DNA of 64,000 bases, taken from Anoxybacter fermentans. Its GTDB lineage: Bacteria > Bacillota > Halanaerobiia > DY22613. The stretch spans positions 930,001-994,000 of the forward strand of contig NZ_CP016379.1 of assembly GCF_003991135.1 (NCBI RefSeq), read 5' to 3'. The notes beneath the pieces were generated by a model. It was not told the DNA's origin, searched no databases, and was given only the letters and a program-made list of their open reading frames with translations. Below are positions 1 to 64,000 of the stretch, one piece after another; the first letter of the stretch is position 1; each line of letters opens with the position of its first letter. A program made the translations under genes and the position numbers.

Positions 1-79
1 TTTCTGAAATTTAAGAATGTTAAAATTAATTATATTTATTCGGATATTAATTTTTTTAATATTTTCTTTTAAAAAAGGG

Positions 80-108
80 TTGACATTTTATACAGTTATG
101 TATATAAT
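80..108 (+). promoter_or_regulatory. Strong sigma-A type promoter
   Basis: A perfect -35 box TTGACA and a perfect -10 box TATAAT are separated by 17 bases. It precedes two tiny open reading frames and a terminator, so it defines a short transcript of about 420 bases. The 79 bases before it show no gene. Confidence 0.8.
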
Positions 109-146
109 GAAAGTGACAAGAAAAAAGAAATATAAGGAAAAACAAC

Positions 147-200
147 GCCATATTAACATTTTGTTAATTGGCGATTAAATAAGAGTTAACATTTCCTCGG
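147..200 (+). promoter_or_regulatory. Structured 5' leader of the small-ORF transcript
   Basis: The leader contains a hairpin with arms CGCCA/TGGCG and TTAACA/TGTTAA around a TTT loop. Just after it, CCTC-GG-GAGG overlaps the ribosome site of the first small ORF and could mask it. A role in translation control is inferred from base pairing alone. Confidence 0.4.
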
Positions 201-214
201 GAGGTGAATGGTGA

Positions 215-310
215 ATGATGTTTTTTGAACATGATCTGGTAGTAGAGATTTTGAGAGAGAGGAGAAAAGAAGCCGAGGAAATTAGAAGAATGCTTAGTGC
301 TCGCCTTTAA
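215..310 (+). CDS. Small ORF 1, 31 residues, unknown
   Basis: A GGGAGGTGA ribosome site sits at good spacing before a double ATG. The product is about 31 residues, rich in charged residues (RERRKEAEEIRR) and likely one amphipathic helix, with no signal peptide or membrane segment. I do not recognise the family. The perfect promoter upstream and the second small ORF and terminator downstream argue that this is a real transcription unit. It could also be a leader peptide, or the transcript could be a regulatory RNA. Confidence 0.5.
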   Translation: MMFFEHDLVVEILRERRKEAEEIRRMLSARL

Positions 311-378
311 CACCCAAAGTATCACGTAATTTAAGAAGAGGGTTAATATTAAATGATAAAAGGAAAGAAGGGATTACT

Positions 379-471
379 ATGATGATGTTAGAACCCTATA
401 TGATTATGCTGGCGAAGTCTTATATGAAAGAATTGAGAGGAGAGAATAAAACTAAACGTTGGATGAAATAA
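379..471 (+). CDS. Small ORF 2, 30 residues, unknown
   Basis: It starts at one of three consecutive ATG codons behind AAAGAAGGG. The product begins MMMLEPYMIMLAKSYMKEL and ends with a basic tail (KTKRWMK): a hydrophobic, methionine-rich start followed by a positive end, which suggests a short membrane-associated or helix-forming peptide. It shares the promoter and terminator with small ORF 1. No family is recognised. Confidence 0.5.
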   Translation: MMMLEPYMIMLAKSYMKELRGENKTKRWMK

Positions 472-515
472 GAAGTATATATATAATGATGATTTCCCCC
501 ACTTTTGAAATAAAT

Positions 516-543
516 CCCGGATCATCCGATCCGGGACTTTTTA
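516..543 (+). terminator. Intrinsic terminator of the small-ORF unit
   Basis: An 8-bp perfect stem CCCGGATC/GATCCGGG with an ATCC loop is followed by a T-rich run. Confidence 0.85.
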
Positions 544-548
544 TATAA

Positions 549-583
549 AAGCCCAACTCCAGAAAGGAGATGGGTTTTTAGGT
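549..583 (-). terminator. Terminator of the MATE gene (bidirectional)
   Basis: The arms GCCCA-ACTCC and GGAG-A-TGGG enclose AGAAA. T-runs occur on both strands, so the hairpin can stop the leftward MATE transcript and back up the rightward terminator. Confidence 0.65.
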
Positions 584-588
584 ATTTA

Positions 589-1986
589 TCAGATTTCAGT
601 AAATTTCCATTCACCTTTTTTCCACAGATAAACTACATAGGCGCTTCTTAAAAACCAGTCAATGCACATTGCTATCCAGGCCCCTACAAGTCCCCAGCCA
701 AAGTGGAAGATAAAGACATAGGCTGAAAGAAGTCGCCCGGCCCAGACGCCAATCATGGTACTGTAAAGTACGGGTTTGGTATAACCAGCTCCCCTTAAAC
801 CACCAGCCAGAATAAATTGTGTAGCCATAGGAATTTGAGCCAGAGCAACAATTCTTAAATTTCGGGCACCCAGGTAAATTAATTCTCTGGCATTAGGATC
901 GGACATATCTATATAAAGTCGCATTAAAAATTCAGGAAAAATTAGAAAGATAATTCCCATGAAGGCCATAACTCCACATCCAAACTTTAAGGACTCGATT
1001 CCGCTGGCTTCAGCTTCATCAGGTTTACCTTCACCCAATTTTTGGCCCACCATGGTGGTTGCAGCTACTGAGAATCCCCACCCCGGCATATAAGAGATAG
1101 ATTCTGCATTAATAGCTGTGGTATGGGCGGCAAAAGCTACAGATCCCAGAGTGCTGACTACCCGTGTATAAAGGGTTTGACCAATTCTTAGAATGGCTTG
1201 TTCAAGGGTGGCTGGAATACCAATCCGGATGATTCGTTTCATTATAAACCAGTCTATCTTAAAAAATTCTTTCCAATTAGGTTTTAAAATGGTTTCAGGG
1301 TGGTGTAGGAGTATAACTAAGAGTATAAATCCAGTTATTCTGGCAATGGAAGTAGCAAGTCCGGCACCATAAACTTCCATTCGTGGAAAAATCCAAACCC
1401 CGAAGATTAATAGATAATTTCCCAGAATATTTATAATATTAATCACAATATTGACGTACATGGGGGTTTTAGTATCTCCGGCTCCACGCAAAGCTGCTGA
1501 GATTACAATAAAGATCCATTGCAGAAAAAGCCCAGGTATCAACCACCGAATATAGCCTGCTCCCAATTTAACCACTCTTGCAGTTTCTGCTCCCATTATT
1601 ACTAAAATATGGGGAGCGATGAAATACAGAACGATACTCATTAAAGAAGCAAGGAAAGTTGAACCCAAAAGGGACTGTTGAAAAGTACGACTTGCTTGTT
1701 CTCGATTTCTTTCGCCAATAAAACGGGCGATTAAAGCAGTAGTTCCCACACTCAGACCATTAAAGATAATCATTCCCAACATCAGTGGTTGAAGGGTCAA
1801 TCCAATGGCGTTTAAGGCATCAACTCCCAGGTGACCAACCATCATCATATCAAAAATCTGGACCAGTGTGATTAATCCCATCTCTACAATTACGGGCCAG
1901 GCTAACCGGAGGATATTATATCGAATTTGACTGCGGGAAATATCCTGAGTTTTTGCGTGGCTTATTTTCAAATTTAGATTATTCAT
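589..1986 (-). CDS. MATE family multidrug/Na+ antiporter
   Basis: A 465-residue integral membrane protein with about 12 hydrophobic segments in two related halves, the layout of MATE (NorM/DinF-like) exporters that expel cationic drugs in exchange for Na+ or H+. Typical elements are seen early (MVGHLGVDALNAIG) and in the second half (GQKLGEGKPDEAEASG). The start is placed at the inner ATG because GAGGAAGGTGA sits just before it. An ATG 27 bases upstream lacks a ribosome site. It stands alone, with a palindrome in its upstream region. The family call is secure, the substrate unknown. Confidence 0.93.
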   Translation of the reverse strand: MNNLNLKISHAKTQDISRSQIRYNILRLAWPVIVEMGLITLVQIFDMMMVGHLGVDALNAIGLTLQPLMLGMIIFNGLSVGTTALIARFIGERNREQASRTFQQSLLGSTFLASLMSIVLYFIAPHILVIMGAETARVVKLGAGYIRWLIPGLFLQWIFIVISAALRGAGDTKTPMYVNIVINIINILGNYLLIFGVWIFPRMEVYGAGLATSIARITGFILLVILLHHPETILKPNWKEFFKIDWFIMKRIIRIGIPATLEQAILRIGQTLYTRVVSTLGSVAFAAHTTAINAESISYMPGWGFSVAATTMVGQKLGEGKPDEAEASGIESLKFGCGVMAFMGIIFLIFPEFLMRLYIDMSDPNARELIYLGARNLRIVALAQIPMATQFILAGGLRGAGYTKPVLYSTMIGVWAGRLLSAYVFIFHFGWGLVGAWIAMCIDWFLRSAYVVYLWKKGEWKFTEI

Positions 1987-2025
1987 GTCTGTCACCTTCC
2001 TCAAATTTTTCATAACTATTATTAC

Positions 2026-2040
2026 TTTCGGAGTCCGAAA
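2026..2040 (-). promoter_or_regulatory. Palindrome upstream of MATE gene, possible operator
   Basis: TTTCGGA-G-TCCGAAA has perfect 7-bp arms about 40 bases upstream of the MATE start. This is a plausible binding site for a dimeric regulator. No regulator gene is adjacent. Confidence 0.4.
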
Positions 2041-2087
2041 TAATAATCCTTCCTTTGGAGAAGTATTTTTTTAAAATATTTATAGAA

Positions 2088-2155
2088 TGATTTTACTGCA
2101 AAAAGCTAATTTTTTGCTTTAAAAAGAAATTTTTCGAACTATCTAGGGTTCGATT
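2088..2155 (+). repeat. Palindromic element, left-half fragment
   Basis: It matches the left arm of the dispersed element family (TGATTTTACTGCAAAAAGC start, then TTTTTCGAAC) and stops after the TTCGATTTTA stretch. The right arm is missing. Confidence 0.75.
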
Positions 2156-2231
2156 TTAATTTACAAGGAGAATTAATGAGTTTAGCGAATTTAAACTTTA
2201 GTAAAAATTTCTTAGTGGGAGGGAAGATTGA

Positions 2232-4232
2232 ATGGTAATAAAACGAAAAATTACAGCAGAAGATCTATACAAGATGAAATTTGTTTCAGAGCCTCAGATC
2301 TCACCTGCGGGAAATGAAGTTGCTTTTGTATTGACAACTATTAATGAGAAGAAGGAATATCAGTCTCAGATCTGGTTAGTAAATGAAAAAGGGAGATCTA
2401 TTCAGTTGACTGCAACTGATAAAGTGGATTCCGGTCCCTGTTGGTCACCAAAAGGAGATCAGATTGCTTTTGTTTCTAATCGGAGTGGAGAGAAACAGAT
2501 CTGGTTAATAAATCGTTATGGCGGTGAAGCAAAGCAGTTAACCCATTTATATCATGGAGCTTATGATCCTGTCTGGTCTCCGGATGGAAAGCGTATTGCT
2601 TTTTTATCTAATGTTTCTCCTGATGATGAGCATGAAAAGCTTTTAAAAGAAAAGACTGAAAAAGAACGTAATAAGGAAGAGGAAGAAAAGTCCAAAAAGG
2701 TCAAAGTTATCAATAATTTGCGATATAAATCCGATGATTTAGGCTTTCTGGATGATAAAAAATCTCAGGTATGGATACTGGATCTTGCAAGTGGTCAGCC
2801 AATAAGAATTACCAATGATGATCGCCATTACTCAAAGCCAGCCTGGTCTCCCGATGGGAAAAAATTGGTTTTGAGCTGTGAAGTGGATGAGCCTGAATAT
2901 CATCCTGGTGAGTCACAGATTCTTATTATCGATCTTGAAACCTGGGAAATTAAAAAAATCATTCCAGAGGGATTTGCAGCATCTTCTCCAACCTGGTCAC
3001 CTGATGGAACTAAAATTGCTTTCTTCGGTCACCGGATGGAATACAAAGGTGCTACTTTAAACCGAATTTGGATTGTGAACCTGGATGATGGAACTATAAA
3101 CGCTTTGGCGGAAGATAAAGATTTTGGTATTGGTGATTATTGTATGAGTGATTTGCGGGCAGGTGGATCGATTCCAGGTCCCCAATGGTCATTTGATGGA
3201 CAATCCATATTTGCAGTAGTCAGTGAAAGGGGTAGTTCAGGAATCTACCGCTTTGGTCTGGATGGTTCGGTAGAGAAAGTAATTGTTGGTGAGCGGCAGA
3301 TTTTTGGCTTTAGTATGGATGTGGATAAACAAAAGATTGCATTCGCTTACACTACCCCTTTAATTCCGGGTGATGTGGCTTTATTTGATCTGGTCAATGG
3401 AAATGAGACCAGATTAACCGATGTAAATCGTGAACTTTTGAATGAACTGGAATTATCTAGTCCTGAAGAATTTACTTTTGCCGGTGCTGATGGCTGGGAG
3501 ATTCAGGGGTGGGTAATGAAACCTATTGGCTTTGAAGAAGGGAAAACTTATCCACTAATTCTGGAAGTTCATGGTGGTCCCCATACCATGTATTCCAATT
3601 CCTTTTTCCATGAATTTCAGCTGTTGGCTGCCCATGGGTATGGGGTAGTTTACTGTAATCCACGGGGTAGTCAGGGATATGGGCAAAAGTTTGTTGATGC
3701 TGTCAGAGGAGATTATGGTGGAAAAGACTATCAGGATTTGATGGCCTGTGTTGATTATGCACTACAATGGGATTGGGTAGATGAGAACCGCCTGGGGGTA
3801 ACAGGAGGTAGTTATGGTGGTTTTATGACAAATTGGATTATTAGCCATACTGACCGCTTTAAAGCTGCAGTGACTCAGCGAAGTATTTCTAATTGGAATA
3901 GTTTTGTAGGTGTTAGTGATATTGGATATTTTTTTGCCGATTGGGAGCATAAAGTAAAATTTATAAAGGACCGGGAAGAACTTAGCCGTATTTCTCCGAT
4001 CACTTATGTAGAAAATATTAAAACTCCTCTTCTGATTATCCATAGTGAAAATGATTATCGCTGTCCATTGGAACAGGCAGAACAACTTTTTATTTGCTTA
4101 AAGTTTTTGCGCCGAACTGTAAGACTTTCTATCTTTCCCGGGTCTAATCATAATCTTTCACGGAATGGTAAACCTGAACTGAGAGTTGAGCGATTGAATC
4201 AGATTGTTGGCTGGTTTAATCAATATATTTAA
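2232..4232 (+). CDS. S9 family prolyl oligopeptidase / acylaminoacyl-peptidase-like
   Basis: A 666-residue cytosolic serine peptidase. The first about 400 residues form a beta-propeller with recurring PxWSPDGxxIAF (TolB/PD40-like) blades. The C-terminal alpha/beta hydrolase has the nucleophile in GGSYGG (Ser527), Asp608 in ENDYRCP and His640 in PGSNHN, a full catalytic triad. The family cleaves short peptides or removes acylated N-terminal residues. A charged KEKTEKERNKEEEEK insert interrupts the propeller. There is no signal peptide. It is monocistronic with its own terminator. Confidence 0.95.
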   Translation: MVIKRKITAEDLYKMKFVSEPQISPAGNEVAFVLTTINEKKEYQSQIWLVNEKGRSIQLTATDKVDSGPCWSPKGDQIAFVSNRSGEKQIWLINRYGGEAKQLTHLYHGAYDPVWSPDGKRIAFLSNVSPDDEHEKLLKEKTEKERNKEEEEKSKKVKVINNLRYKSDDLGFLDDKKSQVWILDLASGQPIRITNDDRHYSKPAWSPDGKKLVLSCEVDEPEYHPGESQILIIDLETWEIKKIIPEGFAASSPTWSPDGTKIAFFGHRMEYKGATLNRIWIVNLDDGTINALAEDKDFGIGDYCMSDLRAGGSIPGPQWSFDGQSIFAVVSERGSSGIYRFGLDGSVEKVIVGERQIFGFSMDVDKQKIAFAYTTPLIPGDVALFDLVNGNETRLTDVNRELLNELELSSPEEFTFAGADGWEIQGWVMKPIGFEEGKTYPLILEVHGGPHTMYSNSFFHEFQLLAAHGYGVVYCNPRGSQGYGQKFVDAVRGDYGGKDYQDLMACVDYALQWDWVDENRLGVTGGSYGGFMTNWIISHTDRFKAAVTQRSISNWNSFVGVSDIGYFFADWEHKVKFIKDREELSRISPITYVENIKTPLLIIHSENDYRCPLEQAEQLFICLKFLRRTVRLSIFPGSNHNLSRNGKPELRVERLNQIVGWFNQYI

Positions 4233-4241
4233 GTGATAAAT

Positions 4242-4279
4242 AGACCCGGCGCTATAAATAGTAGTCGGGTCTTTATTTT
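4242..4279 (+). terminator. Intrinsic terminator after S9 peptidase
   Basis: The stem AGACCCG/CGGGTCT closes a 17-base loop and is followed by TTATTTTC. Confidence 0.75.
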
Positions 4280-4292
4280 CTTTTTATGTTGA

Positions 4293-4480
4293 TGATTAAA
4301 CTGCAAAAAGCTAATTTTGAGTGACATAGAAGTTTTTTGTTAAATCATCTTGGTGAGATTTCGGTCGAAATAAGGCCTCATATGAGAATGTGATGAGCTA
4401 ATCAAGTTACTGAATTCGAACTTTAGATGGTTCGAAAAATTTCTTTTGAAGTGAAAAATTAGCTTTTCGCAGTAAAATCA
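4293..4480 (-). repeat. Palindromic element, full short form
   Basis: About 188 bp in reverse orientation, from TGATTAAACTGC to GCAGTAAAATCA. The arms pair over most of their length. It lies between the S9 peptidase terminator and the kinase gene. Confidence 0.9.
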
Positions 4481-4649
4481 TGTTGATATATTCTAAAAAT
4501 ACATAATATATTTATTCGCGATGTTTAAAAATTTAATTATGAAATTTCCTCAAATATCTGTGATAAAGAAAAAAAATAACAGTCTTAGAAAGGAAATTTA
4601 ATTTTATTGTCGAAAATAATTTTAGATAAATTTAGTGGAGGGGAAAATT

Positions 4650-5846
4650 TTGCGGGAATTTATTCGTCAATTGTGGAAACAGTCAAAAAAATATAAAATA
4701 TCCAGAGATTATATGAAAATTCCGTCGGTTTCCAGAGAAGAACTTGCAGGACGAATTAATTCTACAGATCATGTACTGAAAGTTTTGGATAAATTTATAG
4801 TGCCTTTACAAAAAGTTTTAAAAGACCGGGAATATACACTTGGATTTATAGATTCTGATGGAGTTATCCTAAAGGTATATCAATGTGCTAAGAAATTTGT
4901 TAAAGATTTTGCTCCAGGCAAAATCTGGACAGAGCGTTATGTTGGAACTACTGCCATTGGAGTTGCTCTTACTACAAAGAAAACGTCAATAGTATGTTTA
5001 AAAGAACATGATTATAAAAAATTACAAACTGTCTTTGCTGTTAGTAAACCAATTATTATTCATGGAGAGTTTTTAGGGGTTTTGACCTTGGCGATTGAGG
5101 AAAAAGGTGGGCTTGAATATTTGATTAACTTGATGTCCGTTATTGTAGGCAGGGTTGAGGAACAGTTAATTTTACAGGAGTCTTTTTGTAATACTGCAAA
5201 AGGGGAGAAGAGTTTCGAGGAGGTCTTTAGGACATTTATTCATGAAATTAAAAATCCTCTGGCTAATATCCGGGCCTTTTTACAATTACAGCAAATTAAA
5301 TCTGGTAACAGAGCAGAATATGATAAAATTATTCAGGAAGTGGACCGGATTTCGGAAATGGTTGAAAATTTCCGGTATATTTGCCTTCCTAAAGATATAT
5401 ATTTAACTAAAATTAATCTTACTAATTTAATAAAGAATATTTATGAAGCATTGAAATATATGTTTAATCTTAAGGGATGCCAGTTAAAATTGTATATAGC
5501 TGAGGAATGCTGGGTTATGGGGAATGAAAATAAATTAAAACAGGTTTTTTTAAATATTATCAAAAATGCCTATGAGGCTTTGGATGAAGAGGGATTGGTA
5601 GAGATTAGAGTAAAAAAAGGTGAAAAGGATTGTCAGGTTGAGATTTACGATAACGGTGAAGGTATTGCTTCTGAGGAATTGAAATTGATTTTTCAACCTT
5701 TTTATACTACTAAAGTTAATGGATATGGGCTGGGTCTTGCAGTCTGTCAGGAGATTATTTCTTATCATAATGGAAAGATTATCATTGATTCTGAGAAAAA
5801 TGTGGGAACAACTGTAACTATAACTTTACCTTGTGTCGGGTTTTAA
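4650..5846 (+). CDS. GAF-domain sensor histidine kinase
   Basis: A soluble 398-residue kinase with no membrane segment. Residues about 60-170 form a GAF-like domain resembling the sensory part of AcoR-type activators (PGKIWTERYVGTTAIGVAL, then KPIIIHGEFLGVLTLA). The HisKA H-box is FIHEIKNPLANIR with His198. The ATPase domain has N (NIIKNAYEAL), G1 (DNGEGI) and G2 (GYGLGLAV) boxes. TTG is chosen as start because GGAGGGG lies 6 bases before it. No response regulator is adjacent, so it is an orphan kinase, as sporulation phosphorelay kinases often are. That role is inference. Confidence 0.9.
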   Translation: MREFIRQLWKQSKKYKISRDYMKIPSVSREELAGRINSTDHVLKVLDKFIVPLQKVLKDREYTLGFIDSDGVILKVYQCAKKFVKDFAPGKIWTERYVGTTAIGVALTTKKTSIVCLKEHDYKKLQTVFAVSKPIIIHGEFLGVLTLAIEEKGGLEYLINLMSVIVGRVEEQLILQESFCNTAKGEKSFEEVFRTFIHEIKNPLANIRAFLQLQQIKSGNRAEYDKIIQEVDRISEMVENFRYICLPKDIYLTKINLTNLIKNIYEALKYMFNLKGCQLKLYIAEECWVMGNENKLKQVFLNIIKNAYEALDEEGLVEIRVKKGEKDCQVEIYDNGEGIASEELKLIFQPFYTTKVNGYGLGLAVCQEIISYHNGKIIIDSEKNVGTTVTITLPCVGF

Positions 5847-5852
5847 GTAATA

Positions 5853-5885
5853 AAAAAACAGCGGGAACTTCCCGCTGTTTTTTTA
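5853..5885. terminator. Bidirectional intrinsic terminator
   Basis: A long perfect stem AACAGCGGGAA/TTCCCGCTGTT is flanked by A-run and T-run. It sits between the convergent kinase and helicase genes and overlaps the helicase stop codon. Confidence 0.9.
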
Positions 5886-8219
5886 GCTGTTATTGGGGAG
5901 ATTGAGAGACTGATATAATTTTTTATCTATATTTTTTAACAGTGGCGAGATTTCTCCTTTTGAGCAGAGATAGAGTCGGTGGAGGGCTCTAGTCATGGCG
6001 ATATATAAAAGTTTGATATCCAATTCTTCTTTTTGATATTCTTCCTCAAAAGTGACAATAAATACGGCGTCAAATTCCAGACCCTTAGCCAGATAGGAAG
6101 GGAGAATCATTATCCCTCCTTCATATTCATTCATATCTTCTGTAATTAGTTCAACTTTGGCTTTTTCAGGGAAATAGTTATAAATTTTTTTACATTCGTC
6201 TATGGTTTTACCTATTATAGCTATAGTTTTAAATTCTTTATCTTTTAATTTTCTAATTTCTTCTAAGATAAATTGAACAATTTCTTCAGGAGTACGATTT
6301 TTAAGGAGATATGGTAACTCACCGTGTCTGATAATGGGCTTAGCCTGAGTGATTTTTTTATTTGGATAATGTTTAATCAATTGATTAGCTAGATTCATGA
6401 TCTCAATGGTAGTCCGGTAACTTTTCTCTAAAGTAGTGTAGTTGACATTACACTTAGGGAAAATTCGCTGTATCACATCTTCCCAATTATTGATGGCGCG
6501 ATAGGAATGAATACCCTGGGCCAGGTCCCCCATAATGGTAAAAGAATCGGTACGGCTGATCTTTCTTAAAAGATATAACTGAAAAAGACTTAAATCCTGA
6601 GCTTCATCGATTACAACATGACTTAACTTAGGACGCTTGCCAATGCCATAAAGATGGTATTTAAGATAAACCAGTGGAGCCAGATCTTCCAGTTCTATTT
6701 GACCTGAATCAAAAATTTGAGCCGAATGTTGGGCAATAAATTTAAGGATTTTATCATGTATATGTCCACCAGTATAGATATTTAATTTTTCCGGATCGGT
6801 GATTAGATTTTTATAATAATCCAGCAGATTTAATTGTGGCAAGGTTGTCAGATATTCTTTGACCAGGGTTTTTGAACGTTTTTCTAAATCTTTAATTTTT
6901 CTATCTCGTTCTTCTATAATTTTGAGTATCCTTTGACGTTCTTTTTCTGAACTGGAATTGGATAAATAGTACTTGTCAACTTCCCTGTCGGTTTTAGCCT
7001 GTTCATTTTCGATCAACTCATTAACTTTCTTTTTAACAAGGCGGTTTAAGCGTTTTTTCAATTTGGAGATTCGTGTGTAGATGGGGTAATATTTATATTC
7101 CGAAAGGAAGATACTCTTTATCTCACTGGATGTTATAATTGTCTCACCCTCAATTTTTAAATCTTTCTTTGGAATGAAATTTTCTTCAATATCATTCAGG
7201 TATTTATCAATAACTTTTTTAAAGGTTAGAGAGCTTTTGAATTTGGAAGCTAATTTTAAGAGTTTTGCTTTATTATTGTCCTGATTATTAACAAAGAAGG
7301 TAAGTTTTTGATTGGGATTGGCTAGTTTAATCTTACTGTCAAGAAGCTCTAACATAAAATCAATAAATGTGGTTTGTTTTACCCGTTCTACACCCAATTC
7401 AGGTAAAACTTCAGAGATATAATTTAAAAAGAGACGGTTAGGAGCAATGATCATAAAGGTTTCAGGATCAAAAACTTTTTCATAAGTATAGATTAAATAG
7501 GCAATCCGGTGAAGTGCAACTGTAGTTTTACCACTTCCCGCTACTCCTTGAACAATGAGGGGTTGTTTTAAATTGGCCCGGATGATTCGGTTTTGTTCAG
7601 CCTGTATGGTGGCAGCTATATCTTTTAAACGGTTATCAGCGTGGGCTCCGAGGGATTTTTGTAAAAGGGGGTCATTTGTAGTGATATCAATATCAAAAAT
7701 TTCTTTAAGTTCCCCATCTTCAATGTTAAACTGACGTTTGAGAGTGAGATTTCCTTCGATGATATATTCTTTTTTTGCGGTTTTATCGGGAACTTTATAA
7801 CTGGCTTTTCCCAGTCGGCCTTCATAATAAAGGTTGGCAATGGGAGCGCGCCAATCTATGATGACCGGGTAATTATCTTCTTCCCGTGTCAAACCGGTTT
7901 TACCGATATAGCATACCTGGGTTTTGTTCCCATTCTGTGGGGTGAAATCAATTCTTGCAAAGTAGGGTTTTTTTCGTGAACGTTCAAGTCCATTTAATTT
8001 TTCATTATAAAATTTAACGAATTGAATACCGGTCAGTATATTAATATATGTTTGACTGTTTTCATCTGGTTTTCTTCTGAACTCTTTAAGGTTTTCAACT
8101 ATCTCACCTTTTAACTGGTCCCGCCGGGTGGAAAATAGTTCTATTGCCTTTTCCACCTCTTTTTTTGTCATCTCTAGCCTGTCTAATTCCTCTTGATATG
8201 CGGGGTGTTCTTTTAGCAT
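5883..8219 (-). CDS. helD: HelD-like UvrD/Rep superfamily 1 helicase
   Basis: A 778-residue protein. A coiled N-terminal arm (residues 1-90) is followed by the split SF1 motor: Walker A QGVAGSGKTT near residue 225, DEAQDLS (motif II) near 535, and the C-terminal LYIAMTRALHRLYL (motif VI). A charged coiled-coil insertion lies in the middle. This is the arrangement of Bacillus HelD, which binds RNA polymerase and clears stalled complexes using ATP. The ribosome site is AGGAGGG. Its leader has a promoter followed by a terminator-like hairpin, so attenuation is likely. A distinct DNA helicase role cannot be excluded. Confidence 0.88.
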   Translation of the reverse strand: MLKEHPAYQEELDRLEMTKKEVEKAIELFSTRRDQLKGEIVENLKEFRRKPDENSQTYINILTGIQFVKFYNEKLNGLERSRKKPYFARIDFTPQNGNKTQVCYIGKTGLTREEDNYPVIIDWRAPIANLYYEGRLGKASYKVPDKTAKKEYIIEGNLTLKRQFNIEDGELKEIFDIDITTNDPLLQKSLGAHADNRLKDIAATIQAEQNRIIRANLKQPLIVQGVAGSGKTTVALHRIAYLIYTYEKVFDPETFMIIAPNRLFLNYISEVLPELGVERVKQTTFIDFMLELLDSKIKLANPNQKLTFFVNNQDNNKAKLLKLASKFKSSLTFKKVIDKYLNDIEENFIPKKDLKIEGETIITSSEIKSIFLSEYKYYPIYTRISKLKKRLNRLVKKKVNELIENEQAKTDREVDKYYLSNSSSEKERQRILKIIEERDRKIKDLEKRSKTLVKEYLTTLPQLNLLDYYKNLITDPEKLNIYTGGHIHDKILKFIAQHSAQIFDSGQIELEDLAPLVYLKYHLYGIGKRPKLSHVVIDEAQDLSLFQLYLLRKISRTDSFTIMGDLAQGIHSYRAINNWEDVIQRIFPKCNVNYTTLEKSYRTTIEIMNLANQLIKHYPNKKITQAKPIIRHGELPYLLKNRTPEEIVQFILEEIRKLKDKEFKTIAIIGKTIDECKKIYNYFPEKAKVELITEDMNEYEGGIMILPSYLAKGLEFDAVFIVTFEEEYQKEELDIKLLYIAMTRALHRLYLCSKGEISPLLKNIDKKLYQSLNLPNNS

Positions 8220-8240
8220 ATGCTCCCTCCTTTTACTGAT

Positions 8241-8288
8241 AAAGAAAAAAATATCTGGTTTTTGAAATTATACCGACAACCAGATATT
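8241..8288 (-). promoter_or_regulatory. Terminator-like attenuator in helD leader
   Basis: On the minus strand the 11-bp stem AATATCTGGTT/AACCAGATATT closes a 17-base loop and is followed directly by TTTTTTCTTT, ending about 20 bases before the helD start. It lies between the promoter and the ribosome site, so most transcripts could stop here unless an antiterminating event occurs. Confidence 0.7.
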
Positions 8289-8305
8289 TTTAAACCGGCT
8301 TATAT

Positions 8306-8334
8306 ATTATATTCCTATTTTTTGAATTTGTCAA
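8306..8334 (-). promoter_or_regulatory. helD promoter
   Basis: On the minus strand TTGACA and TATAAT are separated by exactly 17 bases. The predicted start of transcription falls just upstream of the leader hairpin. Confidence 0.8.
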
Positions 8335-8340
8335 GGGATT

Positions 8341-8627
8341 TTGCTCATAACAGGAAAATTCTGAATAGAGGGTCTGTTAAAAAATAGGGAATAAATTAGA
8401 GAACAGAGAAAATATAAGAAGTTGAAAAAAGATGAATTTACTTTAGCAAAGGTTGCTATATCTTTAAAAGGGATACATAATATATCATAATAGATTTGGA
8501 AACTTATCTTTAAGAAAAAGGATAATTTAAATAGACGAAGAATAAAATTATACCAGACTGAAAATCAGGATCATGCAGTCATATCTGTGAGCTAAAAAAG
8601 ATTAGTTTTTGTAGTAAAATCATTGAT
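8341..8627. other. Gene-free spacer
   Basis: AT-rich, no supported ORF. The last about 30 bases (GCTAAAAAAGATTAG to GTAGTAAAATCA) look like an eroded right end of the palindromic element, abutting the next full copy. Confidence 0.5.
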
Positions 8628-8816
8628 GATTTTACTGCAAAAAAGCTAATTTTTCGCTTCAAAAGAAATTTTTCGAACTATCTAAAGTTCGATTTCAGTA
8701 ACTTGATTAGCTTATCACATCCTCATATGAGGCCTTATTTTGGCTGAAATCTCACTAAGAGGGTTTAACGAAAAATTTCTATGTCGCTCAAAATTAACTT
8801 TTTACAGTTTAATTAT
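8628..8816 (+). repeat. Palindromic element, full short form
   Basis: About 189 bp, forward orientation, upstream of the secreted CBM9-like gene. The centre carries ACATCCTCATATGAGG in place of the usual CATCC-TGTGATGAGG hairpin. Confidence 0.9.
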
Positions 8817-8861
8817 TGATTTGCTGAGATTAAGTTTTTTAATCTGGATGGTGGGTTAAGT

Positions 8862-10721
8862 ATGAATTTAAATAAGATAAAATACAGGATTCTTATATTT
8901 AATTTAAGTTTACTGATTATAACCGGGGCAGTCCAGGCTGAAGAAGTAATATCTTTAAAAGCTCAAATTCAAGAATTTTTAAATCTCGAAACAGAGATTA
9001 TGATTGAAAAATCTGAGTATGGTTCAGATAAAGTGGTTCTCTGGGTTGAACCGATGGAGGATGGAAAGGGATATGCTAAAAATTGGGGACTGGTTCTCTT
9101 TTCCGGGGATAAACCTGTTGACGCATGGTTCTATGCTGGTCCTTTGACAAATTCTTTTAAAGATTTTTACCTGTCATTTCATCAGTTTACCTGGGATGGT
9201 AGGAAAGAATTGGCTGTAGTTGGAGCAGATCCGGCCCGAAATGGCTGGGCTTACATTTTTATTTTTAATTTAACAGATCGGGGCTTGGAGCTTCTTTATA
9301 AAAGAGAGACCAATAGCTGTGGAGGAAGTTATTTTGTAAAAGAGGATGAGATTTTTAACCAGGGAATGTTTCTTGATCTGGATTTAGATCAAATAGAAGA
9401 ATTGTTTGTCTATCGTGAAGTCAAAGGTTCTTTATCAACTGGGCCATATTGGGTTGATATTTATACATGGGACGGTAAGAAATTTGTATTGAGTAATAAG
9501 AAATATCCCGAATTGTATATACCCTTTTTTGAAGCCTTTAAAAGAGCTGCTCAAGAAGAAGAAAAATTACCTATGGGAAAGCATAAAATTTTTTATGAAT
9601 ACATAGCTAAAATATATGAAATCTGGGATGAACCTAAAGGTGCTCAGGATGCACGTGAACTGGCAATATTACCACCTATGGAGATGGGGAAAACAATTAA
9701 GAAAATTTTAAAAGAGAAAGGGTTCAGGGCTTATCGGGTATTTAGAGTTGATTTGGATGGTAGTTTCCCAAAAGATGCTATTATCTGGGGCAAGGGAATT
9801 GAAGGGTTACGTAATCGGGTTTGGATTATTTCTCAGAAAAATGAAATTGTAAGTGAACCACTGCAGATACCGTTGTTACCTTCATTTTTCCAGAATGATG
9901 GAGAGATCTTTTTTACTGTAGAGAATTCCCAGATTCAGATTAGCCGTAAACCAACAGATTCAAAGCCTGGACTTACATATTTATATAGTTATAGTGGGGA
10001 TAAATTGACTTTAATTGGGAGAGAAGAGACTTATCTTTTAGCCAACGGCCAGGTTGTACGAAGGATAGCGGGTCAGGTTCTAAAAAAGCCCAAATTGGGG
10101 TCAGAAAAAGAAATTATTATTAAAATGCCTCTTTTTAAGGCAGTTCAAACCCGAAGCCCTCTCCGGGTAGATGGTATGTTTTCTGAAAAGGTCTGGTCTT
10201 TAGTTGAAACTGTTGCAATAGAAAAAAAGGAACAGATCATTGAAGGAGCAGATCAATGGGGTGGAAAAGCTGATTTATCTTATACTATAGGTTTTGCTTA
10301 TTGTTATAACTCCCTTTATCTAAGTATTAAAGTTAAAGATGAAAATCGGATTTATGCACAGGAGTCAGGTATAAATCCAAAACAAACAAGTGATCATATT
10401 GAAATCTGGTTTAGGGATGATGAGAAAGTCTACCGGTATGGGATTTTTATTCTGCCAATGAAAACCCTGATAATGGAGTGGGATGGTGAAGAGTTAAAAG
10501 AGCCTACTCATACTATTCATGCCCAGTGGATGCCTTCAAGGGATGGATATTGGATGGAAGTAAAAATTGGGGAGTTAGATCTTTCAGATGAAATCTATCC
10601 GATGACAGTAGCAGTATGGGATATAGATGATCCAGGTCATCCAGAAGAGTATTCTTTAATGGCTACTTCACCTCTTGCGGTAGAGGATTTATATACTCTA
10701 GGGATTATCAAACTACATTAA
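8862..10721 (+). CDS. Secreted protein with C-terminal CBM9-like domain
   Basis: A 619-residue protein. An N-terminal signal peptide (basic start, hydrophobic LIFNLSLLIITGAVQA, cleavage before EE) marks export. The middle contains FG-GAP/VCBS-like stretches (DLDLDQIEELFVYREV). The last about 190 residues, starting VDGMFSEKVWSLVE and including SDHIEIWFRD, match the pattern of CBM9-like/DOMON-type sugar- or heme-binding domains. No catalytic motif is seen. The next small gene follows after 20 bases, so they probably share a transcript. The ligand is unknown. Confidence 0.75.
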   Translation: MNLNKIKYRILIFNLSLLIITGAVQAEEVISLKAQIQEFLNLETEIMIEKSEYGSDKVVLWVEPMEDGKGYAKNWGLVLFSGDKPVDAWFYAGPLTNSFKDFYLSFHQFTWDGRKELAVVGADPARNGWAYIFIFNLTDRGLELLYKRETNSCGGSYFVKEDEIFNQGMFLDLDLDQIEELFVYREVKGSLSTGPYWVDIYTWDGKKFVLSNKKYPELYIPFFEAFKRAAQEEEKLPMGKHKIFYEYIAKIYEIWDEPKGAQDARELAILPPMEMGKTIKKILKEKGFRAYRVFRVDLDGSFPKDAIIWGKGIEGLRNRVWIISQKNEIVSEPLQIPLLPSFFQNDGEIFFTVENSQIQISRKPTDSKPGLTYLYSYSGDKLTLIGREETYLLANGQVVRRIAGQVLKKPKLGSEKEIIIKMPLFKAVQTRSPLRVDGMFSEKVWSLVETVAIEKKEQIIEGADQWGGKADLSYTIGFAYCYNSLYLSIKVKDENRIYAQESGINPKQTSDHIEIWFRDDEKVYRYGIFILPMKTLIMEWDGEELKEPTHTIHAQWMPSRDGYWMEVKIGELDLSDEIYPMTVAVWDIDDPGHPEEYSLMATSPLAVEDLYTLGIIKLH

Positions 10722-10741
10722 ATTAAAAGAGGTGGTTATCA

Positions 10742-11125
10742 ATGCAGTATATTACTGATGAAATTCGGGAAAAGTATCTGGAATTTAAATCCCGTTATAG
10801 AGAATTAGTTACAATGGGAGAAGAATTTATTCAGGAGGGGATTTTTAAAGATTGGAAACTTGAAAAATATATTCAGCTTAAAGATGAACTGGTCTATTTT
10901 CTTTACCGATATTTTCCCCAAATATACTCTAAACACTTTACGAATGAACCACAACTACCTAAAATATCTATCTGGTATTATATATTAAGTCGGGTACTTT
11001 GGATTCCGGAAAAGTATTTGAATGGGATCTGGTGGCCAAAATACGGTCATAAGATCGAGAATTATATGCGGTTTTATTCTGAGAAGCTGGCTGAAGCTAT
11101 TTCTGAGATTGAAAGTTTAGATTAA
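10742..11125 (+). CDS. Hypothetical protein, 127 residues
   Basis: It follows the CBM9-like gene with a GAGGTGG ribosome site. The product is rich in Tyr, Trp, Glu and Lys, mostly helical by composition, without signal or membrane segment. I do not recognise the family. Its last 29 bases overlap the 3' end of the convergent ogt gene, so antisense pairing of the two mRNA tails is possible. Confidence 0.75.
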   Translation: MQYITDEIREKYLEFKSRYRELVTMGEEFIQEGIFKDWKLEKYIQLKDELVYFLYRYFPQIYSKHFTNEPQLPKISIWYYILSRVLWIPEKYLNGIWWPKYGHKIENYMRFYSEKLAEAISEIESLD

Positions 11126-11651
11126 ACAAGGTCTGACCGTATTGCTCAAGTTGGAGTAACCTGGCTTTTATTGTAAGACCTGGAGCATAACCAATAAGGC
11201 TTCCGTCACTTCCGATGACCCGGTGGCAGGGGATGATAATTGAGATAGGATTTTTGTTATTTGCTCCGCCTACTGCCCGGGCATAGTTAGCCCCACCAAC
11301 CTTTAAAGCTAACTCTTTATAGGTAACGGTCTTTCCATAAGGAATTTTTTGCAATTCTCGCCAGACCTTTTTTTGAAATTCGGTTCCTCTAAGGTCTAGA
11401 TTGACCTCAAAAGACTGGCGATAACCGGCAAAATATTCTTTTAGTTGGTCTGCCAAATAGTCATTATACTCTTGAAGATGGTAGAGGTTATTTTTATCAA
11501 AATGTTGATTGAGCCAGGAGAAGAACTTTTTTTCATGATTAAGAAAAAGTGCTAAAACTCCCCGTTGGGTGGAAGCGATAAAGATTTTTCCAATTGGGAA
11601 GTCATAGATGCTGTAAAATACCTTATCTTTGTTATCCTTTTTGTTGATCAT
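11097..11651 (-). CDS. ogt: Methylated-DNA--protein-cysteine methyltransferase
   Basis: A 184-residue suicide enzyme that transfers the alkyl group from O6-alkylguanine to its own cysteine. The active-site motif IIPCHRVIGSDG places the acceptor at Cys142. The helix-turn-helix and arginine finger region (PYGKTVTYKELA ... GGANYARAVGGANNKNP) precedes it. Length and layout fit Ogt/MGMT without the Ada N-terminal domain. The AGGAGGA ribosome site overlaps the end of the upstream DUF5714 gene (3-base gap), so the two are co-transcribed. Confidence 0.95.
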   Translation of the reverse strand: MINKKDNKDKVFYSIYDFPIGKIFIASTQRGVLALFLNHEKKFFSWLNQHFDKNNLYHLQEYNDYLADQLKEYFAGYRQSFEVNLDLRGTEFQKKVWRELQKIPYGKTVTYKELALKVGGANYARAVGGANNKNPISIIIPCHRVIGSDGSLIGYAPGLTIKARLLQLEQYGQTLFNLNFQSQK

Positions 11652-11654
11652 TTT

Positions 11655-12428
11655 TTATTCCTCCTGAGAACTTTTATAATACTGACATTTTTCTTTCCGG
11701 CATCCGTGAGGATGGCGCTCAACATAGGTGCAGTCTATTTTTTGAGCCAGTGGAAGATAGACTTGAAAATGTTCCTTCAATATTCGAGCAGCAACTTTAA
11801 GGGAAGTTCTGACAAAGTTTTTACAACAACATGGCCCGGTTTCGGCAGCTACTGCTGTGATGGTCTGGGCTAGAAACTGCATAGTCAAAGAAGTTTCTCT
11901 GTCTTTGGGACAGGCGGCATCTAAAAGTATGCTAAAGGAAGCGCCTATACCGATAGGAACTCCACAGGCTCCTGTTAACCCGCAGTAACCTCCAATGGCC
12001 TGACGATGGGTACGGTTAAGGACTTCGATGATCTGTTCATTGGTGATTTGTAGAGTTCCTTCGTTGCGAATAGCAGTCATCAATGCTCCTGCTGCAATCC
12101 AGGCATTTTCACAGCCCAGCATAGGAATCTGAGGCAATAACATCAACTTTTCTGCGATCTGTAAAGGATCGGTGAGGTGATTATTCAAAAGGTCTTTTTG
12201 TACCAGTTCAAAGGTTGAATGGCCGTGGCAGGTATCACAGATATAGTGGTCCTTATTACAGTAAATATTGCCAATCTCTTTTTTACCGCAGAGATGACAG
12301 GTAAACTTCTGGCCCTGATTCAGATAGGTCAATTTTCCTCCGCAGATCATGCAGTTTTCTGAATGGTGTTGACCAACATCTTTTTTAGAGTTTCAACAGT
12401 CTTTTTTTATATTTTGTATTGATTTCAT
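11655..12428 (-). CDS. DUF5714 protein with in-frame TGA at codon 12
   Basis: The recognisable part (231 residues from an internal ATG at 12350) has cysteine pairs CMICGG, CHLCGK, CDTCHGH, a GGYCGLTGACGVPIG core and a cysteine-rich tail, as in DUF5714 proteins. That internal ATG has no ribosome site. A GGAGG site with 7-base spacing instead serves an ATG at 12428 in the same frame, and the 26 extra codons are open except for TGA at 12393-12395, directly after a Cys codon. The N-terminus would read KKDC-X-NSKKD. It may be a selenoprotein (Cys-Sec pair) or a recent Cys-to-stop mutation with internal restart. The biochemical role is unknown. It is followed by ogt. Confidence 0.7.
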
Positions 12429-12469
12429 TAGATTTCCTCCTTTTTAAAAGAAATAAGCGCTTACTTATA

Positions 12470-12691
12470 TGATTTTACTGCAAAAAGCTAATTTTTCGCT
12501 TCAAGAGAAATTTTTCGAACCATCTAAAGTTCGATTTCACTCGAAATAAGGTACACTAATCAATGGGCCCTTCTGGCCCTTGATTAGCTCATCACATCTT
12601 GTGATGAGGTCTTGTTTCGACTGAAATCTTACTAAGATGATTTAACGAAAAATTTCTATTTCGCTCAAAATTAGCTTTTTACAGTTTAATC
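12470..12691 (+). repeat. Palindromic element, full long form
   Basis: About 222 bp, forward. The centre has the GGGCCCTTCTGGCCC and ATCACATCTTGTGAT hairpins typical of the long form. It lies between DUF5714 (divergent) and the OsmC gene. Confidence 0.92.
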
Positions 12692-12859
12692 TTATATAAA
12701 ATAATTATACATTAGGGGAAAGAAAAAGGCAATATATAAAAAGGAGATGGAACACTTTTGTCAAAGTATAAGTATAGAACGGCTATATCCTCACCCTGAT
12801 TTATTGATTGGTTTAGAAAATATTTTTTAACGGAATAAAATAAAGAAAGGATGGGATAT
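12692..12859. other. Upstream region of OsmC gene
   Basis: It contains AAAAAGGAG directly abutting an ATG that opens a 27-codon frame, with no spacing between site and start. I treat this as leader or relic rather than a gene. No clear promoter was identified. Confidence 0.3.
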
Positions 12860-13267
12860 ATGGCTGAATTAAAAGTAAAATTGACTCTGCAGAAGGAAAA
12901 AGGTAGAGGACAGATGGAGACAGAACATGGGCCAACTATCCCGCTGGCAGGTACCCATGATGATTACGGTGTTGCTCCTTATCAGATGTTATTGGGGGCA
13001 TTGGGTTATTGTCTTTACTGGACTCTTCGGGATATAATGGTCAAGCAAAGAATAGAGTTTGGAGAGATTGAAGTAGAAATTACCGGTGAGAAAAAGAAAG
13101 AAGGAATTACTCATCTTGATTGGGCTAAAGTGGTCTTTACCATTGAAACAGATAGTAAAAATCAATCAAAAGTAGAAAAAGCTCTTGAACTGGCAAAAAA
13201 ATATTGTTCCATTTACTATACCTTAAAGCAGGTGGCAGAACTGGATGTTACTTATAAATTAAGATAA
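12860..13267 (+). CDS. OsmC/Ohr family protein
   Basis: A 135-residue protein of the OsmC fold, which reduces organic hydroperoxides with a pair of cysteines. The two are seen in GALGYCLYWTLRD and AKKYCSIYYTL, spaced as in YhfA/OsmC-like members. The second ATG (MAELKVKL) is chosen as start because GAAAGG lies 9 bases before it. The ATG nine bases earlier would touch the ribosome site. It is monocistronic with its own terminator. Confidence 0.88.
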   Translation: MAELKVKLTLQKEKGRGQMETEHGPTIPLAGTHDDYGVAPYQMLLGALGYCLYWTLRDIMVKQRIEFGEIEVEITGEKKKEGITHLDWAKVVFTIETDSKNQSKVEKALELAKKYCSIYYTLKQVAELDVTYKLR

Positions 13268-13297
13268 AGAATTTAAATAATGAAATTGATTTTAATG

Positions 13298-13330
13298 ATG
13301 GACGGTGAGGTTACCGTCCATTTCGTTTTC
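13298..13330 (+). terminator. Terminator of OsmC gene
   Basis: The 9-bp stem ATGGACGGT/ACCGTCCAT with a GAGGTT loop is followed by TTCGTTTTC. Confidence 0.75.
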
Positions 13331-13343
13331 TGCAAATAAAATA

Positions 13344-13496
13344 TGATTTTACTGCAAAAAAACTAATTTTTCGCTTCATAAAGAGATTTTTCGAACCATC
13401 TAAAGTTCGATTTCAGTCGAAATAAGGCACACTATTGACCTTTGATTAGCTCATCATATCTTATGATGAGGCCATTTTTTTCAATCTCACTAAGGC
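13344..13496 (+). repeat. Palindromic element, truncated at right
   Basis: Left arm and centre are present. The right arm stops after CAATCTCACTAAG, where sequence related to the nitrilase gene begins. The junction looks like a recombination breakpoint. Confidence 0.85.
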
Positions 13497-13497
13497 T

Positions 13498-13635
13498 AAG
13501 CTTAATCTAGACCTTCTTAAATATATCAACTATGGAACTAAATCGCCAAAGATCTTTGATCATCTGGAAGATCGGCATATTGCCATTTATAAAGATATTT
13601 TAAAAGAGTCTAAAAATCAATTTGAACTTGAATAA
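13498..13635 (+). pseudogene. C-terminal relic of the C-N hydrolase (nitrilase) gene
   Basis: Forty-five codons remain open and match the region of the intact nitrilase at 38554-38690 nearly residue for residue (YGTKSP, FDHLEDRHIAIYKDILKE), then end at TAA. The N-terminal 85% with the catalytic residues is missing. It is part of a degraded copy of the nitrilase-nitroreductase-amidohydrolase block. Confidence 0.85.
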
Positions 13636-13651
13636 TAAACATCCCTGGAAA

Positions 13652-13690
13652 TTTGGTAGCTAATGCTGAAGGTTTGGGAACCTGTATGAA
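13652..13690 (+). pseudogene. Nitroreductase relic
   Basis: A short stretch (TTGGTAGCTAATGCTGAAGG onward) matches the LVAVAEGLGSCW segment of the intact nitroreductase at 39053-39090 and lies at the same side of the nitrilase relic as the intact gene does. It is too short to be functional. Confidence 0.65.
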
Positions 13691-13795
13691 GCAAAAGTAA
13701 ATTGTATAGGTATAGATAACATTGGGCCTTGGCACCAATAAAACGGTCGAAGGCCAATTTAAATAAACTAAAAACTAACTAAGTCTAGAAATTTT

Positions 13796-13868
13796 AGTGT
13801 TTGTTTTCATCGATTATTTTGGTATAATATATATATAATAAAAAATTTTAGTCTTTAAAGAGCAATAT
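13796..13868 (+). repeat. AT-rich spacer/promoter repeat, copy 1
   Basis: It matches 39414-39485 over about 70 bases, including TATAATATATA-type -10 sequence and AAAATTTTAGTCTTT-AAGAGCAAT. Both copies lie downstream of a nitroreductase gene or relic, which supports one ancestral duplication. Confidence 0.7.
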
Positions 13869-14632
13869 AACTAACAGAGGTTGTTGATAAACCCTTCTTT
13901 TTAAAGATTTGCCCGTGCATTGGTATTCGGCTTTAGAAATCAGAAAAACTAAATATAATTTCTAAAGCGTATAAGTCAAGGCTGGAGCCAGGACAACAAA
14001 AGCCTTGACTTTTCAGGACGCGCAGCCAGGATGGCGGAGCGTCCGGTAGCGGAAGAAATTATATTTAGTTTTTCTGTGGAAGCAAATTATGTTCACCTCC
14101 ATTTTTTCAACAACCTGAATATAAATAACAGAACAGTGCATTTTGGTAACGTCAAATAAGATATACAGTTTCCTAAAAAATGGAAGTAGATAGTAGTTTA
14201 AGACCATTCTATTAGGTAGAATAAGAAATATCATGTTTAGAGCTAAGTAACAATTAACCATTCAAGCAAGAATAAGGAGATCAAAGTTTCTAATAAGTTT
14301 TATTACTTAAGGAACCTGCTAAGGTTAAAGGGCTTCGTCCTGTTTTTTGCTTGTAAGGCTTATTGAAGCTTAGAGACTTGTTTAATGATCCATCTAATGA
14401 GTTGTGCCTTGTTTTCAATTATTTGACCAGTGGAATCTATAGTCTGCTAAAGGTGGTTTACCACCAAATGAATCATGGGGTTGAGTTGTGGTTTTGGACG
14501 ACTACTACTTACTACTTTAGGAGGAGGGATTCCTTCTTTTTTATGAAAATTCTTCAAGGAAAAATCAAGTTTTTATCCCTTGAAAAAGGAAGAAAATTTG
14601 ACGGAACATAAAAATTTTTGGGAGGGGATAGT
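13869..14632. other. Gene-poor accessory stretch
   Basis: Apart from the structured palindrome, short open frames here (for example 14363-14611) have no convincing start or composition. A GGAGG site precedes an ATG at 14543 that opens only 22 codons. On the minus strand at 14073-14100 a 28-base segment matches 18023-18050 at 25 positions. Confidence 0.4.
13941..14076. repeat. Structured palindrome: 23-bp stem enclosing two hairpins
   Basis: A perfect 23-bp inverted repeat (13941-13963 with 14054-14076, beginning CAGAAAAACTAAATATAATT) encloses an 11-bp hairpin AAGTCAAGGCT/AGCCTTGACTT and a hairpin GGACGC/GCGTCC with inner GCC-AGGAT-GGC. Both loops contain GCCAGGA. It is GC-richer than its surroundings. 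It could be a small mobile palindrome or a structured RNA. I do not recognise it as a known family. Confidence 0.7.
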
Positions 14633-17600
14633 ATGGAGGATATTAAAATTATAGAATATAGTCCTTTATTTGCTAAAGGAATAGCTGAAATGTGGAATAA
14701 AAGTACTGATAATTGGGGAGGAAATAATGTAGTAAAAACAGAGGAAACTATTTTAAGGGAACATGAAAATTTGACCTTTTTAAATGTGTTCCTTGCTGTT
14801 AAGGGTAAAGAGGTTATCGGATATTGCAGACTGTCTGAATATAAAGAAGATGAAGGAGGATTATATATATCACTTTTAAATGTTCGGCCTGATTATCATG
14901 GGAAAAAGATAGGTAAGTCTTTAGTAATAAGGGCTATTGAAAGGACGATAGAACTTGGTTGGCCCAGGTTGGATCTTTATACATGGCCTGGAAATACCAA
15001 GGCTGTGCCTTTGTACAAAAAATGTGGTTTTTTCTGGGAAAAACGGGATGGAATGATCCATTTTATGAATTTTATTCCCACAGTTTTACAAACAGAGATT
15101 TTAAAAGATTATTTTGAAACATTCCACTGGTATAATGATGCTAAAAGAGAGATATTAATTGAGCCTGATGGAAGAATTGAAAATGGTTTTGAGTATTATG
15201 AATATTTATGGGAAAAGAATGGTAAAAGGTTGCGGGTAGAGTTTGAAAGGTTGGGCCGTGGAATAAGATTAATTGAGACAGATGATTATATGGTCAGCGC
15301 TATGGTAGAAAATAAAAATCTGATTTTTGGGAGAAAGTATAAGGTTTTTTATAAAATCTTAAATAAAACAGGAGAACCTTTAAATGTTTCTATTAAAGGA
15401 TTGAATGATAAAAATATTATCTTTTCTTTAGATAAATCAATGAAAGTTGTTGGAGAAAAAACTATTGAAGGTGAATTTTATGTAGGAGAAATATTTGAAG
15501 AACAGAGTAAGTGGCGTACTCATCCGGCTGTTTCTGCAGAAATTATGATAAATGGTAAAAAAGCTTTATTTAGGGTTGGGATTGTCCCTATGTTTCCAGC
15601 TAAACTTTCAATGATTGTTCCTGATTATGAATCTTTTAAAAATGTAAAATCTGAATGTTATATTGAAGTAGTGAATAATTTTAAAGAAGAGGCCGAATTT
15701 GTATTTATATTATCTGATTCTGAAAATATCAGGTTTCTTAAGAAAAAGTTTAATGTCAAGCTAAAGGGAAATGGTAAGGATTTAATTACTATTCCATATA
15801 TTTTGAAAGATTTTTCTTTTTATTCAGCAAATATTCCAGTAACTGTACAGTTAAATAACGGTGAGATAATAAACTTCAGAAAGAATTTAAGTGCGGCTTT
15901 TAAAGGTCGGACTGGTAGATTTGGGGGTGAAACTGAAAATAGCTGGATAATTTGTAATGGTAGTTATTCCCTGGAACTGAATAAATTCAATAATAAATTA
16001 ACTATAAAAAGTTTTATTAAAGATTTGTATAATATCTTTATAAATTATCCTAAAATTGGGAGACCATTTTCAACAGAATTTTCTAAAAAAAGAGTAGAAA
16101 AGGTTGAGTATTTTAAGGAAAATGATGCGATGGTTTTAAAAGCGGTATATAGGTCGAAATATTTTGAAAATATTGAAGTTGTTTCGGTATCAAAACTTTA
16201 TGCCAATGGAATTCTTGAACATCACTATGAGGTTTATAATTTAGCAAATAATGAAACAGAACAGGAAATATGGCTAAATGAAAGTATTTTTTATGATTTT
16301 TTCAGGGCAGTTATTCCCTATGAGAATAGAATTATTGAGCTTAAGGGTTCATATGGTAGACTTATAGACTATTGGGAAGGTAGCAAAGTAACAGAAAATT
16401 GGATTTTTTCGCAGGGTGATAAAATAACACGAGGACTTTGTTGGCATAAGGATTATAGAGTAGTGTTAAATGAGGAGTTAATAACCATTGAACACAATTT
16501 TGGTAAATTGGCTGCTAAGGAATATAAAAGTACTAAACCAATTTATATAGCTTTAGGGACATTTAAAAATTGGCAGGAATTTAGGGATTTTGCTCTAAAA
16601 AAGGTCTACTCAGAAAAATTATCCCCCTCTGATCATTTTGATATGATTGTCAATGGTGGTAATCCTTTTGTTAAAGATAGTTTTAAAGTAAAGATAAGAG
16701 ATTATAAACAGACATATTTTAACGGTAAAATTACCTTAATTTCTGAGACCAGTTCTTTTAAGCCAGTAGAAAAAAAATATACTGAAAGCGACCAGATTAG
16801 AGAAACAGAGTTTTTAATTAATATAAAGAAAAATATAGATTTGGATCTGTTAAAACTGGATGTTAACTTTAATATTATAGAATTTCAACGAAAAATAGCT
16901 ATTTTTCAAATTAAAGATAGAGAGATTAAAAGAAAAATATCTAAAGAGGATGGGATAGATGTTTATTCTATGGAAAATGGAGTATTAGAAATAAAAGCTG
17001 CGCCATCCTTTTCAAATTCTTTATTTTCACTTATCTATAATAATCATGAATGGCTTGATTCATCTTTTCCAAAACCAAAACCCAAATCATGGTGGAATCC
17101 CTGGACTGGTGGATTAGTAAGTGCTCCAATGGATTTAATCTTTTCATCAATTTTAGAAGAAAAAAGGATGGTTAATTTTGTTGATATAGAGGATAATTAT
17201 CAAAATAAATGGAGTGGAATTAAAATAAGCTATGAGTTAGAGAAAAATGATAAATATTGTGGACTTAAATTGAATCAGTATTATTTGCTTTTACCAGGTC
17301 TTCCTGTTCTCTGTTTTACGACGGAAATTATTCAAAACACCGGATCATTATTTAACTTTGTTGATTTTTATACTATAGCTTTTTTGAAGCCAGATTCTGA
17401 AATTACAAAAAGCTGGTTTATTTCAAGAAATCTAAGTGGTGAGATGATAAAGTATAAAGCTGGAATAAATCAAGAAATACATTCCCATTCGCCTGTGTTA
17501 TTTGGATCAGAGAATAGAAAAGAAAAAGTATTATTCTTTGCCGGGCAAAATTCAACAAATTTGATAGCCTTTGCAAATAATGAGGTTATTGCAGGTTTAG

Positions 17601-17725
17601 GAATGAATAAAATTATTGCTAAAAATAATGATAAAGTTTTTACTCCTCCGATCTTTTTGATCTTTACTGAAGAATATTTACCAGAGGTTTATCTGAAGGA
17701 TTTAAAGAATATATGGTTTGATTAA
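14633..17725 (+). CDS. Large GNAT N-acetyltransferase fusion, 1030 residues
   Basis: Residues about 1-150 are a complete GNAT domain: acetyl-CoA loop in NVRPDYHGKKIGKS and the typical LYKKCGFFWEKRDG end. The remaining about 880 residues are unlike any family I recognise. They look beta-rich, with repeated short strands and a W-rich patch (PKSWWNPWTGG). No signal peptide or membrane segment. The start is the ATG behind GGGAGGGG. A weak promoter may be the repeat at 13796-13868. Codon use is more AT-rich than neighbours, and it sits among gene relics, which suggests horizontal acquisition. The substrate is unknown. Confidence 0.8.
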   Translation: MEDIKIIEYSPLFAKGIAEMWNKSTDNWGGNNVVKTEETILREHENLTFLNVFLAVKGKEVIGYCRLSEYKEDEGGLYISLLNVRPDYHGKKIGKSLVIRAIERTIELGWPRLDLYTWPGNTKAVPLYKKCGFFWEKRDGMIHFMNFIPTVLQTEILKDYFETFHWYNDAKREILIEPDGRIENGFEYYEYLWEKNGKRLRVEFERLGRGIRLIETDDYMVSAMVENKNLIFGRKYKVFYKILNKTGEPLNVSIKGLNDKNIIFSLDKSMKVVGEKTIEGEFYVGEIFEEQSKWRTHPAVSAEIMINGKKALFRVGIVPMFPAKLSMIVPDYESFKNVKSECYIEVVNNFKEEAEFVFILSDSENIRFLKKKFNVKLKGNGKDLITIPYILKDFSFYSANIPVTVQLNNGEIINFRKNLSAAFKGRTGRFGGETENSWIICNGSYSLELNKFNNKLTIKSFIKDLYNIFINYPKIGRPFSTEFSKKRVEKVEYFKENDAMVLKAVYRSKYFENIEVVSVSKLYANGILEHHYEVYNLANNETEQEIWLNESIFYDFFRAVIPYENRIIELKGSYGRLIDYWEGSKVTENWIFSQGDKITRGLCWHKDYRVVLNEELITIEHNFGKLAAKEYKSTKPIYIALGTFKNWQEFRDFALKKVYSEKLSPSDHFDMIVNGGNPFVKDSFKVKIRDYKQTYFNGKITLISETSSFKPVEKKYTESDQIRETEFLINIKKNIDLDLLKLDVNFNIIEFQRKIAIFQIKDREIKRKISKEDGIDVYSMENGVLEIKAAPSFSNSLFSLIYNNHEWLDSSFPKPKPKSWWNPWTGGLVSAPMDLIFSSILEEKRMVNFVDIEDNYQNKWSGIKISYELEKNDKYCGLKLNQYYLLLPGLPVLCFTTEIIQNTGSLFNFVDFYTIAFLKPDSEITKSWFISRNLSGEMIKYKAGINQEIHSHSPVLFGSENRKEKVLFFAGQNSTNLIAFANNEVIAGLGMNKIIAKNNDKVFTPPIFLIFTEEYLPEVYLKDLKNIWFD

Positions 17726-18037
17726 AGATGAGATAACTGAGATGAAATGTAGTGTTACGATTTAAGTGGTTTTACCTTATAGTATCGGGGAGATGAGGGA
17801 AAGGAGAAAAGGGAGTAAAATTATTGAAGATAATAGATGCACATATGCATTTTTCAAATATCAAAGTCTTTAAAAAACAACAAATAAAATATTACATCTG
17901 AATTATTTAGCTGAAGGACTTAAGAAAGAATTTTCAGAGGCGGATGTTATAATTGGAATTGATATGGGGTTAACGTATATGCTGACTTTTCTGGATTGAT
18001 TATTGGAGATTATTGAAAAAGAGGAGGTGCGCATAAC
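17726..18037. other. Spacer with relics
   Basis: No intact gene. It contains the amidohydrolase relic and a GAGGAGG ribosome-like site at 18021-18027. Confidence 0.5.
17824..18013 (+). pseudogene. Amidohydrolase relic (copy of the gene at 40043)
   Basis: The TTG start, the KIIDxHxHFSNIKVFK opening and the KEFSEADVIIGIDMG segment match the intact gene at 40043 closely. The middle is deleted and the sequence resumes at VYADFSGL. Frameshifts and stops break it. Its upstream AGGAGAAAAGGGAG is also shared with the intact copy. Confidence 0.85.
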
Positions 18038-18130
18038 TTGCTTCCACAGAGGAACAGATCTGCTAGTAGAAGTCAAGAGTTTTTTAAAAAAAGAAGGTCT
18101 ATAATTAATGTTGTAAAGAAAAAATTATAA
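18038..18130 (+). CDS. Possible 30-residue basic peptide
   Basis: A TTG codon follows GAGGAGG with 10-base spacing and opens a 30-residue, Lys/Arg-rich frame (LPQRNRS ... VVKKKL). The first 13 bases and the ribosome site are repeated in inverted orientation at 14073-14100. It may be the truncated start of a lost gene. Unknown function and low confidence. Confidence 0.3.
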   Translation: MLPQRNRSASRSQEFFKKRRSIINVVKKKL

Positions 18131-18141
18131 AAATCAAAAGG

Positions 18142-18206
18142 CATTTGCTGGCTCCGTTGAATTAATTAGTTGCGAACTAAAAACCAAAGAAAGGAGTCCA
18201 GCAAAT
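18142..18206. repeat. Inverted repeat before the ISL3 transposase
   Basis: GCATTTGCTGG-CTCC and GGAG-TCCAGCAAATGC pair around a 35-base loop and overlap the transposase start codon. This would hide the ribosome site in long transcripts or mark the element end. Confidence 0.6.
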
Positions 18207-19157
18207 GCAAGATAATAATATTATAAAATTTCTTGATTTGTCAGACATTATTGCAACTGAAATTATTTCAACGGAGGACAGGTATATTTTTATTGCTGAA
18301 GCAAAGAAAAATCACATTGTGTGTCCTCGGTGTGGTAATATCACTAATAAAATCTATGATACAAAATGGCAAAATATTAGAAACATCCCTATAAGAGGTA
18401 AACTAGTAATCATTATACTTCTAAAGAAAAGATATCGTTGTCCTTATTGTCATAAGAGGGGTATTCCTGAAAAATATGAAAGCATTGATAAATATGCCCG
18501 TAAAACCAAATGCTTTGATAAATATCTTGCTAAAGAAACTGTCAGCAAGAATTATTCTAAAGTTGCTAGAGAAAACGGGTTAAGTTATACAGCTGTTAAT
18601 AATGCAGTTAAAAAAGTAATTGACCCTCTCATTGAACAACAACTTTCAAAACTTAGTTAATTAAAAGCCATCAATATCGATGAATTTGCAGTTTTAAAAC
18701 GCCATAAATATGTAGTTAGAATCGGGAGTTAATTGACATTTTACCTACTCGCAAAAAGGATAATTTAATTAACTACTTTGATTGTTGGGAAGATGAGCAA
18801 GGATGAGTTTATTACTCCAAAAACGAGCTGAAGAACTGACAGATGAAGATCATGAAAAGCTCATCGAATTATTTGAACTCAGTCCAGCTCTAGAAAAGGC
18901 CTGGGAATTAAAAGAGGAATTCAGAGACCTATTGCAGCTAGATGATGTAAAAGAAGCCACCAGAGCTCTAAAAAGGAGGTATAAAGAAGTAATAAAAAGC
19001 AAGCTGATACCTTTTTACCAAGTAAAAAAGATAATACAAAGATAAGAAGAAAAAATACTAAATTATTTTAAGATAATCAATGGCTTTGCTGAGGGTATCA
19101 ATAACAAGATTAAATTGATCAAAAGGATTGGATATTATGAAGAATTTTCAGACTAAA
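18205..19157 (+). pseudogene. Broken ISL3-family transposase
   Basis: The N-terminal half is open for 151 codons and shows the ISL3 zinc ribbon CPRCGN/CPYCHK and helix-turn-helix. A TAA then interrupts the frame directly before the first catalytic motif (INIDEFAVLKRHKY). A frameshift follows, the centre of the DDE domain is deleted, and an 80-codon frame at 18803-19045 encodes the later QKRAEELTDEDHEKL part. The terminal INGFAEGINNKIKLIKRIG motif is in yet another frame. Catalytically dead. Confidence 0.9.
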
Positions 19158-19269
19158 ATTCTATTAATTCAGGGGGATAAGAATTTTTTGTTACTTATAT
19201 GGAAAAATATATTATTTAAGGATAATATTTCTTTAATTTTTTTCTTAATTACCTATTGACTTTTACCGC

Positions 19270-19366
19270 AGTCTATGATGAGGCTTTATTTCGACTGAAA
19301 TCTCACTAAGATGATTTAACGAAAAATTTCAATAGCGTTCAAAATTAACTTTTTGCAGTTTAATCA
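19270..19366 (+). repeat. Palindromic element, right-half fragment
   Basis: It begins at TATGATGAGGCTTTATTTCG and ends GCAGTTTAATCA. The left arm is lost. Confidence 0.85.
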
Positions 19367-19695
19367 AATATAGATGACTTTCCTGCAGTTAATAAAGAAA
19401 CAGGTATTATCGGTAATTTAAGTTTTTCCACCTTACTATTTAGGAGTATGTTTTTTTAATTTGGCAAGAAAGGATTTTGATTTATAAGAATTTTCTAAAC
19501 ATTTGTTGAAACATTTGTATTTCTTATCTAAAGGTAAAAAGTTATATTGTAAAGAAAAAATTATTTAAGATGATATCAGAATTTTATGTAAATGATTATC
19601 TTGTTACCCCATATGCTCCTTGAAAATTTATATGTTTTTTACGAACTTTAATAATTTTATGAACTACACTAAGTTATACATCTATCTTTGGGAAA

Positions 19696-19802
19696 CTAGT
19701 CATAGCGGAATCCTCCATTTGAGTTAGTATTTCCTTTATATTGAGTTAATACTTCCTTATATAGCAGTAATTAATTTCAACTTTCCAAGGAGGATTCCTG
19801 TT
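19696..19802. repeat. Inverted repeat GGAATCCTCC/GGAGGATTCC with tandem 21-mers
   Basis: The two arms lie about 80 bases apart and enclose two tandem near-copies of TTGAGTTAGTATTTCCTTATA. Possibly the end of a decayed insertion element, or a structured leader. Confidence 0.5.
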
Positions 19803-19939
19803 TTTATTTTGTAAGATGTCTTAAAAATCTATTATACACTACTGTTAAATAAAGAGAGGAAAAAGATGTTAAAGTAAATTTAATTATTAAAATATTTTGT
19901 TTAGTTTGTATTTTTAAAATTTAACAGGGGGTGGCTAAA

Positions 19940-20806
19940 ATGAAACTCACTAATTTTGAATATGTAGTTCCAGGTTCCGTTCAGGAAGCATGCCAGTTCC
20001 TCAGTGAACATGGTACAGAGGCTAAAATTTTATGTGGTGGTACTGATGTGATTGTGCGAATGCGGGATGGTTATTGGAAGCCAAAATATGTGGTTGATAT
20101 TAAGAGAATTTCTGGATTAAATAAAATTTCGTATGATGAAACAATAGGTTTGACTATAGGAGCGACTGTAACTTTAAATCAGGTAGCTGGCTCTGAAATT
20201 GTTCAAAAGTATTATCCGGTTCTAGCTGAAGGTGCTCATGTCATAGGTTCCCTGCAGGTTAGAAATCGGGGTACTCTGGTTGGTAATATCTGTAATGCTT
20301 CTCCGTTGGCAGATACTGCTCCAGCTCTGCTGGTTTATGAAGCAGAAGTGACCATTGCTGGTCCGGAGGGAGAAAGAGTTGTGCCTATTAGTGAATTCTT
20401 TACCGGGCCAGGTAAAACGGTTCTTAAGATCGGAGAAATGGTAACAAAGGTAACCGTTCCACCTATAACCGATGCAGTAGGACGGTATTTTAAACATGCC
20501 CGGCGCAAGGCTGTTGATTTATCCAGTGTCGGTGTTGCTGTTCTGGTGCTTGGTAAAGATGGGGACAAAGTAAAAGAAGTACGAATTGCACTGGGTGCTG
20601 TGGCTCCTACTCCGGTTCGTGCTAAAAATGCTGAAGCACTATTAAAAGATGTAACTATTACACCCGAATTATTAGAAAAGGTAAAAGAAGCTGTTGTAAG
20701 TGATATTTCGCCTATCTCTGATATTCGTGCTTCTAAAGAGTATCGTACTGAAATCTCTCAGATTCTCGTCAAACGTGGGATTGAAGAGATTCTGGGTTGG
20801 GAATAA
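19940..20806 (+). CDS. Molybdenum hydroxylase, FAD-binding subunit
   Basis: A 288-residue CoxM/XdhB-type flavoprotein that passes electrons from the Fe-S subunit to an acceptor. FAD-binding motifs are seen: LCGGTDVIVRMRDG near the N-terminus and GTLVGNICNASPLADTAPALL near residue 110. ATG is chosen as start behind AGGGGGTGG. An in-frame GTG nine bases earlier lies within the ribosome site. First gene of a three-subunit hydroxylase operon with a nucleobase permease, so a purine or pyrimidine is the likely substrate. Confidence 0.93.
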   Translation: MKLTNFEYVVPGSVQEACQFLSEHGTEAKILCGGTDVIVRMRDGYWKPKYVVDIKRISGLNKISYDETIGLTIGATVTLNQVAGSEIVQKYYPVLAEGAHVIGSLQVRNRGTLVGNICNASPLADTAPALLVYEAEVTIAGPEGERVVPISEFFTGPGKTVLKIGEMVTKVTVPPITDAVGRYFKHARRKAVDLSSVGVAVLVLGKDGDKVKEVRIALGAVAPTPVRAKNAEALLKDVTITPELLEKVKEAVVSDISPISDIRASKEYRTEISQILVKRGIEEILGWE

Positions 20807-20832
20807 GTCTATAGAGAAGGAGGATTGTTTTC

Positions 20833-21297
20833 ATGAAAAAATATAAAATCTCCTTTGTAATTAATGGAAGAAATAAGGAATTGGAAGTTCCAGCTAATAT
20901 GACTTTACTGGAAATGCTTAGAGAAGAGTTGGATTTGACAGGAGCCAAATGTGGTTGTGGTGGTGGTGAGTGCGGTGCGTGTACTGTAATTATGAATGGT
21001 GAACCGGTTAATTCCTGTCTGGTTCTGGCTCCTGAGGTTGATGGTGCTGAAATTTTAACTGTGGAAGGTCTGGTTAAAGGTACCGAATTGGATAAAATAC
21101 AGGAATCCTTTATTGAACATGCAGCCTTGCAGTGTGGTTACTGTACTCCCGGTATGATTATGTCTGCCAAAGCACTTTTGACTAAAAATCCCAATCCAAC
21201 TGAAAAAGAGATTCGTGAGGCCATCAGTGGTAACCTGTGTCGGTGTACTGGTTATGAAAAGATAGTTGAGGCCATTAAGGCTGTAGCACAAAAATAA
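20833..21297 (+). CDS. Molybdenum hydroxylase, [2Fe-2S] subunit
   Basis: A 154-residue electron-transfer subunit with both clusters: plant-ferredoxin type (CGCGGGECGACTV) and the helical-domain cluster (CGYCTPGM, then GNLCRCTGY). Length is standard for separate small subunits. It lies between the FAD and Mo subunits with an AGGAGG site. Confidence 0.95.
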   Translation: MKKYKISFVINGRNKELEVPANMTLLEMLREELDLTGAKCGCGGGECGACTVIMNGEPVNSCLVLAPEVDGAEILTVEGLVKGTELDKIQESFIEHAALQCGYCTPGMIMSAKALLTKNPNPTEKEIREAISGNLCRCTGYEKIVEAIKAVAQK

Positions 21298-21321
21298 GAG
21301 AATTTTGAAAGGAGGCTGACT

Positions 21322-23655
21322 ATGAAAGTTGTTGGTAAACGAGTAAAGCGAATTGACGCAGTTAGTAAAGTTACAGGCGAAGCCAAATATGTTGATGATA
21401 TGAAATTTGAGGGGATGTTGTATGCCAAAATTAAGAGAAGTCCGTATCCCCATGCAAAAATTTTAAATATTGATACAAGTAAAGCAGAAGCTTTACCGGG
21501 TGTAGAAGCGGTTATTACAGGTAAGGATTTTCCAAATACAACCGGTCTTTATATGGCAGATCGAACTGTTTTTGCCATTGATAAAGTTCGCTATATTGGT
21601 GATGCTGTAGCTGCTGTTGCTGCAGAAAGTGAAGAGATTGCAGAAAAAGCTCTTGAACTAATTGAAGTTGAATATGAAGAATTACCAGCACTTTTTGACC
21701 CAATTGAAGCAATGAAAGAAGATGCTCCGCTTATTCATGAGAATTTACATGAATATGATCATGCGGTATTTATTCATCCCGTACCCCATACCAACATCAG
21801 TGAGCATTTCAAGCTGCGGAAAGGCGATGTAGAGAAAGGATTTAAAGAAGCTGATTATATCATTGAAGATGAATTCTCCGTACCAATGGTACACCATGTT
21901 CCCCTTGAAACCCATACTGCTATAGCAAAAATGAGTCTGGATGGTCAATTAGAAGTTATTTCCAGTTGTCAATCTCCTTTTGCTGTTAGACAACTATTAG
22001 GCCATGTTTTCGATATTCCGTTAAATAAGATTACTGTTAAAGCTGAATATATTGGTGGCGGTTTTGGTGGTAAAGCCGGTCTACAGATCGAGCCAATGGT
22101 TGTTGCTCTGGCTATGACTGTACCGGGCCGATATATTCGTCTTACTTATACCCGTGAAGAAGAATTCCAGGCTGCTGTAAACCGCCAGGGCTTGCGTGCT
22201 AAATATAAGAGTGGTGTAAGAAAAGATGGTAAAATTGTGGCTCAGGAAATCACTTATATCTGGGATGCCGGAGCTTATAATGACTATGGGGTAAACATTG
22301 TTAAAACTGCTGGATATTCCTGCTCTGGTCCATATGAAATTGAAAATGTCAAAGCTGATTCCTATTGTGTATATACCAACCATCCTGTAGGTTGTGCTTA
22401 TCGCGGTTTTGGTATGTGTGAGATCCACTGGGGTATTGAACAGCATATGGATAACATTGCTGAAAAGCTTGGTCTTTCTCCTGTTGAAATCCGGAAGATA
22501 AATGGTCTCAAAGATGGTTCTCTTACTGTTACCAATGAGAGATTGCAAGATGTTGGCTATATAAAATGTGTTGAGCGGGTCGCAGAACTTCTGGAATTGG
22601 ATAAAAAGGATGCTCCAAGCAAGCCATATAAAGTAAGAGGTAAAGGTATTGCAGGTGCTTATAAAGGCCCATCTACCCCACCGGCTGCTGCTTCTTCAGC
22701 AATTATATATTTACTGGAAGATGGAACTGTTAATCTGCAGGTCAGCGCTACCGATATTGGTCAGGGTTCCCATACAGCTCTAGCTCAGATTGCTGCTGAA
22801 GAGCTGGGTATTGATGTAGATAAAATTCATGTTAGCGTTCCGAATACAGATTATACCCCATACGAATGGCAGACTGTAGGTAGCCGGACCACTTATTCTA
22901 CAGGAAATGCTGTTATCAGAGCTGCTAGAGATTTAAAGCGTCAACTGTTGGAGTATGCGGCAGAAGACTTTAATGTAAATATTGAGGATCTTTATATTGA
23001 AGATGGATTTATCTATTCTAAGAAAGATAAGAATTTGAAAAAAGATATAAAAGATTATGCATTGGGTCTGGTTTACTCTGATGGTAGTGGTAGAGGCGGG
23101 CCTGTAATTGGTAAAGGTATCTTTATTCCTGAAGGTGTAACCAATCTTGATCCGGAAACTGGTCAGGGTCGTCCTGTTAACCACTGGACCTTTGGTGTTC
23201 ACGGGGCAGAGGTAGAAGTTGACTTAGAAACCGGTGAAGTTGATGTAATTAAAATGGTTTCAGTTTTCGATGTGGGTCGTGTAATTAACCCTGACACCTG
23301 TGAAGGTCAGTTAGAAGGTGGTCTTATCCAGGGTATGGGTACTGCCCTGATGGAAGAGATGATCTTAAAAGATGGTAAACTATTGAATCCATCTTTTGTG
23401 GATTATAAAATTCCTACTGCCATGGATTGTCCTGAAATTATTACTGAGTTTGTTGAAACTCCTTTAAAGGATGGTCCTTATGGAGCTAGAGGAATTGGTG
23501 AACCTGCCATGATTCCTGCTGCTCCGGCCATTGCTAATGCCGTATATGATGCAATTGGTGTAAGAATTACTAGCTTGCCTATTACAGCGGAGAAAGTTTT
23601 GAAAGCCATCAAAGAAAAGAGAGCTAATGAAGAAAAAGAGAAGAATAATAAATAG
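21322..23655 (+). CDS. Molybdenum hydroxylase, catalytic subunit (xanthine dehydrogenase family)
   Basis: A 777-residue Mo-pterin subunit. The GGGFGGKAG loop, the AYRGFGMCE segment and the base Glu727 in GARGIGEPAM are in place, so it should hydroxylate an aromatic heterocycle at C-H using water. The family includes xanthine, nicotinate, purine and uracil-type hydroxylases, and sequence alone does not set the substrate. The context (uracil/xanthine permease, ureide-type enzymes) points to a nucleobase. No in-frame TGA. Confidence 0.92.
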   Translation: MKVVGKRVKRIDAVSKVTGEAKYVDDMKFEGMLYAKIKRSPYPHAKILNIDTSKAEALPGVEAVITGKDFPNTTGLYMADRTVFAIDKVRYIGDAVAAVAAESEEIAEKALELIEVEYEELPALFDPIEAMKEDAPLIHENLHEYDHAVFIHPVPHTNISEHFKLRKGDVEKGFKEADYIIEDEFSVPMVHHVPLETHTAIAKMSLDGQLEVISSCQSPFAVRQLLGHVFDIPLNKITVKAEYIGGGFGGKAGLQIEPMVVALAMTVPGRYIRLTYTREEEFQAAVNRQGLRAKYKSGVRKDGKIVAQEITYIWDAGAYNDYGVNIVKTAGYSCSGPYEIENVKADSYCVYTNHPVGCAYRGFGMCEIHWGIEQHMDNIAEKLGLSPVEIRKINGLKDGSLTVTNERLQDVGYIKCVERVAELLELDKKDAPSKPYKVRGKGIAGAYKGPSTPPAAASSAIIYLLEDGTVNLQVSATDIGQGSHTALAQIAAEELGIDVDKIHVSVPNTDYTPYEWQTVGSRTTYSTGNAVIRAARDLKRQLLEYAAEDFNVNIEDLYIEDGFIYSKKDKNLKKDIKDYALGLVYSDGSGRGGPVIGKGIFIPEGVTNLDPETGQGRPVNHWTFGVHGAEVEVDLETGEVDVIKMVSVFDVGRVINPDTCEGQLEGGLIQGMGTALMEEMILKDGKLLNPSFVDYKIPTAMDCPEIITEFVETPLKDGPYGARGIGEPAMIPAAPAIANAVYDAIGVRITSLPITAEKVLKAIKEKRANEEKEKNNK

Positions 23656-23844
23656 TTATAGAATAGAGCTCTCTCCCTTAGGGGGGAGGGCCTTTCCTGA
23701 AAATAAATTTTCGTTTATAACGTTTTTTAAATAGATAATATTATTCAAAAAGCGGGGTGATAGCAAAGAGTTGAGTAGAGAGTAGGAAGAATCAGGTTAG
23801 GTGATGGGTCAGGATATTACAGTCTTATAAAGGAGGAAATTTTT
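23656..23844. promoter_or_regulatory. Spacer before permease with GC-rich hairpin
   Basis: CTCTCCC-TTAG-GGGGGAG forms a weak hairpin right after the hydroxylase, without a T-run. Further on, GAG/TAG triplets recur four times at 5-base spacing (AGAGTTGAGTAGAGAGTAG). No purine riboswitch core was found. Confidence 0.3.
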
Positions 23845-25086
23845 ATGCAGGATGAAAAAGCGATTTATGATGTGAGAAAATTGCCTTTTAGTCAAATGAT
23901 TTTGCTTGGTATGCAACATGCTCTGGCCATGTTTGGTGCTACAGTATTGGTACCGATTTTGACTGGCCTGAATGTATCAGTTGCATTATTTACCGCTGGT
24001 GTTGGAACCTGGATCTTCCACTTGATTACTAAAAAGAAGGTTCCAGCTTATTTAGGTTCATCCTTTGCTTTTATTGCACCGATTTCGATTGTTGTTGAAA
24101 AGATGGGTATTCCAGCAGCTCAAGGTGGTATTATTGTAGCAGGTCTTGTCTATGCTGCAATGGCTTTTATAATCTATCTTGTAGGTCCTAAACTAATCAA
24201 TTCTCTTTTCCCACCCATTGTAACTGGCCCAGTAATTATGGTTATCGGTTTAACCCTGGCTCCAGTTGCTATCGATATGGCTTCTGGAAATCTGTTTGTA
24301 GCTTTGGTTGCAATATTGGCTGCTGCCTTTGTTAGTGTATTTACCCGCGGTTTCTTTAGACTAATTCCTGTAATGATGGGTCTAATTGCGGGTTATATCA
24401 CAGCTTTATTTGTTGGTATTGTTGACTTTACTCCATTAAAGGAAGCTGCCTGGTTTGGTCTACCTAATTTCACTGTACCAGCTATTAACTGGAGTGCAAT
24501 TTTGATGATTGCTCCGGTAGCCATCGTATCCATGGTAGAACATGTTGGTGATATTTTAGCTATTAGTGCTACTGTTGGCAAAGGTAAAGAGTTTGTTGAA
24601 AATCCAGGTATTCATCTTACTATGTTAGGTGATGGTATTGCGACTTCTGTGGCAGGTATTTTCGGTGGACCACCTAATACTACTTATTCTGAAAATACCG
24701 GAGTTCTGGCTTTAACTAAAGTATATGATTCTGTTGTCATGCGGATTGCTGCAGTTTTTGCGTTGATTCTCTCTCTGGTTCCAAAATTAGGTGCTCTGAT
24801 TTCCACCATTCCTAAACCTGTTATTGGTGGAATATCTATCCTTCTTTTCGGTATGATTGCCAGTGTTGGTGTAAGGACAATGATTGAGAATAATGTTGAC
24901 CTGACCAAATCCAGAAACCTGATTATTGCCAGTGTTATTCTGGTTATCGGCATTGGTGGAGCAACCATTCATGTTGGTAACCTGGAATTTGCAGGTATGG
25001 GTTTGGCCGGTCTGGCTGGTCTGGTTTTGAATAAACTTTTACCTGACAATCTGGGTGAAAGTTCTAATAATTCAGTCAACTTCTGA
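23845..25086 (+). CDS. NCS2 uracil/xanthine permease
   Basis: A 413-residue membrane protein with about 14 hydrophobic segments. The family signature regions are seen: [15 protein letters not shown] at the start, [16 protein letters not shown] (the substrate-binding helix 8 Glu in VEHVGD), and [20 protein letters not shown] (helix 10). The E/GxxxT pattern is that of UraA/PyrP rather than the eukaryote-like ascorbate members. It imports a nucleobase with H+ or Na+. It ends the hydroxylase operon with a strong terminator. Confidence 0.93.
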
Positions 25087-25114
25087 CCGGGAAGATTTCT
25101 TCCCGGTCTTTTTC
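25085..25114 (+). terminator. Terminator after permease
   Basis: The 10-bp perfect stem GACCGGGAAG/CTTCCCGGTC with an ATTT loop and a TTTTT tail overlaps the permease stop codon. Confidence 0.9.
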
Positions 25115-25123
25115 AAAAAATAA

Positions 25124-25152
25124 TTGAAATTTGGTTAATTATGATTTATAAT
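25124..25152 (+). promoter_or_regulatory. Promoter of the HutP-like gene
   Basis: TTGAAA and TATAAT are separated by 17 bases. Transcription should start near 25159, just before the HutP-like gene, so this gene and the downstream decarboxylase genes may form one transcript controlled at the following attenuator. Confidence 0.7.
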
Positions 25153-25165
25153 AAATTATGAAATT

Positions 25166-25642
25166 ATGGATTCCGGGATGGAAGGGAACGTGTTATCTGT
25201 GGAAGAGCCCAAAGTTAATTTTTTTAAAAATGATAAGATGCAGGTTGGAAAAGCAGCTATGTTATTGGCTCTAACTTCTAACCGACAGGAAGAGGTAGAG
25301 ATTAAAACATACTTAAAAGAACGGTACAACTATGATACAGTAGTAACAGAGGTTGGTGGAGTTTTACGAGATATCAAAGGTCGAGTTGTGAAATCAGTGG
25401 TTAGTGCTGCTATAAATGCCGGTATCCTTGAAAAGAAAAGTAACCATATTCATCCTCTGATTCATGCTACTCTTGAGGCTGAAAGAGGTATGATGTTTGA
25501 TCTTCCAACTCAATCGAGTATTGTTATGAAAGTTGCCATTGTGGTAGGAGATAAATGGCTGGCTGTGGCCATGTATGGTGAATCTGCTATTCATGTCCTT
25601 TCCAATCACGAGCGAGCTGGACTCGGAATCATGCATCTATGA
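25166..25642 (+). CDS. HutP-family RNA-binding antiterminator
   Basis: About 150 residues. The C-terminal part resembles Bacillus HutP: HPLIHATLEAE keeps the H-x3-H pair and GLGIMHL the third His that in HutP bind the metal with the ligand. The WLAVAMYG strand is also shared. HutP hexamers bind NAG repeats in hut mRNA and prevent termination when histidine and Mg2+ are present. No histidine-use genes are in the window, so the ligand may differ. The start is uncertain: the first ATG lacks a ribosome site, and GTG codons at 25190 and 25199 follow GGAAGGG. The RNA target appears to lie immediately downstream. Confidence 0.82.
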   Translation: MDSGMEGNVLSVEEPKVNFFKNDKMQVGKAAMLLALTSNRQEEVEIKTYLKERYNYDTVVTEVGGVLRDIKGRVVKSVVSAAINAGILEKKSNHIHPLIHATLEAERGMMFDLPTQSSIVMKVAIVVGDKWLAVAMYGESAIHVLSNHERAGLGIMHL

Positions 25643-25643
25643 T

Positions 25644-25740
25644 TTTAGTGAAATAGTGATCCAGTGAAGTTAAAGTTTAAATTTAATATACGAAGGCCAA
25701 AGATGTGGAAGCATCTTTGAGTGATTTAGTGAAAGAGTGA
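25644..25740 (+). promoter_or_regulatory. Six AGUGA octamers in two triplets flanking a hairpin
   Basis: Three contiguous 8-base units NNNAGTGA (25644-25667), then the 8-bp hairpin CAAAGATG/CATCTTTG with a TGGAAG loop (25698-25719), then three more units (25717-25740, overlapping the hairpin's 3' end by 3 bases). AGTGA is identical in all six. The array sits between the HutP-like gene and a terminator, the place expected for an antiterminator target. HutP sites known from Bacillus have UAG/NAG triplets with 4-base spacers, here the spacing is 5. Confidence 0.8.
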
Positions 25741-25793
25741 AGCCTTATCTGGTTACTCCTTTTAGCTAAGGGGTATCAGTAGGGCTTTTTTTA
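25740..25793 (+). terminator. Attenuator terminator before decarboxylase operon
   Basis: A long imperfect stem (AAGCC...GGCTT outside, TACTCCTT/AAGGGGTA inside, loop TTAGCT) is followed by seven T. Its 5' foot touches the last AGUGA octamer, so protein bound there could block the fold. Confidence 0.8.
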
Positions 25794-25831
25794 TTTTCAA
25801 AGGCCGATAGATTATGAGGAGGGATTTGAAG

Positions 25832-27382
25832 GTGCTCAAAGAACAAAAAATTAGAGAATTATACGATAAAAGAGAGCGGTTAATGAAGGGTGGAGGAGAG
25901 GAGAAGATTAAAAAACAGCATAGTAAAGGTAAGCTGACTGCGAGGGAGCGGATCAAACTGCTATTAGACGAAAATAGCTTTGTAGAGGTAAATCCTTTTA
26001 TGAGTCATAGATGTGTCGATTTCGGGATGGATAAGGTAGATGCTCCTGGTGACGGAGTAGTGACAGGATATGGTACCATTCATGGCAGATTGGTTTTTGT
26101 ATTTGCCCAAGATTTCACCGTTATGGGCGGTTCTCTGGGTGAAATCCATGCTGCTAGAATTTGCAAAATTATGGATATGGCTAAAGAAATGGGTGCACCT
26201 ATCATCGGGTTATATGATTCCGGTGGTGCGCGGATTCAAGAAGGGGTTCTGGCTTTGAATGGTTTCGGTGAAATTTTTGCCCGTAATGCTCTCTGTTCCG
26301 GTGTAGTTCCACAAATTTCTGTTATCATGGGGCCATGTGCTGGAGGTGCAGTTTATTCCCCTGCTTTAACTGATTTTGTCTTTATGGTTGATAATACCAG
26401 TCAGATGTTTCTAACTGGTCCTGAGGTGATCAAATCGATAACCGGTGAAGAAGTTACTATGGAAGAATTGGGCGGTTCTATAACCCATGCAGTTAAAAGT
26501 GGAGTTGCCCATTTTACCGCCAGTAGTGAAGAGGAATGTATGGAACAGGTCCGCCGTCTTTTAAGCTTTATTCCATCAAATAATCTGGAAGATGCGCCAA
26601 TGGGTCTTGCCAAAAATGGTGAAATTTTTGATGAAAATGCAGTAAAAGACCTGATTCCAGACCACCCCAATAAACCGTATGATATGAAAAAGGTTATAAA
26701 TCATCTGGTAGACCAGGGGGATTTTATGGAAATCCATGCCCGGTTTGCGAAAAATATAATAGTTGGATTTGGGCGGTTAAATGGTCGGACTGTGGGGATT
26801 GTTGCTAACCAACCGATGCATAAAGCCGGTTGTCTGGATATTGATGCATCTGATAAAGCATCACGCTTTATCAGATTCTGTGACGCCTTTAATATTCCCT
26901 TATTAACTCTGGTAGATGTACCTGGTTTTTTACCAGGAGTCAGTCAGGAATATGGTGGAATCATAAGACACGGTGCTAAACTTCTTTATGCTTATACAGA
27001 AGCGACAGTTCCCAAGATTACTCTGGTGGTACGGAAAGCATACGGCGGTGGTTATATCGCCATGTGTAGCAAATCTCTGGGGGCTGATCTGGTCTATGCC
27101 TGGCCAACTGCTGAAATTGCAGTTATGGGACCTGAAGGTGCAGCCAACATTATTTTTAGAAAAGAGATTGCTGCTGCCAGGGATCCCGAAATGGTTCGTC
27201 AGAAAAAGATTGCTGAATACCGGGAACAGTTTGCTAATCCATATGTAGCCGCAAAAGCTGGAATTGTCAATGATGTGCTGTCTTTTGAAGAAACCCGGAT
27301 GCGCTTGATTAATAGTCTGGAAATGTTGGAAAATAAAAGGGTTTCAAAGCCCCAGCGGAAACATGGTAATATGCCATTATAA
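25832..27382 (+). CDS. Acyl-CoA carboxyltransferase alpha subunit of Na+-decarboxylase (MmdA-like)
   Basis: A 516-residue carboxyltransferase with the two crotonase-like halves of MmdA/PccB. It shows oxyanion-hole glycines in GLYDSGGARIQEGV and MGPCAGGAVYSPALTDF, and in the second half VDVPGFLPGVSQE, GGGYIAMCSKSLGAD and AVMGPEGAANI. It moves CO2 from a beta-carboxy acyl-CoA (malonyl-, methylmalonyl- or glutaconyl-CoA) to biotin. GTG is chosen as start because GAGGAGGG lies 8 bases before it. Delta, biotin carrier and beta subunit genes follow, so it decarboxylates rather than carboxylates. Confidence 0.93.
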   Translation: MLKEQKIRELYDKRERLMKGGGEEKIKKQHSKGKLTARERIKLLLDENSFVEVNPFMSHRCVDFGMDKVDAPGDGVVTGYGTIHGRLVFVFAQDFTVMGGSLGEIHAARICKIMDMAKEMGAPIIGLYDSGGARIQEGVLALNGFGEIFARNALCSGVVPQISVIMGPCAGGAVYSPALTDFVFMVDNTSQMFLTGPEVIKSITGEEVTMEELGGSITHAVKSGVAHFTASSEEECMEQVRRLLSFIPSNNLEDAPMGLAKNGEIFDENAVKDLIPDHPNKPYDMKKVINHLVDQGDFMEIHARFAKNIIVGFGRLNGRTVGIVANQPMHKAGCLDIDASDKASRFIRFCDAFNIPLLTLVDVPGFLPGVSQEYGGIIRHGAKLLYAYTEATVPKITLVVRKAYGGGYIAMCSKSLGADLVYAWPTAEIAVMGPEGAANIIFRKEIAAARDPEMVRQKKIAEYREQFANPYVAAKAGIVNDVLSFEETRMRLINSLEMLENKRVSKPQRKHGNMPL

Positions 27383-27423
27383 TCCTGGGGAAATGGGAAT
27401 AGAAGCTGAAAGGGGTAATTATA

Positions 27424-27765
27424 ATGGACAATATAAGTTTAGGTCTACAATTGACTTTTTTTGGAATGGGGGCAGTATTTTTAGCTCTGACCGGGCTTGC
27501 AATATTTTTGGATGTATTGAAAAAAGTTGTGGATTTAAGGGAAAATTTCAAGATTAGTATCTCGACTGAGAAGAATAAAATAGTTGAGCAAAAAAACTCT
27601 CCCCATAATTCATCTGAAGATATTGAATTGGTTGCGGTAATAACTGGGGCTATTGCCGCGCTGATGGAAGAGGAAAAAGGATATGTTCCAAATTTTAAGA
27701 TTGCATCCATTACCCCTGTTTCTAATGTCTGGAAAATGCAAGGACGTTTTGATTTAATTAAGTAG
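27424..27765 (+). CDS. OadG-type delta/gamma subunit of sodium pump decarboxylase
   Basis: A 113-residue protein with one N-terminal transmembrane helix (LGLQLTFFGMGAVFLALTGL), a charged linker and a VAVITGAIAALMEE motif typical of OadG/MmdD. It anchors the carboxyltransferase to the membrane beta subunit. Between the alpha and biotin-carrier genes. Confidence 0.9.
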   Translation: MDNISLGLQLTFFGMGAVFLALTGLAIFLDVLKKVVDLRENFKISISTEKNKIVEQKNSPHNSSEDIELVAVITGAIAALMEEEKGYVPNFKIASITPVSNVWKMQGRFDLIK

Positions 27766-27797
27766 AGAAGAATAAAATATCTTTTGGGTGTTCAATC

Positions 27798-28013
27798 TTA
27801 TTAACTGCAAAAAACTAATTTTTCGCTCCAGAATTTTTCTAACCATCTAAAGTTCGAGCTCAATCGAAATAAGGCACATTATAAACGTGTTCTTCTGACC
27901 CTTGATTAGTTCATTACATCCTCATATGAGGCCTTACTTCTTCTTCGATCCTATTTAAGATGGTTTTAATGAAAAATTACTATGTCGCTCAAAATTAGCT
28001 CTTTGCAGTTTAT
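27798..28013 (+). repeat. Palindromic element inside the decarboxylase gene set
   Basis: About 215 bp, forward, more diverged than most copies (TTTTTCTAACCATC, CCTCATATGAGG centre). It separates the delta and biotin-carrier genes, so it must be transcribed if these are one operon. Confidence 0.88.
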
Positions 28014-28103
28014 CAGATATTTCTATGCAAAATGTTATCCATAACCTACGAAATGTATAATTTCCTAAATATTTAAAAAATTAGTTAGAGAGGTGGATAT
28101 AAA

Positions 28104-28508
28104 ATGGTTAGAAAATTTAAGGTTAAAGTAAAAGGCGAGATATATGAGGTGGAAGTTGAAGAAGTTAGGGAAAAGAATGAAATTGGTGGAGTTTCTACAA
28201 CAGTTGCAACTACAACTACAGTTCAAGCTCCAGAGGTTACTTCTACTCCTGAAACGCCTCGAAAACCTCAATCCAAAAAAGCAATAACCGGGGGAACTGA
28301 GCAGGTTAAAGCTCCGATGCCCGGAACTATTTTAGATGTAAAAGTTAAAGTTGGTGACAGAGTTAAGGCTGGTGATGCGGTTGTAGTTTTAGAAGCTATG
28401 AAAATGGAAAATGATATTATGACGTCAGTTGATGGAGAAGTGAAGGAAGTTCTTGTGAATTCCGGTGCTACCGTGAATGAGGGAGATATATTAGTGGTGA
28501 TTGGCTAG
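28104..28508 (+). CDS. Biotin carrier subunit of sodium pump decarboxylase
   Basis: A 134-residue protein. A charged N-terminal strand pair (MVRKFKVKVKGEIYEVEVEE), a Thr/Pro-rich flexible linker (residues 35-65) and a C-terminal biotinyl domain with EAMKMEN, Lys100 carrying biotin. It shuttles CO2 from the alpha to the beta subunit. The ribosome site is AGAGGTGG. Confidence 0.93.
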   Translation: MVRKFKVKVKGEIYEVEVEEVREKNEIGGVSTTVATTTTVQAPEVTSTPETPRKPQSKKAITGGTEQVKAPMPGTILDVKVKVGDRVKAGDAVVVLEAMKMENDIMTSVDGEVKEVLVNSGATVNEGDILVVIG

Positions 28509-28533
28509 AACTTAATTTGAGGGGGATGAATAA

Positions 28534-29664
28534 ATGATTACAAGGCTATTTGATTTTTTAAACTCAACTGGTTATGCGAACATCACACTGGGTCAGGGCG
28601 GAATGATTATAATTTCCTGCTTTTTGATGTATCTAGCCATAAAAAAGAAATATGAACCACTGCTTCTTTTACCCATAGCTTTTGGTATGCTATTAGCTAA
28701 CTTACCTCTGTCAGGAATTATGGATGGCCCGGTAGGTGATAGTGTGGGGGGACTTCTTTATTATCTTTATAAAGGGGTTAAATTGGGAATTTATCCTCCC
28801 CTGATCTTTCTTGGAGTTGGTGCTATGACCGATTTTGGGCCACTAATTGCCAATCCCAAAACATTAATTTTGGGTGCGGCGGCTCAATTTGGAATTTTTT
28901 TCACCCTTTTAGGTGCTTTGATATTAGGGTTCAGTCCCACTGAAGCCAGTTCAATCGGGATTATTGGTGGTGCTGATGGTCCAACTGCCATCTTTTTAAC
29001 AGCAAAACTTGCTCCTCATTTGTTGGGTTCAATTGCGGTAGCGGCATACTCCTATATGGCCCTGGTTCCCATTATTCAACCACCGATTATGCGGGCTTTG
29101 ACCACCAAAGAGGAGCGGCAGGTAGTGATGAAGACACTTCGCCCTGTTTCTAAAACAGAACGAATTCTTTTTCCTATTCTGGTAACTATCATAGTTGGAC
29201 TCTTTTTACCGTCTGCTGTACCATTACTGGGAAGTCTGATGTTTGGTAACCTGATGCGGGAATCGGGTGTGGTTGATCGACTCTTAAAAACGTCTCAGAA
29301 TGATTTGCTGAACATTATAACTATCTTTTTAGGACTTTCTGTAGGTGCAACAGCTACCGCAGAAAGGTTCTTGACTGTGAAAACTATTATGATTATAGGG
29401 CTTGGTCTTGTAGCTTTTGCCTTTGGTACAGCTATGGGAGTAATATTTGGAAAGATTATGTACAGATTGAGTGGTGGTAAAGTTAATCCACTGATTGGTG
29501 CTGCAGGAGTATCAGCAGTACCCATGGCTGCACGGGTAGTTCAGACAGTTGGTCAAAAAGAGAATCCGAAAAATTTTCTTCTGATGCATGCCATGGGTCC
29601 AAATGTTGCTGGTGTAATCGGCTCTGCCGTTGCTGCAGGAGTTTTGTTATCCATTTTAGGATAA
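28534..29664 (+). CDS. OadB-type beta subunit, Na+-translocating decarboxylase
   Basis: A 376-residue membrane protein with about 10 hydrophobic segments. The family signatures [33 protein letters not shown] and [16 protein letters not shown] are present. The first contains the Asp that in OadB binds Na+. It decarboxylates carboxybiotin and pumps 1-2 Na+ out of the cell, conserving the energy. It lies last of the decarboxylase genes, before the PucR regulator. Confidence 0.95.
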
Positions 29665-29691
29665 GAATCTAGACTAAAGAGGTGTAGCTTG

Positions 29692-31350
29692 ATGAAACGA
29701 GAGATTGGAATTACTGTAAGGGAAGCCTTACGGCTTGAACCCTTGAAGAATGCAAAGATTGTAGCGGGAACGAAAGGAATAAATCGGGTTATTAAATCTG
29801 TTAATATTATGGAAGTACCGGATATTGTCAAGTGGGTCAAAGAGGGAGAACTGTTATTAACCACTGTATTTGCTATTAGAGATGACAAAGAAGCGCAGCG
29901 CCGATTAATTCCTACTCTGGCGGGTCGGGGACTTGCAGGTATTGCTATTAAACCAGGGCGTTATATTGAAGAAATTCCCTCAATTATGCTTAAACAGGCT
30001 GATGAATATGGTTTTCCGTTGATAGAACTTCCCTTTGAAGCCTCCTTTTCTGATCTTATGGATTCTATTTTAAGTGAAATTTTAAATGTTCAGGCAGTAT
30101 TTTTAAAAAAATCTCTCGATACTCACGAGATGTTAATGGATGTGGTATTGAAAGGTGGCGGTCTGGAGGAAATTGCTAGAACTCTGGCCAGGCTTGTACA
30201 GAATCCGGTGGCTATCTTAAACCAGAATTTTGAAGTTCAGGCTCTGGACCTTATGGGTCAAATGGAGAAAGAAAATTTATTTGAAGTTGACCAGAGGAAC
30301 CCGGTTCTGCAGCTAAAAGAAAGGTTTTTGCCCGGCAAAAAGAAAGTGGGGCGTTTTAAAGAGACCTTGATTCAGGTTAATAATAGGGAGATACGGCAAA
30401 TGTCAATTCCTATCCTGGTTGGTCAGGATAACTATGGCTATATTTTTGTCTGGGAGATAGTCCGAAAGCTGGAAGCTATTGATCTGATAAGTATTGAAAG
30501 GGCAGTGACGGTAGCAGCAATGGAGATTTTAAACCAGCAGTCTATCTTTGAAGTTGAACGCCGATACCAGAATGACCTTCTTTATGATCTTTTGAATGGA
30601 CGGTTTGAATCAGAAGATGTGATGCTTTCCCGAGCAAAGGCTATGCACTGGGACCTTAAAGGACCATTCTGTGTAATTATCTTTGAATTGATTAAGGATT
30701 CTAATGCCAACAGTAACTCACGAAAAAAACATATGATCTGGAATCGAATTGTCCAGGGTGTAAAACAAATCTGTGAAAATAAAAAAGAAGAAGTTATATT
30801 TGGAGAGTGGGGCACCAGGTTAATCTTACTTCATTCTATTCCTGATAAACAGGATGATCTGGACAATTATCTGGGGAAAACCATTGATGAAGTTAAGCAA
30901 TTAATTGAACAATATCAACAAAAATATTATATCGGTGTTAGTTCTCTCTCAAAGGGACTTTTTTCTCTCAAACAAAGTTATAGGGAAGCCAAGGAGTCAA
31001 TTAGGGTGGCAAAAATAACCAATTGCTATGGGAAGGTTCTATATTATGAAAAGTTAGGTGTTTACCGTTTGCTGCATAAAATTGATGCCAAAGTTTTAGA
31101 AAATTTTTTGCATGATATCCTGGGCCCTCTAATCCGATATGATCAGGAGAATAACACCGAACTGGTAAAAACCCTGGATTGCTATTTTAAAAATAATGCT
31201 AACTTAAAGCGTTTGGCAGATGAGTTATACGTTCACTATAATACCATTCTTTATAGGATGGAACGAATTCAAACTATTCTGGGTGTTGATCTTAGTGATC
31301 GGGATACTCGTCTGAATTTAGAGATTGCTTTGAAAATTTATTTTGGTTGA
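29692..31350 (+). CDS. PucR family transcriptional regulator
   Basis: A 552-residue regulator. The N-terminal PucR domain (residues 5-135, VREALRLEPLKNAKIVAGTKG ... NIMEVPDIVKWVKEGELLLTT) is followed by a GAF-like/CdaR middle and a C-terminal HTH_30 (NLKRLADELYVHYNTILYRM). ATG is chosen behind AGAGGTG. Bacillus PucR senses allantoin-type purine breakdown products, so control of the surrounding nucleobase/ureide genes is likely. The effector is not known. Confidence 0.92.
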   Translation: MKREIGITVREALRLEPLKNAKIVAGTKGINRVIKSVNIMEVPDIVKWVKEGELLLTTVFAIRDDKEAQRRLIPTLAGRGLAGIAIKPGRYIEEIPSIMLKQADEYGFPLIELPFEASFSDLMDSILSEILNVQAVFLKKSLDTHEMLMDVVLKGGGLEEIARTLARLVQNPVAILNQNFEVQALDLMGQMEKENLFEVDQRNPVLQLKERFLPGKKKVGRFKETLIQVNNREIRQMSIPILVGQDNYGYIFVWEIVRKLEAIDLISIERAVTVAAMEILNQQSIFEVERRYQNDLLYDLLNGRFESEDVMLSRAKAMHWDLKGPFCVIIFELIKDSNANSNSRKKHMIWNRIVQGVKQICENKKEEVIFGEWGTRLILLHSIPDKQDDLDNYLGKTIDEVKQLIEQYQQKYYIGVSSLSKGLFSLKQSYREAKESIRVAKITNCYGKVLYYEKLGVYRLLHKIDAKVLENFLHDILGPLIRYDQENNTELVKTLDCYFKNNANLKRLADELYVHYNTILYRMERIQTILGVDLSDRDTRLNLEIALKIYFG

Positions 31351-31507
31351 TTAACAGTTGGTTTTTGTTAATATTTCATATATATCTTACAAGAATTAGC
31401 GACATCATTCATAAAATTGTAACAAAGGTAAAAAAGGTGGTATTGTTGAAAACCATAAATAGTTAATAAAATTTTAATTCCGGTAAGAGGGGAATTTTTA
31501 CCTAAGG

Positions 31508-32461
31508 ATGAAAACCAGAGAGTTAAAAGCGAAAAGCATTGGAGATTTACTTTATAGTAAATTAATGGAAAAATCCCTTAATGGAGAGATCCATTCTATA
31601 TTTTCATCCGTCATCAATGTTAAATTTGAAGAGGAACTCTATACCATTGGTAAGTCACAAATTGGTAATGGACCTTTGACCGTTTTGCTGCCGGTAATGG
31701 GTGAGAATTTAAATAAGTGGGGGCTGGCTCCGGGTGATCCGGTTTTTGCCAATAGAATGGAGATTAATCTCAATAATTTCCTGAGGATTGATCTGAAGGA
31801 TGCTCAAATCTGGAGTAGCAAGTGGCAAAATAGACCAAATTTTAATAAAAATTTCCAACTTCTTTCCCGGGCCAGAGCTATGATATTAAGGGAAGGAAAC
31901 CTCAATGGGCTGGGCGGACTTTTGGAGGATCAGTTCCAGTTTACAAGTGATACATTTATTGAATATAACCAAAAGATACTTATAAAAATGGCTATTCCTT
32001 CCCTTAATAAAATAAAAGAAGGCTTACTTAAAAGGTCAGAAATTTTCTGGAATGGGGTCAGGGAACTTGTTGGTCTGGGCCCGGGATTAACGCCAGCTAG
32101 TGATGATTTATTGGTAGGTTTTCTTTTAACATTTCGATATCTGGAGTCAGCTGGTTTATATAAACTACCAGATTTTAATTTGGCGACTTTTTCAAAGTGG
32201 GTGAAATCAAAAACAAATTTGATCAGTGCTATGGGTTTGATTTTAGCTTTTGAAGGAAGACCTCTGGAATTTATAAGAGATGCAATTCAGAATCTTTTTA
32301 ATGGCGAAAAGATTAAAACAATTTTGAGTATTTTGCGTCTTATTGATCGCGGAAGTACTTCTGGAACTGATATTCTGACAGGAATTATTCTGGCAGGAGA
32401 AGTCTTTCAACAAATTTATAAAACTCAGTGTTACAACACTGCTGAATTAAAGGAGGAATGA
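31508..32461 (+). CDS. DUF2877 protein (YlbF/AllH-like)
   Basis: A 317-residue cytosolic protein with the conserved LVGLGPGLTPASDDLLVGFLL signature of DUF2877, and near the end RLIDRGSTSGTDILTGIIL. In E. coli the homologue is one of three proteins (AllF/AllG/AllH: FdrA, YlbE, YlbF) reported to form oxamate carbamoyltransferase. FdrA and DUF1116 follow, so the same set is present. The stop overlaps the region before fdrA (translation coupling). Confidence 0.88.
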   Translation: MKTRELKAKSIGDLLYSKLMEKSLNGEIHSIFSSVINVKFEEELYTIGKSQIGNGPLTVLLPVMGENLNKWGLAPGDPVFANRMEINLNNFLRIDLKDAQIWSSKWQNRPNFNKNFQLLSRARAMILREGNLNGLGGLLEDQFQFTSDTFIEYNQKILIKMAIPSLNKIKEGLLKRSEIFWNGVRELVGLGPGLTPASDDLLVGFLLTFRYLESAGLYKLPDFNLATFSKWVKSKTNLISAMGLILAFEGRPLEFIRDAIQNLFNGEKIKTILSILRLIDRGSTSGTDILTGIILAGEVFQQIYKTQCYNTAELKEE

Positions 32462-32463
32462 AT

Positions 32464-34014
32464 ATGGCAAAAAAGGTGATTATTAAGCCCAATAGATATT
32501 ATGACTCGGTAAAGTTAATGTCTATTTCTAAAAGCATCAGCAGCATGGAAGGTGTTACCCAGGCTGTTGTAGTTATGGGTACAGATCATAATAAGGAGAC
32601 ATTAAAAAAGGTAAATTTAAATACCCCTGAGACAGAAAAAGCAACTCCCGGTGATCTGATTATAGCTGTTGAGGCAGAAGAAGCAGTAATGGATAAAGTA
32701 TTAAAAGAAATTGAAGAAGCTTTAACCCGGCGTAAAACCGGTAGTGACGATGAATATCGTCCAAGAAGACTTGAAAGTGCTATTGAAGCACTACCAGGTG
32801 CTAATATGATAATCATCTCTGTTCCAGGTGAATATGCAAAGAATGAGGCCATGAAGGCACTGGAAAATAATCTTCATGTTATGCTTTTTAGTGATAATGT
32901 ATCGATTGAAGATGAGAAAGAATTAAAGGATTTCGCTGCTGAAAAAGGTCTTCTGCTCATGGGGCCTGATTGCGGTACTGCTATTATTAATAATGTTCCG
33001 TTAGCTTTTGCTAATGTGGTTCGTAAGGGTAAGATAGGAATTGTAGCTGCTTCTGGTACTGGTGCTCAGGAAGTAAGTACAATAATTCACAAAGCAGGAG
33101 AAGGAATCTCCCAATTAATTGGTACCGGTGGACGCGATCTTTCGGTAACTATTGGTGGAAGTATGATGCTCCGCGGTCTGGAAGCATTAAATGAAGATCC
33201 TGAAACTGAAGTAATTGTTTTGATCTCCAAACCTCCTGCAAAGGAAGTTGTTGATAAGGTATTGGCTGAAGTTGAAAAGGTTGAAAAGCCTGTTGTAATT
33301 ATCTTTTTAGGTGGCGATTTAAGAGCTTTAAAAGATTCAAAGGCATATGGTGCTAAAACTCTGGAAGATGCAGCTTTGAAAGCTGTAGCACTATTACGCG
33401 GTGAAAAGCCCAGGGAAATTGAGTTTACAATGGATAGAGAAGAAGTTGAAAAGATTGCTGCTAGTGAGGCTGAAAAAATCGGAAGTAAGCAGAAATATGT
33501 CCGCGGTCTCTTTACCGGTGGTACTCTGGCAGATGAAGCAATGCAAATCCTTTCCAGCAAATTGGGTGATATTTATTCAAATATTCCCTTTAGAGAAGAG
33601 CTGGCCTTAGATGAAGATCTAAAGAGTATAAAACATACCTGTATTGATCTTGGTGATGATGTATTTACAGTTGGACGTCCTCACCCAATGATTGATCCAT
33701 CTACCCGGATTGAGCGGTTAGAGGAAGAGATAAAAGATGAAGAAATGGCGGTTCTTCTTCTTGATGTGGTCATAGGTTATGGTTCTCATCACGATCCAGC
33801 CGGTGAATTGGTGCCAATTCTTAAAAAAGCAAAAGAAGTTTATAGAGAACGGGGAGGTTATCTTTCTATTGTTGCATCTGTCTGTGGTACAGAAGAAGAT
33901 CCACAAAATCTTATGGAACAGAAAGGGAAATTAGAAGAAATTGGTGTTATTGTTATGCCAAGTAATGCTCAGGCTGCCCGTTTAGCTGCAATGATTGTAG
34001 AAAAGATCCAATGA
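32464..34014 (+). CDS. fdrA: FdrA family protein (carbamoyltransferase subunit)
   Basis: A 516-residue protein with an acyl-CoA-synthetase-like (SucD/SucC) core: LMGPDCGTAIINNVPLAFANV, IGIVAASGTGAQEVSTII with a glycine-rich loop, ISQLIGTGGRDLS, and RPHPMIDPSTRIERL. ATG is chosen 7 bases after AGGAGGA. The upstream ATG overlapping the DUF2877 stop is too close. With DUF2877 and DUF1116 it should carry out phosphorolysis of a ureido acid to carbamoyl phosphate plus an amide. Oxalurate to oxamate is the known case. It is split from its usual C-terminal piece, see the next gene. Confidence 0.9.
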   Translation: MAKKVIIKPNRYYDSVKLMSISKSISSMEGVTQAVVVMGTDHNKETLKKVNLNTPETEKATPGDLIIAVEAEEAVMDKVLKEIEEALTRRKTGSDDEYRPRRLESAIEALPGANMIIISVPGEYAKNEAMKALENNLHVMLFSDNVSIEDEKELKDFAAEKGLLLMGPDCGTAIINNVPLAFANVVRKGKIGIVAASGTGAQEVSTIIHKAGEGISQLIGTGGRDLSVTIGGSMMLRGLEALNEDPETEVIVLISKPPAKEVVDKVLAEVEKVEKPVVIIFLGGDLRALKDSKAYGAKTLEDAALKAVALLRGEKPREIEFTMDREEVEKIAASEAEKIGSKQKYVRGLFTGGTLADEAMQILSSKLGDIYSNIPFREELALDEDLKSIKHTCIDLGDDVFTVGRPHPMIDPSTRIERLEEEIKDEEMAVLLLDVVIGYGSHHDPAGELVPILKKAKEVYRERGGYLSIVASVCGTEEDPQNLMEQKGKLEEIGVIVMPSNAQAARLAAMIVEKIQ

Positions 34015-34034
34015 TAGAAAAGAGGTGATGAGCG

Positions 34035-34214
34035 GTGGCGAAAAATAAGATTGTTGATCTTTTTGGCAAAGAATTAAAAGTTATTAACATGGGCCTTGAA
34101 TCCTTTGCAAATGATTTAAAATCTCTTAATGTTGCGGTTATACAAATGGACTGGAGGCCACCTGCGGGTGGTAATAAAAAGATGGCCTCACTATTGGCAA
34201 TGTTAAAAGATTAA
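34035..34214 (+). CDS. Small FdrA-domain protein, 59 residues
   Basis: GTG start behind AGAGGTGATGA. It encodes KVINMGLESFANDL, then NVAVIQMDWRPPAGGNKK: a short module known from FdrA-type proteins, here a separate gene between fdrA and the DUF1116 gene. It is in the same operon with 20-27 base gaps, so a structural subunit of the same complex is likely. Confidence 0.8.
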   Translation: MAKNKIVDLFGKELKVINMGLESFANDLKSLNVAVIQMDWRPPAGGNKKMASLLAMLKD

Positions 34215-34240
34215 TAGATTTAACTTCAGGGGGGAGTATT

Positions 34241-35488
34241 ATGAGTATTAAAGAAGCAAATCAAAAGGCTATTGAAATTGTCTTGAATGCTCAACCTACT
34301 CTGGTTGACATACAGACTGCTATTGATGTAGTACCTGGTATGACCAAAAAAACCATTTTACATGCCGGGCCACCATTTAAAAATGGTTGGGAGTCTATGT
34401 CCGGTCCCGTTCGCGGAGCAGTAATTGGAGCTCTGCTTTATGAAGGGCTGGCAAAAACCAAAGAGGAAGCCATTGAATTGGCTAAATCCGGTGAGATAAT
34501 TTTTGACTCCTGTCATCATCATAATGCTGTTGGTCCAATGGCAGGTATCATGTCTGCATCTATGCCAGTCTGGGTTGTAGAAAATACCACTTATGGCAAT
34601 AGAGCTTACTGTACTTTAAACGAAGGTCTGGGTAAAGTTTTGCGTTATGGAGCTTATTCGCCAGATGTAATCGAAAGACTTCGCTGGATGGAAAATATTT
34701 TAGCACCTGTATTAAAGAAAGCTCTGGAGTTAGTTGGTCCAATTAATTTAAAAACACTGATTGCTGAAGCCTTGCAGATGGGTGATGAGGGACATAATCG
34801 GAACCGGGCCGGTACTTCCCTTTTGATCCGGAAACTGGCACCCGGGTTGGTGAAATCGGGTTATGATGCTGAGACTGTTGCTTCTGTCTTTGAATTTATG
34901 AATGGTAATGATCATTTCTTTTTAAATCTGACCATGCCTGCATGTAAAGCTACCATGGATCCGGCTCATGGAATTGAAAACAGTACTCTGGTTTCAACCA
35001 TGGCCCGGAATGGTACAGAGTTTGGCATTAGGGTAAGTGGGTTAGGTGATCGCTGGTTTACTGCACCAGCTGAAATTATTGATGGTCTTTACTTCCCGGG
35101 TTATGGTCCGGAAGATGCTAACCCCGATGTAGGTGATAGTGTAATTACCGAAACAACGGGTATCGGTGGTTTTGCTATGGCAGCAGCACCTGCAATTACC
35201 CAATTTGTAGGTGGTACTCCCGAAGATGCTCTGAAATATACAAATGCTATGTATGAAATTACTTTAGCTGAAAATAATGCATATCTTATCCCTGCAATGG
35301 ACTTTAGAGGTACTCCAACCGGTATTGATATCCGTAAGGTGGTTGAAAGCGGAATTCTGCCTATTATTAATACCGGTATTGCCCACAAGGAACCGGGTGT
35401 AGGTCAAGTTGGTGCAGGTTTGGTTCGACCTCCAATGAAATGTTTTGAAGATGCAGTAGTAGCATTTGCTGAAAAGATGCAGAGATAA
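34241..35488 (+). CDS. DUF1116 protein (YlbE/AllG-like)
   Basis: A 415-residue protein with the DUF1116 signatures LHAGPPFKNGWESMSGPVRG, SCHHHNAVGPMAGIMSASMP, NEGLGKVLRYGAY, RVSGLGDRWFTAPAE and INTGIAHKEPGVGQVGAG. It matches E. coli YlbE along its whole length. Probable catalytic partner of FdrA in carbamoyl transfer. The ribosome site is GGGGGGA. Confidence 0.92.
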   Translation: MSIKEANQKAIEIVLNAQPTLVDIQTAIDVVPGMTKKTILHAGPPFKNGWESMSGPVRGAVIGALLYEGLAKTKEEAIELAKSGEIIFDSCHHHNAVGPMAGIMSASMPVWVVENTTYGNRAYCTLNEGLGKVLRYGAYSPDVIERLRWMENILAPVLKKALELVGPINLKTLIAEALQMGDEGHNRNRAGTSLLIRKLAPGLVKSGYDAETVASVFEFMNGNDHFFLNLTMPACKATMDPAHGIENSTLVSTMARNGTEFGIRVSGLGDRWFTAPAEIIDGLYFPGYGPEDANPDVGDSVITETTGIGGFAMAAAPAITQFVGGTPEDALKYTNAMYEITLAENNAYLIPAMDFRGTPTGIDIRKVVESGILPIINTGIAHKEPGVGQVGAGLVRPPMKCFEDAVVAFAEKMQR

Positions 35489-35508
35489 TTAAGGAAGGAA
35501 TGAGAACT

Positions 35509-36660
35509 ATGACCAATAATAAACCGTTAAAGGATGTAATAGTTCTCGATCTTACCCGGGTTCTGGCGGGGCCATATTGTACAATGATTTTGGCCGATCT
35601 CGGGGCAGAAGTAATTAAGGTTGAGCGTCCCGGGGTCGGTGACGATTCCCGGGCCTTTGGCCCATTTATCAATGGCAAGAGCGCATATTTTATCAGTCTT
35701 AATCGGGGGAAAAAAAGTATTGTTCTTAATTTAAAAGATGAAAAAGATCGGGAAATATTTAAACAATTGGTAAAAAAAGTAGATGTATTGACAGAAAACT
35801 TCCGACCCGGAACAATGGAAAAACTTGGTTTTGGGTATGAAGAGTTAAAGAAAATCAACCCCCGTTTAATTTATGCGGCAACTTCCGGTTTTGGTCACAC
35901 AGGTCCTAAATCTAAAAAAGCTGCTTATGATATGATTGTTCAGGCGGCCGGTGGAATTATGAGTATAACGGGTCATCCGGGCGGGCCTCCTACCCGTGTA
36001 GGGGCTTCCATTGGAGATATTATTGCTGGTCTATTTACTGCCATTGGCGTTTGTGCAGCCCTTTATCAGCGCGAAAAGACTGGAAAAGGGCAAAAGATTG
36101 ATGTTGCCATGTTAGATTCCCAGGTGGCAATTCTGGAGAATGCTATTGCCCGTTATATTGTGACTGGTGAGCCGCCAAAACCTCTGGGTGCGCGGCATCC
36201 TTCTATTACACCATTTGAAGCCTTTAAAGCTGCTGATGATTGGGTGATTATAGCTATAGGTAATGATGCGCTCTGGGCCAAATTCTGTAAAGCAGTTGGT
36301 CGGGAAGATTTGATTGACCATCCCGAATTTGCAACCAATGCTAAACGGACCGAGAACTATGATAAACTCAAACCGATTATGGATGAGATTATTTCTAAAA
36401 AGACTGCCGCTGAGTGGATTGAAGAGTTAGACAAAGCTGGAATTCCTGTAGGACCAATTAATACAATTGATAAACTCTTTGAAGATCCACAGATTAAAGC
36501 CCGCAATATGCTGGTAGATGTTAATGATCCTGAAATTGGTAAAATGAAGGTTGCTGGTAATCCAATTAAGATGTCCTCTTTTGAGGATGAGAAAGATCGG
36601 CAACCTGCTCCCAATCTGGGTGAACATACTGAAGAAATCTTAAAAAGATTTTTGGGGTAA
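35509..36660 (+). CDS. Class III (CaiB/BaiF) CoA-transferase
   Basis: A 383-residue enzyme. LDLTRVLAGPYCTMILADLGAEVIK and ENFRPGTMEKLG are typical. The catalytic aspartate aligns to Asp170 in GASIGD, matching Asp169 of formyl-CoA transferase. It moves CoA between carboxylic acids. Next to a biotin decarboxylase, a dicarboxylate such as malonate or methylmalonate is a reasonable acceptor, which is inference. ATG is chosen behind GGAAGGA. A 12-base gap to the DUF1116 gene indicates one operon. Confidence 0.93.
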   Translation: MTNNKPLKDVIVLDLTRVLAGPYCTMILADLGAEVIKVERPGVGDDSRAFGPFINGKSAYFISLNRGKKSIVLNLKDEKDREIFKQLVKKVDVLTENFRPGTMEKLGFGYEELKKINPRLIYAATSGFGHTGPKSKKAAYDMIVQAAGGIMSITGHPGGPPTRVGASIGDIIAGLFTAIGVCAALYQREKTGKGQKIDVAMLDSQVAILENAIARYIVTGEPPKPLGARHPSITPFEAFKAADDWVIIAIGNDALWAKFCKAVGREDLIDHPEFATNAKRTENYDKLKPIMDEIISKKTAAEWIEELDKAGIPVGPINTIDKLFEDPQIKARNMLVDVNDPEIGKMKVAGNPIKMSSFEDEKDRQPAPNLGEHTEEILKRFLG

Positions 36661-36672
36661 ATAGGGTAACCG

Positions 36673-36696
36673 GGGTTATGAAACTCTAACCCCTGA
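36673..36696 (+). promoter_or_regulatory. Intercistronic hairpin
   Basis: GGGGTTA/TAACCCC with an 8-base loop between the CoA-transferase and cyclase genes. There is no T-run, so RNA stability or processing is more likely than termination. Confidence 0.45.
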
Positions 36697-36742
36697 TCAT
36701 AAATTTTAAAAAAAAAATCAAGTTAAAGGAGAGGTGTTTTAA

Positions 36743-37507
36743 ATGAAACTTTATGATCTGACCCAGCCAATTGGTATTAATACTCCTCCATGGCCAACTT
36801 ATGAGCCGTTGGAAGTAAAGTACTTTAAGCGCCTTTCTACCCATCGGGTAAATGGTCAACTTATCAAGACCAGTAACCATGTTGGTACCCATTTAGATGG
36901 TGAGCGGCATTTCTGGACAGCTGGTCGTGATATTGCCAGTATTCCACTGGAAGATCTGGTACATGAAGGTGTTATTGTTGATTTAAGCGATATTGGTGAA
37001 TATGGAATTTACACTTCCAAAGATATAACTGATCGTGTAGAGGTAAAAGAAGGCGATATCCTGATTATCTACACCGGATTCAGTAAATATGCCTGGTATC
37101 AGCCTGATGCTGATGAAGAAGCTTACATGATTAAGCATCCTGGACCAACAATTGAATTTGCTGAATGGTGCAAAAAGATGAAGATTCGCTGGATCGGTGT
37201 TGACTGTGGTTCTGCTGATCATCCAATGAATACTGTAATCCGTCAACTCCGTCCTGACCTGGCTGAAGAATGTGATCGGGTAATGCGGGAGAAGTATGGT
37301 AAAGGTCTTGATGACTTCTTTAAACCTGAACACCGTCAATTGATGCATACTGAACTCTTCCCACATCATATCATCCATGTTGAAAATATCGGCGGTGATA
37401 TTGAAAAGATTTTGAATAGAAGAATGCTTATTGGATGTTTCCCATGGAGATTTGTTGACGGCGAATCCAGTATCTGTCGTGTTGTTGCTTTTGATCTGGA
37501 AGGGTAA
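36743..37507 (+). CDS. Cyclase family metal-dependent hydrolase
   Basis: A 254-residue member of the cyclase/kynurenine formamidase family, with the metal-binding signature HVGTHLDGERHF near residue 46 and a late His/Glu-containing EHRQLMHTELFPHHIIHVENI. Family members hydrolyse cyclic imides, isatin or formamides. In this context it could open an oxidised pyrimidine ring. The ribosome site is GGAGAGG. Confidence 0.9.
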   Translation: MKLYDLTQPIGINTPPWPTYEPLEVKYFKRLSTHRVNGQLIKTSNHVGTHLDGERHFWTAGRDIASIPLEDLVHEGVIVDLSDIGEYGIYTSKDITDRVEVKEGDILIIYTGFSKYAWYQPDADEEAYMIKHPGPTIEFAEWCKKMKIRWIGVDCGSADHPMNTVIRQLRPDLAEECDRVMREKYGKGLDDFFKPEHRQLMHTELFPHHIIHVENIGGDIEKILNRRMLIGCFPWRFVDGESSICRVVAFDLEG

Positions 37508-37512
37508 TTATT

Positions 37513-37552
37513 AAAAAGGGACTGGGGGTATATTTCTCCCAGGCCCTTTTTT
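37513..37552 (+). terminator. Terminator after cyclase gene
   Basis: AAAAAGGG-A-CTGGG pairs with CCCAG-G-CCCTTTTT around an 11-base loop. A-run and T-run on either side. Confidence 0.85.
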
Positions 37553-37561
37553 AACGAATTT

Positions 37562-37788
37562 ATGGTTAAACTGCAAAAAAGCTAATTTTTCGCTTCTTGA
37601 GAAATTTTTCGAATCATCTAAAGCTCGATTTCCGCCGAAGTAAGGCTTCCTAATCAAAGGGCCCTCCTGGCCCTTAGAACTAGCTCATCACCTCCTGTGA
37701 TGAGGCCTTATTTCGTCGGAAATTTCGCTAAGATGATTTGGCGAAAAATTTCTATGTCGCTCAAAATTAGCTTTTTGCAGTAAAATGA
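37562..37788 (+). repeat. Palindromic element, full long form
   Basis: About 227 bp, forward. The two arms pair for about 85 bases each. The tip bears AAGGGCC-CTCCT-GGCCCTT and ATCAC-CTCCT-GTGAT hairpins. It lies just upstream of the nitrilase gene. Confidence 0.95.
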
Positions 37789-37822
37789 TAATTAAATTTT
37801 AAAATGCTTAGGAGGGAAGAGG

Positions 37823-38740
37823 ATGAAAGAATTTGTAGCAGCAGGCGTACAGATTGCCATTAAACCAAATGATGTTGAAGCTAATTTAGAAAAAATTGTT
37901 AAATGGATAGATAAAGCTGTTTATGAATATGAAGCAGAATTGATCGTCTTTGCTGAGACTATAACAACTGGTTTTACCCCAAATATGTCAGCTGAAGAAC
38001 TATGGGATTTGGTTGATACTATTCCTGGGCGTTTGACCGGGCCTGTAGCAGAAGCGGCTAAAAAGCACGGGGTTTATGTTGTTCTGCCTACCTATGAGCG
38101 GGGGCCATCTAGAGGAATTGTCTATAATTCAGCAGCCCTTATTGGACCTGAAGGTGAAATTGTGGGTGTATATCGTAAAACCCATCCATTTCCAACAGAA
38201 CGGAAGGCAGCTGGGGGTTGGTGCACTCCTGGAACCAGTGCAGAAGTCTATGAGACTAAATTAGGTAAGATCGGAATGATTATCTGCTATGATGGTGATT
38301 TTCCTGAATTGTGCCGCCTTTTGGCTGTAAAAGGCGCAGAAGTGATTGTTCGCCCTTCTGCACTTTTAAGGAGTTATGAGATCTGGGAGATGACCAACAT
38401 GGCCCGTGCCTATGATAACCATGTTTATATGATTGGTGTTAATTCTATTGGGCCAGATGCTGGAGGGAATTATTATTTTGGGCATAGTATGATTGTAAGT
38501 CCTATTGCTCAAAAATTGGCGCTGGCCCGTGGAACAGAAGAGATTATTGCTGTTAAGCTTAATCCAGATCCTCTTAAATATATCAGCTATGGAACTAAAT
38601 CACCAATGATCTTTGATCATCTGGAAGATCGGCATATCGCTATTTATAAAGACATTTTAAAAGAGGCAAAAAGTCAGTTTGAACCTGCCCGGCGGATTCC
38701 ATATGAAAAGAAGGCATTTTCTGAAGATAAAAATGAATAA
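37823..38740 (+). CDS. Carbon-nitrogen hydrolase (nitrilase superfamily amidase)
   Basis: A 305-residue enzyme with the Glu-Lys-Cys triad: Glu45 (FAETITTGF), Lys119 (YRKTHPF) and Cys155 (IICYDGDFPEL). The tail shows no transmembrane part. The superfamily hydrolyses amides, N-carbamoyl compounds and nitriles. Beside ureide enzymes, an omega-amide or N-carbamoyl acid is the likely substrate. A nitroreductase follows after 24 bases. A degraded copy of both lies near 13500. Confidence 0.92.
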   Translation: MKEFVAAGVQIAIKPNDVEANLEKIVKWIDKAVYEYEAELIVFAETITTGFTPNMSAEELWDLVDTIPGRLTGPVAEAAKKHGVYVVLPTYERGPSRGIVYNSAALIGPEGEIVGVYRKTHPFPTERKAAGGWCTPGTSAEVYETKLGKIGMIICYDGDFPELCRLLAVKGAEVIVRPSALLRSYEIWEMTNMARAYDNHVYMIGVNSIGPDAGGNYYFGHSMIVSPIAQKLALARGTEEIIAVKLNPDPLKYISYGTKSPMIFDHLEDRHIAIYKDILKEAKSQFEPARRIPYEKKAFSEDKNE

Positions 38741-38764
38741 ATAATAGCCAAAGGAGTGATTTTT

Positions 38765-39244
38765 ATGGATGTAATGGAAGCTATTCGGAAACGGAGAAGT
38801 ATAAGAGCTTATAAAAATGAACCTATCAGTGATGAGATTTTACAAAAACTTTTAACAGCAGGACAGCTGGCTCCAACCGGTAATAACAAACAGCCCTGGA
38901 AACTGATAGTAGTCCGGGATCCTGAGATGAGAAAGAAGATAAATGATGCCTGTGCTCAGGATTTTATCGGTGATGCTCCTGTTATACTTGTGGCATGTTC
39001 CAGTAAAGAGCCTAAAGATATGAATACTACTATTGTTGTTGATCATATTACTCTGGTAGCTGTTGCTGAAGGTCTTGGAAGTTGCTGGATTAGATCTTTT
39101 GATGAAGCGAAAATAAAGGAATTATTAGATATTCCTGAAGAAATTCATGTGGTATGTCTATTGCCCATTGGTTATCCTGCTGAAAATCCTGAAATGCCTG
39201 AAAGAAAGCCATTATCTGAATTGGTGTCTTATGAAAAGTATTGA
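38765..39244 (+). CDS. Nitroreductase family flavoprotein
   Basis: A 159-residue FMN-dependent oxidoreductase. RKRRSIRAYKNEPI and APTGNNKQPWKLIVV hold the FMN-binding residues, and VAEGLGSCWI is the second family motif. Short members reduce nitro groups, quinones or other unsaturated substrates with NAD(P)H. ATG is chosen behind AAAGGAG. Role in the pathway is unknown. Confidence 0.9.
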   Translation: MDVMEAIRKRRSIRAYKNEPISDEILQKLLTAGQLAPTGNNKQPWKLIVVRDPEMRKKINDACAQDFIGDAPVILVACSSKEPKDMNTTIVVDHITLVAVAEGLGSCWIRSFDEAKIKELLDIPEEIHVVCLLPIGYPAENPEMPERKPLSELVSYEKY

Positions 39245-39251
39245 ATATAAG

Positions 39252-39280
39252 GAGTACTCCTCCTGGAGTGCTCTTTTTTT
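39252..39280 (+). terminator. Terminator after nitroreductase
   Basis: The 9-bp stem GAGTACTCC/GGAGTGCTC (one G-U pair) with a TCCT loop is followed by TTTTTTT. Confidence 0.85.
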
Positions 39281-39413
39281 AATGTTCATGCAGTAAAATA
39301 AGATTACTTACCACATAGATGGCCAAAGGCTATTTTCCTCTCAAAACTTTTTCTGGAATTAAAAATTAAAATAAACTAAATGTTGAAGGTAATGATACAC
39401 TGTATATAAAAAT

Positions 39414-39485
39414 TTTAGAATTGATTTTCTTCTATTGTTTTGATATGATATATAATAAAAAATTTTAGTCTTTTAAGAGCAATCA
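39414..39485 (+). repeat. AT-rich spacer/promoter repeat, copy 2
   Basis: The partner of 13796-13868. It holds a TTGATT...TATGAT promoter-like pair with a 17-base spacer. Confidence 0.7.
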
Positions 39486-39504
39486 TTTATGAGGAGGAAA
39501 TGAG

Positions 39505-39592
39505 ATGAAAAAAAGGTATTAGTGATTTTAAAGAAATGATAGATAATGATTATTTTTTTATTGATAAGAGTTTATTTATAAAGGAGGTTTAA
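39505..39592 (+). pseudogene. N-terminal fragment of AAA-ATPase-like (pfam09820-type) protein
   Basis: Read with one A fewer in the A-run after ATG, the frame gives GISDFKEMIDNDYFFIDKS followed by LFIKEV, the hallmark start of the AAA-ATPase-like/PD-(D/E)XK proteins common in anaerobes, then stops. The remaining about 500 residues are absent. Confidence 0.75.
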
Positions 39593-39599
39593 ATTAAAT

Positions 39600-39746
39600 A
39601 TGGAGAAAAAACACAATAAACCCTGGTCATATGGATTTATTGGTTTTCAAGCATTTAGTTATCATAATCCATGGATGCTTTTCTTCTTTGCTTATTTTGG
39701 ATTTTTTTCATATTTTAAATATTATAAAACACAATTAAATATTTAG
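39600..39746 (+). CDS. Small membrane ORF, 48 residues
   Basis: AAGGAGG precedes ATG by 12 bases. The product has a hydrophobic, Phe-rich segment (PWMLFFFAYFGFFSYFKYY). After the stop, another frame continues with GVLGIIGVIIAFLGVLGLIRV, so an ancestral two-helix protein may have been frameshifted. Possible DUF3796-like origin, low certainty. Confidence 0.4.
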   Translation: MEKKHNKPWSYGFIGFQAFSYHNPWMLFFFAYFGFFSYFKYYKTQLNI

Positions 39747-40042
39747 GTGTTCTTGGAATAATAGGTGTTATTATAGCATTTCTTGGAGTATTAGGATTGA
39801 TAAGAGTCTAAGTATTTATTTAATATACGAAAGAGGCATTTGCTTTGTCCCAGAACACTGAATACACAAGAATGATAGTCACATGTGTTATTAGATTTCT
39901 CTGGGCTTGGTGCTCTAAGGTATTTTGGAGGAAAAAGGTGTTAGCTCTGATACATATTTGAATGTATTCTTTACGAAGATGAAGGAGGATTATATACCGG
40001 TTTTTAAGAAGATGTGGGAATAGAGAAGGGAGAGAAAAATTA

Positions 40043-40915
40043 TTGAAGATAATAGATGTACACCTGCATTTTTCAAATATTAAGGTCTTTAAAGATACAG
40101 CAAACGAAATGTCACATCTGGATTATTCAGCAAAAGGGCTTAAAAAAGAATTTTCAGAGGCAAATGTAATAATTGGAATTGGTATGGGATTAACGGAGAC
40201 GGAAGAGGAAAGTTTTCCTGATTTTTTATCTTTTAACCCAATGGGATTAGACCTTACGGAAGAGATACCGGAATTTCTGGTCTACTGTGCAGGGATTAAC
40301 CCTGTAAGGTTAGAAGGAGATAGTAGGGAGAAAGAGCTTTTAAATATAGAAAAAGAGTTAAAAAAAGGTCTGGTAGTGGGTATAAAGGTTTATGCTGGAT
40401 ATTACCCTTACTATGTATATGACCCTGTTTATGAACCTATTTATGAACTGGCCAGAAAGTATAATATGCCAGTCGTGATTCATAGTGGGGATACCTATTC
40501 AGACCGGGGACTTTTGAAGTATTCACATCCACTTAATATTGATGAAGTTGCTGTAAAATATCGGGATGTAAATTTTGTCATTGCTCATTTTGGAGATCCG
40601 TGGGTGATGGATACAGCGGAGCTTATATCGAAAAATCCTAATGTATATGCTGACCTTTCTGGTTTAATTGTTGGAGATGAGAGAGAGATAAATCGGTTTA
40701 AAAGTATACCTTTATTTGTGGATCATATTAAACGGGGATTGGTTTATGCTGATAATTATGAAAAAATTCTTTTTGGGTCTGACTGGCCTTTAGTACCAAT
40801 TAAACCATATATTGAATTTGTAAAATCAATTATACCAGAAGAATTTTATGAAAATGTGTTTTATAAAAATGCTTTAAATGTTTTTCCAGGATTAAAGAGA
40901 AATTTAGATTTTTAG
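40043..40915 (+). CDS. Amidohydrolase_2 family protein
   Basis: A 290-residue TIM-barrel metal hydrolase or decarboxylase. It has the HxH motif in IDVHLHF at the start, His in MPVVIHSGDTYS, His in NFVIAHFGDPW and the terminal Asp in ILFGSDWPL. TTG start behind AAGGGAGAG. The family includes lactone and amide hydrolases and ACMSD-type decarboxylases. The substrate is unknown. A broken copy lies at 17824, and its neighbours also have relics, so the whole region was duplicated once. Confidence 0.9.
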   Translation: MKIIDVHLHFSNIKVFKDTANEMSHLDYSAKGLKKEFSEANVIIGIGMGLTETEEESFPDFLSFNPMGLDLTEEIPEFLVYCAGINPVRLEGDSREKELLNIEKELKKGLVVGIKVYAGYYPYYVYDPVYEPIYELARKYNMPVVIHSGDTYSDRGLLKYSHPLNIDEVAVKYRDVNFVIAHFGDPWVMDTAELISKNPNVYADLSGLIVGDEREINRFKSIPLFVDHIKRGLVYADNYEKILFGSDWPLVPIKPYIEFVKSIIPEEFYENVFYKNALNVFPGLKRNLDF

Positions 40916-40924
40916 GTATTGAAG

Positions 40925-40960
40925 GGTGAGCTTACTTTTTATGAGCTCACCTTTGGTTTT
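40925..40960 (+). terminator. Terminator after amidohydrolase
   Basis: The stem GGTGAGCT/AGCTCACC with an 11-base loop is followed by TTTGGTTTT. Confidence 0.75.
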
Positions 40961-41012
40961 AATAACCGTTTTGCAGGAATTCTTTTCTTCTCTAAAGAAA
41001 ATATTTTAAAGA

Positions 41013-41163
41013 TGATTAAATTACAAAAAAAATTAATCTTTCGTTTTAAAAGATTTTCGAACCATCTATAGTTTAATTTCAGTGACATGATTAGCTCATC
41101 ATATTCTGTAATAAGATCTAAACTATGGTTTGGTATTCACCATTAGCTTTTGCAGTTAAATCA
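41013..41163 (+). repeat. Palindromic element, degenerate copy
   Basis: Both ends are recognisable (TGATTAAATTACAAAAAAAA... and TTTTGCAGTTAAATCA), the inside is eroded and shortened. It lies upstream of the MscS gene. Confidence 0.75.
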
Positions 41164-41198
41164 AAGATACATTAAAACATGAAATAGGGGTGTTAGTT

Positions 41199-42125
41199 TT
41201 GAAGTGGTTCAAAGATTATCTTTTAATTAATTTTGATATTCAATCTGAAATTTTTTATTCAGTTTTTATTATTTCAATGATCCTGCTTTTAAGATGGGTA
41301 ATTATTAAATTTATTAATAATAATGTTGAAGATGTTGTTTTGCGTTATAGATGGCGCAAGATATTTACTTATGCTTCATTTATATTGGCTATAATCTTAC
41401 TTCTCCCGGTGTGGTTAAAGGGTTTTCGATCCCTTATGACATTTTTGGGATTGTTTTCAGCAGGTCTGGCTATTGCTTTAAGGGATTTAGTTTCTAATCT
41501 GGTTGGTTGGTTTTTTATAATCTGGAGACGGCCTTTTGTTGTTGGTGACCGGATTCAAATTGGAGATGTAGCTGGAGATATAATAGATATTCGTATATTT
41601 ACTTTTTCTATGATGGAGATAGGTAATTGGGTTGATGCTGACCAGAGTACAGGTCGGGTAATACATGTTCCCAATAGTAAGGTTTTAACCAATACTATTG
41701 CCAATTTTACCACCGGTTTTGAATATATCTGGAATGAAATTCCTGTTCTCATTACTTTTGAGAGCGATTGGGAAAAGGCCAAAAAAATTTTGCTGGATAT
41801 AGCTTATCATCACACTGCCCATTTAAGTGAACCTGTCCGCCAGAGAATTAATGAGGCAGCCCAGAAATTTATGATTATATGTTGGAAAAACTTAACTCCA
41901 TATGTTTTTACCCGTGTGACTGAAAGTGGTATTTTATTGACTATTCGTTATTTATGTGAACCTCATAAACGTCGGAACAGTGAGGAACTAATCTGGGAGG
42001 ATGTATTAAGGGAATTTGCGAAATATGATACAATTGAATTTGCTTATCCAACTTACCGTTTTTATAGTAAAGAATTTAAGTCAATGTTATCAGAAAAGGA
42101 TATTCAACAGTATGAGAAGGAGTAA
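41199..42125 (+). CDS. MscS-type mechanosensitive channel
   Basis: A 308-residue protein. Two or three N-terminal hydrophobic helices are followed by the pore helix and beta domain, GLFSAGLAIALRDLVSNLVGWFFI and RPFVVGDRIQIGDVAGDIIDI, which are diagnostic for MscS. The C-terminal about 130 residues form the cytoplasmic cage. TTG is chosen as start because AGGGGTG precedes it. It opens under membrane tension to release solutes in hypo-osmotic shock. Confidence 0.92.
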   Translation: MKWFKDYLLINFDIQSEIFYSVFIISMILLLRWVIIKFINNNVEDVVLRYRWRKIFTYASFILAIILLLPVWLKGFRSLMTFLGLFSAGLAIALRDLVSNLVGWFFIIWRRPFVVGDRIQIGDVAGDIIDIRIFTFSMMEIGNWVDADQSTGRVIHVPNSKVLTNTIANFTTGFEYIWNEIPVLITFESDWEKAKKILLDIAYHHTAHLSEPVRQRINEAAQKFMIICWKNLTPYVFTRVTESGILLTIRYLCEPHKRRNSEELIWEDVLREFAKYDTIEFAYPTYRFYSKEFKSMLSEKDIQQYEKE

Positions 42126-42286
42126 TAAATGGCATCAAGTAATTTTTAAGGAGTGAAAAAAGTAAAACTTCTCATCATTAAAAAAGGAAGAACTGGTTCA
42201 ATTAAAACGATATGCTTTCAAGGATAAGGAGAATTTAAAGAAAGCTTTAATAATTTTTAAATATGTGATTGTGACATTATAATTTG

Positions 42287-42316
42287 CCCTGGGTGGAGCT
42301 GGCCCGGGGTTTTTTG
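42287..42316 (+). terminator. Terminator downstream of MscS
   Basis: The 7-bp stem CCCTGGG/CCCGGGG (one G-U pair) with a 9-base loop is followed by TTTTTT. Confidence 0.75.
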
Positions 42317-42361
42317 TTTGGAGAATGGTCGTGGAATATTAACTGAAAGTAAATTAAAAGG

Positions 42362-42486
42362 GATAATTTGCTTTTTTATAGAAAAAAAGAGAAGGAAACT
42401 CAATGGATTTTAACGAATAATAATTAAATAATTTTTCAGTGTATAGAATTCTTTTGAAAGATAAGAATTTGCAATATTAATTTGTA
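42362..42486 (+). repeat. 125-bp direct repeat, copy A
   Basis: It matches 44320-44442 at most positions (shared blocks include ATAATTTGCTTTTTTATAGA and ATGGATTTTAACGAATAAT). The two copies bracket the MFS gene in the same orientation. Confidence 0.9.
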
Positions 42487-42566
42487 ATTTGTATAAGATC
42501 AGAGGAAGGTGAAGGTTATGAATATATTTAGAAATAGATGAGTAAGGTTTTGAAGGAGAGGATGAA

Positions 42567-42596
42567 ATGAGTAAACTATCAAGGAGGATTTTTTGA
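42567..42596 (+). CDS. Nine-codon frame before MFS gene
   Basis: GGAGAGGATGAA precedes an ATG that reads MSKLSRRIF and stops at TGA, which overlaps the TTG start and is 2 bases before the ATG start of the MFS gene. The AGGAGG of the MFS gene lies inside it. Possible leader peptide or translational coupling device. Confidence 0.35.
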   Translation: MSKLSRRIF

Positions 42597-43861
42597 ATAT
42601 GCTCATTAAACTAAAAAGAGAACGTAATTTATGTTTTTATTTTATCGGATTATTTGTCTCAACTATTGGAAGTGGTATAAGTCATATTGCATTAATGTGG
42701 GTATCTTTGGAATTAACAGGAAAATATACAACTATTGGCGCCATAACCAGTGCAAATGTAATTATTTTAGCTGTATTTGGTTTGTTTACAGGAGTTCTTA
42801 TAGATGGTTTTAACAAGAAAAAATTTTTAGTAAGAATTGATTTATTCAAAGGAGTATTAGTATTAATTATTCCCTTTTTGTTTTCTTATCTTGGGATGTT
42901 AAATATACACTTGCTCTGGATTTATGTAATTTTGAGTTCTTTTGCCGAAGTACCGACAAATCAGGCTCATTTTGCCATAATTCCTTCTCTGGTTAAAGAT
43001 AATAAATTATTGGTTAAAGTAAATAGTATATCTACTACTTTACTTAGAATTGGTTCTGTTTTGGGCCCGGCTGTGGGTGGTATTATAGTCAGTCAATTTG
43101 GAATTGCGACAGCATTTTTGGTGGATGCTTTAACCTTTTTCTTTTCTGCGGGATGCCTGGTATTTTTAAAACCATATTATTCTACTGATTCAATTTCTAT
43201 TGAAGGATATAGACAGGTTGTAAAAACTGTTAAAGAGTTTAAAGACAATATTGCTTTATCATTTTCATTAATATTGAAAAATGTTTTCTTGAGAAGATTA
43301 ACTATGTACAATCTTGTTACTAATTTTATTATGGGGCCACTTTTTATTCTGGCACCAATTATTGCAAAAAATACCGGGTTAGGTGCTGCTGGATATGGGA
43401 TGTTACAATCACTAATGATGATAGGATTATCTATTGGAGGATTATTAATTACTTTAGTTGAAATCGACTTTAATAAGGTTAAGATGTTATTGATAGGAAA
43501 TATTGGCTTTGCAGGGTCCTTTCTCTTATTAGTATTAATATCTGCCAAATATATGCCATATGTAGTATTTTTCCTGGCTGGTTTCTTTTTGGTTGGAGGA
43601 AAGGTTTTTGGACATACTATTTTTCAAGAGAGTGTTCCAAAGGAACATTTAGGAAAATTCATGGGATCTTTTGGTTTTGTTGGTAATTTAGTTCAGCCAG
43701 TTAATCTATGGTTGAGTACATATTTTATTGGTTTAGGAAAATTAAATGAGGTTTTGCTAATATTAAGTACCTTTTCGATAGTGGTGTCTATTTATAGTTT
43801 TAAATTTCTCAATATGCATTATAAATTTGAAGCACTTGTTGAAGACTCTGGAATTGGTTGA
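42593..43861 (+). CDS. MFS transporter (macrolide-efflux-like)
   Basis: A 422-residue membrane protein with about 12 hydrophobic segments, like MefA/Bcr-type exporters with the MFS_3 layout (FIGLFVSTIGSGISHIALMW, GVLIDGFNKKKFLV, GPAVGGIIVSQFG). A TTG start 5 bases after AAGGAGG, or the ATG two codons later, are both possible. Flanked by 125-bp direct repeats and a palindromic element, which suggests it arrived or was amplified by recombination. Substrate unknown. Confidence 0.88.
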   Translation: MNMLIKLKRERNLCFYFIGLFVSTIGSGISHIALMWVSLELTGKYTTIGAITSANVIILAVFGLFTGVLIDGFNKKKFLVRIDLFKGVLVLIIPFLFSYLGMLNIHLLWIYVILSSFAEVPTNQAHFAIIPSLVKDNKLLVKVNSISTTLLRIGSVLGPAVGGIIVSQFGIATAFLVDALTFFFSAGCLVFLKPYYSTDSISIEGYRQVVKTVKEFKDNIALSFSLILKNVFLRRLTMYNLVTNFIMGPLFILAPIIAKNTGLGAAGYGMLQSLMMIGLSIGGLLITLVEIDFNKVKMLLIGNIGFAGSFLLLVLISAKYMPYVVFFLAGFFLVGGKVFGHTIFQESVPKEHLGKFMGSFGFVGNLVQPVNLWLSTYFIGLGKLNEVLLILSTFSIVVSIYSFKFLNMHYKFEALVEDSGIG

Positions 43862-44093
43862 TAGCTATTGAGATATAGGTTTGTCCTGGGGAACTGGCCT
43901 GTTTTTTTTCAATAACTTTCAAGAAAATAATTTTTTCTGTTGAAAACTCAATTTGCTTAACTATGGGGAGATTTTGAAATCAGTTAATAAACTGTCCAAA
44001 TCTACTTGACCAGGTTATACTATTCTTATGTATAATCCTCCCTTAGGTTAGATCTTTGTTCAGCAAATAATTATTTCAATTTTTAAAGAAGAT
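43862..44093. other. Spacer after MFS gene
   Basis: TCCTGGGGAACTGGCCTG followed by TTTTTTTT just after the stop codon may be a weak terminator. Nothing else is supported. Confidence 0.35.
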
Positions 44094-44315
44094 AATTATA
44101 CTGCAAAAAGCTAATTTTGAGCGACATAGAAATTTTTCGCCAAATCATCTTAGCGAGATTTCCAACGAAATAAGGCTTCATCACAGGAGGTGATGAGCTA
44201 ATCAAGGGCCAGGAGGACCCTTTGATTAGGAAGCCTTATTTTGGCTGAAATCGAGCTTTAGATGGTTCGAAAAATTTCTCAAGGAGTGAAAAATTAGCTT
44301 TTTGCAGTTTAATCA
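44094..44315 (-). repeat. Palindromic element, full long form
   Basis: About 222 bp, reverse. The tip shows CATCAC-AGGAG-GTGATG and GGGCC-AGGAG-GACCC hairpins with identical AGGAG loops. It lies directly before direct repeat copy B. Confidence 0.95.
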
Positions 44316-44319
44316 AAGG

Positions 44320-44442
44320 TATAATTTGCTTTTTTATAGAAAAAAAGAAGGAAACCCAATGGATTTTAACGAATAATAATTAAATAATTTTTCTAAGTAT
44401 AGAATTCTTTTAAAAGATAAAAATTTTGCAGTACTAATTTGT
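44320..44442 (+). repeat. 125-bp direct repeat, copy B
   Basis: The partner of 42362-42486. It begins only a few bases after the palindromic element. Confidence 0.9.
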
Positions 44443-44507
44443 ACAGAAAAGAAGATTCCTTTTTTATTTTGTATTCAACACTCAACTATTTAGAAAGAGG
44501 GTAAAAA

Positions 44508-45035
44508 ATGAAAAAGGTAAAACAATCTGAGTTAAAAAAATATTTATCAACAAAAAGTGATGTAGAATTAAAAAAAGAAATATTGGAATTGTTTAAATTA
44601 TATCCAAATGTACAAGAATATTATTATTTAAAGATCTATCCTGAAAAAGAAGAAGAGATCATGGAAAAGTATTTACAAATTATTAGAGATGAATTTTTTC
44701 CGGAAAGAGGTGTACCTACTTTACGATATTCAATAATGAGAAAGGCAATTTCTGATTTTAAAAAAATATCTAAAACACCTAAAAATATTGCTGAGTTAAT
44801 GATGTCATATGTAGAATTTGGAGTTGATTTTACTAATGTATATGGTGATATAAGTGCACGATTTTATAATAGTATATTCAGTATGTATGAAAAAACAATA
44901 TCGTACATCTTAAAAAACAATTTGCAACAATATTTTAAAGAAAGATGTAGGAAGGTTATGGAAAAAAGTAGAGGGATTGGATGGGGATTTGGTGATGATA
45001 TGGAGTGTCTTTATTATGAGAATTTCGAAGATTAA
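44508..45035 (+). CDS. DUF6155 family protein
   Basis: A 175-residue basic helical protein. The start KKVKQSELKKYLSTKSDVELKKEI and the ELFKLYPNVQEYYYLKI and VEFGVDFTNVYGDI segments match the DUF6155 pattern. No signal or membrane segment. Function unknown. AGAAAGAGGG ribosome site and its own terminator. Confidence 0.75.
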   Translation: MKKVKQSELKKYLSTKSDVELKKEILELFKLYPNVQEYYYLKIYPEKEEEIMEKYLQIIRDEFFPERGVPTLRYSIMRKAISDFKKISKTPKNIAELMMSYVEFGVDFTNVYGDISARFYNSIFSMYEKTISYILKNNLQQYFKERCRKVMEKSRGIGWGFGDDMECLYYENFED

Positions 45036-45071
45036 TTTATCAATTAGTGCTGTTGTTAAATGAAAGCTAAG

Positions 45072-45102
45072 AAAGACTTTCGTTGATGAAAGTCTTTTTT
45101 TT
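45072..45102 (+). terminator. Terminator after DUF6155 gene
   Basis: The 10-bp stem AAAGACTTTC/GAAAGTCTTT with a GTTGAT loop is followed by a T-run. Confidence 0.85.
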
Positions 45103-45209
45103 GTGCATTAATTTAAGTTAACCAGGTCAGTCTTTATAAGTACAAACTTTTATTGTTCTTAATCTTAAGGTCTTAAGGAGTATTAAAATAATTTCAAGTT
45201 TTCTATCTA

Positions 45210-45431
45210 TGATTATACTGCAAAAAACTAATTTTGAACGACATAGAAATTTTTCGCTAAATCATCTTAGCGAGATCTCTGCCGAAATAAGGCCTTATCA
45301 CAGGAGGTGATGAGCTAATCAAGAGCCAGGAGGTCCCTTTGATTAGGAAGCTTTATTTCAGCTGAAATCGAGCTTTAGATGATTCGAAAAATTTCTCAAG
45401 AAGTGAAAATTAGCTTTTTGCAGTTTAACCA
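45210..45431 (-). repeat. Palindromic element, full long form
   Basis: About 222 bp, reverse, close in sequence to the copy at 44094. AGGAG loops are kept (ATCAC-AGGAG-GTGAT, GAGCC-AGGAG-GTCCC, the second stem weakened). It lies upstream of the methionine synthase genes. Confidence 0.95.
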
Positions 45432-45534
45432 TCTATTTTTATCATATATCATGTATATAATGGTTGAAATTTCCCCTTTAATGCTTTAAAATAAAAAATA
45501 AGTATTCATTTCTATACGAAAAAGGATGAAGCTT

Positions 45535-46104
45535 ATGGTTTTTACAAATCTATACATTCCAGAAATTCATGAAATTATGCCATCTAAGAGAGTTTATCTT
45601 TTCCGGGCCGGATTTAAAGGGAAAAATATTATTCTGGATAATGTAATGCGAAATCTGGTCAATTCAATCTATACCCGTGGATTAGAAATATCAGAGCCAA
45701 AGTTATACTATACAACTTTACCGATTGGTGATATACCGCCGGAAATAATTCCAGCCTCTTTTGCAGGTAGTCAGCGTATGACGATATTTGTTTCCACTCT
45801 TGGAAAAAGAATTGATAAGGAAATTGAAGCCTATGCAGCCTTAGAAAAAGTTTTACATGCAACTTTACTTGATGCCTGGGGTTCAGAAGCATTGGAAACT
45901 CTTAATAAGTCATTTGATAATAAGCTCCGTTCAAAATATGGAAAAGGGACAAGACGTTTCTCACCAGGATATGGGGATATAGATATCCGTTTAAACAGTT
46001 TAATTCTAGAACTATTACAGGTTCACGATGTTGTTGCAAACCCTAAAACAGGGATTCTTCTGCCTCGTAAAAGTACAATTTGTATGATTGGTTGGCAGAA
46101 ATAA
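45535..46104 (+). CDS. Stand-alone cobalamin-dependent methionine synthase activation protein
   Basis: 189 residues that resemble the AdoMet-binding reactivation domain of MetH (TRRFSPGYGDIDIRLN and PRKSTICMIGWQ are the conserved pieces). It should reductively remethylate cob(II)alamin on the MetH protein two genes downstream, which lacks this domain. ATG is chosen 9 bases after AAAAGG. The ATG three codons earlier touches the site. First gene of the metF-metH operon. No SAM riboswitch is seen upstream. Confidence 0.87.
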   Translation: MVFTNLYIPEIHEIMPSKRVYLFRAGFKGKNIILDNVMRNLVNSIYTRGLEISEPKLYYTTLPIGDIPPEIIPASFAGSQRMTIFVSTLGKRIDKEIEAYAALEKVLHATLLDAWGSEALETLNKSFDNKLRSKYGKGTRRFSPGYGDIDIRLNSLILELLQVHDVVANPKTGILLPRKSTICMIGWQK

Positions 46105-46148
46105 TGTTGTTAACAATAGTAATTTAAGGAGTCAGGAGGTAGAATAGC

Positions 46149-47027
46149 TTGGGAGAGAGAATTATTGATGTGATCCATAAAAAAGGTATAACTTTATCCT
46201 TTGAAGTCTTTCCCCCCAAAAAGTCTCAGGATAGAGATTTAAGCATTATTTTTGGAACTATTGAAAAATTAGTGGATCTAAAGCCTGATTTTATAAGTGT
46301 TACCTATGGAGCAGGTGGGGGAAACAAATCCCGGGCCAGCGAAATATCCCAATTCATCCAGACTACCACCAATTCTATTGCCCTGGCCCATTTAACCTGT
46401 GTTGGTTATTTGAAAAAGGACATCAAAGAAATTTTAGATAAATTCTATTCCATTGGTGTTCGCAATATCCTCGCATTGCGGGGAGATATTCCCGCAGGAG
46501 TTACTTTTCCTCATGATGCATGGCAGGACTTTCAATATGCAAAAGACTTAATTCAGCTTATTAAAGAAGATGGGCGCTTCTGTATTGGAGCTGCTGCTTA
46601 TCCGGAAGGGCATGTCCAATGTAAAGATCTTAAAAAAACCATTAAACATATGAAAGCGAAAATAGAAGCCGGTGCGGATTTTTTTATAACCCAGCTCTTT
46701 TTTGAAAATGAACTTTTTTATAAATTTATGGATATGGTGGAGAGTGCAGGGATTACAGCACCTGTGATTCCTGGAATTATGCCAGTTTTAAGAGCAAAAC
46801 AGATCAAGCGTATTGTAGAACTAACAGGTGCCAGCATTCCTGTAAAACTTAATAGGCTTTTAGAGAAATATGAAAATAAACCGGAAGAGATGGAGAAGGC
46901 AGGTATTGAGTATGCACTGGCTCAGGTTGAAGATCTTATTGAGACAGGTGTAAAAGGAATTCATCTATACACTATGAACAAGGCCAGACAGGCCTGTGAA
47001 ATAGTAAAGAAAGCAGGATTAAGGTAG
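46149..47027 (+). CDS. metF: 5,10-methylenetetrahydrofolate reductase
   Basis: A 292-residue TIM-barrel flavoenzyme that makes 5-methyl-THF for methionine synthesis. Seen: SFEVFPPKK at the start, DFISVTYGAGGG, LRGDIPAG and ITQLFFENELFYKF. TTG start 9 bases after AGGAGG. It lies between the activation protein and metH, giving a complete methyl-transfer set. Confidence 0.95.
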   Translation: MGERIIDVIHKKGITLSFEVFPPKKSQDRDLSIIFGTIEKLVDLKPDFISVTYGAGGGNKSRASEISQFIQTTTNSIALAHLTCVGYLKKDIKEILDKFYSIGVRNILALRGDIPAGVTFPHDAWQDFQYAKDLIQLIKEDGRFCIGAAAYPEGHVQCKDLKKTIKHMKAKIEAGADFFITQLFFENELFYKFMDMVESAGITAPVIPGIMPVLRAKQIKRIVELTGASIPVKLNRLLEKYENKPEEMEKAGIEYALAQVEDLIETGVKGIHLYTMNKARQACEIVKKAGLR

Positions 47028-47038
47028 AGGAGGAGACC

Positions 47039-49360
47039 ATGAAACGAAATGAATTTTTGCAACTCTTAAAAGAACGGATATTATTGTTGGATGGTGGTTA
47101 TGGAACTGAATTTTTCAAGCGGGGTTATGGGGAAATTCCTGGAGAATTATTGAATCTTAGGGCTCCTGAAGTGGTTGAAACCTTACAGAGGGAGTATGTT
47201 GAAGCAGGAGCAGATATTATACTGACAAATACCTTCAGTGCTAATCGGCCAAAACTTATTTCTCTAGGTTTTGAAGAATATTTTGAGGAGATCAATGCGC
47301 GGGCTGTTGAGATAGCCCGAAGAGCCGGTAAAGATAAGACTCTGGTTTTTGGTGATCTTTCATCCACAGGTAATTTTCCCAGACCATTAGGTTCTATGAA
47401 TTTTGAAGAAGCGGTGCAGGCTTTTTATGAGCAGGCCAGAATTTTATATGAAGCTGGAGTCGATGGTTTTATCATTGAAACAATGTCTGATATAAAAGAA
47501 TTAAAGGCAGCAGTATACGGTATTCGTTCAGTGACTCGAAAGTTACCTATTATTGCCAATATGACCTTTGATAGCTCACTTAGGGCCGTTACAGGTACAT
47601 CAGTGGCAATTTTTGCTACCACTTTTGAAGATCTTGATGTGGACGTTATTGGAATTAACTGCACCCTGGGACCTGAAGAGATGATAAATGTCTTTAAAGA
47701 GTTGGCTAATTATACTACCAAACCACTATTAGTAGAACCCAATGCAGGTGAGCCAATCTATGATGGCAAAAAACTCAGTTATAAAATGTTACCTGAGCAT
47801 TTTGCTATATATGTTGAAGATTTTGTTGATCTGGGAACCAATATCATTGGCGGCTGTTGTGGAACTTCACCTGAGCATATAAAAGTTATGGGTAAACTTT
47901 TGAGCAAACGTAAACCTATTCAAAGAAAAGTACATTTTACTCAGGCCCTTACTTCCAGAACTGTTTACCGGACTCTTGAGCCATTTGCTGTAATTGGAGA
48001 GCGTATCAATCCGGCATCTCGAAAAAAATTTCAGGAGGAGATTGTCGAGAAAAACTTCCAGACGTTGCTTAAAGAAGCTGCTTTTCAGGAAAAAAAGGGT
48101 GCAACTTTATTGGATGTAAATCTGGGAATCGAAAAGCTTTTGACTGAAGAACATTTCAAAGATGCAGTTATTAAATTGGATCGTCAATCTTCTATTCCCA
48201 TTTCTTTTGATATCCAGACTTCAAATTATCTGGAGGTTGCCTTAAGAGAATATCCAGGACGTCCGTTAATTAATTCTGCCCGTGTAACGGAAAAGAGTCT
48301 GGAGAGTCGAATTGAACTTTTGAAAAAATACGGTGGGATGCTGATTTTATTAGCTATGGGAAAAGAAATTCCCAAAACACCTGAAGAAAGATTTAAAAAG
48401 ATTTTAGAAGGTATTTCTATTCTGGAAGAAAACGGGATTTCTAAAGAAAGGGTTTTAGCAGATCCGTTGGTATTATCTCTTGGTGCAAAAAAAGATCCGT
48501 ACGTGACCCTGGAAACAGTTCGGTTATTAACAGAAGCCGGAATTAAAACTACTATGGGTCTTTCTAACCTCAGTTTTGGATTACCCAACCGTTCTTACAT
48601 CAATGGAGCTTTTTTAGCTCAGGCTATAGAAAAAGGTCTTACTTCTGCGATAATGAACCCAGGCGATTCTTTTGTAATGGGGAGTTTACAGGGTTCATTG
48701 GCCCTTAAAGGAAAGAAAATTACTGAAGAAGAAAAAGTTTTGACTGAAGATCCAATGGTGGAAGCCTTACTTTCTGGTAATTTTGATCAACTAAGGTCCC
48801 TTGTAGAAAAAGAATTAGAACAGTCCTCACCTTTGGAAGTAAGTCAAAATATCCTCAGAAAAGCAATGGAAGAAATAGGTGTTTTGTATACAGAAGGGAA
48901 AATATATCTTCCACAACTTTTACTTGCTTCTGAAACGGCTCAACCGATTTTTGACTTTTTAAATAGTTTTATCTCTGAAGAAAAAACTTATAAAGGAAAG
49001 GTTGTTCTGGCTACTGTTGAAGGGGATATCCATGATATTGGTAAAAAGATTGTGGGAACAGTTTTAAAGAGTGGTGGCTTTGAAGTAATAGATGCCGGAA
49101 AAGATGTTCCTGCTGAAGAAATTCTTAAAATAGTAAAGAAAGAACGTCCAGATATTTTAGGACTTTCAGCTATGATGACTACTACTGTAGGAAGAGTAGA
49201 AGAAGTTGCAGCACTTTTAAAGCAGGAAAATGTAAAGGTTAAGCTGATAGCAGGAGGCGCTTCTATGAATTCATCACTGGCAAAAAAATTTGGTTGTGAT
49301 GGGTATGCACAAAATGCATCTGATGCTCTAATATTATGTAAAGATTTGATAGGCTGTTGA
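47039..49360 (+). CDS. metH: Cobalamin-dependent methionine synthase (without activation domain)
   Basis: 773 residues. The homocysteine S-methyltransferase barrel (1-290) has the zinc cysteines in GINCTLGP and IGGCCGTSPEH. The pterin-binding domain (about 310-570) follows, with VIGERINPASRKKF and LDVNLG. The B12 cap and Rossmann module (about 580-773) has GDIHDIGKKIVG with the cobalt-ligating His. It ends there, 400 residues short of E. coli MetH, so the reactivation domain is the separate protein at 45535. Ribosome site AGAGGAGGA. Confidence 0.96.
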   Translation: MKRNEFLQLLKERILLLDGGYGTEFFKRGYGEIPGELLNLRAPEVVETLQREYVEAGADIILTNTFSANRPKLISLGFEEYFEEINARAVEIARRAGKDKTLVFGDLSSTGNFPRPLGSMNFEEAVQAFYEQARILYEAGVDGFIIETMSDIKELKAAVYGIRSVTRKLPIIANMTFDSSLRAVTGTSVAIFATTFEDLDVDVIGINCTLGPEEMINVFKELANYTTKPLLVEPNAGEPIYDGKKLSYKMLPEHFAIYVEDFVDLGTNIIGGCCGTSPEHIKVMGKLLSKRKPIQRKVHFTQALTSRTVYRTLEPFAVIGERINPASRKKFQEEIVEKNFQTLLKEAAFQEKKGATLLDVNLGIEKLLTEEHFKDAVIKLDRQSSIPISFDIQTSNYLEVALREYPGRPLINSARVTEKSLESRIELLKKYGGMLILLAMGKEIPKTPEERFKKILEGISILEENGISKERVLADPLVLSLGAKKDPYVTLETVRLLTEAGIKTTMGLSNLSFGLPNRSYINGAFLAQAIEKGLTSAIMNPGDSFVMGSLQGSLALKGKKITEEEKVLTEDPMVEALLSGNFDQLRSLVEKELEQSSPLEVSQNILRKAMEEIGVLYTEGKIYLPQLLLASETAQPIFDFLNSFISEEKTYKGKVVLATVEGDIHDIGKKIVGTVLKSGGFEVIDAGKDVPAEEILKIVKKERPDILGLSAMMTTTVGRVEEVAALLKQENVKVKLIAGGASMNSSLAKKFGCDGYAQNASDALILCKDLIGC

Positions 49361-49375
49361 CATAATCAAAAAAGG

Positions 49376-49562
49376 AATTTTACTTGCAAAAAGCTAATTT
49401 TTTGCTTCAAGAGAAATTTTTCGAGCCATCTAAAGTTCGATTTCAGTAACTTGATTAGCTCATCACATCCTGTGATGAGGCCTTATTTTGACTGAAATCT
49501 CACTGAGATGGTTTAACGAAAAATTTCTATGTCGCTCAAAATTAGCTTTTTGCAGTGTAATC
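49376..49562 (+). repeat. Palindromic element, full short form
   Basis: About 187 bp, forward, directly after metH and before the 3' end of the convergent membrane-protein gene. No other terminator is seen there, so its long stem may end transcription. Confidence 0.92.
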
Positions 49563-49567
49563 ATTTA

Positions 49568-50074
49568 TCAATCCTCAATTAGAGTGTCTTCAAAAGCTGA
49601 TAAGATAAAATTTTTAAGTTTGATATGGTCCTTAAAGAAAAATTTTACTCCCTGAACCCAGAGAAAAGTCAAAAAAAGTACCAGGGATGGAAGACCTACG
49701 GCTATATAGTCAGATCTGGTGAGAGTTTCTGTCTGGAAGTTTTGATAGAATTTAAAAGAAAAGAAAATAGCAGCTAGAAGGAATGGAATAACCCAGATGG
49801 TTAAAATAATTTTTTCTCCTTTATCCAGTTTTAAATGACAGTCAATAGTTGTTCCTCTGGGGGTAGGGCTAAATGTTCCCGATAAAATAGGACGGAAAGC
49901 CTGTCTAATTAAGCTCTTGTGTTTTATAAGGAAGCGAAAAGATTTACTTTTTACATAACCTTGAACTTCAAAGATTTCTTTTCCAGAATTAAATTTTTTC
50001 CGTGCATTATAAAAACTCTCAAGACGTTTTGCTGCCTTAGCAGGAGTCAGTTTGGTATGAATTTTAAATCTCAT
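49568..50074 (-). CDS. Hypothetical membrane protein, 168 residues
   Basis: A basic N-terminal domain of about 80 residues is followed by two transmembrane helices (IILTIWVIPFLLAAIFF and YIAVGLPSLVLFLTFLWV). ATG is chosen after AGAAGGTGA. It lies 12 bases downstream of the M3 peptidase in one operon. No recognised family. Confidence 0.75.
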   Translation of the reverse strand: MRFKIHTKLTPAKAAKRLESFYNARKKFNSGKEIFEVQGYVKSKSFRFLIKHKSLIRQAFRPILSGTFSPTPRGTTIDCHLKLDKGEKIILTIWVIPFLLAAIFFSFKFYQNFQTETLTRSDYIAVGLPSLVLFLTFLWVQGVKFFFKDHIKLKNFILSAFEDTLIED

Positions 50075-50086
50075 CTTTTTCACCTT

Positions 50087-51619
50087 CTAATCTTCAAGAT
50101 AAAATTGTAGATCTTTGATCAATGCATCCACCTTCAATTTAGAACCGGTATGTTTAAGGAGTTTTTCCTGCCAATCGACGGAAGCGCCAGGGCCATAGTA
50201 AATTTGACAAACTTCTCTAAATGCTTCTGGATGGCCATGAAGACCGCCATACCTTTGATTCAATTCTCTGTGAATTTGACTGGCGATAAGATCAGCAAGG
50301 ATGTAGTTTTGCCAGTAAACAGGATAGTTAATATACCAGGAATTGGCTGCCCAGCGGGGTGTTTCATTTAAAGTAATCCCCAATATATCATGTTCCATTT
50401 GAGCAAGGATTTTGTCCGGATTGGTGGATGGATTTTCGTAAATAATATACTCAGTCAGGGCATAAGCAGTCCGCTCCCTTAAGTAGTGGAACCATGAAGC
50501 GATAAGACGTTTTCGAACTGAGTGAATTTGTTTAGAATCAATTCCCATTCCTTTTAACCATTGAGGGTGACGGGTAATATAGGCAATGAGTTCAGCCATT
50601 CCTTCGGTAAAGGGCCCCGAATCATTACGGAAAATAATTGATTTTTGCTGGTTGTATGCACTGTGTAGGGCATGGCCTAATTCATGGAACATAGTACGGT
50701 AGGAGTTGTAACCATCTGCTGGATTGGTTAAGATTTTTATTTCATTATCATTTAAAGTTATACAAAGTCCATTATAGGGAATATCTGTGCAGACCATCTT
50801 AATTCCAAGTTTCTCTAAGTCAGCACCGTGAGTTTTACCCCAACTTTTTAATTTATTTTCAATTAAGTTTTTGGGAAAAAGGGAGGTGTCGATTTTGCTC
50901 ATTGTCTCTAATAAATACATTATGTCCCAGGGTTCTATCTGATTTAGACCAAGTAGTTTTTGGCCTTCAGTAAGAATCTGATTATAGATAGGATTGGATG
51001 CCTTTATCAGGTCATTTAGTATGGTTTGAGTTTCTTTTAAAGTTAATCCATCCATTTCAAGAATCATATCAGCATATGTAGTATAACCTTCTTCTTTAGC
51101 CAGGTCATTGCGTAAACGTATTAATTTCAGCAGACGTGGTGCTAAAGATTTAGAGATAGCATATTTGCTAATCCAGGCGGCTTTTCTTAAAGATTGATTG
51201 GGTGATGTGCGCAGGATATTTTTAATAGTACCTAGGTCACTTTTTTTATCATTTACTATATATTGATATGTAATCATTTCATCTTCAAGTTCCCTGGTTA
51301 ATTCCCTTATTTCTGGATGTAAATGTACTTTACTTAACGAGATATGTTTTTTCCAGAGAGTGAGTCGGCGCTTAAGAAGAGGGTCTTTTACATAATCAAC
51401 CCAATTATTAATAAGACTGATAAAACGAGGATTTAAGATTTGTTCAGCGTATTGTTTTTGTAGTTTATTAATTTCAGGAATTCTACATTTTTCCAGTAAT
51501 TTTTTAAATTGAAGGCGGCTTATTTTTTCTTTCAAAGTTTTTAAATGAACCTCAAAAGAGTCAAGAACTTTAATAAGCTCAGCTTCATTATGAATTTGAG
51601 GTATCTGGTTTAAATTCAT
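50087..51619 (-). CDS. M3 family zinc oligopeptidase
   Basis: A 510-residue, all-helical gluzincin. The zinc motif HELGH is at residues 312-316 in YRTMFHELGHALHS and the third ligand Glu follows in GPFTEGMAELIAY. The conserved C-terminal GPGASVDWQEKLLKHTG is present. It cleaves short peptides in the cytoplasm. It is closer to the carboxypeptidase/PepF-like M3 clade than to thimet peptidases. Ribosome site GGAGGG. Confidence 0.92.
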   Translation of the reverse strand: MNLNQIPQIHNEAELIKVLDSFEVHLKTLKEKISRLQFKKLLEKCRIPEINKLQKQYAEQILNPRFISLINNWVDYVKDPLLKRRLTLWKKHISLSKVHLHPEIRELTRELEDEMITYQYIVNDKKSDLGTIKNILRTSPNQSLRKAAWISKYAISKSLAPRLLKLIRLRNDLAKEEGYTTYADMILEMDGLTLKETQTILNDLIKASNPIYNQILTEGQKLLGLNQIEPWDIMYLLETMSKIDTSLFPKNLIENKLKSWGKTHGADLEKLGIKMVCTDIPYNGLCITLNDNEIKILTNPADGYNSYRTMFHELGHALHSAYNQQKSIIFRNDSGPFTEGMAELIAYITRHPQWLKGMGIDSKQIHSVRKRLIASWFHYLRERTAYALTEYIIYENPSTNPDKILAQMEHDILGITLNETPRWAANSWYINYPVYWQNYILADLIASQIHRELNQRYGGLHGHPEAFREVCQIYYGPGASVDWQEKLLKHTGSKLKVDALIKDLQFYLED

Positions 51620-51650
51620 TTTTATCCCTCCAGCTTAATAAAAAAATTTT

Positions 51651-51832
51651 TGATTTTACTGCCAAAAGTTAATTTTTTGCTTCCAAAGAAATTTTTCGAA
51701 TCATTTAAAGTTCGATTTCAGTAACTTGATTAGCTCATCACATCCTGTGATGAGGCCTTATTTCGATTGAAATCTCACTAAGATAACGAAAAATTTCTAT
51801 GTCGCTCAAAATTAGCTTTTTGCAGTTTAATC
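51651..51832 (+). repeat. Palindromic element, full short form
   Basis: About 182 bp, forward, with a 7-base deletion in the right arm (CTAAGATAACGAAAAATTTC). It lies in the divergent region between the M3 peptidase and nitroreductase genes. Confidence 0.92.
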
Positions 51833-52054
51833 ATTCTTCAAAAAGATGAGATTATCCTGCTTGATATATGATTTTACTTTATATAAGCGAAATATATGGA
51901 GGAAAATATAGAGACTATCGAGAATATTAAAGCTGTACTAACCTTTTAAGGAAAAATAATCCCAAAAAACGGAAAATCTATACTTTCAGAATATAATCAA
52001 CCTAGGGACTTATAAAAATTATGAAATATAAAGTTAAAGGAGGTTTTAAATCTG

Positions 52055-52945
52055 GTGGAATGGAATTATGAAATTGGAAAAGCCGCTGTAAAGAGGATGC
52101 AAGAGCGGGCATCCTGTCGGGTTTTTTCTGAAAAGCCTATCCCGGAAGAAAGCTTAAAAGAAATTTTGAAAGCAGGTTTAAGGGCGGCTAGTGGTGGTAA
52201 TCTTCAGCCTTATTCAATAATTGTGGTTAAAGATAAGAATAAGCGGAAGCAACTGGCGAAATTATGCGCCAATCAACAATTTATGGGCAAAGCTCCGGTA
52301 AATCTAATTTTTATATTGGATTTTTATAAATTGAGCCGGCTAGCTAAATTACAGAAGGCCCCTTTTACTGCTAATAAAAGTTATCTGCATTTTTTAATCG
52401 GGATGGAAGATATTGTTTGTACAGCTCAGGTTATAGAGACTGCTGCATGGCAGATGGGAATTGGTTCTGTTTATATTGGAACTGTTAATAATGTTGGAAA
52501 AGAGATTAGTGAAATTTTAAACTTACCTCGTTATACCTATCCTGTTCTGGCTTTAGCACTGGGGTATCCAAAAAATGAACTTCCTTTAAGGGAAAGATTG
52601 CCATTTGAAATGACTGTCTTTGAAGAAAGGTATCCTGAGCTCAGTGATGAAGATATTTTAAACGGTTTTGCCGCCAAATATGGTAATAAAACACGTCAGT
52701 TACCTAATTCTAAATCAGCTCAAAAAGAATGGATGACCTCGCTTAAAGAAGCGCTTTTGACCAGTTATACGGAAGAAGAAGTAGAAAAAATCATTGCTGA
52801 GGTTGAAAAGCAGGGTTCACTAAAATATTTACAGTATGTTTTTGGGTTACATTATCATGCAAAAAAGATGTTAGATTATAGTGAAGAAGTTTTGAAGATG
52901 ATGAAAAATCGGGGATTGGAACCTTTTTTTGTACTTGAAAAGTAG
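52055..52945 (+). CDS. Nitroreductase family protein with C-terminal extension
   Basis: 296 residues. A nitroreductase core (RMQERASCRVFSEKPIPEE, then AASGGNLQPYSIIVVKD) spans about 190 residues. A 100-residue tail (helical, Lys/Glu-rich) is not part of the core. GTG start after AAAGGAGG. It lies next to an old-yellow-enzyme gene, suggesting paired reduction of an unsaturated or nitro compound. Substrate unknown. Confidence 0.87.
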   Translation: MEWNYEIGKAAVKRMQERASCRVFSEKPIPEESLKEILKAGLRAASGGNLQPYSIIVVKDKNKRKQLAKLCANQQFMGKAPVNLIFILDFYKLSRLAKLQKAPFTANKSYLHFLIGMEDIVCTAQVIETAAWQMGIGSVYIGTVNNVGKEISEILNLPRYTYPVLALALGYPKNELPLRERLPFEMTVFEERYPELSDEDILNGFAAKYGNKTRQLPNSKSAQKEWMTSLKEALLTSYTEEEVEKIIAEVEKQGSLKYLQYVFGLHYHAKKMLDYSEEVLKMMKNRGLEPFFVLEK

Positions 52946-52972
52946 CAATATTAAAAAAAGGAGCGGTAAGCA

Positions 52973-53959
52973 TTGGCAAATTTATTAACACCTCTTAGAG
53001 TCAAAAATATGAATTTAAAAAATAGAATTGTCCTACCACCAATGGCTACTGAGAAAGCAACAGAAAAAGGGGAAGTTACTCCGGAATTGATTGAACATTA
53101 TTATAGATATGCCCGGGCCGGGGTTGGATTAATTATTATTGAACATTCCTACATATCTCCTGAAGGAAAACATAGTCCGCGTCAGCTCAGTGTTGCAAAT
53201 GATGGGGTGGTGGAAGGTCTAAGTAAATTAGCAGAAGCTATTCATGATGCTGGTGGGATTGCTGGTGTACAGATAAACCACACCGGAATGGCCGGAAAAC
53301 CAGAGATTGTAGGAAGACCTGTTGGCCCTTCTCCTTTCCGTCATCCACGAAGGGAAGAATGTATGCAGGCAAGGGAACTTTCCAGAGAGGAGATTAAAGC
53401 TCTGGTGAAAGCTTTTGCTCAGGCAGCAGGACGGGTTAAACGGGCTGGATTTGATATGGTTGAAATCCATTCAGCTCACGGTTATTTAATCAATCAGTTT
53501 AATTCACCATTGACCAATCACCGTACTGATGAATATGGTGGTTCTTTAGAAAAACGATTTACTTTTGCCTGTGAAGTTGTTGAAGCTGTGCGAAGAGAGG
53601 TTGGGCCAGATTTTCCAGTATTCTTCCGTCTGGGTGCTGATGATTTGATGGAGGGTGGATTAACACTTGAAGATTCGAAAAAGGTAGCTCCGCTGTTGGT
53701 TGAAGCAGGTGTAGATTTACTGGATTTATCTGGCGGTATTGGTGGTTATCGGGTTGAAGGAAAACAGGGTTATTTTACTTATCTGACAGAAAGATTAAAG
53801 GAAGTAGTGGATGTTCCTCTCATTACAACTGGTGGAATTATTGATCCTGAAGTGGCTAATCAGATCATTCTGGATGGCAAAGCTGATCTAGTTGGAGTCG
53901 GTAGGGCAATGCTTAAAGATTATGAATGGGCTACTAAAGCTATTAGCAAATTATCTTGA
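52973..53959 (+). CDS. Old yellow enzyme family NADH:flavin oxidoreductase
   Basis: A 328-residue FMN TIM barrel. Typical elements: KNRIVLPPMAT, IHDAGGIAGVQINHTG, EIHSAHGYLINQFNSPLTNHRTDEYGG (cut in pieces across residues 165-190) and TTGGIIDPEVA, VGVGRAMLKD. There is no C-terminal Fe-S/FAD extension, so it is the short ene-reductase type. TTG start after AGGAGCGG. It lies between the nitroreductase and mtnA. Confidence 0.92.
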   Translation: MANLLTPLRVKNMNLKNRIVLPPMATEKATEKGEVTPELIEHYYRYARAGVGLIIIEHSYISPEGKHSPRQLSVANDGVVEGLSKLAEAIHDAGGIAGVQINHTGMAGKPEIVGRPVGPSPFRHPRREECMQARELSREEIKALVKAFAQAAGRVKRAGFDMVEIHSAHGYLINQFNSPLTNHRTDEYGGSLEKRFTFACEVVEAVRREVGPDFPVFFRLGADDLMEGGLTLEDSKKVAPLLVEAGVDLLDLSGGIGGYRVEGKQGYFTYLTERLKEVVDVPLITTGGIIDPEVANQIILDGKADLVGVGRAMLKDYEWATKAISKLS

Positions 53960-53994
53960 TAAAGTTTTGGTTTAATTAGAAAGGAGAGTAATTA

Positions 53995-55053
53995 ATGAAA
54001 AAAGTTAGATCTATAATTTACAAGGATGGAAAATTAAAATTACTGGATCAGCGTAAACTACCGGTAGTTACTGAATTTATCACCTGCAGCACTTATGAGG
54101 AAGTAGGTGAGTGTATTCGGGAGATGGTGGTACGGGGTGCTCCTGCCATTGGAGCAACAGCAGCTTACGGTATGGCCATCGGTGCTATGACCAGTTCTGT
54201 AAAAGATACTCTGACACTTGTCAAAGAGCTGGAGCACATTGCTGAATATTTATGTCAGACCAGACCAACTGCTGTTAATCTCTTCTGGGCGATTGATAGA
54301 ATGTTAAATGTGGCAAAAGCAAATGAGAATCTTTCTTTAGAGGAATTTAAAGAGAGACTATTAGAAGAAGCACATCAGATTGCCAATGAAGATATAGAAA
54401 TTAACCGACGGATTGGTGCACATGGTGAGAAACTTATAGATGATGGAGATACTATTCTAACCCATTGTAACGCTGGGGCTCTTGCTACTGTTGACTATGG
54501 AACAGCACTGGGTGTAATCCGGGCTGCCCACGAAGCCGGCAAAAAGGTTCATGTTTATGCTGATGAGACAAGACCCTACTTGCAGGGTGCAAGACTTACC
54601 GCCTGGGAGATGGTTCAGGAAGAAATTCCTGTTACTCTGATTACTGATAATATGGCTGGATATGTGATGAAGCTTGGGCGGATTCAAAAAATTATTGTGG
54701 GAGCAGACCGGATTGCTGCTAATGGAGATACTGCCAACAAAATCGGTACCTATTCCCTGGCCGTTCTGGCAAAAGAGCATGGGATTCCGTTCTATGTTGC
54801 AGCTCCAGTCTCTACCTTTGATTTCAGTATTAAAACTGGTGATGAGATTCCTATTGAAGAGCGGTCGCCGCGGGAAGTAACTCATATTGGCGATATCCAG
54901 ATTGCACCGGAAGGTGTTAAGATTTTCAATCCGGCCTTTGATGTTACTCCGCATGAATATATTACTGCAATTATTACAGAATATGGTGTGATTAAAAATC
55001 CTGATGCTGAAAAGATTGCTGCATTACAGGATCAAATTCAAAAGGAGGGATAA
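53995..55053 (+). CDS. mtnA: S-methyl-5-thioribose-1-phosphate isomerase
   Basis: 352 residues of the eIF2B-related isomerase family. EMVVRGAPAIGATAAYG, the catalytic Cys in LTHCNAGALATVDYG, the DETRPYLQGARLTAWE motif, and the catalytic Asp in IVGADRIAANGDTANKIGTY are all present. It converts MTR-1-P to MTRu-1-P in methionine salvage. It is followed at once by ahcY and mtaD, so MTA/SAH recycling is encoded together. Confidence 0.95.
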   Translation: MKKVRSIIYKDGKLKLLDQRKLPVVTEFITCSTYEEVGECIREMVVRGAPAIGATAAYGMAIGAMTSSVKDTLTLVKELEHIAEYLCQTRPTAVNLFWAIDRMLNVAKANENLSLEEFKERLLEEAHQIANEDIEINRRIGAHGEKLIDDGDTILTHCNAGALATVDYGTALGVIRAAHEAGKKVHVYADETRPYLQGARLTAWEMVQEEIPVTLITDNMAGYVMKLGRIQKIIVGADRIAANGDTANKIGTYSLAVLAKEHGIPFYVAAPVSTFDFSIKTGDEIPIEERSPREVTHIGDIQIAPEGVKIFNPAFDVTPHEYITAIITEYGVIKNPDAEKIAALQDQIQKEG

Positions 55054-55056
55054 TTA

Positions 55057-56310
55057 ATGAAAAGAGAATCAAAAGTAAAAGATATGAGTCTGGCTCCCGA
55101 GGGTCATCGTCGGATTGATTGGGTTAAAGAGCATATGCCGGTTTTAAATGAGGTAAGAAAAGTGTTTGAAAAGGAGCAACCCTTTAAAGGACTAACTGTT
55201 GCAATCTGTCTCCATCTTGAAGCTAAGACAGCATATCTGGCGAAGGTAATAAAAGCTGGTGGTGCTGATGTGGTCATTACCGGTTCTAATCCCCTTTCAA
55301 CACAGGATCCGGTTGCAGCAGCTTTAGTAGAAGATGGAATCACCGTCTATGATTGGTATAACTGTACTCCTGAAGAGTATAACCAACAGTTACACTGGGT
55401 ATTGGATTGTGAGCCTGACCTATTAATTGATGATGGTGGAGATATGGTACATCTGCTCCATACTGAGCGGCGTGAACTTTTAGAGAAGATTCGCGGTGGA
55501 GCAGAAGAAACTACAACAGGGATTCATCGTTTGAAGGCTATGGATAAAGCTGGTGAACTGGCATTTCCAATGGTGGCAGTAAATGATGCTCTTTGCAAAT
55601 ACCTCTTTGACAATCGTTATGGCACCGGTCAATCTACCTGGGATGGTATTATGAGAACCACCAACCTGGTAGTAGCAGGAAAAAATGTAGTGGTTATCGG
55701 TTATGGTTGGTGTGGTAAAGGAATTGCTATGCGGGCCAAAGGTCTTGGGGCTAATGTGATTGTTACCGAAGTTGATCCCATCAAAGCAAATGAAGCCATT
55801 ATGGATGGATTTAGAGTTATGCCAATGCTAGAAGCGGCTAAAATAGGCGATTTCTTTATTACTGTTACAGGAAATATTAATGTAATCCGTAAGGAACATT
55901 TTGAAGTTATGAAAGACCGTGCGATTATGTGTAATGCAGGACATTTTGATGTAGAGATTAGCAAACCTGATTTGCAAGAACTGGCCACAGAGGTACGAAC
56001 TGTCCGTAAAGATATCGAAGAGTTTACCATGCCTGACGGTCGCAAACTCTATCTCTTAGCAGAAGGCCGATTGGTAAATCTGGCTGCCGGCGACGGGCAT
56101 CCTGCAGAGATTATGGATATGACCTTTGCGCTTCAGGCCATGAGCATTAAATATGTAAATGAAAATTATAAAAACCTGAAAGGAAAAGTTTATTCGGTTC
56201 CAGAATCCATTGATCAATATGTAGCCAGACTGCGCCTTAAATCTCTGGGTATTGAAATTGATGAATTGACACCTGAGCAGGAAAGGTATTTGAATAGCTG
56301 GAAGCTTTAA
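55057..56310 (+). CDS. ahcY: Adenosylhomocysteinase family (SAH or SIH hydrolase)
   Basis: A 417-residue NAD-dependent hydrolase. [35 protein letters not shown], the NAD-binding [20 protein letters not shown], and HFDVEIS are seen. It lacks the classic C-terminal KPxHYRY tail and ends [14 protein letters not shown], like the archaeal/Thermotoga-type short form. Three bases after mtnA and 14 before mtaD. Whether it acts on S-adenosyl- or S-inosylhomocysteine is open. Confidence 0.95.
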
Positions 56311-56324
56311 GGAGGTCTAAGTAG

Positions 56325-57629
56325 ATGGGCAAACTGTTAATTCGCGGTGCTGATTTAATGACCATGCGGGATGATACATTTATCATTCATGATGGAGCTA
56401 TAGTCATTGAAGATGATAAATTTATATTTGTTGGAGAAGAAAAAGATCTCCCTCAGGAATGGGAATATGACAAAATTATTGAAGCAAAAGATCAAGTAAT
56501 TATGCCGGGAATGATCAATACCCATACTCATGCAGCCATGACTTTGCTCCGTAGTTATGCCGATGACCTACCACTTATGGAATGGTTGGAAAAGAGAATC
56601 TGGCCTGTGGAAGCAAGACTTAAAGCTGAAGATGTCTATTGGGGTTCTATGGTAGCTATTCTTGAGATGATCAAATCGGGAACTACCTGCTTTGCAGATA
56701 TGTATTTTTATATGGATGAGGTTGCAAAGGCAGTAGAAGAGTCTGGTATTCGCGGAGTTTTATCCCACGGTATGATAGGGGTTGGCCCCAATGGTGAGAA
56801 GGATCTGGCAGTTGGACGGCAGTTCTGTAAAGATTGGGAAGGGAAGGCGGATGGACGTATCCGAACTATGTTAGCACCCCATGCCCCATATACTTGCCCG
56901 CCGGATTATTTAAGGAAGGTGTTGGAGATTGCAGATGAATTAAAAGTACCAATTCACATCCATCTCTGTGAAACAGAGACTGAGATAAAAAATATTAAAG
57001 AACAGTATGGTAAAACTCCAATCCAGTTGGTTGATGAAGTTGGACTTTTTGATTATCCGGTTCTTGCAGCCCATTGTGTACATTTAAGTGATAAGGATTT
57101 TGAAATTCTTAAAAAAGCAAAAGCTCTGGGTATTGCTCATAATCCCCAGAGCAATATGAAACTTGCAAGTGGAATTGCACCGGTTCAGCGAATGTTAAAT
57201 GAGGGGCTCACTGTAGGGATCGGCACAGATGGTGCTTCCAGTAATAATAATTTAAATATGTTGGAAGAAATGAGTACTGCTGCTCTTTTACAAAAGGTGG
57301 GAACAATGGATTCTACAGCCTTACCTGCAGGCGAATGTTTACGTATGGCTACAATTTATGGTGCAAGAGCTATAGGTCAGGATGCCGAACTGGGTACTCT
57401 GGAAGTAGGTAAAAAAGCGGATCTGATAATCTTTGATTTTAGTAAACCACATCTGGTGCCGCGTCATAATATTATGGCACATACCGTATATTCTGCCCAG
57501 TCCAGTGATATTCTGACTGTCATTGTAAATGGTCAAATTCTGATGGAAAATCGTGAAGTTAAGACTATTGATGAAGAACGGGTTCTTTTTGAGGCGGAAA
57601 GGACTTCAAAAGAACTGTTAAGAAGATAA
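56325..57629 (+). CDS. mtaD: MTA/SAH deaminase
   Basis: A 434-residue amidohydrolase. The metal site HTHAAMTLLRSYADD, the His in HIHLCETETEI, the His in AAHCVHLSD and the Asp in GIGTDGASSNNNLNMLEE match SAH/MTA deaminases of the Thermotoga/DadD type. It deaminates the adenine ring of MTA or SAH to the inosine form. Last gene of the mtnA-ahcY-mtaD operon with a terminator after it. Confidence 0.93.
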   Translation: MGKLLIRGADLMTMRDDTFIIHDGAIVIEDDKFIFVGEEKDLPQEWEYDKIIEAKDQVIMPGMINTHTHAAMTLLRSYADDLPLMEWLEKRIWPVEARLKAEDVYWGSMVAILEMIKSGTTCFADMYFYMDEVAKAVEESGIRGVLSHGMIGVGPNGEKDLAVGRQFCKDWEGKADGRIRTMLAPHAPYTCPPDYLRKVLEIADELKVPIHIHLCETETEIKNIKEQYGKTPIQLVDEVGLFDYPVLAAHCVHLSDKDFEILKKAKALGIAHNPQSNMKLASGIAPVQRMLNEGLTVGIGTDGASSNNNLNMLEEMSTAALLQKVGTMDSTALPAGECLRMATIYGARAIGQDAELGTLEVGKKADLIIFDFSKPHLVPRHNIMAHTVYSAQSSDILTVIVNGQILMENREVKTIDEERVLFEAERTSKELLRR

Positions 57630-57654
57630 ATTTATGGTTGGGAATCTGAGGAAT

Positions 57655-57690
57655 ACCCCGGACTCAAATAGAGTCAGGGGTTTCTTTATT
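57655..57690 (+). terminator. Terminator of the mtnA-ahcY-mtaD operon
   Basis: CCCC-G-GACTC pairs with GAGTC-A-GGGG around AAATA and is followed by TTTCTTTATTT. Confidence 0.75.
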
Positions 57691-57860
57691 TACCAATAAT
57701 TGTTATATAATATTCTGCTTGTCTTGAAGGATAAATTCTACCTATGGCGAATATTTTATTATTAAATAAAAGCCTTTTGTGTCATCCCTCTTTGTGTAGT
57801 GATGGATTAAGGAGTCGAGTGTTGAGTAGTAGTGCTTTGATTAGAAGGGGGGTATTAATT

Positions 57861-58595
57861 GTGAAGAAGTTGGTTTGTTCGACGTGTGGTGTAGAGATTC
57901 AAGAACAGGACATTTTAGGAATTGGTACTTTTGATCGAAATATTGGTAAATATGCTGGTTTAACTGTTATTACTTTTAGATGTTCAAAGTGCCATCAAAA
58001 AGAATATCAGGTGATTGATCATAATCCATTTTCAAAGATTAATGAGATCAGTATTCACCCCGAACTAACTCCTGAAGAAATGATGATTGTTCAACGGGAA
58101 GCCAGTATAAATTGTGATGATCAGCTGGATTTTTATGAAGCTATTAAAGAGATAGATACGGTAGAAGAGTTTTTAATTAAATGTAATCTAAATCGTTTTG
58201 AAAAACTAAAAAAGGTGGGGCAGATTATCCAGACACCGACTGATGTTTTTAATATATTCGTCAAATATAATGGATTGGATAAAAAAAGGATGATGGTCTT
58301 ATTCTTAGATGAAGAAAATCGTCTTGTTACCTGGGAACTTTTTGGAGAAGGTACTAACAAGCCAATTAGCTTTGATCCAAAAAACATTTTCCGGACAGCA
58401 TTACTGCTACCGCAAAAAGTTTCGGTCATCCTGGCTCATAATCATTTTACCCAGCTTTCTACTCCTTCTAAAAAGGATATCTTGCGGACCAAAAGATTGG
58501 TTAAAGCTGGGGAAGTATTGGGTGTGGAATTTCTGGATCATGTGATTATTTATGAGGAAGGTTATAAAAGTTTTGATCAGTTGAATCTGATTTAG
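57861..58595 (+). CDS. Zinc-ribbon plus JAMM/MPN (RadC-like) protein
   Basis: 244 residues. N-terminal zinc ribbon with CSTC and CSKC pairs (residues about 5-45), a charged middle, then a JAMM domain: HNHFTQLSTPSKKD fits H-x-H-x7-S-x2-D exactly, and the end GVEFLDHVIIYEEG matches RadC. The helix-hairpin-helix of typical RadC is missing and the usual upstream catalytic Glu is not at its expected place. GTG is chosen behind AAGGGGGG. Upstream in-frame ATG lacks a site. Function unknown; peptidase or DNA-associated role possible. Confidence 0.8.
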   Translation: MKKLVCSTCGVEIQEQDILGIGTFDRNIGKYAGLTVITFRCSKCHQKEYQVIDHNPFSKINEISIHPELTPEEMMIVQREASINCDDQLDFYEAIKEIDTVEEFLIKCNLNRFEKLKKVGQIIQTPTDVFNIFVKYNGLDKKRMMVLFLDEENRLVTWELFGEGTNKPISFDPKNIFRTALLLPQKVSVILAHNHFTQLSTPSKKDILRTKRLVKAGEVLGVEFLDHVIIYEEGYKSFDQLNLI

Positions 58596-58596
58596 T

Positions 58597-58630
58597 CAAA
58601 AACCTGTAGCTTAATGCTACAGGTTTTTTT
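58597..58630 (+). terminator. Terminator after zinc-ribbon/JAMM gene
   Basis: The 10-bp stem AACCTGTAGC/GCTACAGGTT with a TTAAT loop and T-run. Confidence 0.9.
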
Positions 58631-58668
58631 AATATTATTAATAATATTCGGTACAGATAATTTATAAA

Positions 58669-58740
58669 AAACTGCAAAAGGTTAATTTTAAGCGATATAA
58701 AAATTTTTTGAAGTGAAAAATTAGCTTTTTGCAGTAAAAT
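58669..58740 (-). repeat. Palindromic element, internal deletion
   Basis: Only about 72 bp: both ends (ACTGCAAAAGGTTAATTTT ... AAATTAGCTTTTTGCAGTAAA) with the whole centre removed. Its outer arms still pair. Confidence 0.8.
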
Positions 58741-58870
58741 AAGATTTAGTGCCCGGAGGGCATTTTGTTCGTGTTTAGGAAATTATATAACTATAGATAA
58801 CTTTCATTCCTAGTGTCAATAAATTTTTTTGATAAAATGTTATGATAAGGGCTAATTTATATGGTTGATG
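58741..58870. other. Gene-free spacer
   Basis: AT-rich, with a GCCCGGAGGGC palindrome at 58751. No gene supported. Confidence 0.4.
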
Positions 58871-58899
58871 TTGACAAATACTATTCATGGTGATAAAAT
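58871..58899 (+). promoter_or_regulatory. Promoter of the efflux operon
   Basis: TTGACA and TAAAAT are separated by 17 bases. The predicted start lies directly before the TetR operator. Confidence 0.8.
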
Positions 58900-58910
58900 T
58901 AATTTGTCTA

Positions 58911-58926
58911 GACCGACCGGTCGGTC
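58911..58926. promoter_or_regulatory. TetR-type operator
   Basis: GACCGACC-GGTCGGTC is a perfect 16-bp palindrome of the ACCGACCGGTCGGT class bound by TetR/AcrR repressors. It lies between the promoter and the ribosome site of the TetR gene, so bound repressor would block its own operon. Confidence 0.85.
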
Positions 58927-58947
58927 GAGTTAAAAGGAGGAGTAAAA

Positions 58948-59532
58948 ATGTCTGAACAATCTAATAAAACAAGAGAAAACATCTTAAAGGCGGCAATGGA
59001 ACTTTTTGCCGAAAAAGGTTTTCATGAGACTTCGATGGCTGCCATTGCTAAAAGAGCTGGGCTTGGTAAAGGGACATTATACTGGCATTTTTCAAGTAAA
59101 GATGAATTATTTAAACAACTTATAAGTGAGAAAGGGGAGGGTTTATTTCGACAGTTACGCGAACTATTAAATCAAAAATTTTCTCCTGAAAAGATTTTAA
59201 AAGAGTTTATTAGAATTAAACTTATTTTTATGATTGAAAATCGGGAATTATCTCAGATTTTATTGAATAATATGCAGTTTACAGATCAGGAGTTTAAACT
59301 AAAATTATTCCAACGACATAAAGAGATGGTACAGGAGTTGCAAAAAATCATTCAACGGGGAATGGATGAAGGTATATTTCGACGGGGGTCTAGCAGGGAT
59401 ACTGCTGTAGCAATTATCGGAATGATCAACAGTATGAACTCGATTCTATTTTTTGAGGATGAAGATATAGATATAACAGAAAAGGTTGAATTTCTATACA
59501 GAATGATTATGTGTGGTATAAAAAATGAATAA
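58948..59532 (+). CDS. TetR/AcrR family repressor
   Basis: 194 residues. The N-terminal helix-turn-helix (ILKAAMELFAEKGFHETSMA, then IAKRAGLGKGTLYWHFSSKDEL) is a textbook TetR domain. The C-terminal ligand part resembles TetR_C_6/AcrR-type. Ribosome site AAAGGAGG. First gene of the efflux operon with its operator upstream, so local autorepression released by a pump substrate is likely. Confidence 0.95.
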   Translation: MSEQSNKTRENILKAAMELFAEKGFHETSMAAIAKRAGLGKGTLYWHFSSKDELFKQLISEKGEGLFRQLRELLNQKFSPEKILKEFIRIKLIFMIENRELSQILLNNMQFTDQEFKLKLFQRHKEMVQELQKIIQRGMDEGIFRRGSSRDTAVAIIGMINSMNSILFFEDEDIDITEKVEFLYRMIMCGIKNE

Positions 59533-59550
59533 AAAGTGGGGGGAAATAAA

Positions 59551-60903
59551 GTGATTAAAAAAGGAGGTTATATTTTTCTATTCGTTGTAGTTTTTATTGC
59601 ACTGATACAAACATCTGTCCTTAGAGCAGAAGAGCAATTGACTTTAAAGCAGGTTTTAGAATTGGCATTAGAACAAAATGAAATTCTTAAAAGTAGTGAG
59701 TTGGATATTAAGAAGGCTAACTCAGAGCTGGAAATAGCCTGGCGAAGTTTATGGCCAAAACTAAATCTACAAACTTCATATACCCGCCTTGATAAAGGTC
59801 CGGAAATTCCAAAATTGGGATTTGATCCTGTGACAAAGATGCCTATTTTTACATATGAAGAAGGTTCGCCGGATATTTATAATACCCAGATTACGATACA
59901 ACAACCTCTTTTTCTGGGTGGGAAGGCTTTAATTGGTATTGACCTGGCTAGAATGGGGGTTAAGTTGTCTGAGATTCAAGCCAGGCAAACAGCGGGTGAT
60001 ACTTTATTCAGGGTAATTCAGGCCTATTTTAATGTTTTGATGGCTGATGAAATAGTTAAAACCCAGGAAAATGCACTTAAATTGATTGAAGAACATGAGC
60101 GGATAGTTCAGGTCAATTACGATGCGGGAATGGTTTTAAAGACAGATTTGCTTAAGGTAAAGATTGAGAAGAGAAAGGCTTATCAAAATTTGAAGAGTGC
60201 CCAAAATAATCTGTATCTAGCTCAAAGACAGTTGGCACAATTATTGGGATTAAAAAACCATGACTTTAAAATTGTTAAATCTGATCTTAAACCAGAAATT
60301 GAACTTGATCTGGAGTCACTATATCAAAAAGCCCTTTTAAATCGGCCAGAATTACAGGCTCTATCACTCAATCAAGAGATGTTAAAGGCTGATTTAAAGA
60401 TGGAAAAAAGAAGTTACTGGCCCAATATAATGCTGGTAGGTTCTTATACCTGGAAGGATAGTGAGTTTTCTTTAGATGATGGAAGTTGGAATGTGATGGT
60501 TTCTGCTTCAATGCAGCTTTTTGATGGTGGAATTTCAAAAAAGAAACAAGATGGAATTCAGCTTGGAATAGAAAAATTAGAATACTCAAAAGAAAATTTA
60601 ATTCAGATGATTAAACTGGAGCTTGAAGAAGCTATGTTGAAAGTAAAAGAGGCTGAGGATGCTTTAGTTTTTCAGGAAATGAGTCTTAAAAATGCCAGGG
60701 AAAATCTCCGGATAGCAAATGAGAGTTATAAGGTTGGGGTTGGGTCTAATATAGATGTATTGAATGCACAAACAACTTTAAAACAGGCTGAGATGGGTCT
60801 TATACAATCTCAATATCAGTATCAGCTAAATCTCTTTAAGATCTTGTATAAAACAGGTTTGTTAGTTGATTACTGTAAGGAGGTAGTAGAAGATGGGAAA
60901 TAA
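59551..60903 (+). CDS. TolC family outer-membrane efflux protein
   Basis: A 450-residue protein with signal peptide (basic KKGG, hydrophobic YIFLFVVVFIALIQTSVLRA, cleavage before EEQ). Two TolC repeats with long coiled-coil helices (LDIKKANSELEIAWRSLWPK ... LNQEMLKADLKMEKRSYWPN). Forms the channel through the outer membrane for the next two products. GTG start after GGGGGGA. The GTG 15 bases earlier lies in the site. Its presence shows the organism is diderm. It overlaps the next gene by 11 bases. Confidence 0.93.
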   Translation: MIKKGGYIFLFVVVFIALIQTSVLRAEEQLTLKQVLELALEQNEILKSSELDIKKANSELEIAWRSLWPKLNLQTSYTRLDKGPEIPKLGFDPVTKMPIFTYEEGSPDIYNTQITIQQPLFLGGKALIGIDLARMGVKLSEIQARQTAGDTLFRVIQAYFNVLMADEIVKTQENALKLIEEHERIVQVNYDAGMVLKTDLLKVKIEKRKAYQNLKSAQNNLYLAQRQLAQLLGLKNHDFKIVKSDLKPEIELDLESLYQKALLNRPELQALSLNQEMLKADLKMEKRSYWPNIMLVGSYTWKDSEFSLDDGSWNVMVSASMQLFDGGISKKKQDGIQLGIEKLEYSKENLIQMIKLELEEAMLKVKEAEDALVFQEMSLKNARENLRIANESYKVGVGSNIDVLNAQTTLKQAEMGLIQSQYQYQLNLFKILYKTGLLVDYCKEVVEDGK

Positions 60904-62431
60904 AATCTGGATTCTATTATTAATAATTATACTAATAAGTGGAGTGGTAACTGCTAATGATCAATCAATTCCAGTTAAAGTTATTGAAGCAGTTTCGGGA
61001 ACTATTGAGGTGAATAAGATAGTTAATGGAGTAATTGAGCCTTATAAAAATATAAATGTTTCATCAAAGACTGGTGGAATTGTCGAAGAAGTACGGGTTC
61101 AAGTTGGGCAGTATGTGAGGGCCGGCGAGATTTTGGTGGTTTTTGAACAGGATCAGATTAAAGCCCAGTTAAAACAGGCAAAAGCAGCACTTGAGTTGGC
61201 CCGGGCCAACCTGGCAATGGTTCAAAAGGGAGCATCTGAAGAGGAATTACAGCAGGTCCAGGCCTCTTATGATCAGGCTCTAGCCTCCTATGAAGCAGCC
61301 AAAAGAAACCTTGAAGTGGCTCAGTCCATGTATGAGGACAGGACTGTGCAGAAACAGCAATTGGTTGCAGCTAAAACCCAACTTGAAGTAGCAGAAAAGC
61401 AGTTAGAAATGGCTGAAGAGCGTTTTAATCAGGCTAAAATTGCATTAGATGTAGCCAAGACCGATTATGAGCGAATGACTGTGTTATTTGAAAAAAGGGT
61501 AATTACCCAAAAGCAGTATGAAGGAGTCGAGTCTCAATATAAAAATGCTCAATCTGCTTTTAATAGTGCTAAATTGGCAAAAGAACAAGCCCTGATCAGT
61601 TATGAGGGTGCTAAAGAAAATTATCAGTTAGCAAAAGATATTTATGAAAATCGGACAACAGCTCAGCAACAGGTAGATGGAGCTAAAACCCAATTAGAAA
61701 TTGCCAAAGCCAATCTTAAAATTGCTGAAGCTAACTTACAAAAAGTGATAAAGGGAGCCAGTGCTGAACAGATTCGGGCAAGTCAAGCCAGTGTCAAGCA
61801 GGCTGAAGCAGCCCTGGAACTGGTTCGTTTACAGCTTGAGAATAGTGTGATTAAAAGTCCAATTGATGGCATTATAGCACAGGTCAATGTAGATCCAGGT
61901 GAGATGGTAGGGCCAGGTGTTTCAATCCTTACAATTATTAATATTGATAAGGTTTATGTTAAAGCAGATGTAACTGCAGATGTGTTAAAATTTTTACAGG
62001 TAGGTGATACAGTAAAGGTAAAAGTTTTAGTATATCCTGAAGATTTAATAGAGGGTAAAATCGAATTAATTAGCCCTATGGCTGATCCAAGAACCCAGGC
62101 TTATCCAGTCAAAGTTTTGCTTGATAATGAAAGTCAGCAACTAAAACCAGGAATGTTTGCTGATCTTATTTTGACCCTTGAGAAATCAACAGACACAATT
62201 GTACTTCCAGTTGAAGCAGTTCTTGAACTGGAAGATTTACCTTATATTTATGTCGTTAAAATCTCTTCAGAAAGCCAGGTTGGTCGAACAGAAAAACGGA
62301 TGATCAAAGTTGGACTGGTTAATGACCATAAAGTAGAAGTAATAGAAGGTTTACAACCTGGTGAAAAGGTAGTTATCATGGGGCAGCATAGATTACAGGA
62401 TGGTAATCTGGTTGAGGTGATCGAAAAATGA
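60893..62431 (+). CDS. RND efflux periplasmic adaptor (HlyD/MFP)
   Basis: 512 residues. A signal peptide (IWILLLIIILISGVVTA) or anchor is followed by a lipoyl half (VSSKTGGIVEEVRVQVGQYV), a very long coiled-coil hairpin with repeated AKTQLEVAEKQLEMAEE-type units (residues about 90-310), the second lipoyl half (SPIDGIIAQVNVDPGE) and a beta-barrel/MP domain. The hairpin is longer than in AcrA, perhaps fitted to a thick periplasm. ATGA overlap with the pump gene. Confidence 0.93.
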   Translation: MGNKIWILLLIIILISGVVTANDQSIPVKVIEAVSGTIEVNKIVNGVIEPYKNINVSSKTGGIVEEVRVQVGQYVRAGEILVVFEQDQIKAQLKQAKAALELARANLAMVQKGASEEELQQVQASYDQALASYEAAKRNLEVAQSMYEDRTVQKQQLVAAKTQLEVAEKQLEMAEERFNQAKIALDVAKTDYERMTVLFEKRVITQKQYEGVESQYKNAQSAFNSAKLAKEQALISYEGAKENYQLAKDIYENRTTAQQQVDGAKTQLEIAKANLKIAEANLQKVIKGASAEQIRASQASVKQAEAALELVRLQLENSVIKSPIDGIIAQVNVDPGEMVGPGVSILTIINIDKVYVKADVTADVLKFLQVGDTVKVKVLVYPEDLIEGKIELISPMADPRTQAYPVKVLLDNESQQLKPGMFADLILTLEKSTDTIVLPVEAVLELEDLPYIYVVKISSESQVGRTEKRMIKVGLVNDHKVEVIEGLQPGEKVVIMGQHRLQDGNLVEVIEK

Positions 62432-64000
62432 AAATTTCAGATTTATCAATTAAGAGACCGGTAACTACTATAATGATGGTATTTTTAGTTATTCTATTAG
62501 GATTAATTTCTTTAGGAAGAATTAATCTGGATCTTTTTCCTAATCTTAACTTTCCTGTGGCAGCAGTTATCACCGAATACCAGGGAGTAGGTCCTCATGA
62601 GATTGAGACAATGGTAACAAGGCCGATTGAAAATGCTCTTGCTACTGTAACAAATATTAAATCTATTTCATCTATATCCAGAGCAGGTCAATCCCTGGTT
62701 ATTGTAGAGTTTAACTGGGGGGTAGATATGGATTTTGCTGCTCTGGAAATGCGTGAGAAGGTTGATATGATAAAAAGATTTTTACCCGATGATGTAGAAA
62801 ATCCTCTCATAGTTAAGTTTGATCCATCAATGTTTCCTATTTTACAGATAGGGATTAGTGGTGAAGAGGATCTAGTTAGTTTGAAAAAGACCGTTGAGGA
62901 TAAAATTGTCCCACGTCTGGAACGTCTGGAAGGTGTTGCATCAGTTGAACTTACTGGAGGATTAAATCGTGAGATTTTAATTGAGATTGACCAGACAAAA
63001 TTGAACAATTATGGAATCAGTCTTGCAACTGTAACCCAGACCTTAATGATGGAAAATATGAATTTATCGGGCGGACAAATAGTTTGGGGTCAGAGAGAAC
63101 TTTTAGTCCGTACTACGGGCAAATTTAAATCAATTGATGAGATCAAAAAAATCCTCTTACCTACATCTACGGGTTTTGTTGCTTTAGAGGATATTGCACA
63201 CATAAAGGATACCTATAAAGAAGTCCAGAACCTTGCCAGGCTGGATGGTAAACCCAGTATTGGACTTACCATTCAAAAACAGACTGATGCCAATACAGTA
63301 AAAGTTTCCAATCTGGTAAAGGAAGAGTTAAAAAAGATTAAGGCTGAATTAGGAGATAAATTAGAAATAGCATTTCTCATGGACCAATCTGATTTTATTA
63401 AACGCTCCATTGGAAATGTAAGAACAAATGCCATTGTAGGTGGTGTTCTGGCTGTTTTGGTACTTCTCTTATTTTTGAGAAATATAAGAAGTACAATAAT
63501 TATCGCTACTGCTATCCCGGTCTCGGTTATAACTACATTTTCACTGATTTATTTCGGTGGATTGACTTTAAATATGATGACATTGGGCGGTCTTGCTTTG
63601 GGAATTGGTATGTTAGTGGATAATGCTATTGTTGTTTTAGAAAATATTTATCGCTTGCGGCAGGAAGGTTTGGGACGAATTGAAGCTGCTAGCCTCGGCA
63701 GCCGGGAAGTAGGAATGGCAATTGTTGCTTCTACTTTGACCACAGCTATCGTTTTTTTACCGGTTATCTTTGTTAAGGGGATTGCCTCTGAATTATTTAA
63801 AGAGTTAGCCTTGACTATTACCTTTTCTTTGTTAGCCTCATTAGTTGTGGCCTTGACGTTGATTCCTATGTTATCAGCAAAAATTTTAAAGGTATCAAAG
63901 AGGGTAGCAAGTTCTTATGAAAATGGAAAAGTGTATTCGGGGTGGATTCAGGAGAAATATCGTAAGAGCCTGGATTGGTGTCTTTCCCATCGTCTTTCGG
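62428..64000 (+). CDS. RND efflux pump (AcrB/MexB-like), partial
   Basis: At least 524 codons, cut by the window end. N-terminal KISDLSIKRPVTTIMMVFLV and the porter domain NLDLFPNLNFPVAAVITEYQ are typical, as is transmembrane helix 4 with GIGMLVDNAIVVLENI, where Asp lies in the proton or ion path. The ATG overlaps the adaptor stop (ATGA). Together with TolC and the adaptor it forms a tripartite exporter of drugs, lipids or metals controlled by the TetR gene. Confidence 0.95.
   Translation, partial: MKISDLSIKRPVTTIMMVFLVILLGLISLGRINLDLFPNLNFPVAAVITEYQGVGPHEIETMVTRPIENALATVTNIKSISSISRAGQSLVIVEFNWGVDMDFAALEMREKVDMIKRFLPDDVENPLIVKFDPSMFPILQIGISGEEDLVSLKKTVEDKIVPRLERLEGVASVELTGGLNREILIEIDQTKLNNYGISLATVTQTLMMENMNLSGGQIVWGQRELLVRTTGKFKSIDEIKKILLPTSTGFVALEDIAHIKDTYKEVQNLARLDGKPSIGLTIQKQTDANTVKVSNLVKEELKKIKAELGDKLEIAFLMDQSDFIKRSIGNVRTNAIVGGVLAVLVLLLFLRNIRSTIIIATAIPVSVITTFSLIYFGGLTLNMMTLGGLALGIGMLVDNAIVVLENIYRLRQEGLGRIEAASLGSREVGMAIVASTLTTAIVFLPVIFVKGIASELFKELALTITFSLLASLVVALTLIPMLSAKILKVSKRVASSYENGKVYSGWIQEKYRKSLDWCLSHRLS

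Follow-up and report, generated by a model that had tools for sequence, protein, structure and literature searches.

A HutP-family gene, paired AGTGA octamer arrays and an attenuator ahead of a decarboxylase operon in Anoxybacter fermentans: a probable antitermination switch outside histidine utilization

In a 64,000-nucleotide stretch of the Anoxybacter fermentans genome (contig NZ_CP016379.1, positions 930,001 to 994,000, forward strand; hereafter the window), a hutP-like gene is followed directly by two arrays of three octamers, a hairpin and an intrinsic terminator, beyond which lie the genes of a decarboxylase. The arrays, their period and conservation, their overlap with the terminator, the protein family and its metal-site residues, and a genomic association with malonate genes are shown below. 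The locus is likely a leader-encoded, ligand-dependent HutP-type antiterminator, probably sensing malonate or a near metabolite, with RNA binding, hexamer formation, ligand and direction of control being inferred. HutP is known for regulating a single operon, that for histidine use in Bacillus; here the same layout, with an RNA step of its own, precedes unrelated operons in further Bacillota-type genomes, and the window system likely represents an undescribed branch of HutP-type RNA switches.

Results

Two octamer arrays and a terminator follow the hutP-like gene

Six identical AGTGA units with an exact 8-nt period form triplets at 25647-25667 and 25720-25740, within the octamer arrays listed in Table 1. 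The mean number of AGTGA triplets expected from dinucleotide shuffles was 0.00, and two triplets occurred in 0/100 shuffles; array I scored 15 of 15, a value reached in 0/200 shuffles. A control with the pattern read backwards was void, as AGTGA reads identically in reverse. No exact match to the AGTGA triplet was found in the 3.56-Mb genome beyond the two arrays, and a genome search with a degenerate array-plus-GCC pattern returned no trans target. The inter-array hairpin is also present in the predicted fold. The 5′ arm of the terminator starts GAAGCC, within the last AGTGA, such that the last two bases of this unit are the terminator foot. The locus has the layout expected of HutP-type attenuation, in which the regulator gene is followed by two three-unit NAG clusters and a terminator. 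No Rfam family matched in the window above its gathering score.

A permease gene upstream ends in a terminator at 25085-25108, with the candidate promoter (Table 1) downstream of it. In a region-wide consensus scan promoter-like sites were equally frequent in shuffled sequence; the site and the upstream terminator are compatible with the possibility that the hutP-like gene is first in its own transcription unit.

Table 1. Features of the hutP-like locus and the downstream genes (window coordinates)
Feature	Position	Strand	Remarks
Candidate promoter before hutP-like gene	25124..25152	+	TTGAAA-17-TATAAT; 11/12 consensus matches
hutP-like gene	25190..25642	+	PF09021, 117.5 bits (cut-off 25), profile 1-128 of 128; 150 aa from GTG 25190
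Array I, three octamers NNNAGTGA	25644..25667	+	just past stop codon; exact period-8 AGTGA x3
Inter-array hairpin	25698..25719	+	perfect 8 bp (25698-25705 / 25712-25719), 6-nt loop
Array II, three octamers NNNAGTGA	25717..25740	+	exact period-8 AGTGA x3; last unit overlaps terminator foot
Intrinsic terminator (attenuator) hairpin	25739..25788	+	-25.1 kcal/mol; U tract to about 25793
Biotin-dependent carboxyltransferase (MmdA-like), predicted first controlled gene	25814..27382	+	PF01039, 674 bits
Decarboxylase gamma	27424-27765	+	profile matches
Biotin carrier	28104-28508	+	profile matches
Decarboxylase beta	28534-29664	+	profile matches
Class III CoA-transferase	35500..36660	+	PF02515

The protein keeps the HutP metal site and lacks other hut-invariant residues

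A profile search placed the hutP-like gene product in the HutP family over the full profile (Table 1). The open reading frame spans 25166-25642 if counted from the ATG at 25166, the start used in the first-pass annotation; the in-frame GTG at 25190, preceded by GGAAGGG at 25180-25186, is the likelier start as judged from sequence alone. The NCBIfam equivalog for hut HutP (NF002838) was not met, the window protein scoring 39.5 bits, under the cut-off of 155. On alignment, His73, His77, Glu81 and His138 of Bacillus subtilis HutP are kept in the window protein; the three histidines, which hold the metal in published HutP structures, occur in all 25 relatives compared and Glu81 in 23 of them (counts omit the divergent L038 and L091, both without the histidines). 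With the same two omitted, six residues invariant in a comparison set of five hut-type HutPs (Tyr69, Arg88, Arg98, Thr99, Glu55 and Thr56) have been substituted or lost in all, or almost all, of the relatives compared, and the window protein keeps none of Tyr69, Arg88 and Arg98. These arginines and Tyr69 of hut HutP are thought to lie near ligand or RNA. An AlphaFold monomer model (two sequences) was too poor for use (mean pLDDT 41).

Two further HutP-family genes occur in the A. fermentans genome, at L001 (1483-1908, minus strand) and L003 (1117-1887, plus strand). The L003 protein is fused to CBS domains. Both paralogues are without the metal-site histidines, and both are also without visible arrays.

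Period-8 arrays recur at the terminators of HutP-linked leaders

Among 398 genomes of the phylum, a profile search found close relatives in 23, and the leaders of these relatives were read. A scan of genome contigs returned only a metagenome-assembled genome (MAG) of the sister genus, Halothermothrix sp. (L036 = L092), whose HutP is 78% identical and whose leader carries period-8 arrays in both positions, the spacer between them being otherwise diverged. None of the other 58 genomes of the class contains the exact AGTGA triple, since AGAGA/AGCGA variants occur already in the sister genus.

Just before the terminator, 18 HutP-linked leaders (window excluded, a few mutually related) had a period-8 self-similarity of 0.409, whereas the 181 control terminators of these loci gave 0.271 (P=8e-6); in the 18 leaders, period 10 came second (0.358). 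The period-8 value was reached in 0/5000 within-sequence shuffles of 17 leaders and held when the nif clade and the sister genus were removed (0.402). An AGTGA x3 score of >=10 was obtained for 11/18 HutP-linked leaders and 1/181 control terminators. The controls are purine-poorer (0.53 vs 0.70), which inflates this last contrast at all periods; the self-similarity test and the within-sequence shuffles are therefore the cleaner evidence. In 14/19 leaders, window included, the last unit ends +2 or +4 nt within the terminator 5′ arm; in L074, L085, L086 and L088, where the automatic fold ran further, the foot of the terminator was placed manually on the basis of the sequence. The terminator-side triplet is the constant element across loci. 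Arrays are 7-nt, irregular or unrecognizable in a few relatives (L071, L076, L077, L078). Elsewhere in the class, HutP relatives at ~30% identity (L008-L035) had no visible arrays in the stretches read, with the caveat that for minus-strand loci the stretch inspected was not the true downstream side; the aligned L008 relative is without the metal histidines.

These comparisons bear on several claims of the first-pass annotation, which had been made from the window sequence alone. Its description of a HutP-like gene, six identical AGTGA octamers in two triplets, an 8-bp hairpin and a terminator foot at the last unit held in all parts. The conserved core AGUGA held in the window; across relatives it is AGNGA, with 54 units outside the window giving A44, G44, T27/A15/G7/C5, G47 and A39, counts biased towards AGTGA since units were chosen by likeness to it. 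Two triple sites likewise held in the window, with the upstream array clear and statistically supported in four loci only (window, sister genus, L071, L088). Absence of the octamer pattern from related genomes had been named as a refutation; the pattern is present, with both arrays in the sister genus and a spacing of 8,8 fitting best in 14/19 leaders under the AGTGA-scoring rule (window included), so this condition was not met.

An earlier scan of 360 nt downstream for AGTGA x3 was rejected as underpowered, several convincing leaders being not significant; anchoring on the terminator solved the problem. Two further arrangements were observed. At L068 and L069, a period-8 array lies no more than ~40 nt ahead of the start codon of the hutP-like gene (L068: GGGTGAGA GAGTGAAA GAGTGAGA), a position in the gene's own 5′ leader from which autoregulation may be inferred as a possibility. 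At L086, octamer-like units of degenerate sequence (AATAGAGT AACAGAGT type), far more than six, form a long series about 100-290 nt past the hutP-like stop codon.

A decarboxylase operon, and no hut gene, lies beyond the terminator

Past the terminator lies a sodium-pump decarboxylase operon, with profile matches, in order, to Carboxyl_trans, OAD_gamma, biotin carrier and OAD_beta. The carboxyltransferase matched TIGR01117 (mmdA) at 888 bits, under the cut-off of 999, and from sequence is likely the alpha subunit of malonyl-CoA or methylmalonyl-CoA decarboxylase; its homologues lie next to HutP in L078 and in the malonate-type clusters L083/L084. Homologues of the CoA-transferase, 59-81% identical, are found beside HutP in L071, L075, L078, L079, L080, L083, L084, L085 and L092. 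No hut gene was found among the neighbors examined (about 19.9-41 kb of the window), where decarboxylase, AllH/FdrA/AllG and CoA-transferase genes stand downstream in place of hut; the first-pass claim of decarboxylase genes downstream with no hut genes near therefore held over this range. A PucR-type regulator gene is located at 29689-31350.

Window positions 19931-40915 also contain, alongside the decarboxylase, PucR, AllH, FdrA, AllG and CoA-transferase genes, an XDH-like oxidase, a nucleobase permease (Xan_ur_permease), a cyclase-family hydrolase and a nitrilase-family enzyme. A MITE-like palindromic element of ~220 nt with 28-nt terminal inverted repeats lies at 27795-28018, where it separates the gamma-subunit gene of the decarboxylase operon from that of the biotin carrier. 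Further copies, about 74-92% identical, are spread across the window at about 4293-4473, 8631-8811, 12474-12688, 13348-13435, 37569-37781, 44097-44313, 45210-45425, 49385-49563 and 51655-51833, and occur also in L001, L003 and L097.

HutP-branch genes are associated with malonate genes and also precede P-II and nif-type genes

The L076 leader precedes MdcA (PF16957, 943 bits), MdcD and MdcE, and the L080 leader precedes a CoA-transferase with MadL and MadM. MadM was found in 8/398 genomes, 6 of which belong to the 23 with the HutP branch (Fisher P=5e-7, uncorrected for phylogeny); in five genomes it shares a contig with the branch HutP, at a distance of about 7 kb or less. Carboxyltransferase, OadB and CoA-transferase genes are common to the window operon and the malonate-type loci. 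HutP-family genes of Rhodobacter capsulatus and Klebsiella sit in malonate decarboxylase (mad/mdc) operons; no array was recognized downstream of the Klebsiella gene, and that of Rhodobacter (L037) was not significant by AGTGA score. Between the HutP-family gene and mdcB of R. capsulatus pRCB133 (L037, 6650-6810), GTGA repeats with an 8-nt step (GTGATCCCGTGATGAG, GTGAGCAAGTGACATC) were seen, along with the complementary GGATCACG.

In the class of genome G061, the HutP branch is present in 41/83 genomes. Many of the 25 loci read there end GAGCGG AAAAGTGT TTTAGAGA GCCC or variants, with period 8, and most have a P-II-type gene within reach; these loci come from closely related genomes and are not independent. 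At L086 and L088 the downstream genes resemble nifI1, nifI2, nifH and nifD/K, by reading of the sequence rather than profile search. HutP-branch genes with the same leader layout before P-II/nif-type genes were observed at L082, L086, L087, L088 and many of L108-L132. If true, this placement would imply HutP-type control of nitrogen fixation.

Discussion

In the proposed mechanism, transcription from upstream of the hutP-like gene would pass through the gene and by default stop at the terminator. The HutP-like protein, by analogy a metal-bound hexamer, would be loaded with a small-molecule ligand and would then bind the NNNAGUGA triplets of the emerging transcript, each three-subunit ring taking one triplet, with an 8-nt step. 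Since the last unit overlaps the terminator 5′ arm, protein binding and termination should be mutually exclusive; with the terminator foot contained in the last unit of array II, protein on the RNA would prevent terminator formation and permit read-through into the decarboxylase operon. RNA binding, the hexamer, the direction of control and the ligand are inferences, there being no binding, transcription or ligand data.

The first-pass proposal of a new HutP-type riboregulator with a different ligand is supported, the ligand part only indirectly: absence of the hut-invariant residues and the gene context make sensing of something other than histidine likely. The ligands that it suggested (histidine, nucleobases, ureides) seem less probable than malonate, since the malonate context recurs. 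That the ligand here is malonate or a close metabolite is likely on gene context, in the absence of ligand data. Such a ligand would be chelated at the conserved three-histidine metal site; a dicarboxylate could conceivably do so, by analogy with the amino and carboxylate groups of histidine, and a substrate-type ligand would mean that the operon is induced by its own substrate. Nothing tying HutP to malonate or nif control was found in the open-access literature searched (subscription literature was outside the scope). The window genome has no MadM, so malonate would need an intracellular origin or another entry route. Oxidative pyrimidine breakdown ends in malonate and urea (PMC3758960), and it is a guess, no more than possible, that this supplies the malonate here, perhaps by an anaerobic pyrimidine-to-malonate route without known barbiturase; a barbiturase (PF09663) that would complete the route was sought in the genome and not found.

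The best surviving alternative, which remains possible, retains the same riboregulator with a non-malonate ligand, either a precursor from the nucleobase cluster (uracil, barbiturate, ureidomalonate, oxamate-type ureides) or a general signal for nitrogen or carboxylates, for example 2-oxoglutarate. In its favor, the window cluster has XDH-like oxidase, Xan_ur_permease, PucR, AllH, AllG and FdrA genes, and sister-branch members precede P-II and nif genes. Against it, the genes common to the window and malonate-type loci are decarboxylase, biotin carrier and CoA-transferase rather than nucleobase genes, and the MadM association is strong. Because the same branch also precedes nif/P-II and other operons, the ligand cannot be taken as malonate throughout.

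An ordinary histidine-dependent HutP recruited to another operon is unlikely. The family and the metal-site histidines are the same, and B. subtilis HutP likewise acts on two clusters of three NAG motifs (PMC7430163); however, the window protein falls far under the hut equivalog cut-off (39.5 vs 155 bits), Tyr69, Arg88, Arg98, Thr99 and Glu55 are changed or missing in the compared relatives, the RNA step is 8 rather than 7, and no hut genes are nearby. It is also improbable that, rather than antiterminating, bound HutP stabilizes termination or acts on translation or RNA decay. The direction of control has not been shown, and the L068/L069 array just upstream of the hutP-like start codon could control translation, but the conserved overlap of the last unit with the terminator 5′ arm is a requirement of antitermination, and known HutP prevents terminator formation (PMC7430163). 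Finally, the arrays could be direct-repeat DNA operators for a transcription factor unrelated to HutP, such as the nearby PucR protein, a reading rendered very unlikely by their position in a transcribed leader, on a fixed strand, tied to HutP and a terminator foot across very different genomes.

These loci are candidates for new small-molecule-responsive RNA regulators and offer a testable code, namely which protein residues set a 7- or 8-nt step; a control layer for malonate metabolism and nitrogen fixation may have gone unrecognized. A bolder reading, which could as readily prove wrong as right, is that metal-dependent RNA antiterminators using an octamer code, AGNGA with an 8-nt step, form a wide class of which HutP is only one branch, and that its branches sense different metal-chelating metabolites and control malonate use or nitrogen fixation (P-II, nif).

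Comparison with known systems

Malonate decarboxylase operons have DNA-binding regulators of LysR or GntR types. The same kind of operon is regulated in those cases, but LysR/GntR regulators act on DNA, whereas the window regulator is leader-encoded and of an RNA-binding family. In the trp leader, the ring-shaped multimer TRAP binds evenly spaced G/UAG triplets and decides between terminator and read-through. The proposed HutP-like switch would share the ring multimer, the evenly spaced leader repeats and the terminator/read-through choice; TRAP differs in being an unrelated protein, in using about 11 repeats and in promoting termination.

The closest system is hut HutP of B. subtilis (PDB 1vea, 1wmq; PF09021; NF002838), which shares the family and His73, His77, His138 and Glu81. 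There, too, the gene is first in its operon, with two three-unit clusters containing NAG and then an intrinsic terminator downstream. In hut leaders L135 and L136 the last unit also lies at the terminator foot. The first-pass annotation had likened the arrays to the two Bacillus hut sites with a spacing of 8 instead of 7. This was checked against four leaders behind plasmid-borne relatives of B. subtilis HutP (three annotated beside hutH, the Niallia record unannotated): UAG x3 is spaced 7,7 in Niallia and Peptoclostridium (2/4) and 8,7 in Cytobacillus, with no clean triplet in Priestia. A 7-nt step accordingly has support for hut, yet is not uniform in this small sample. In contrast to hut HutP, the window branch has a unit step of 8 nt instead of 7, a core of AGNGA instead of UAG alone, and shortened loops with Tyr69, Arg88, Arg98 and Thr99 lost; it scores far under the hut equivalog cut-off, and the operons that it is inferred to control are decarboxylase, malonate or nif operons.
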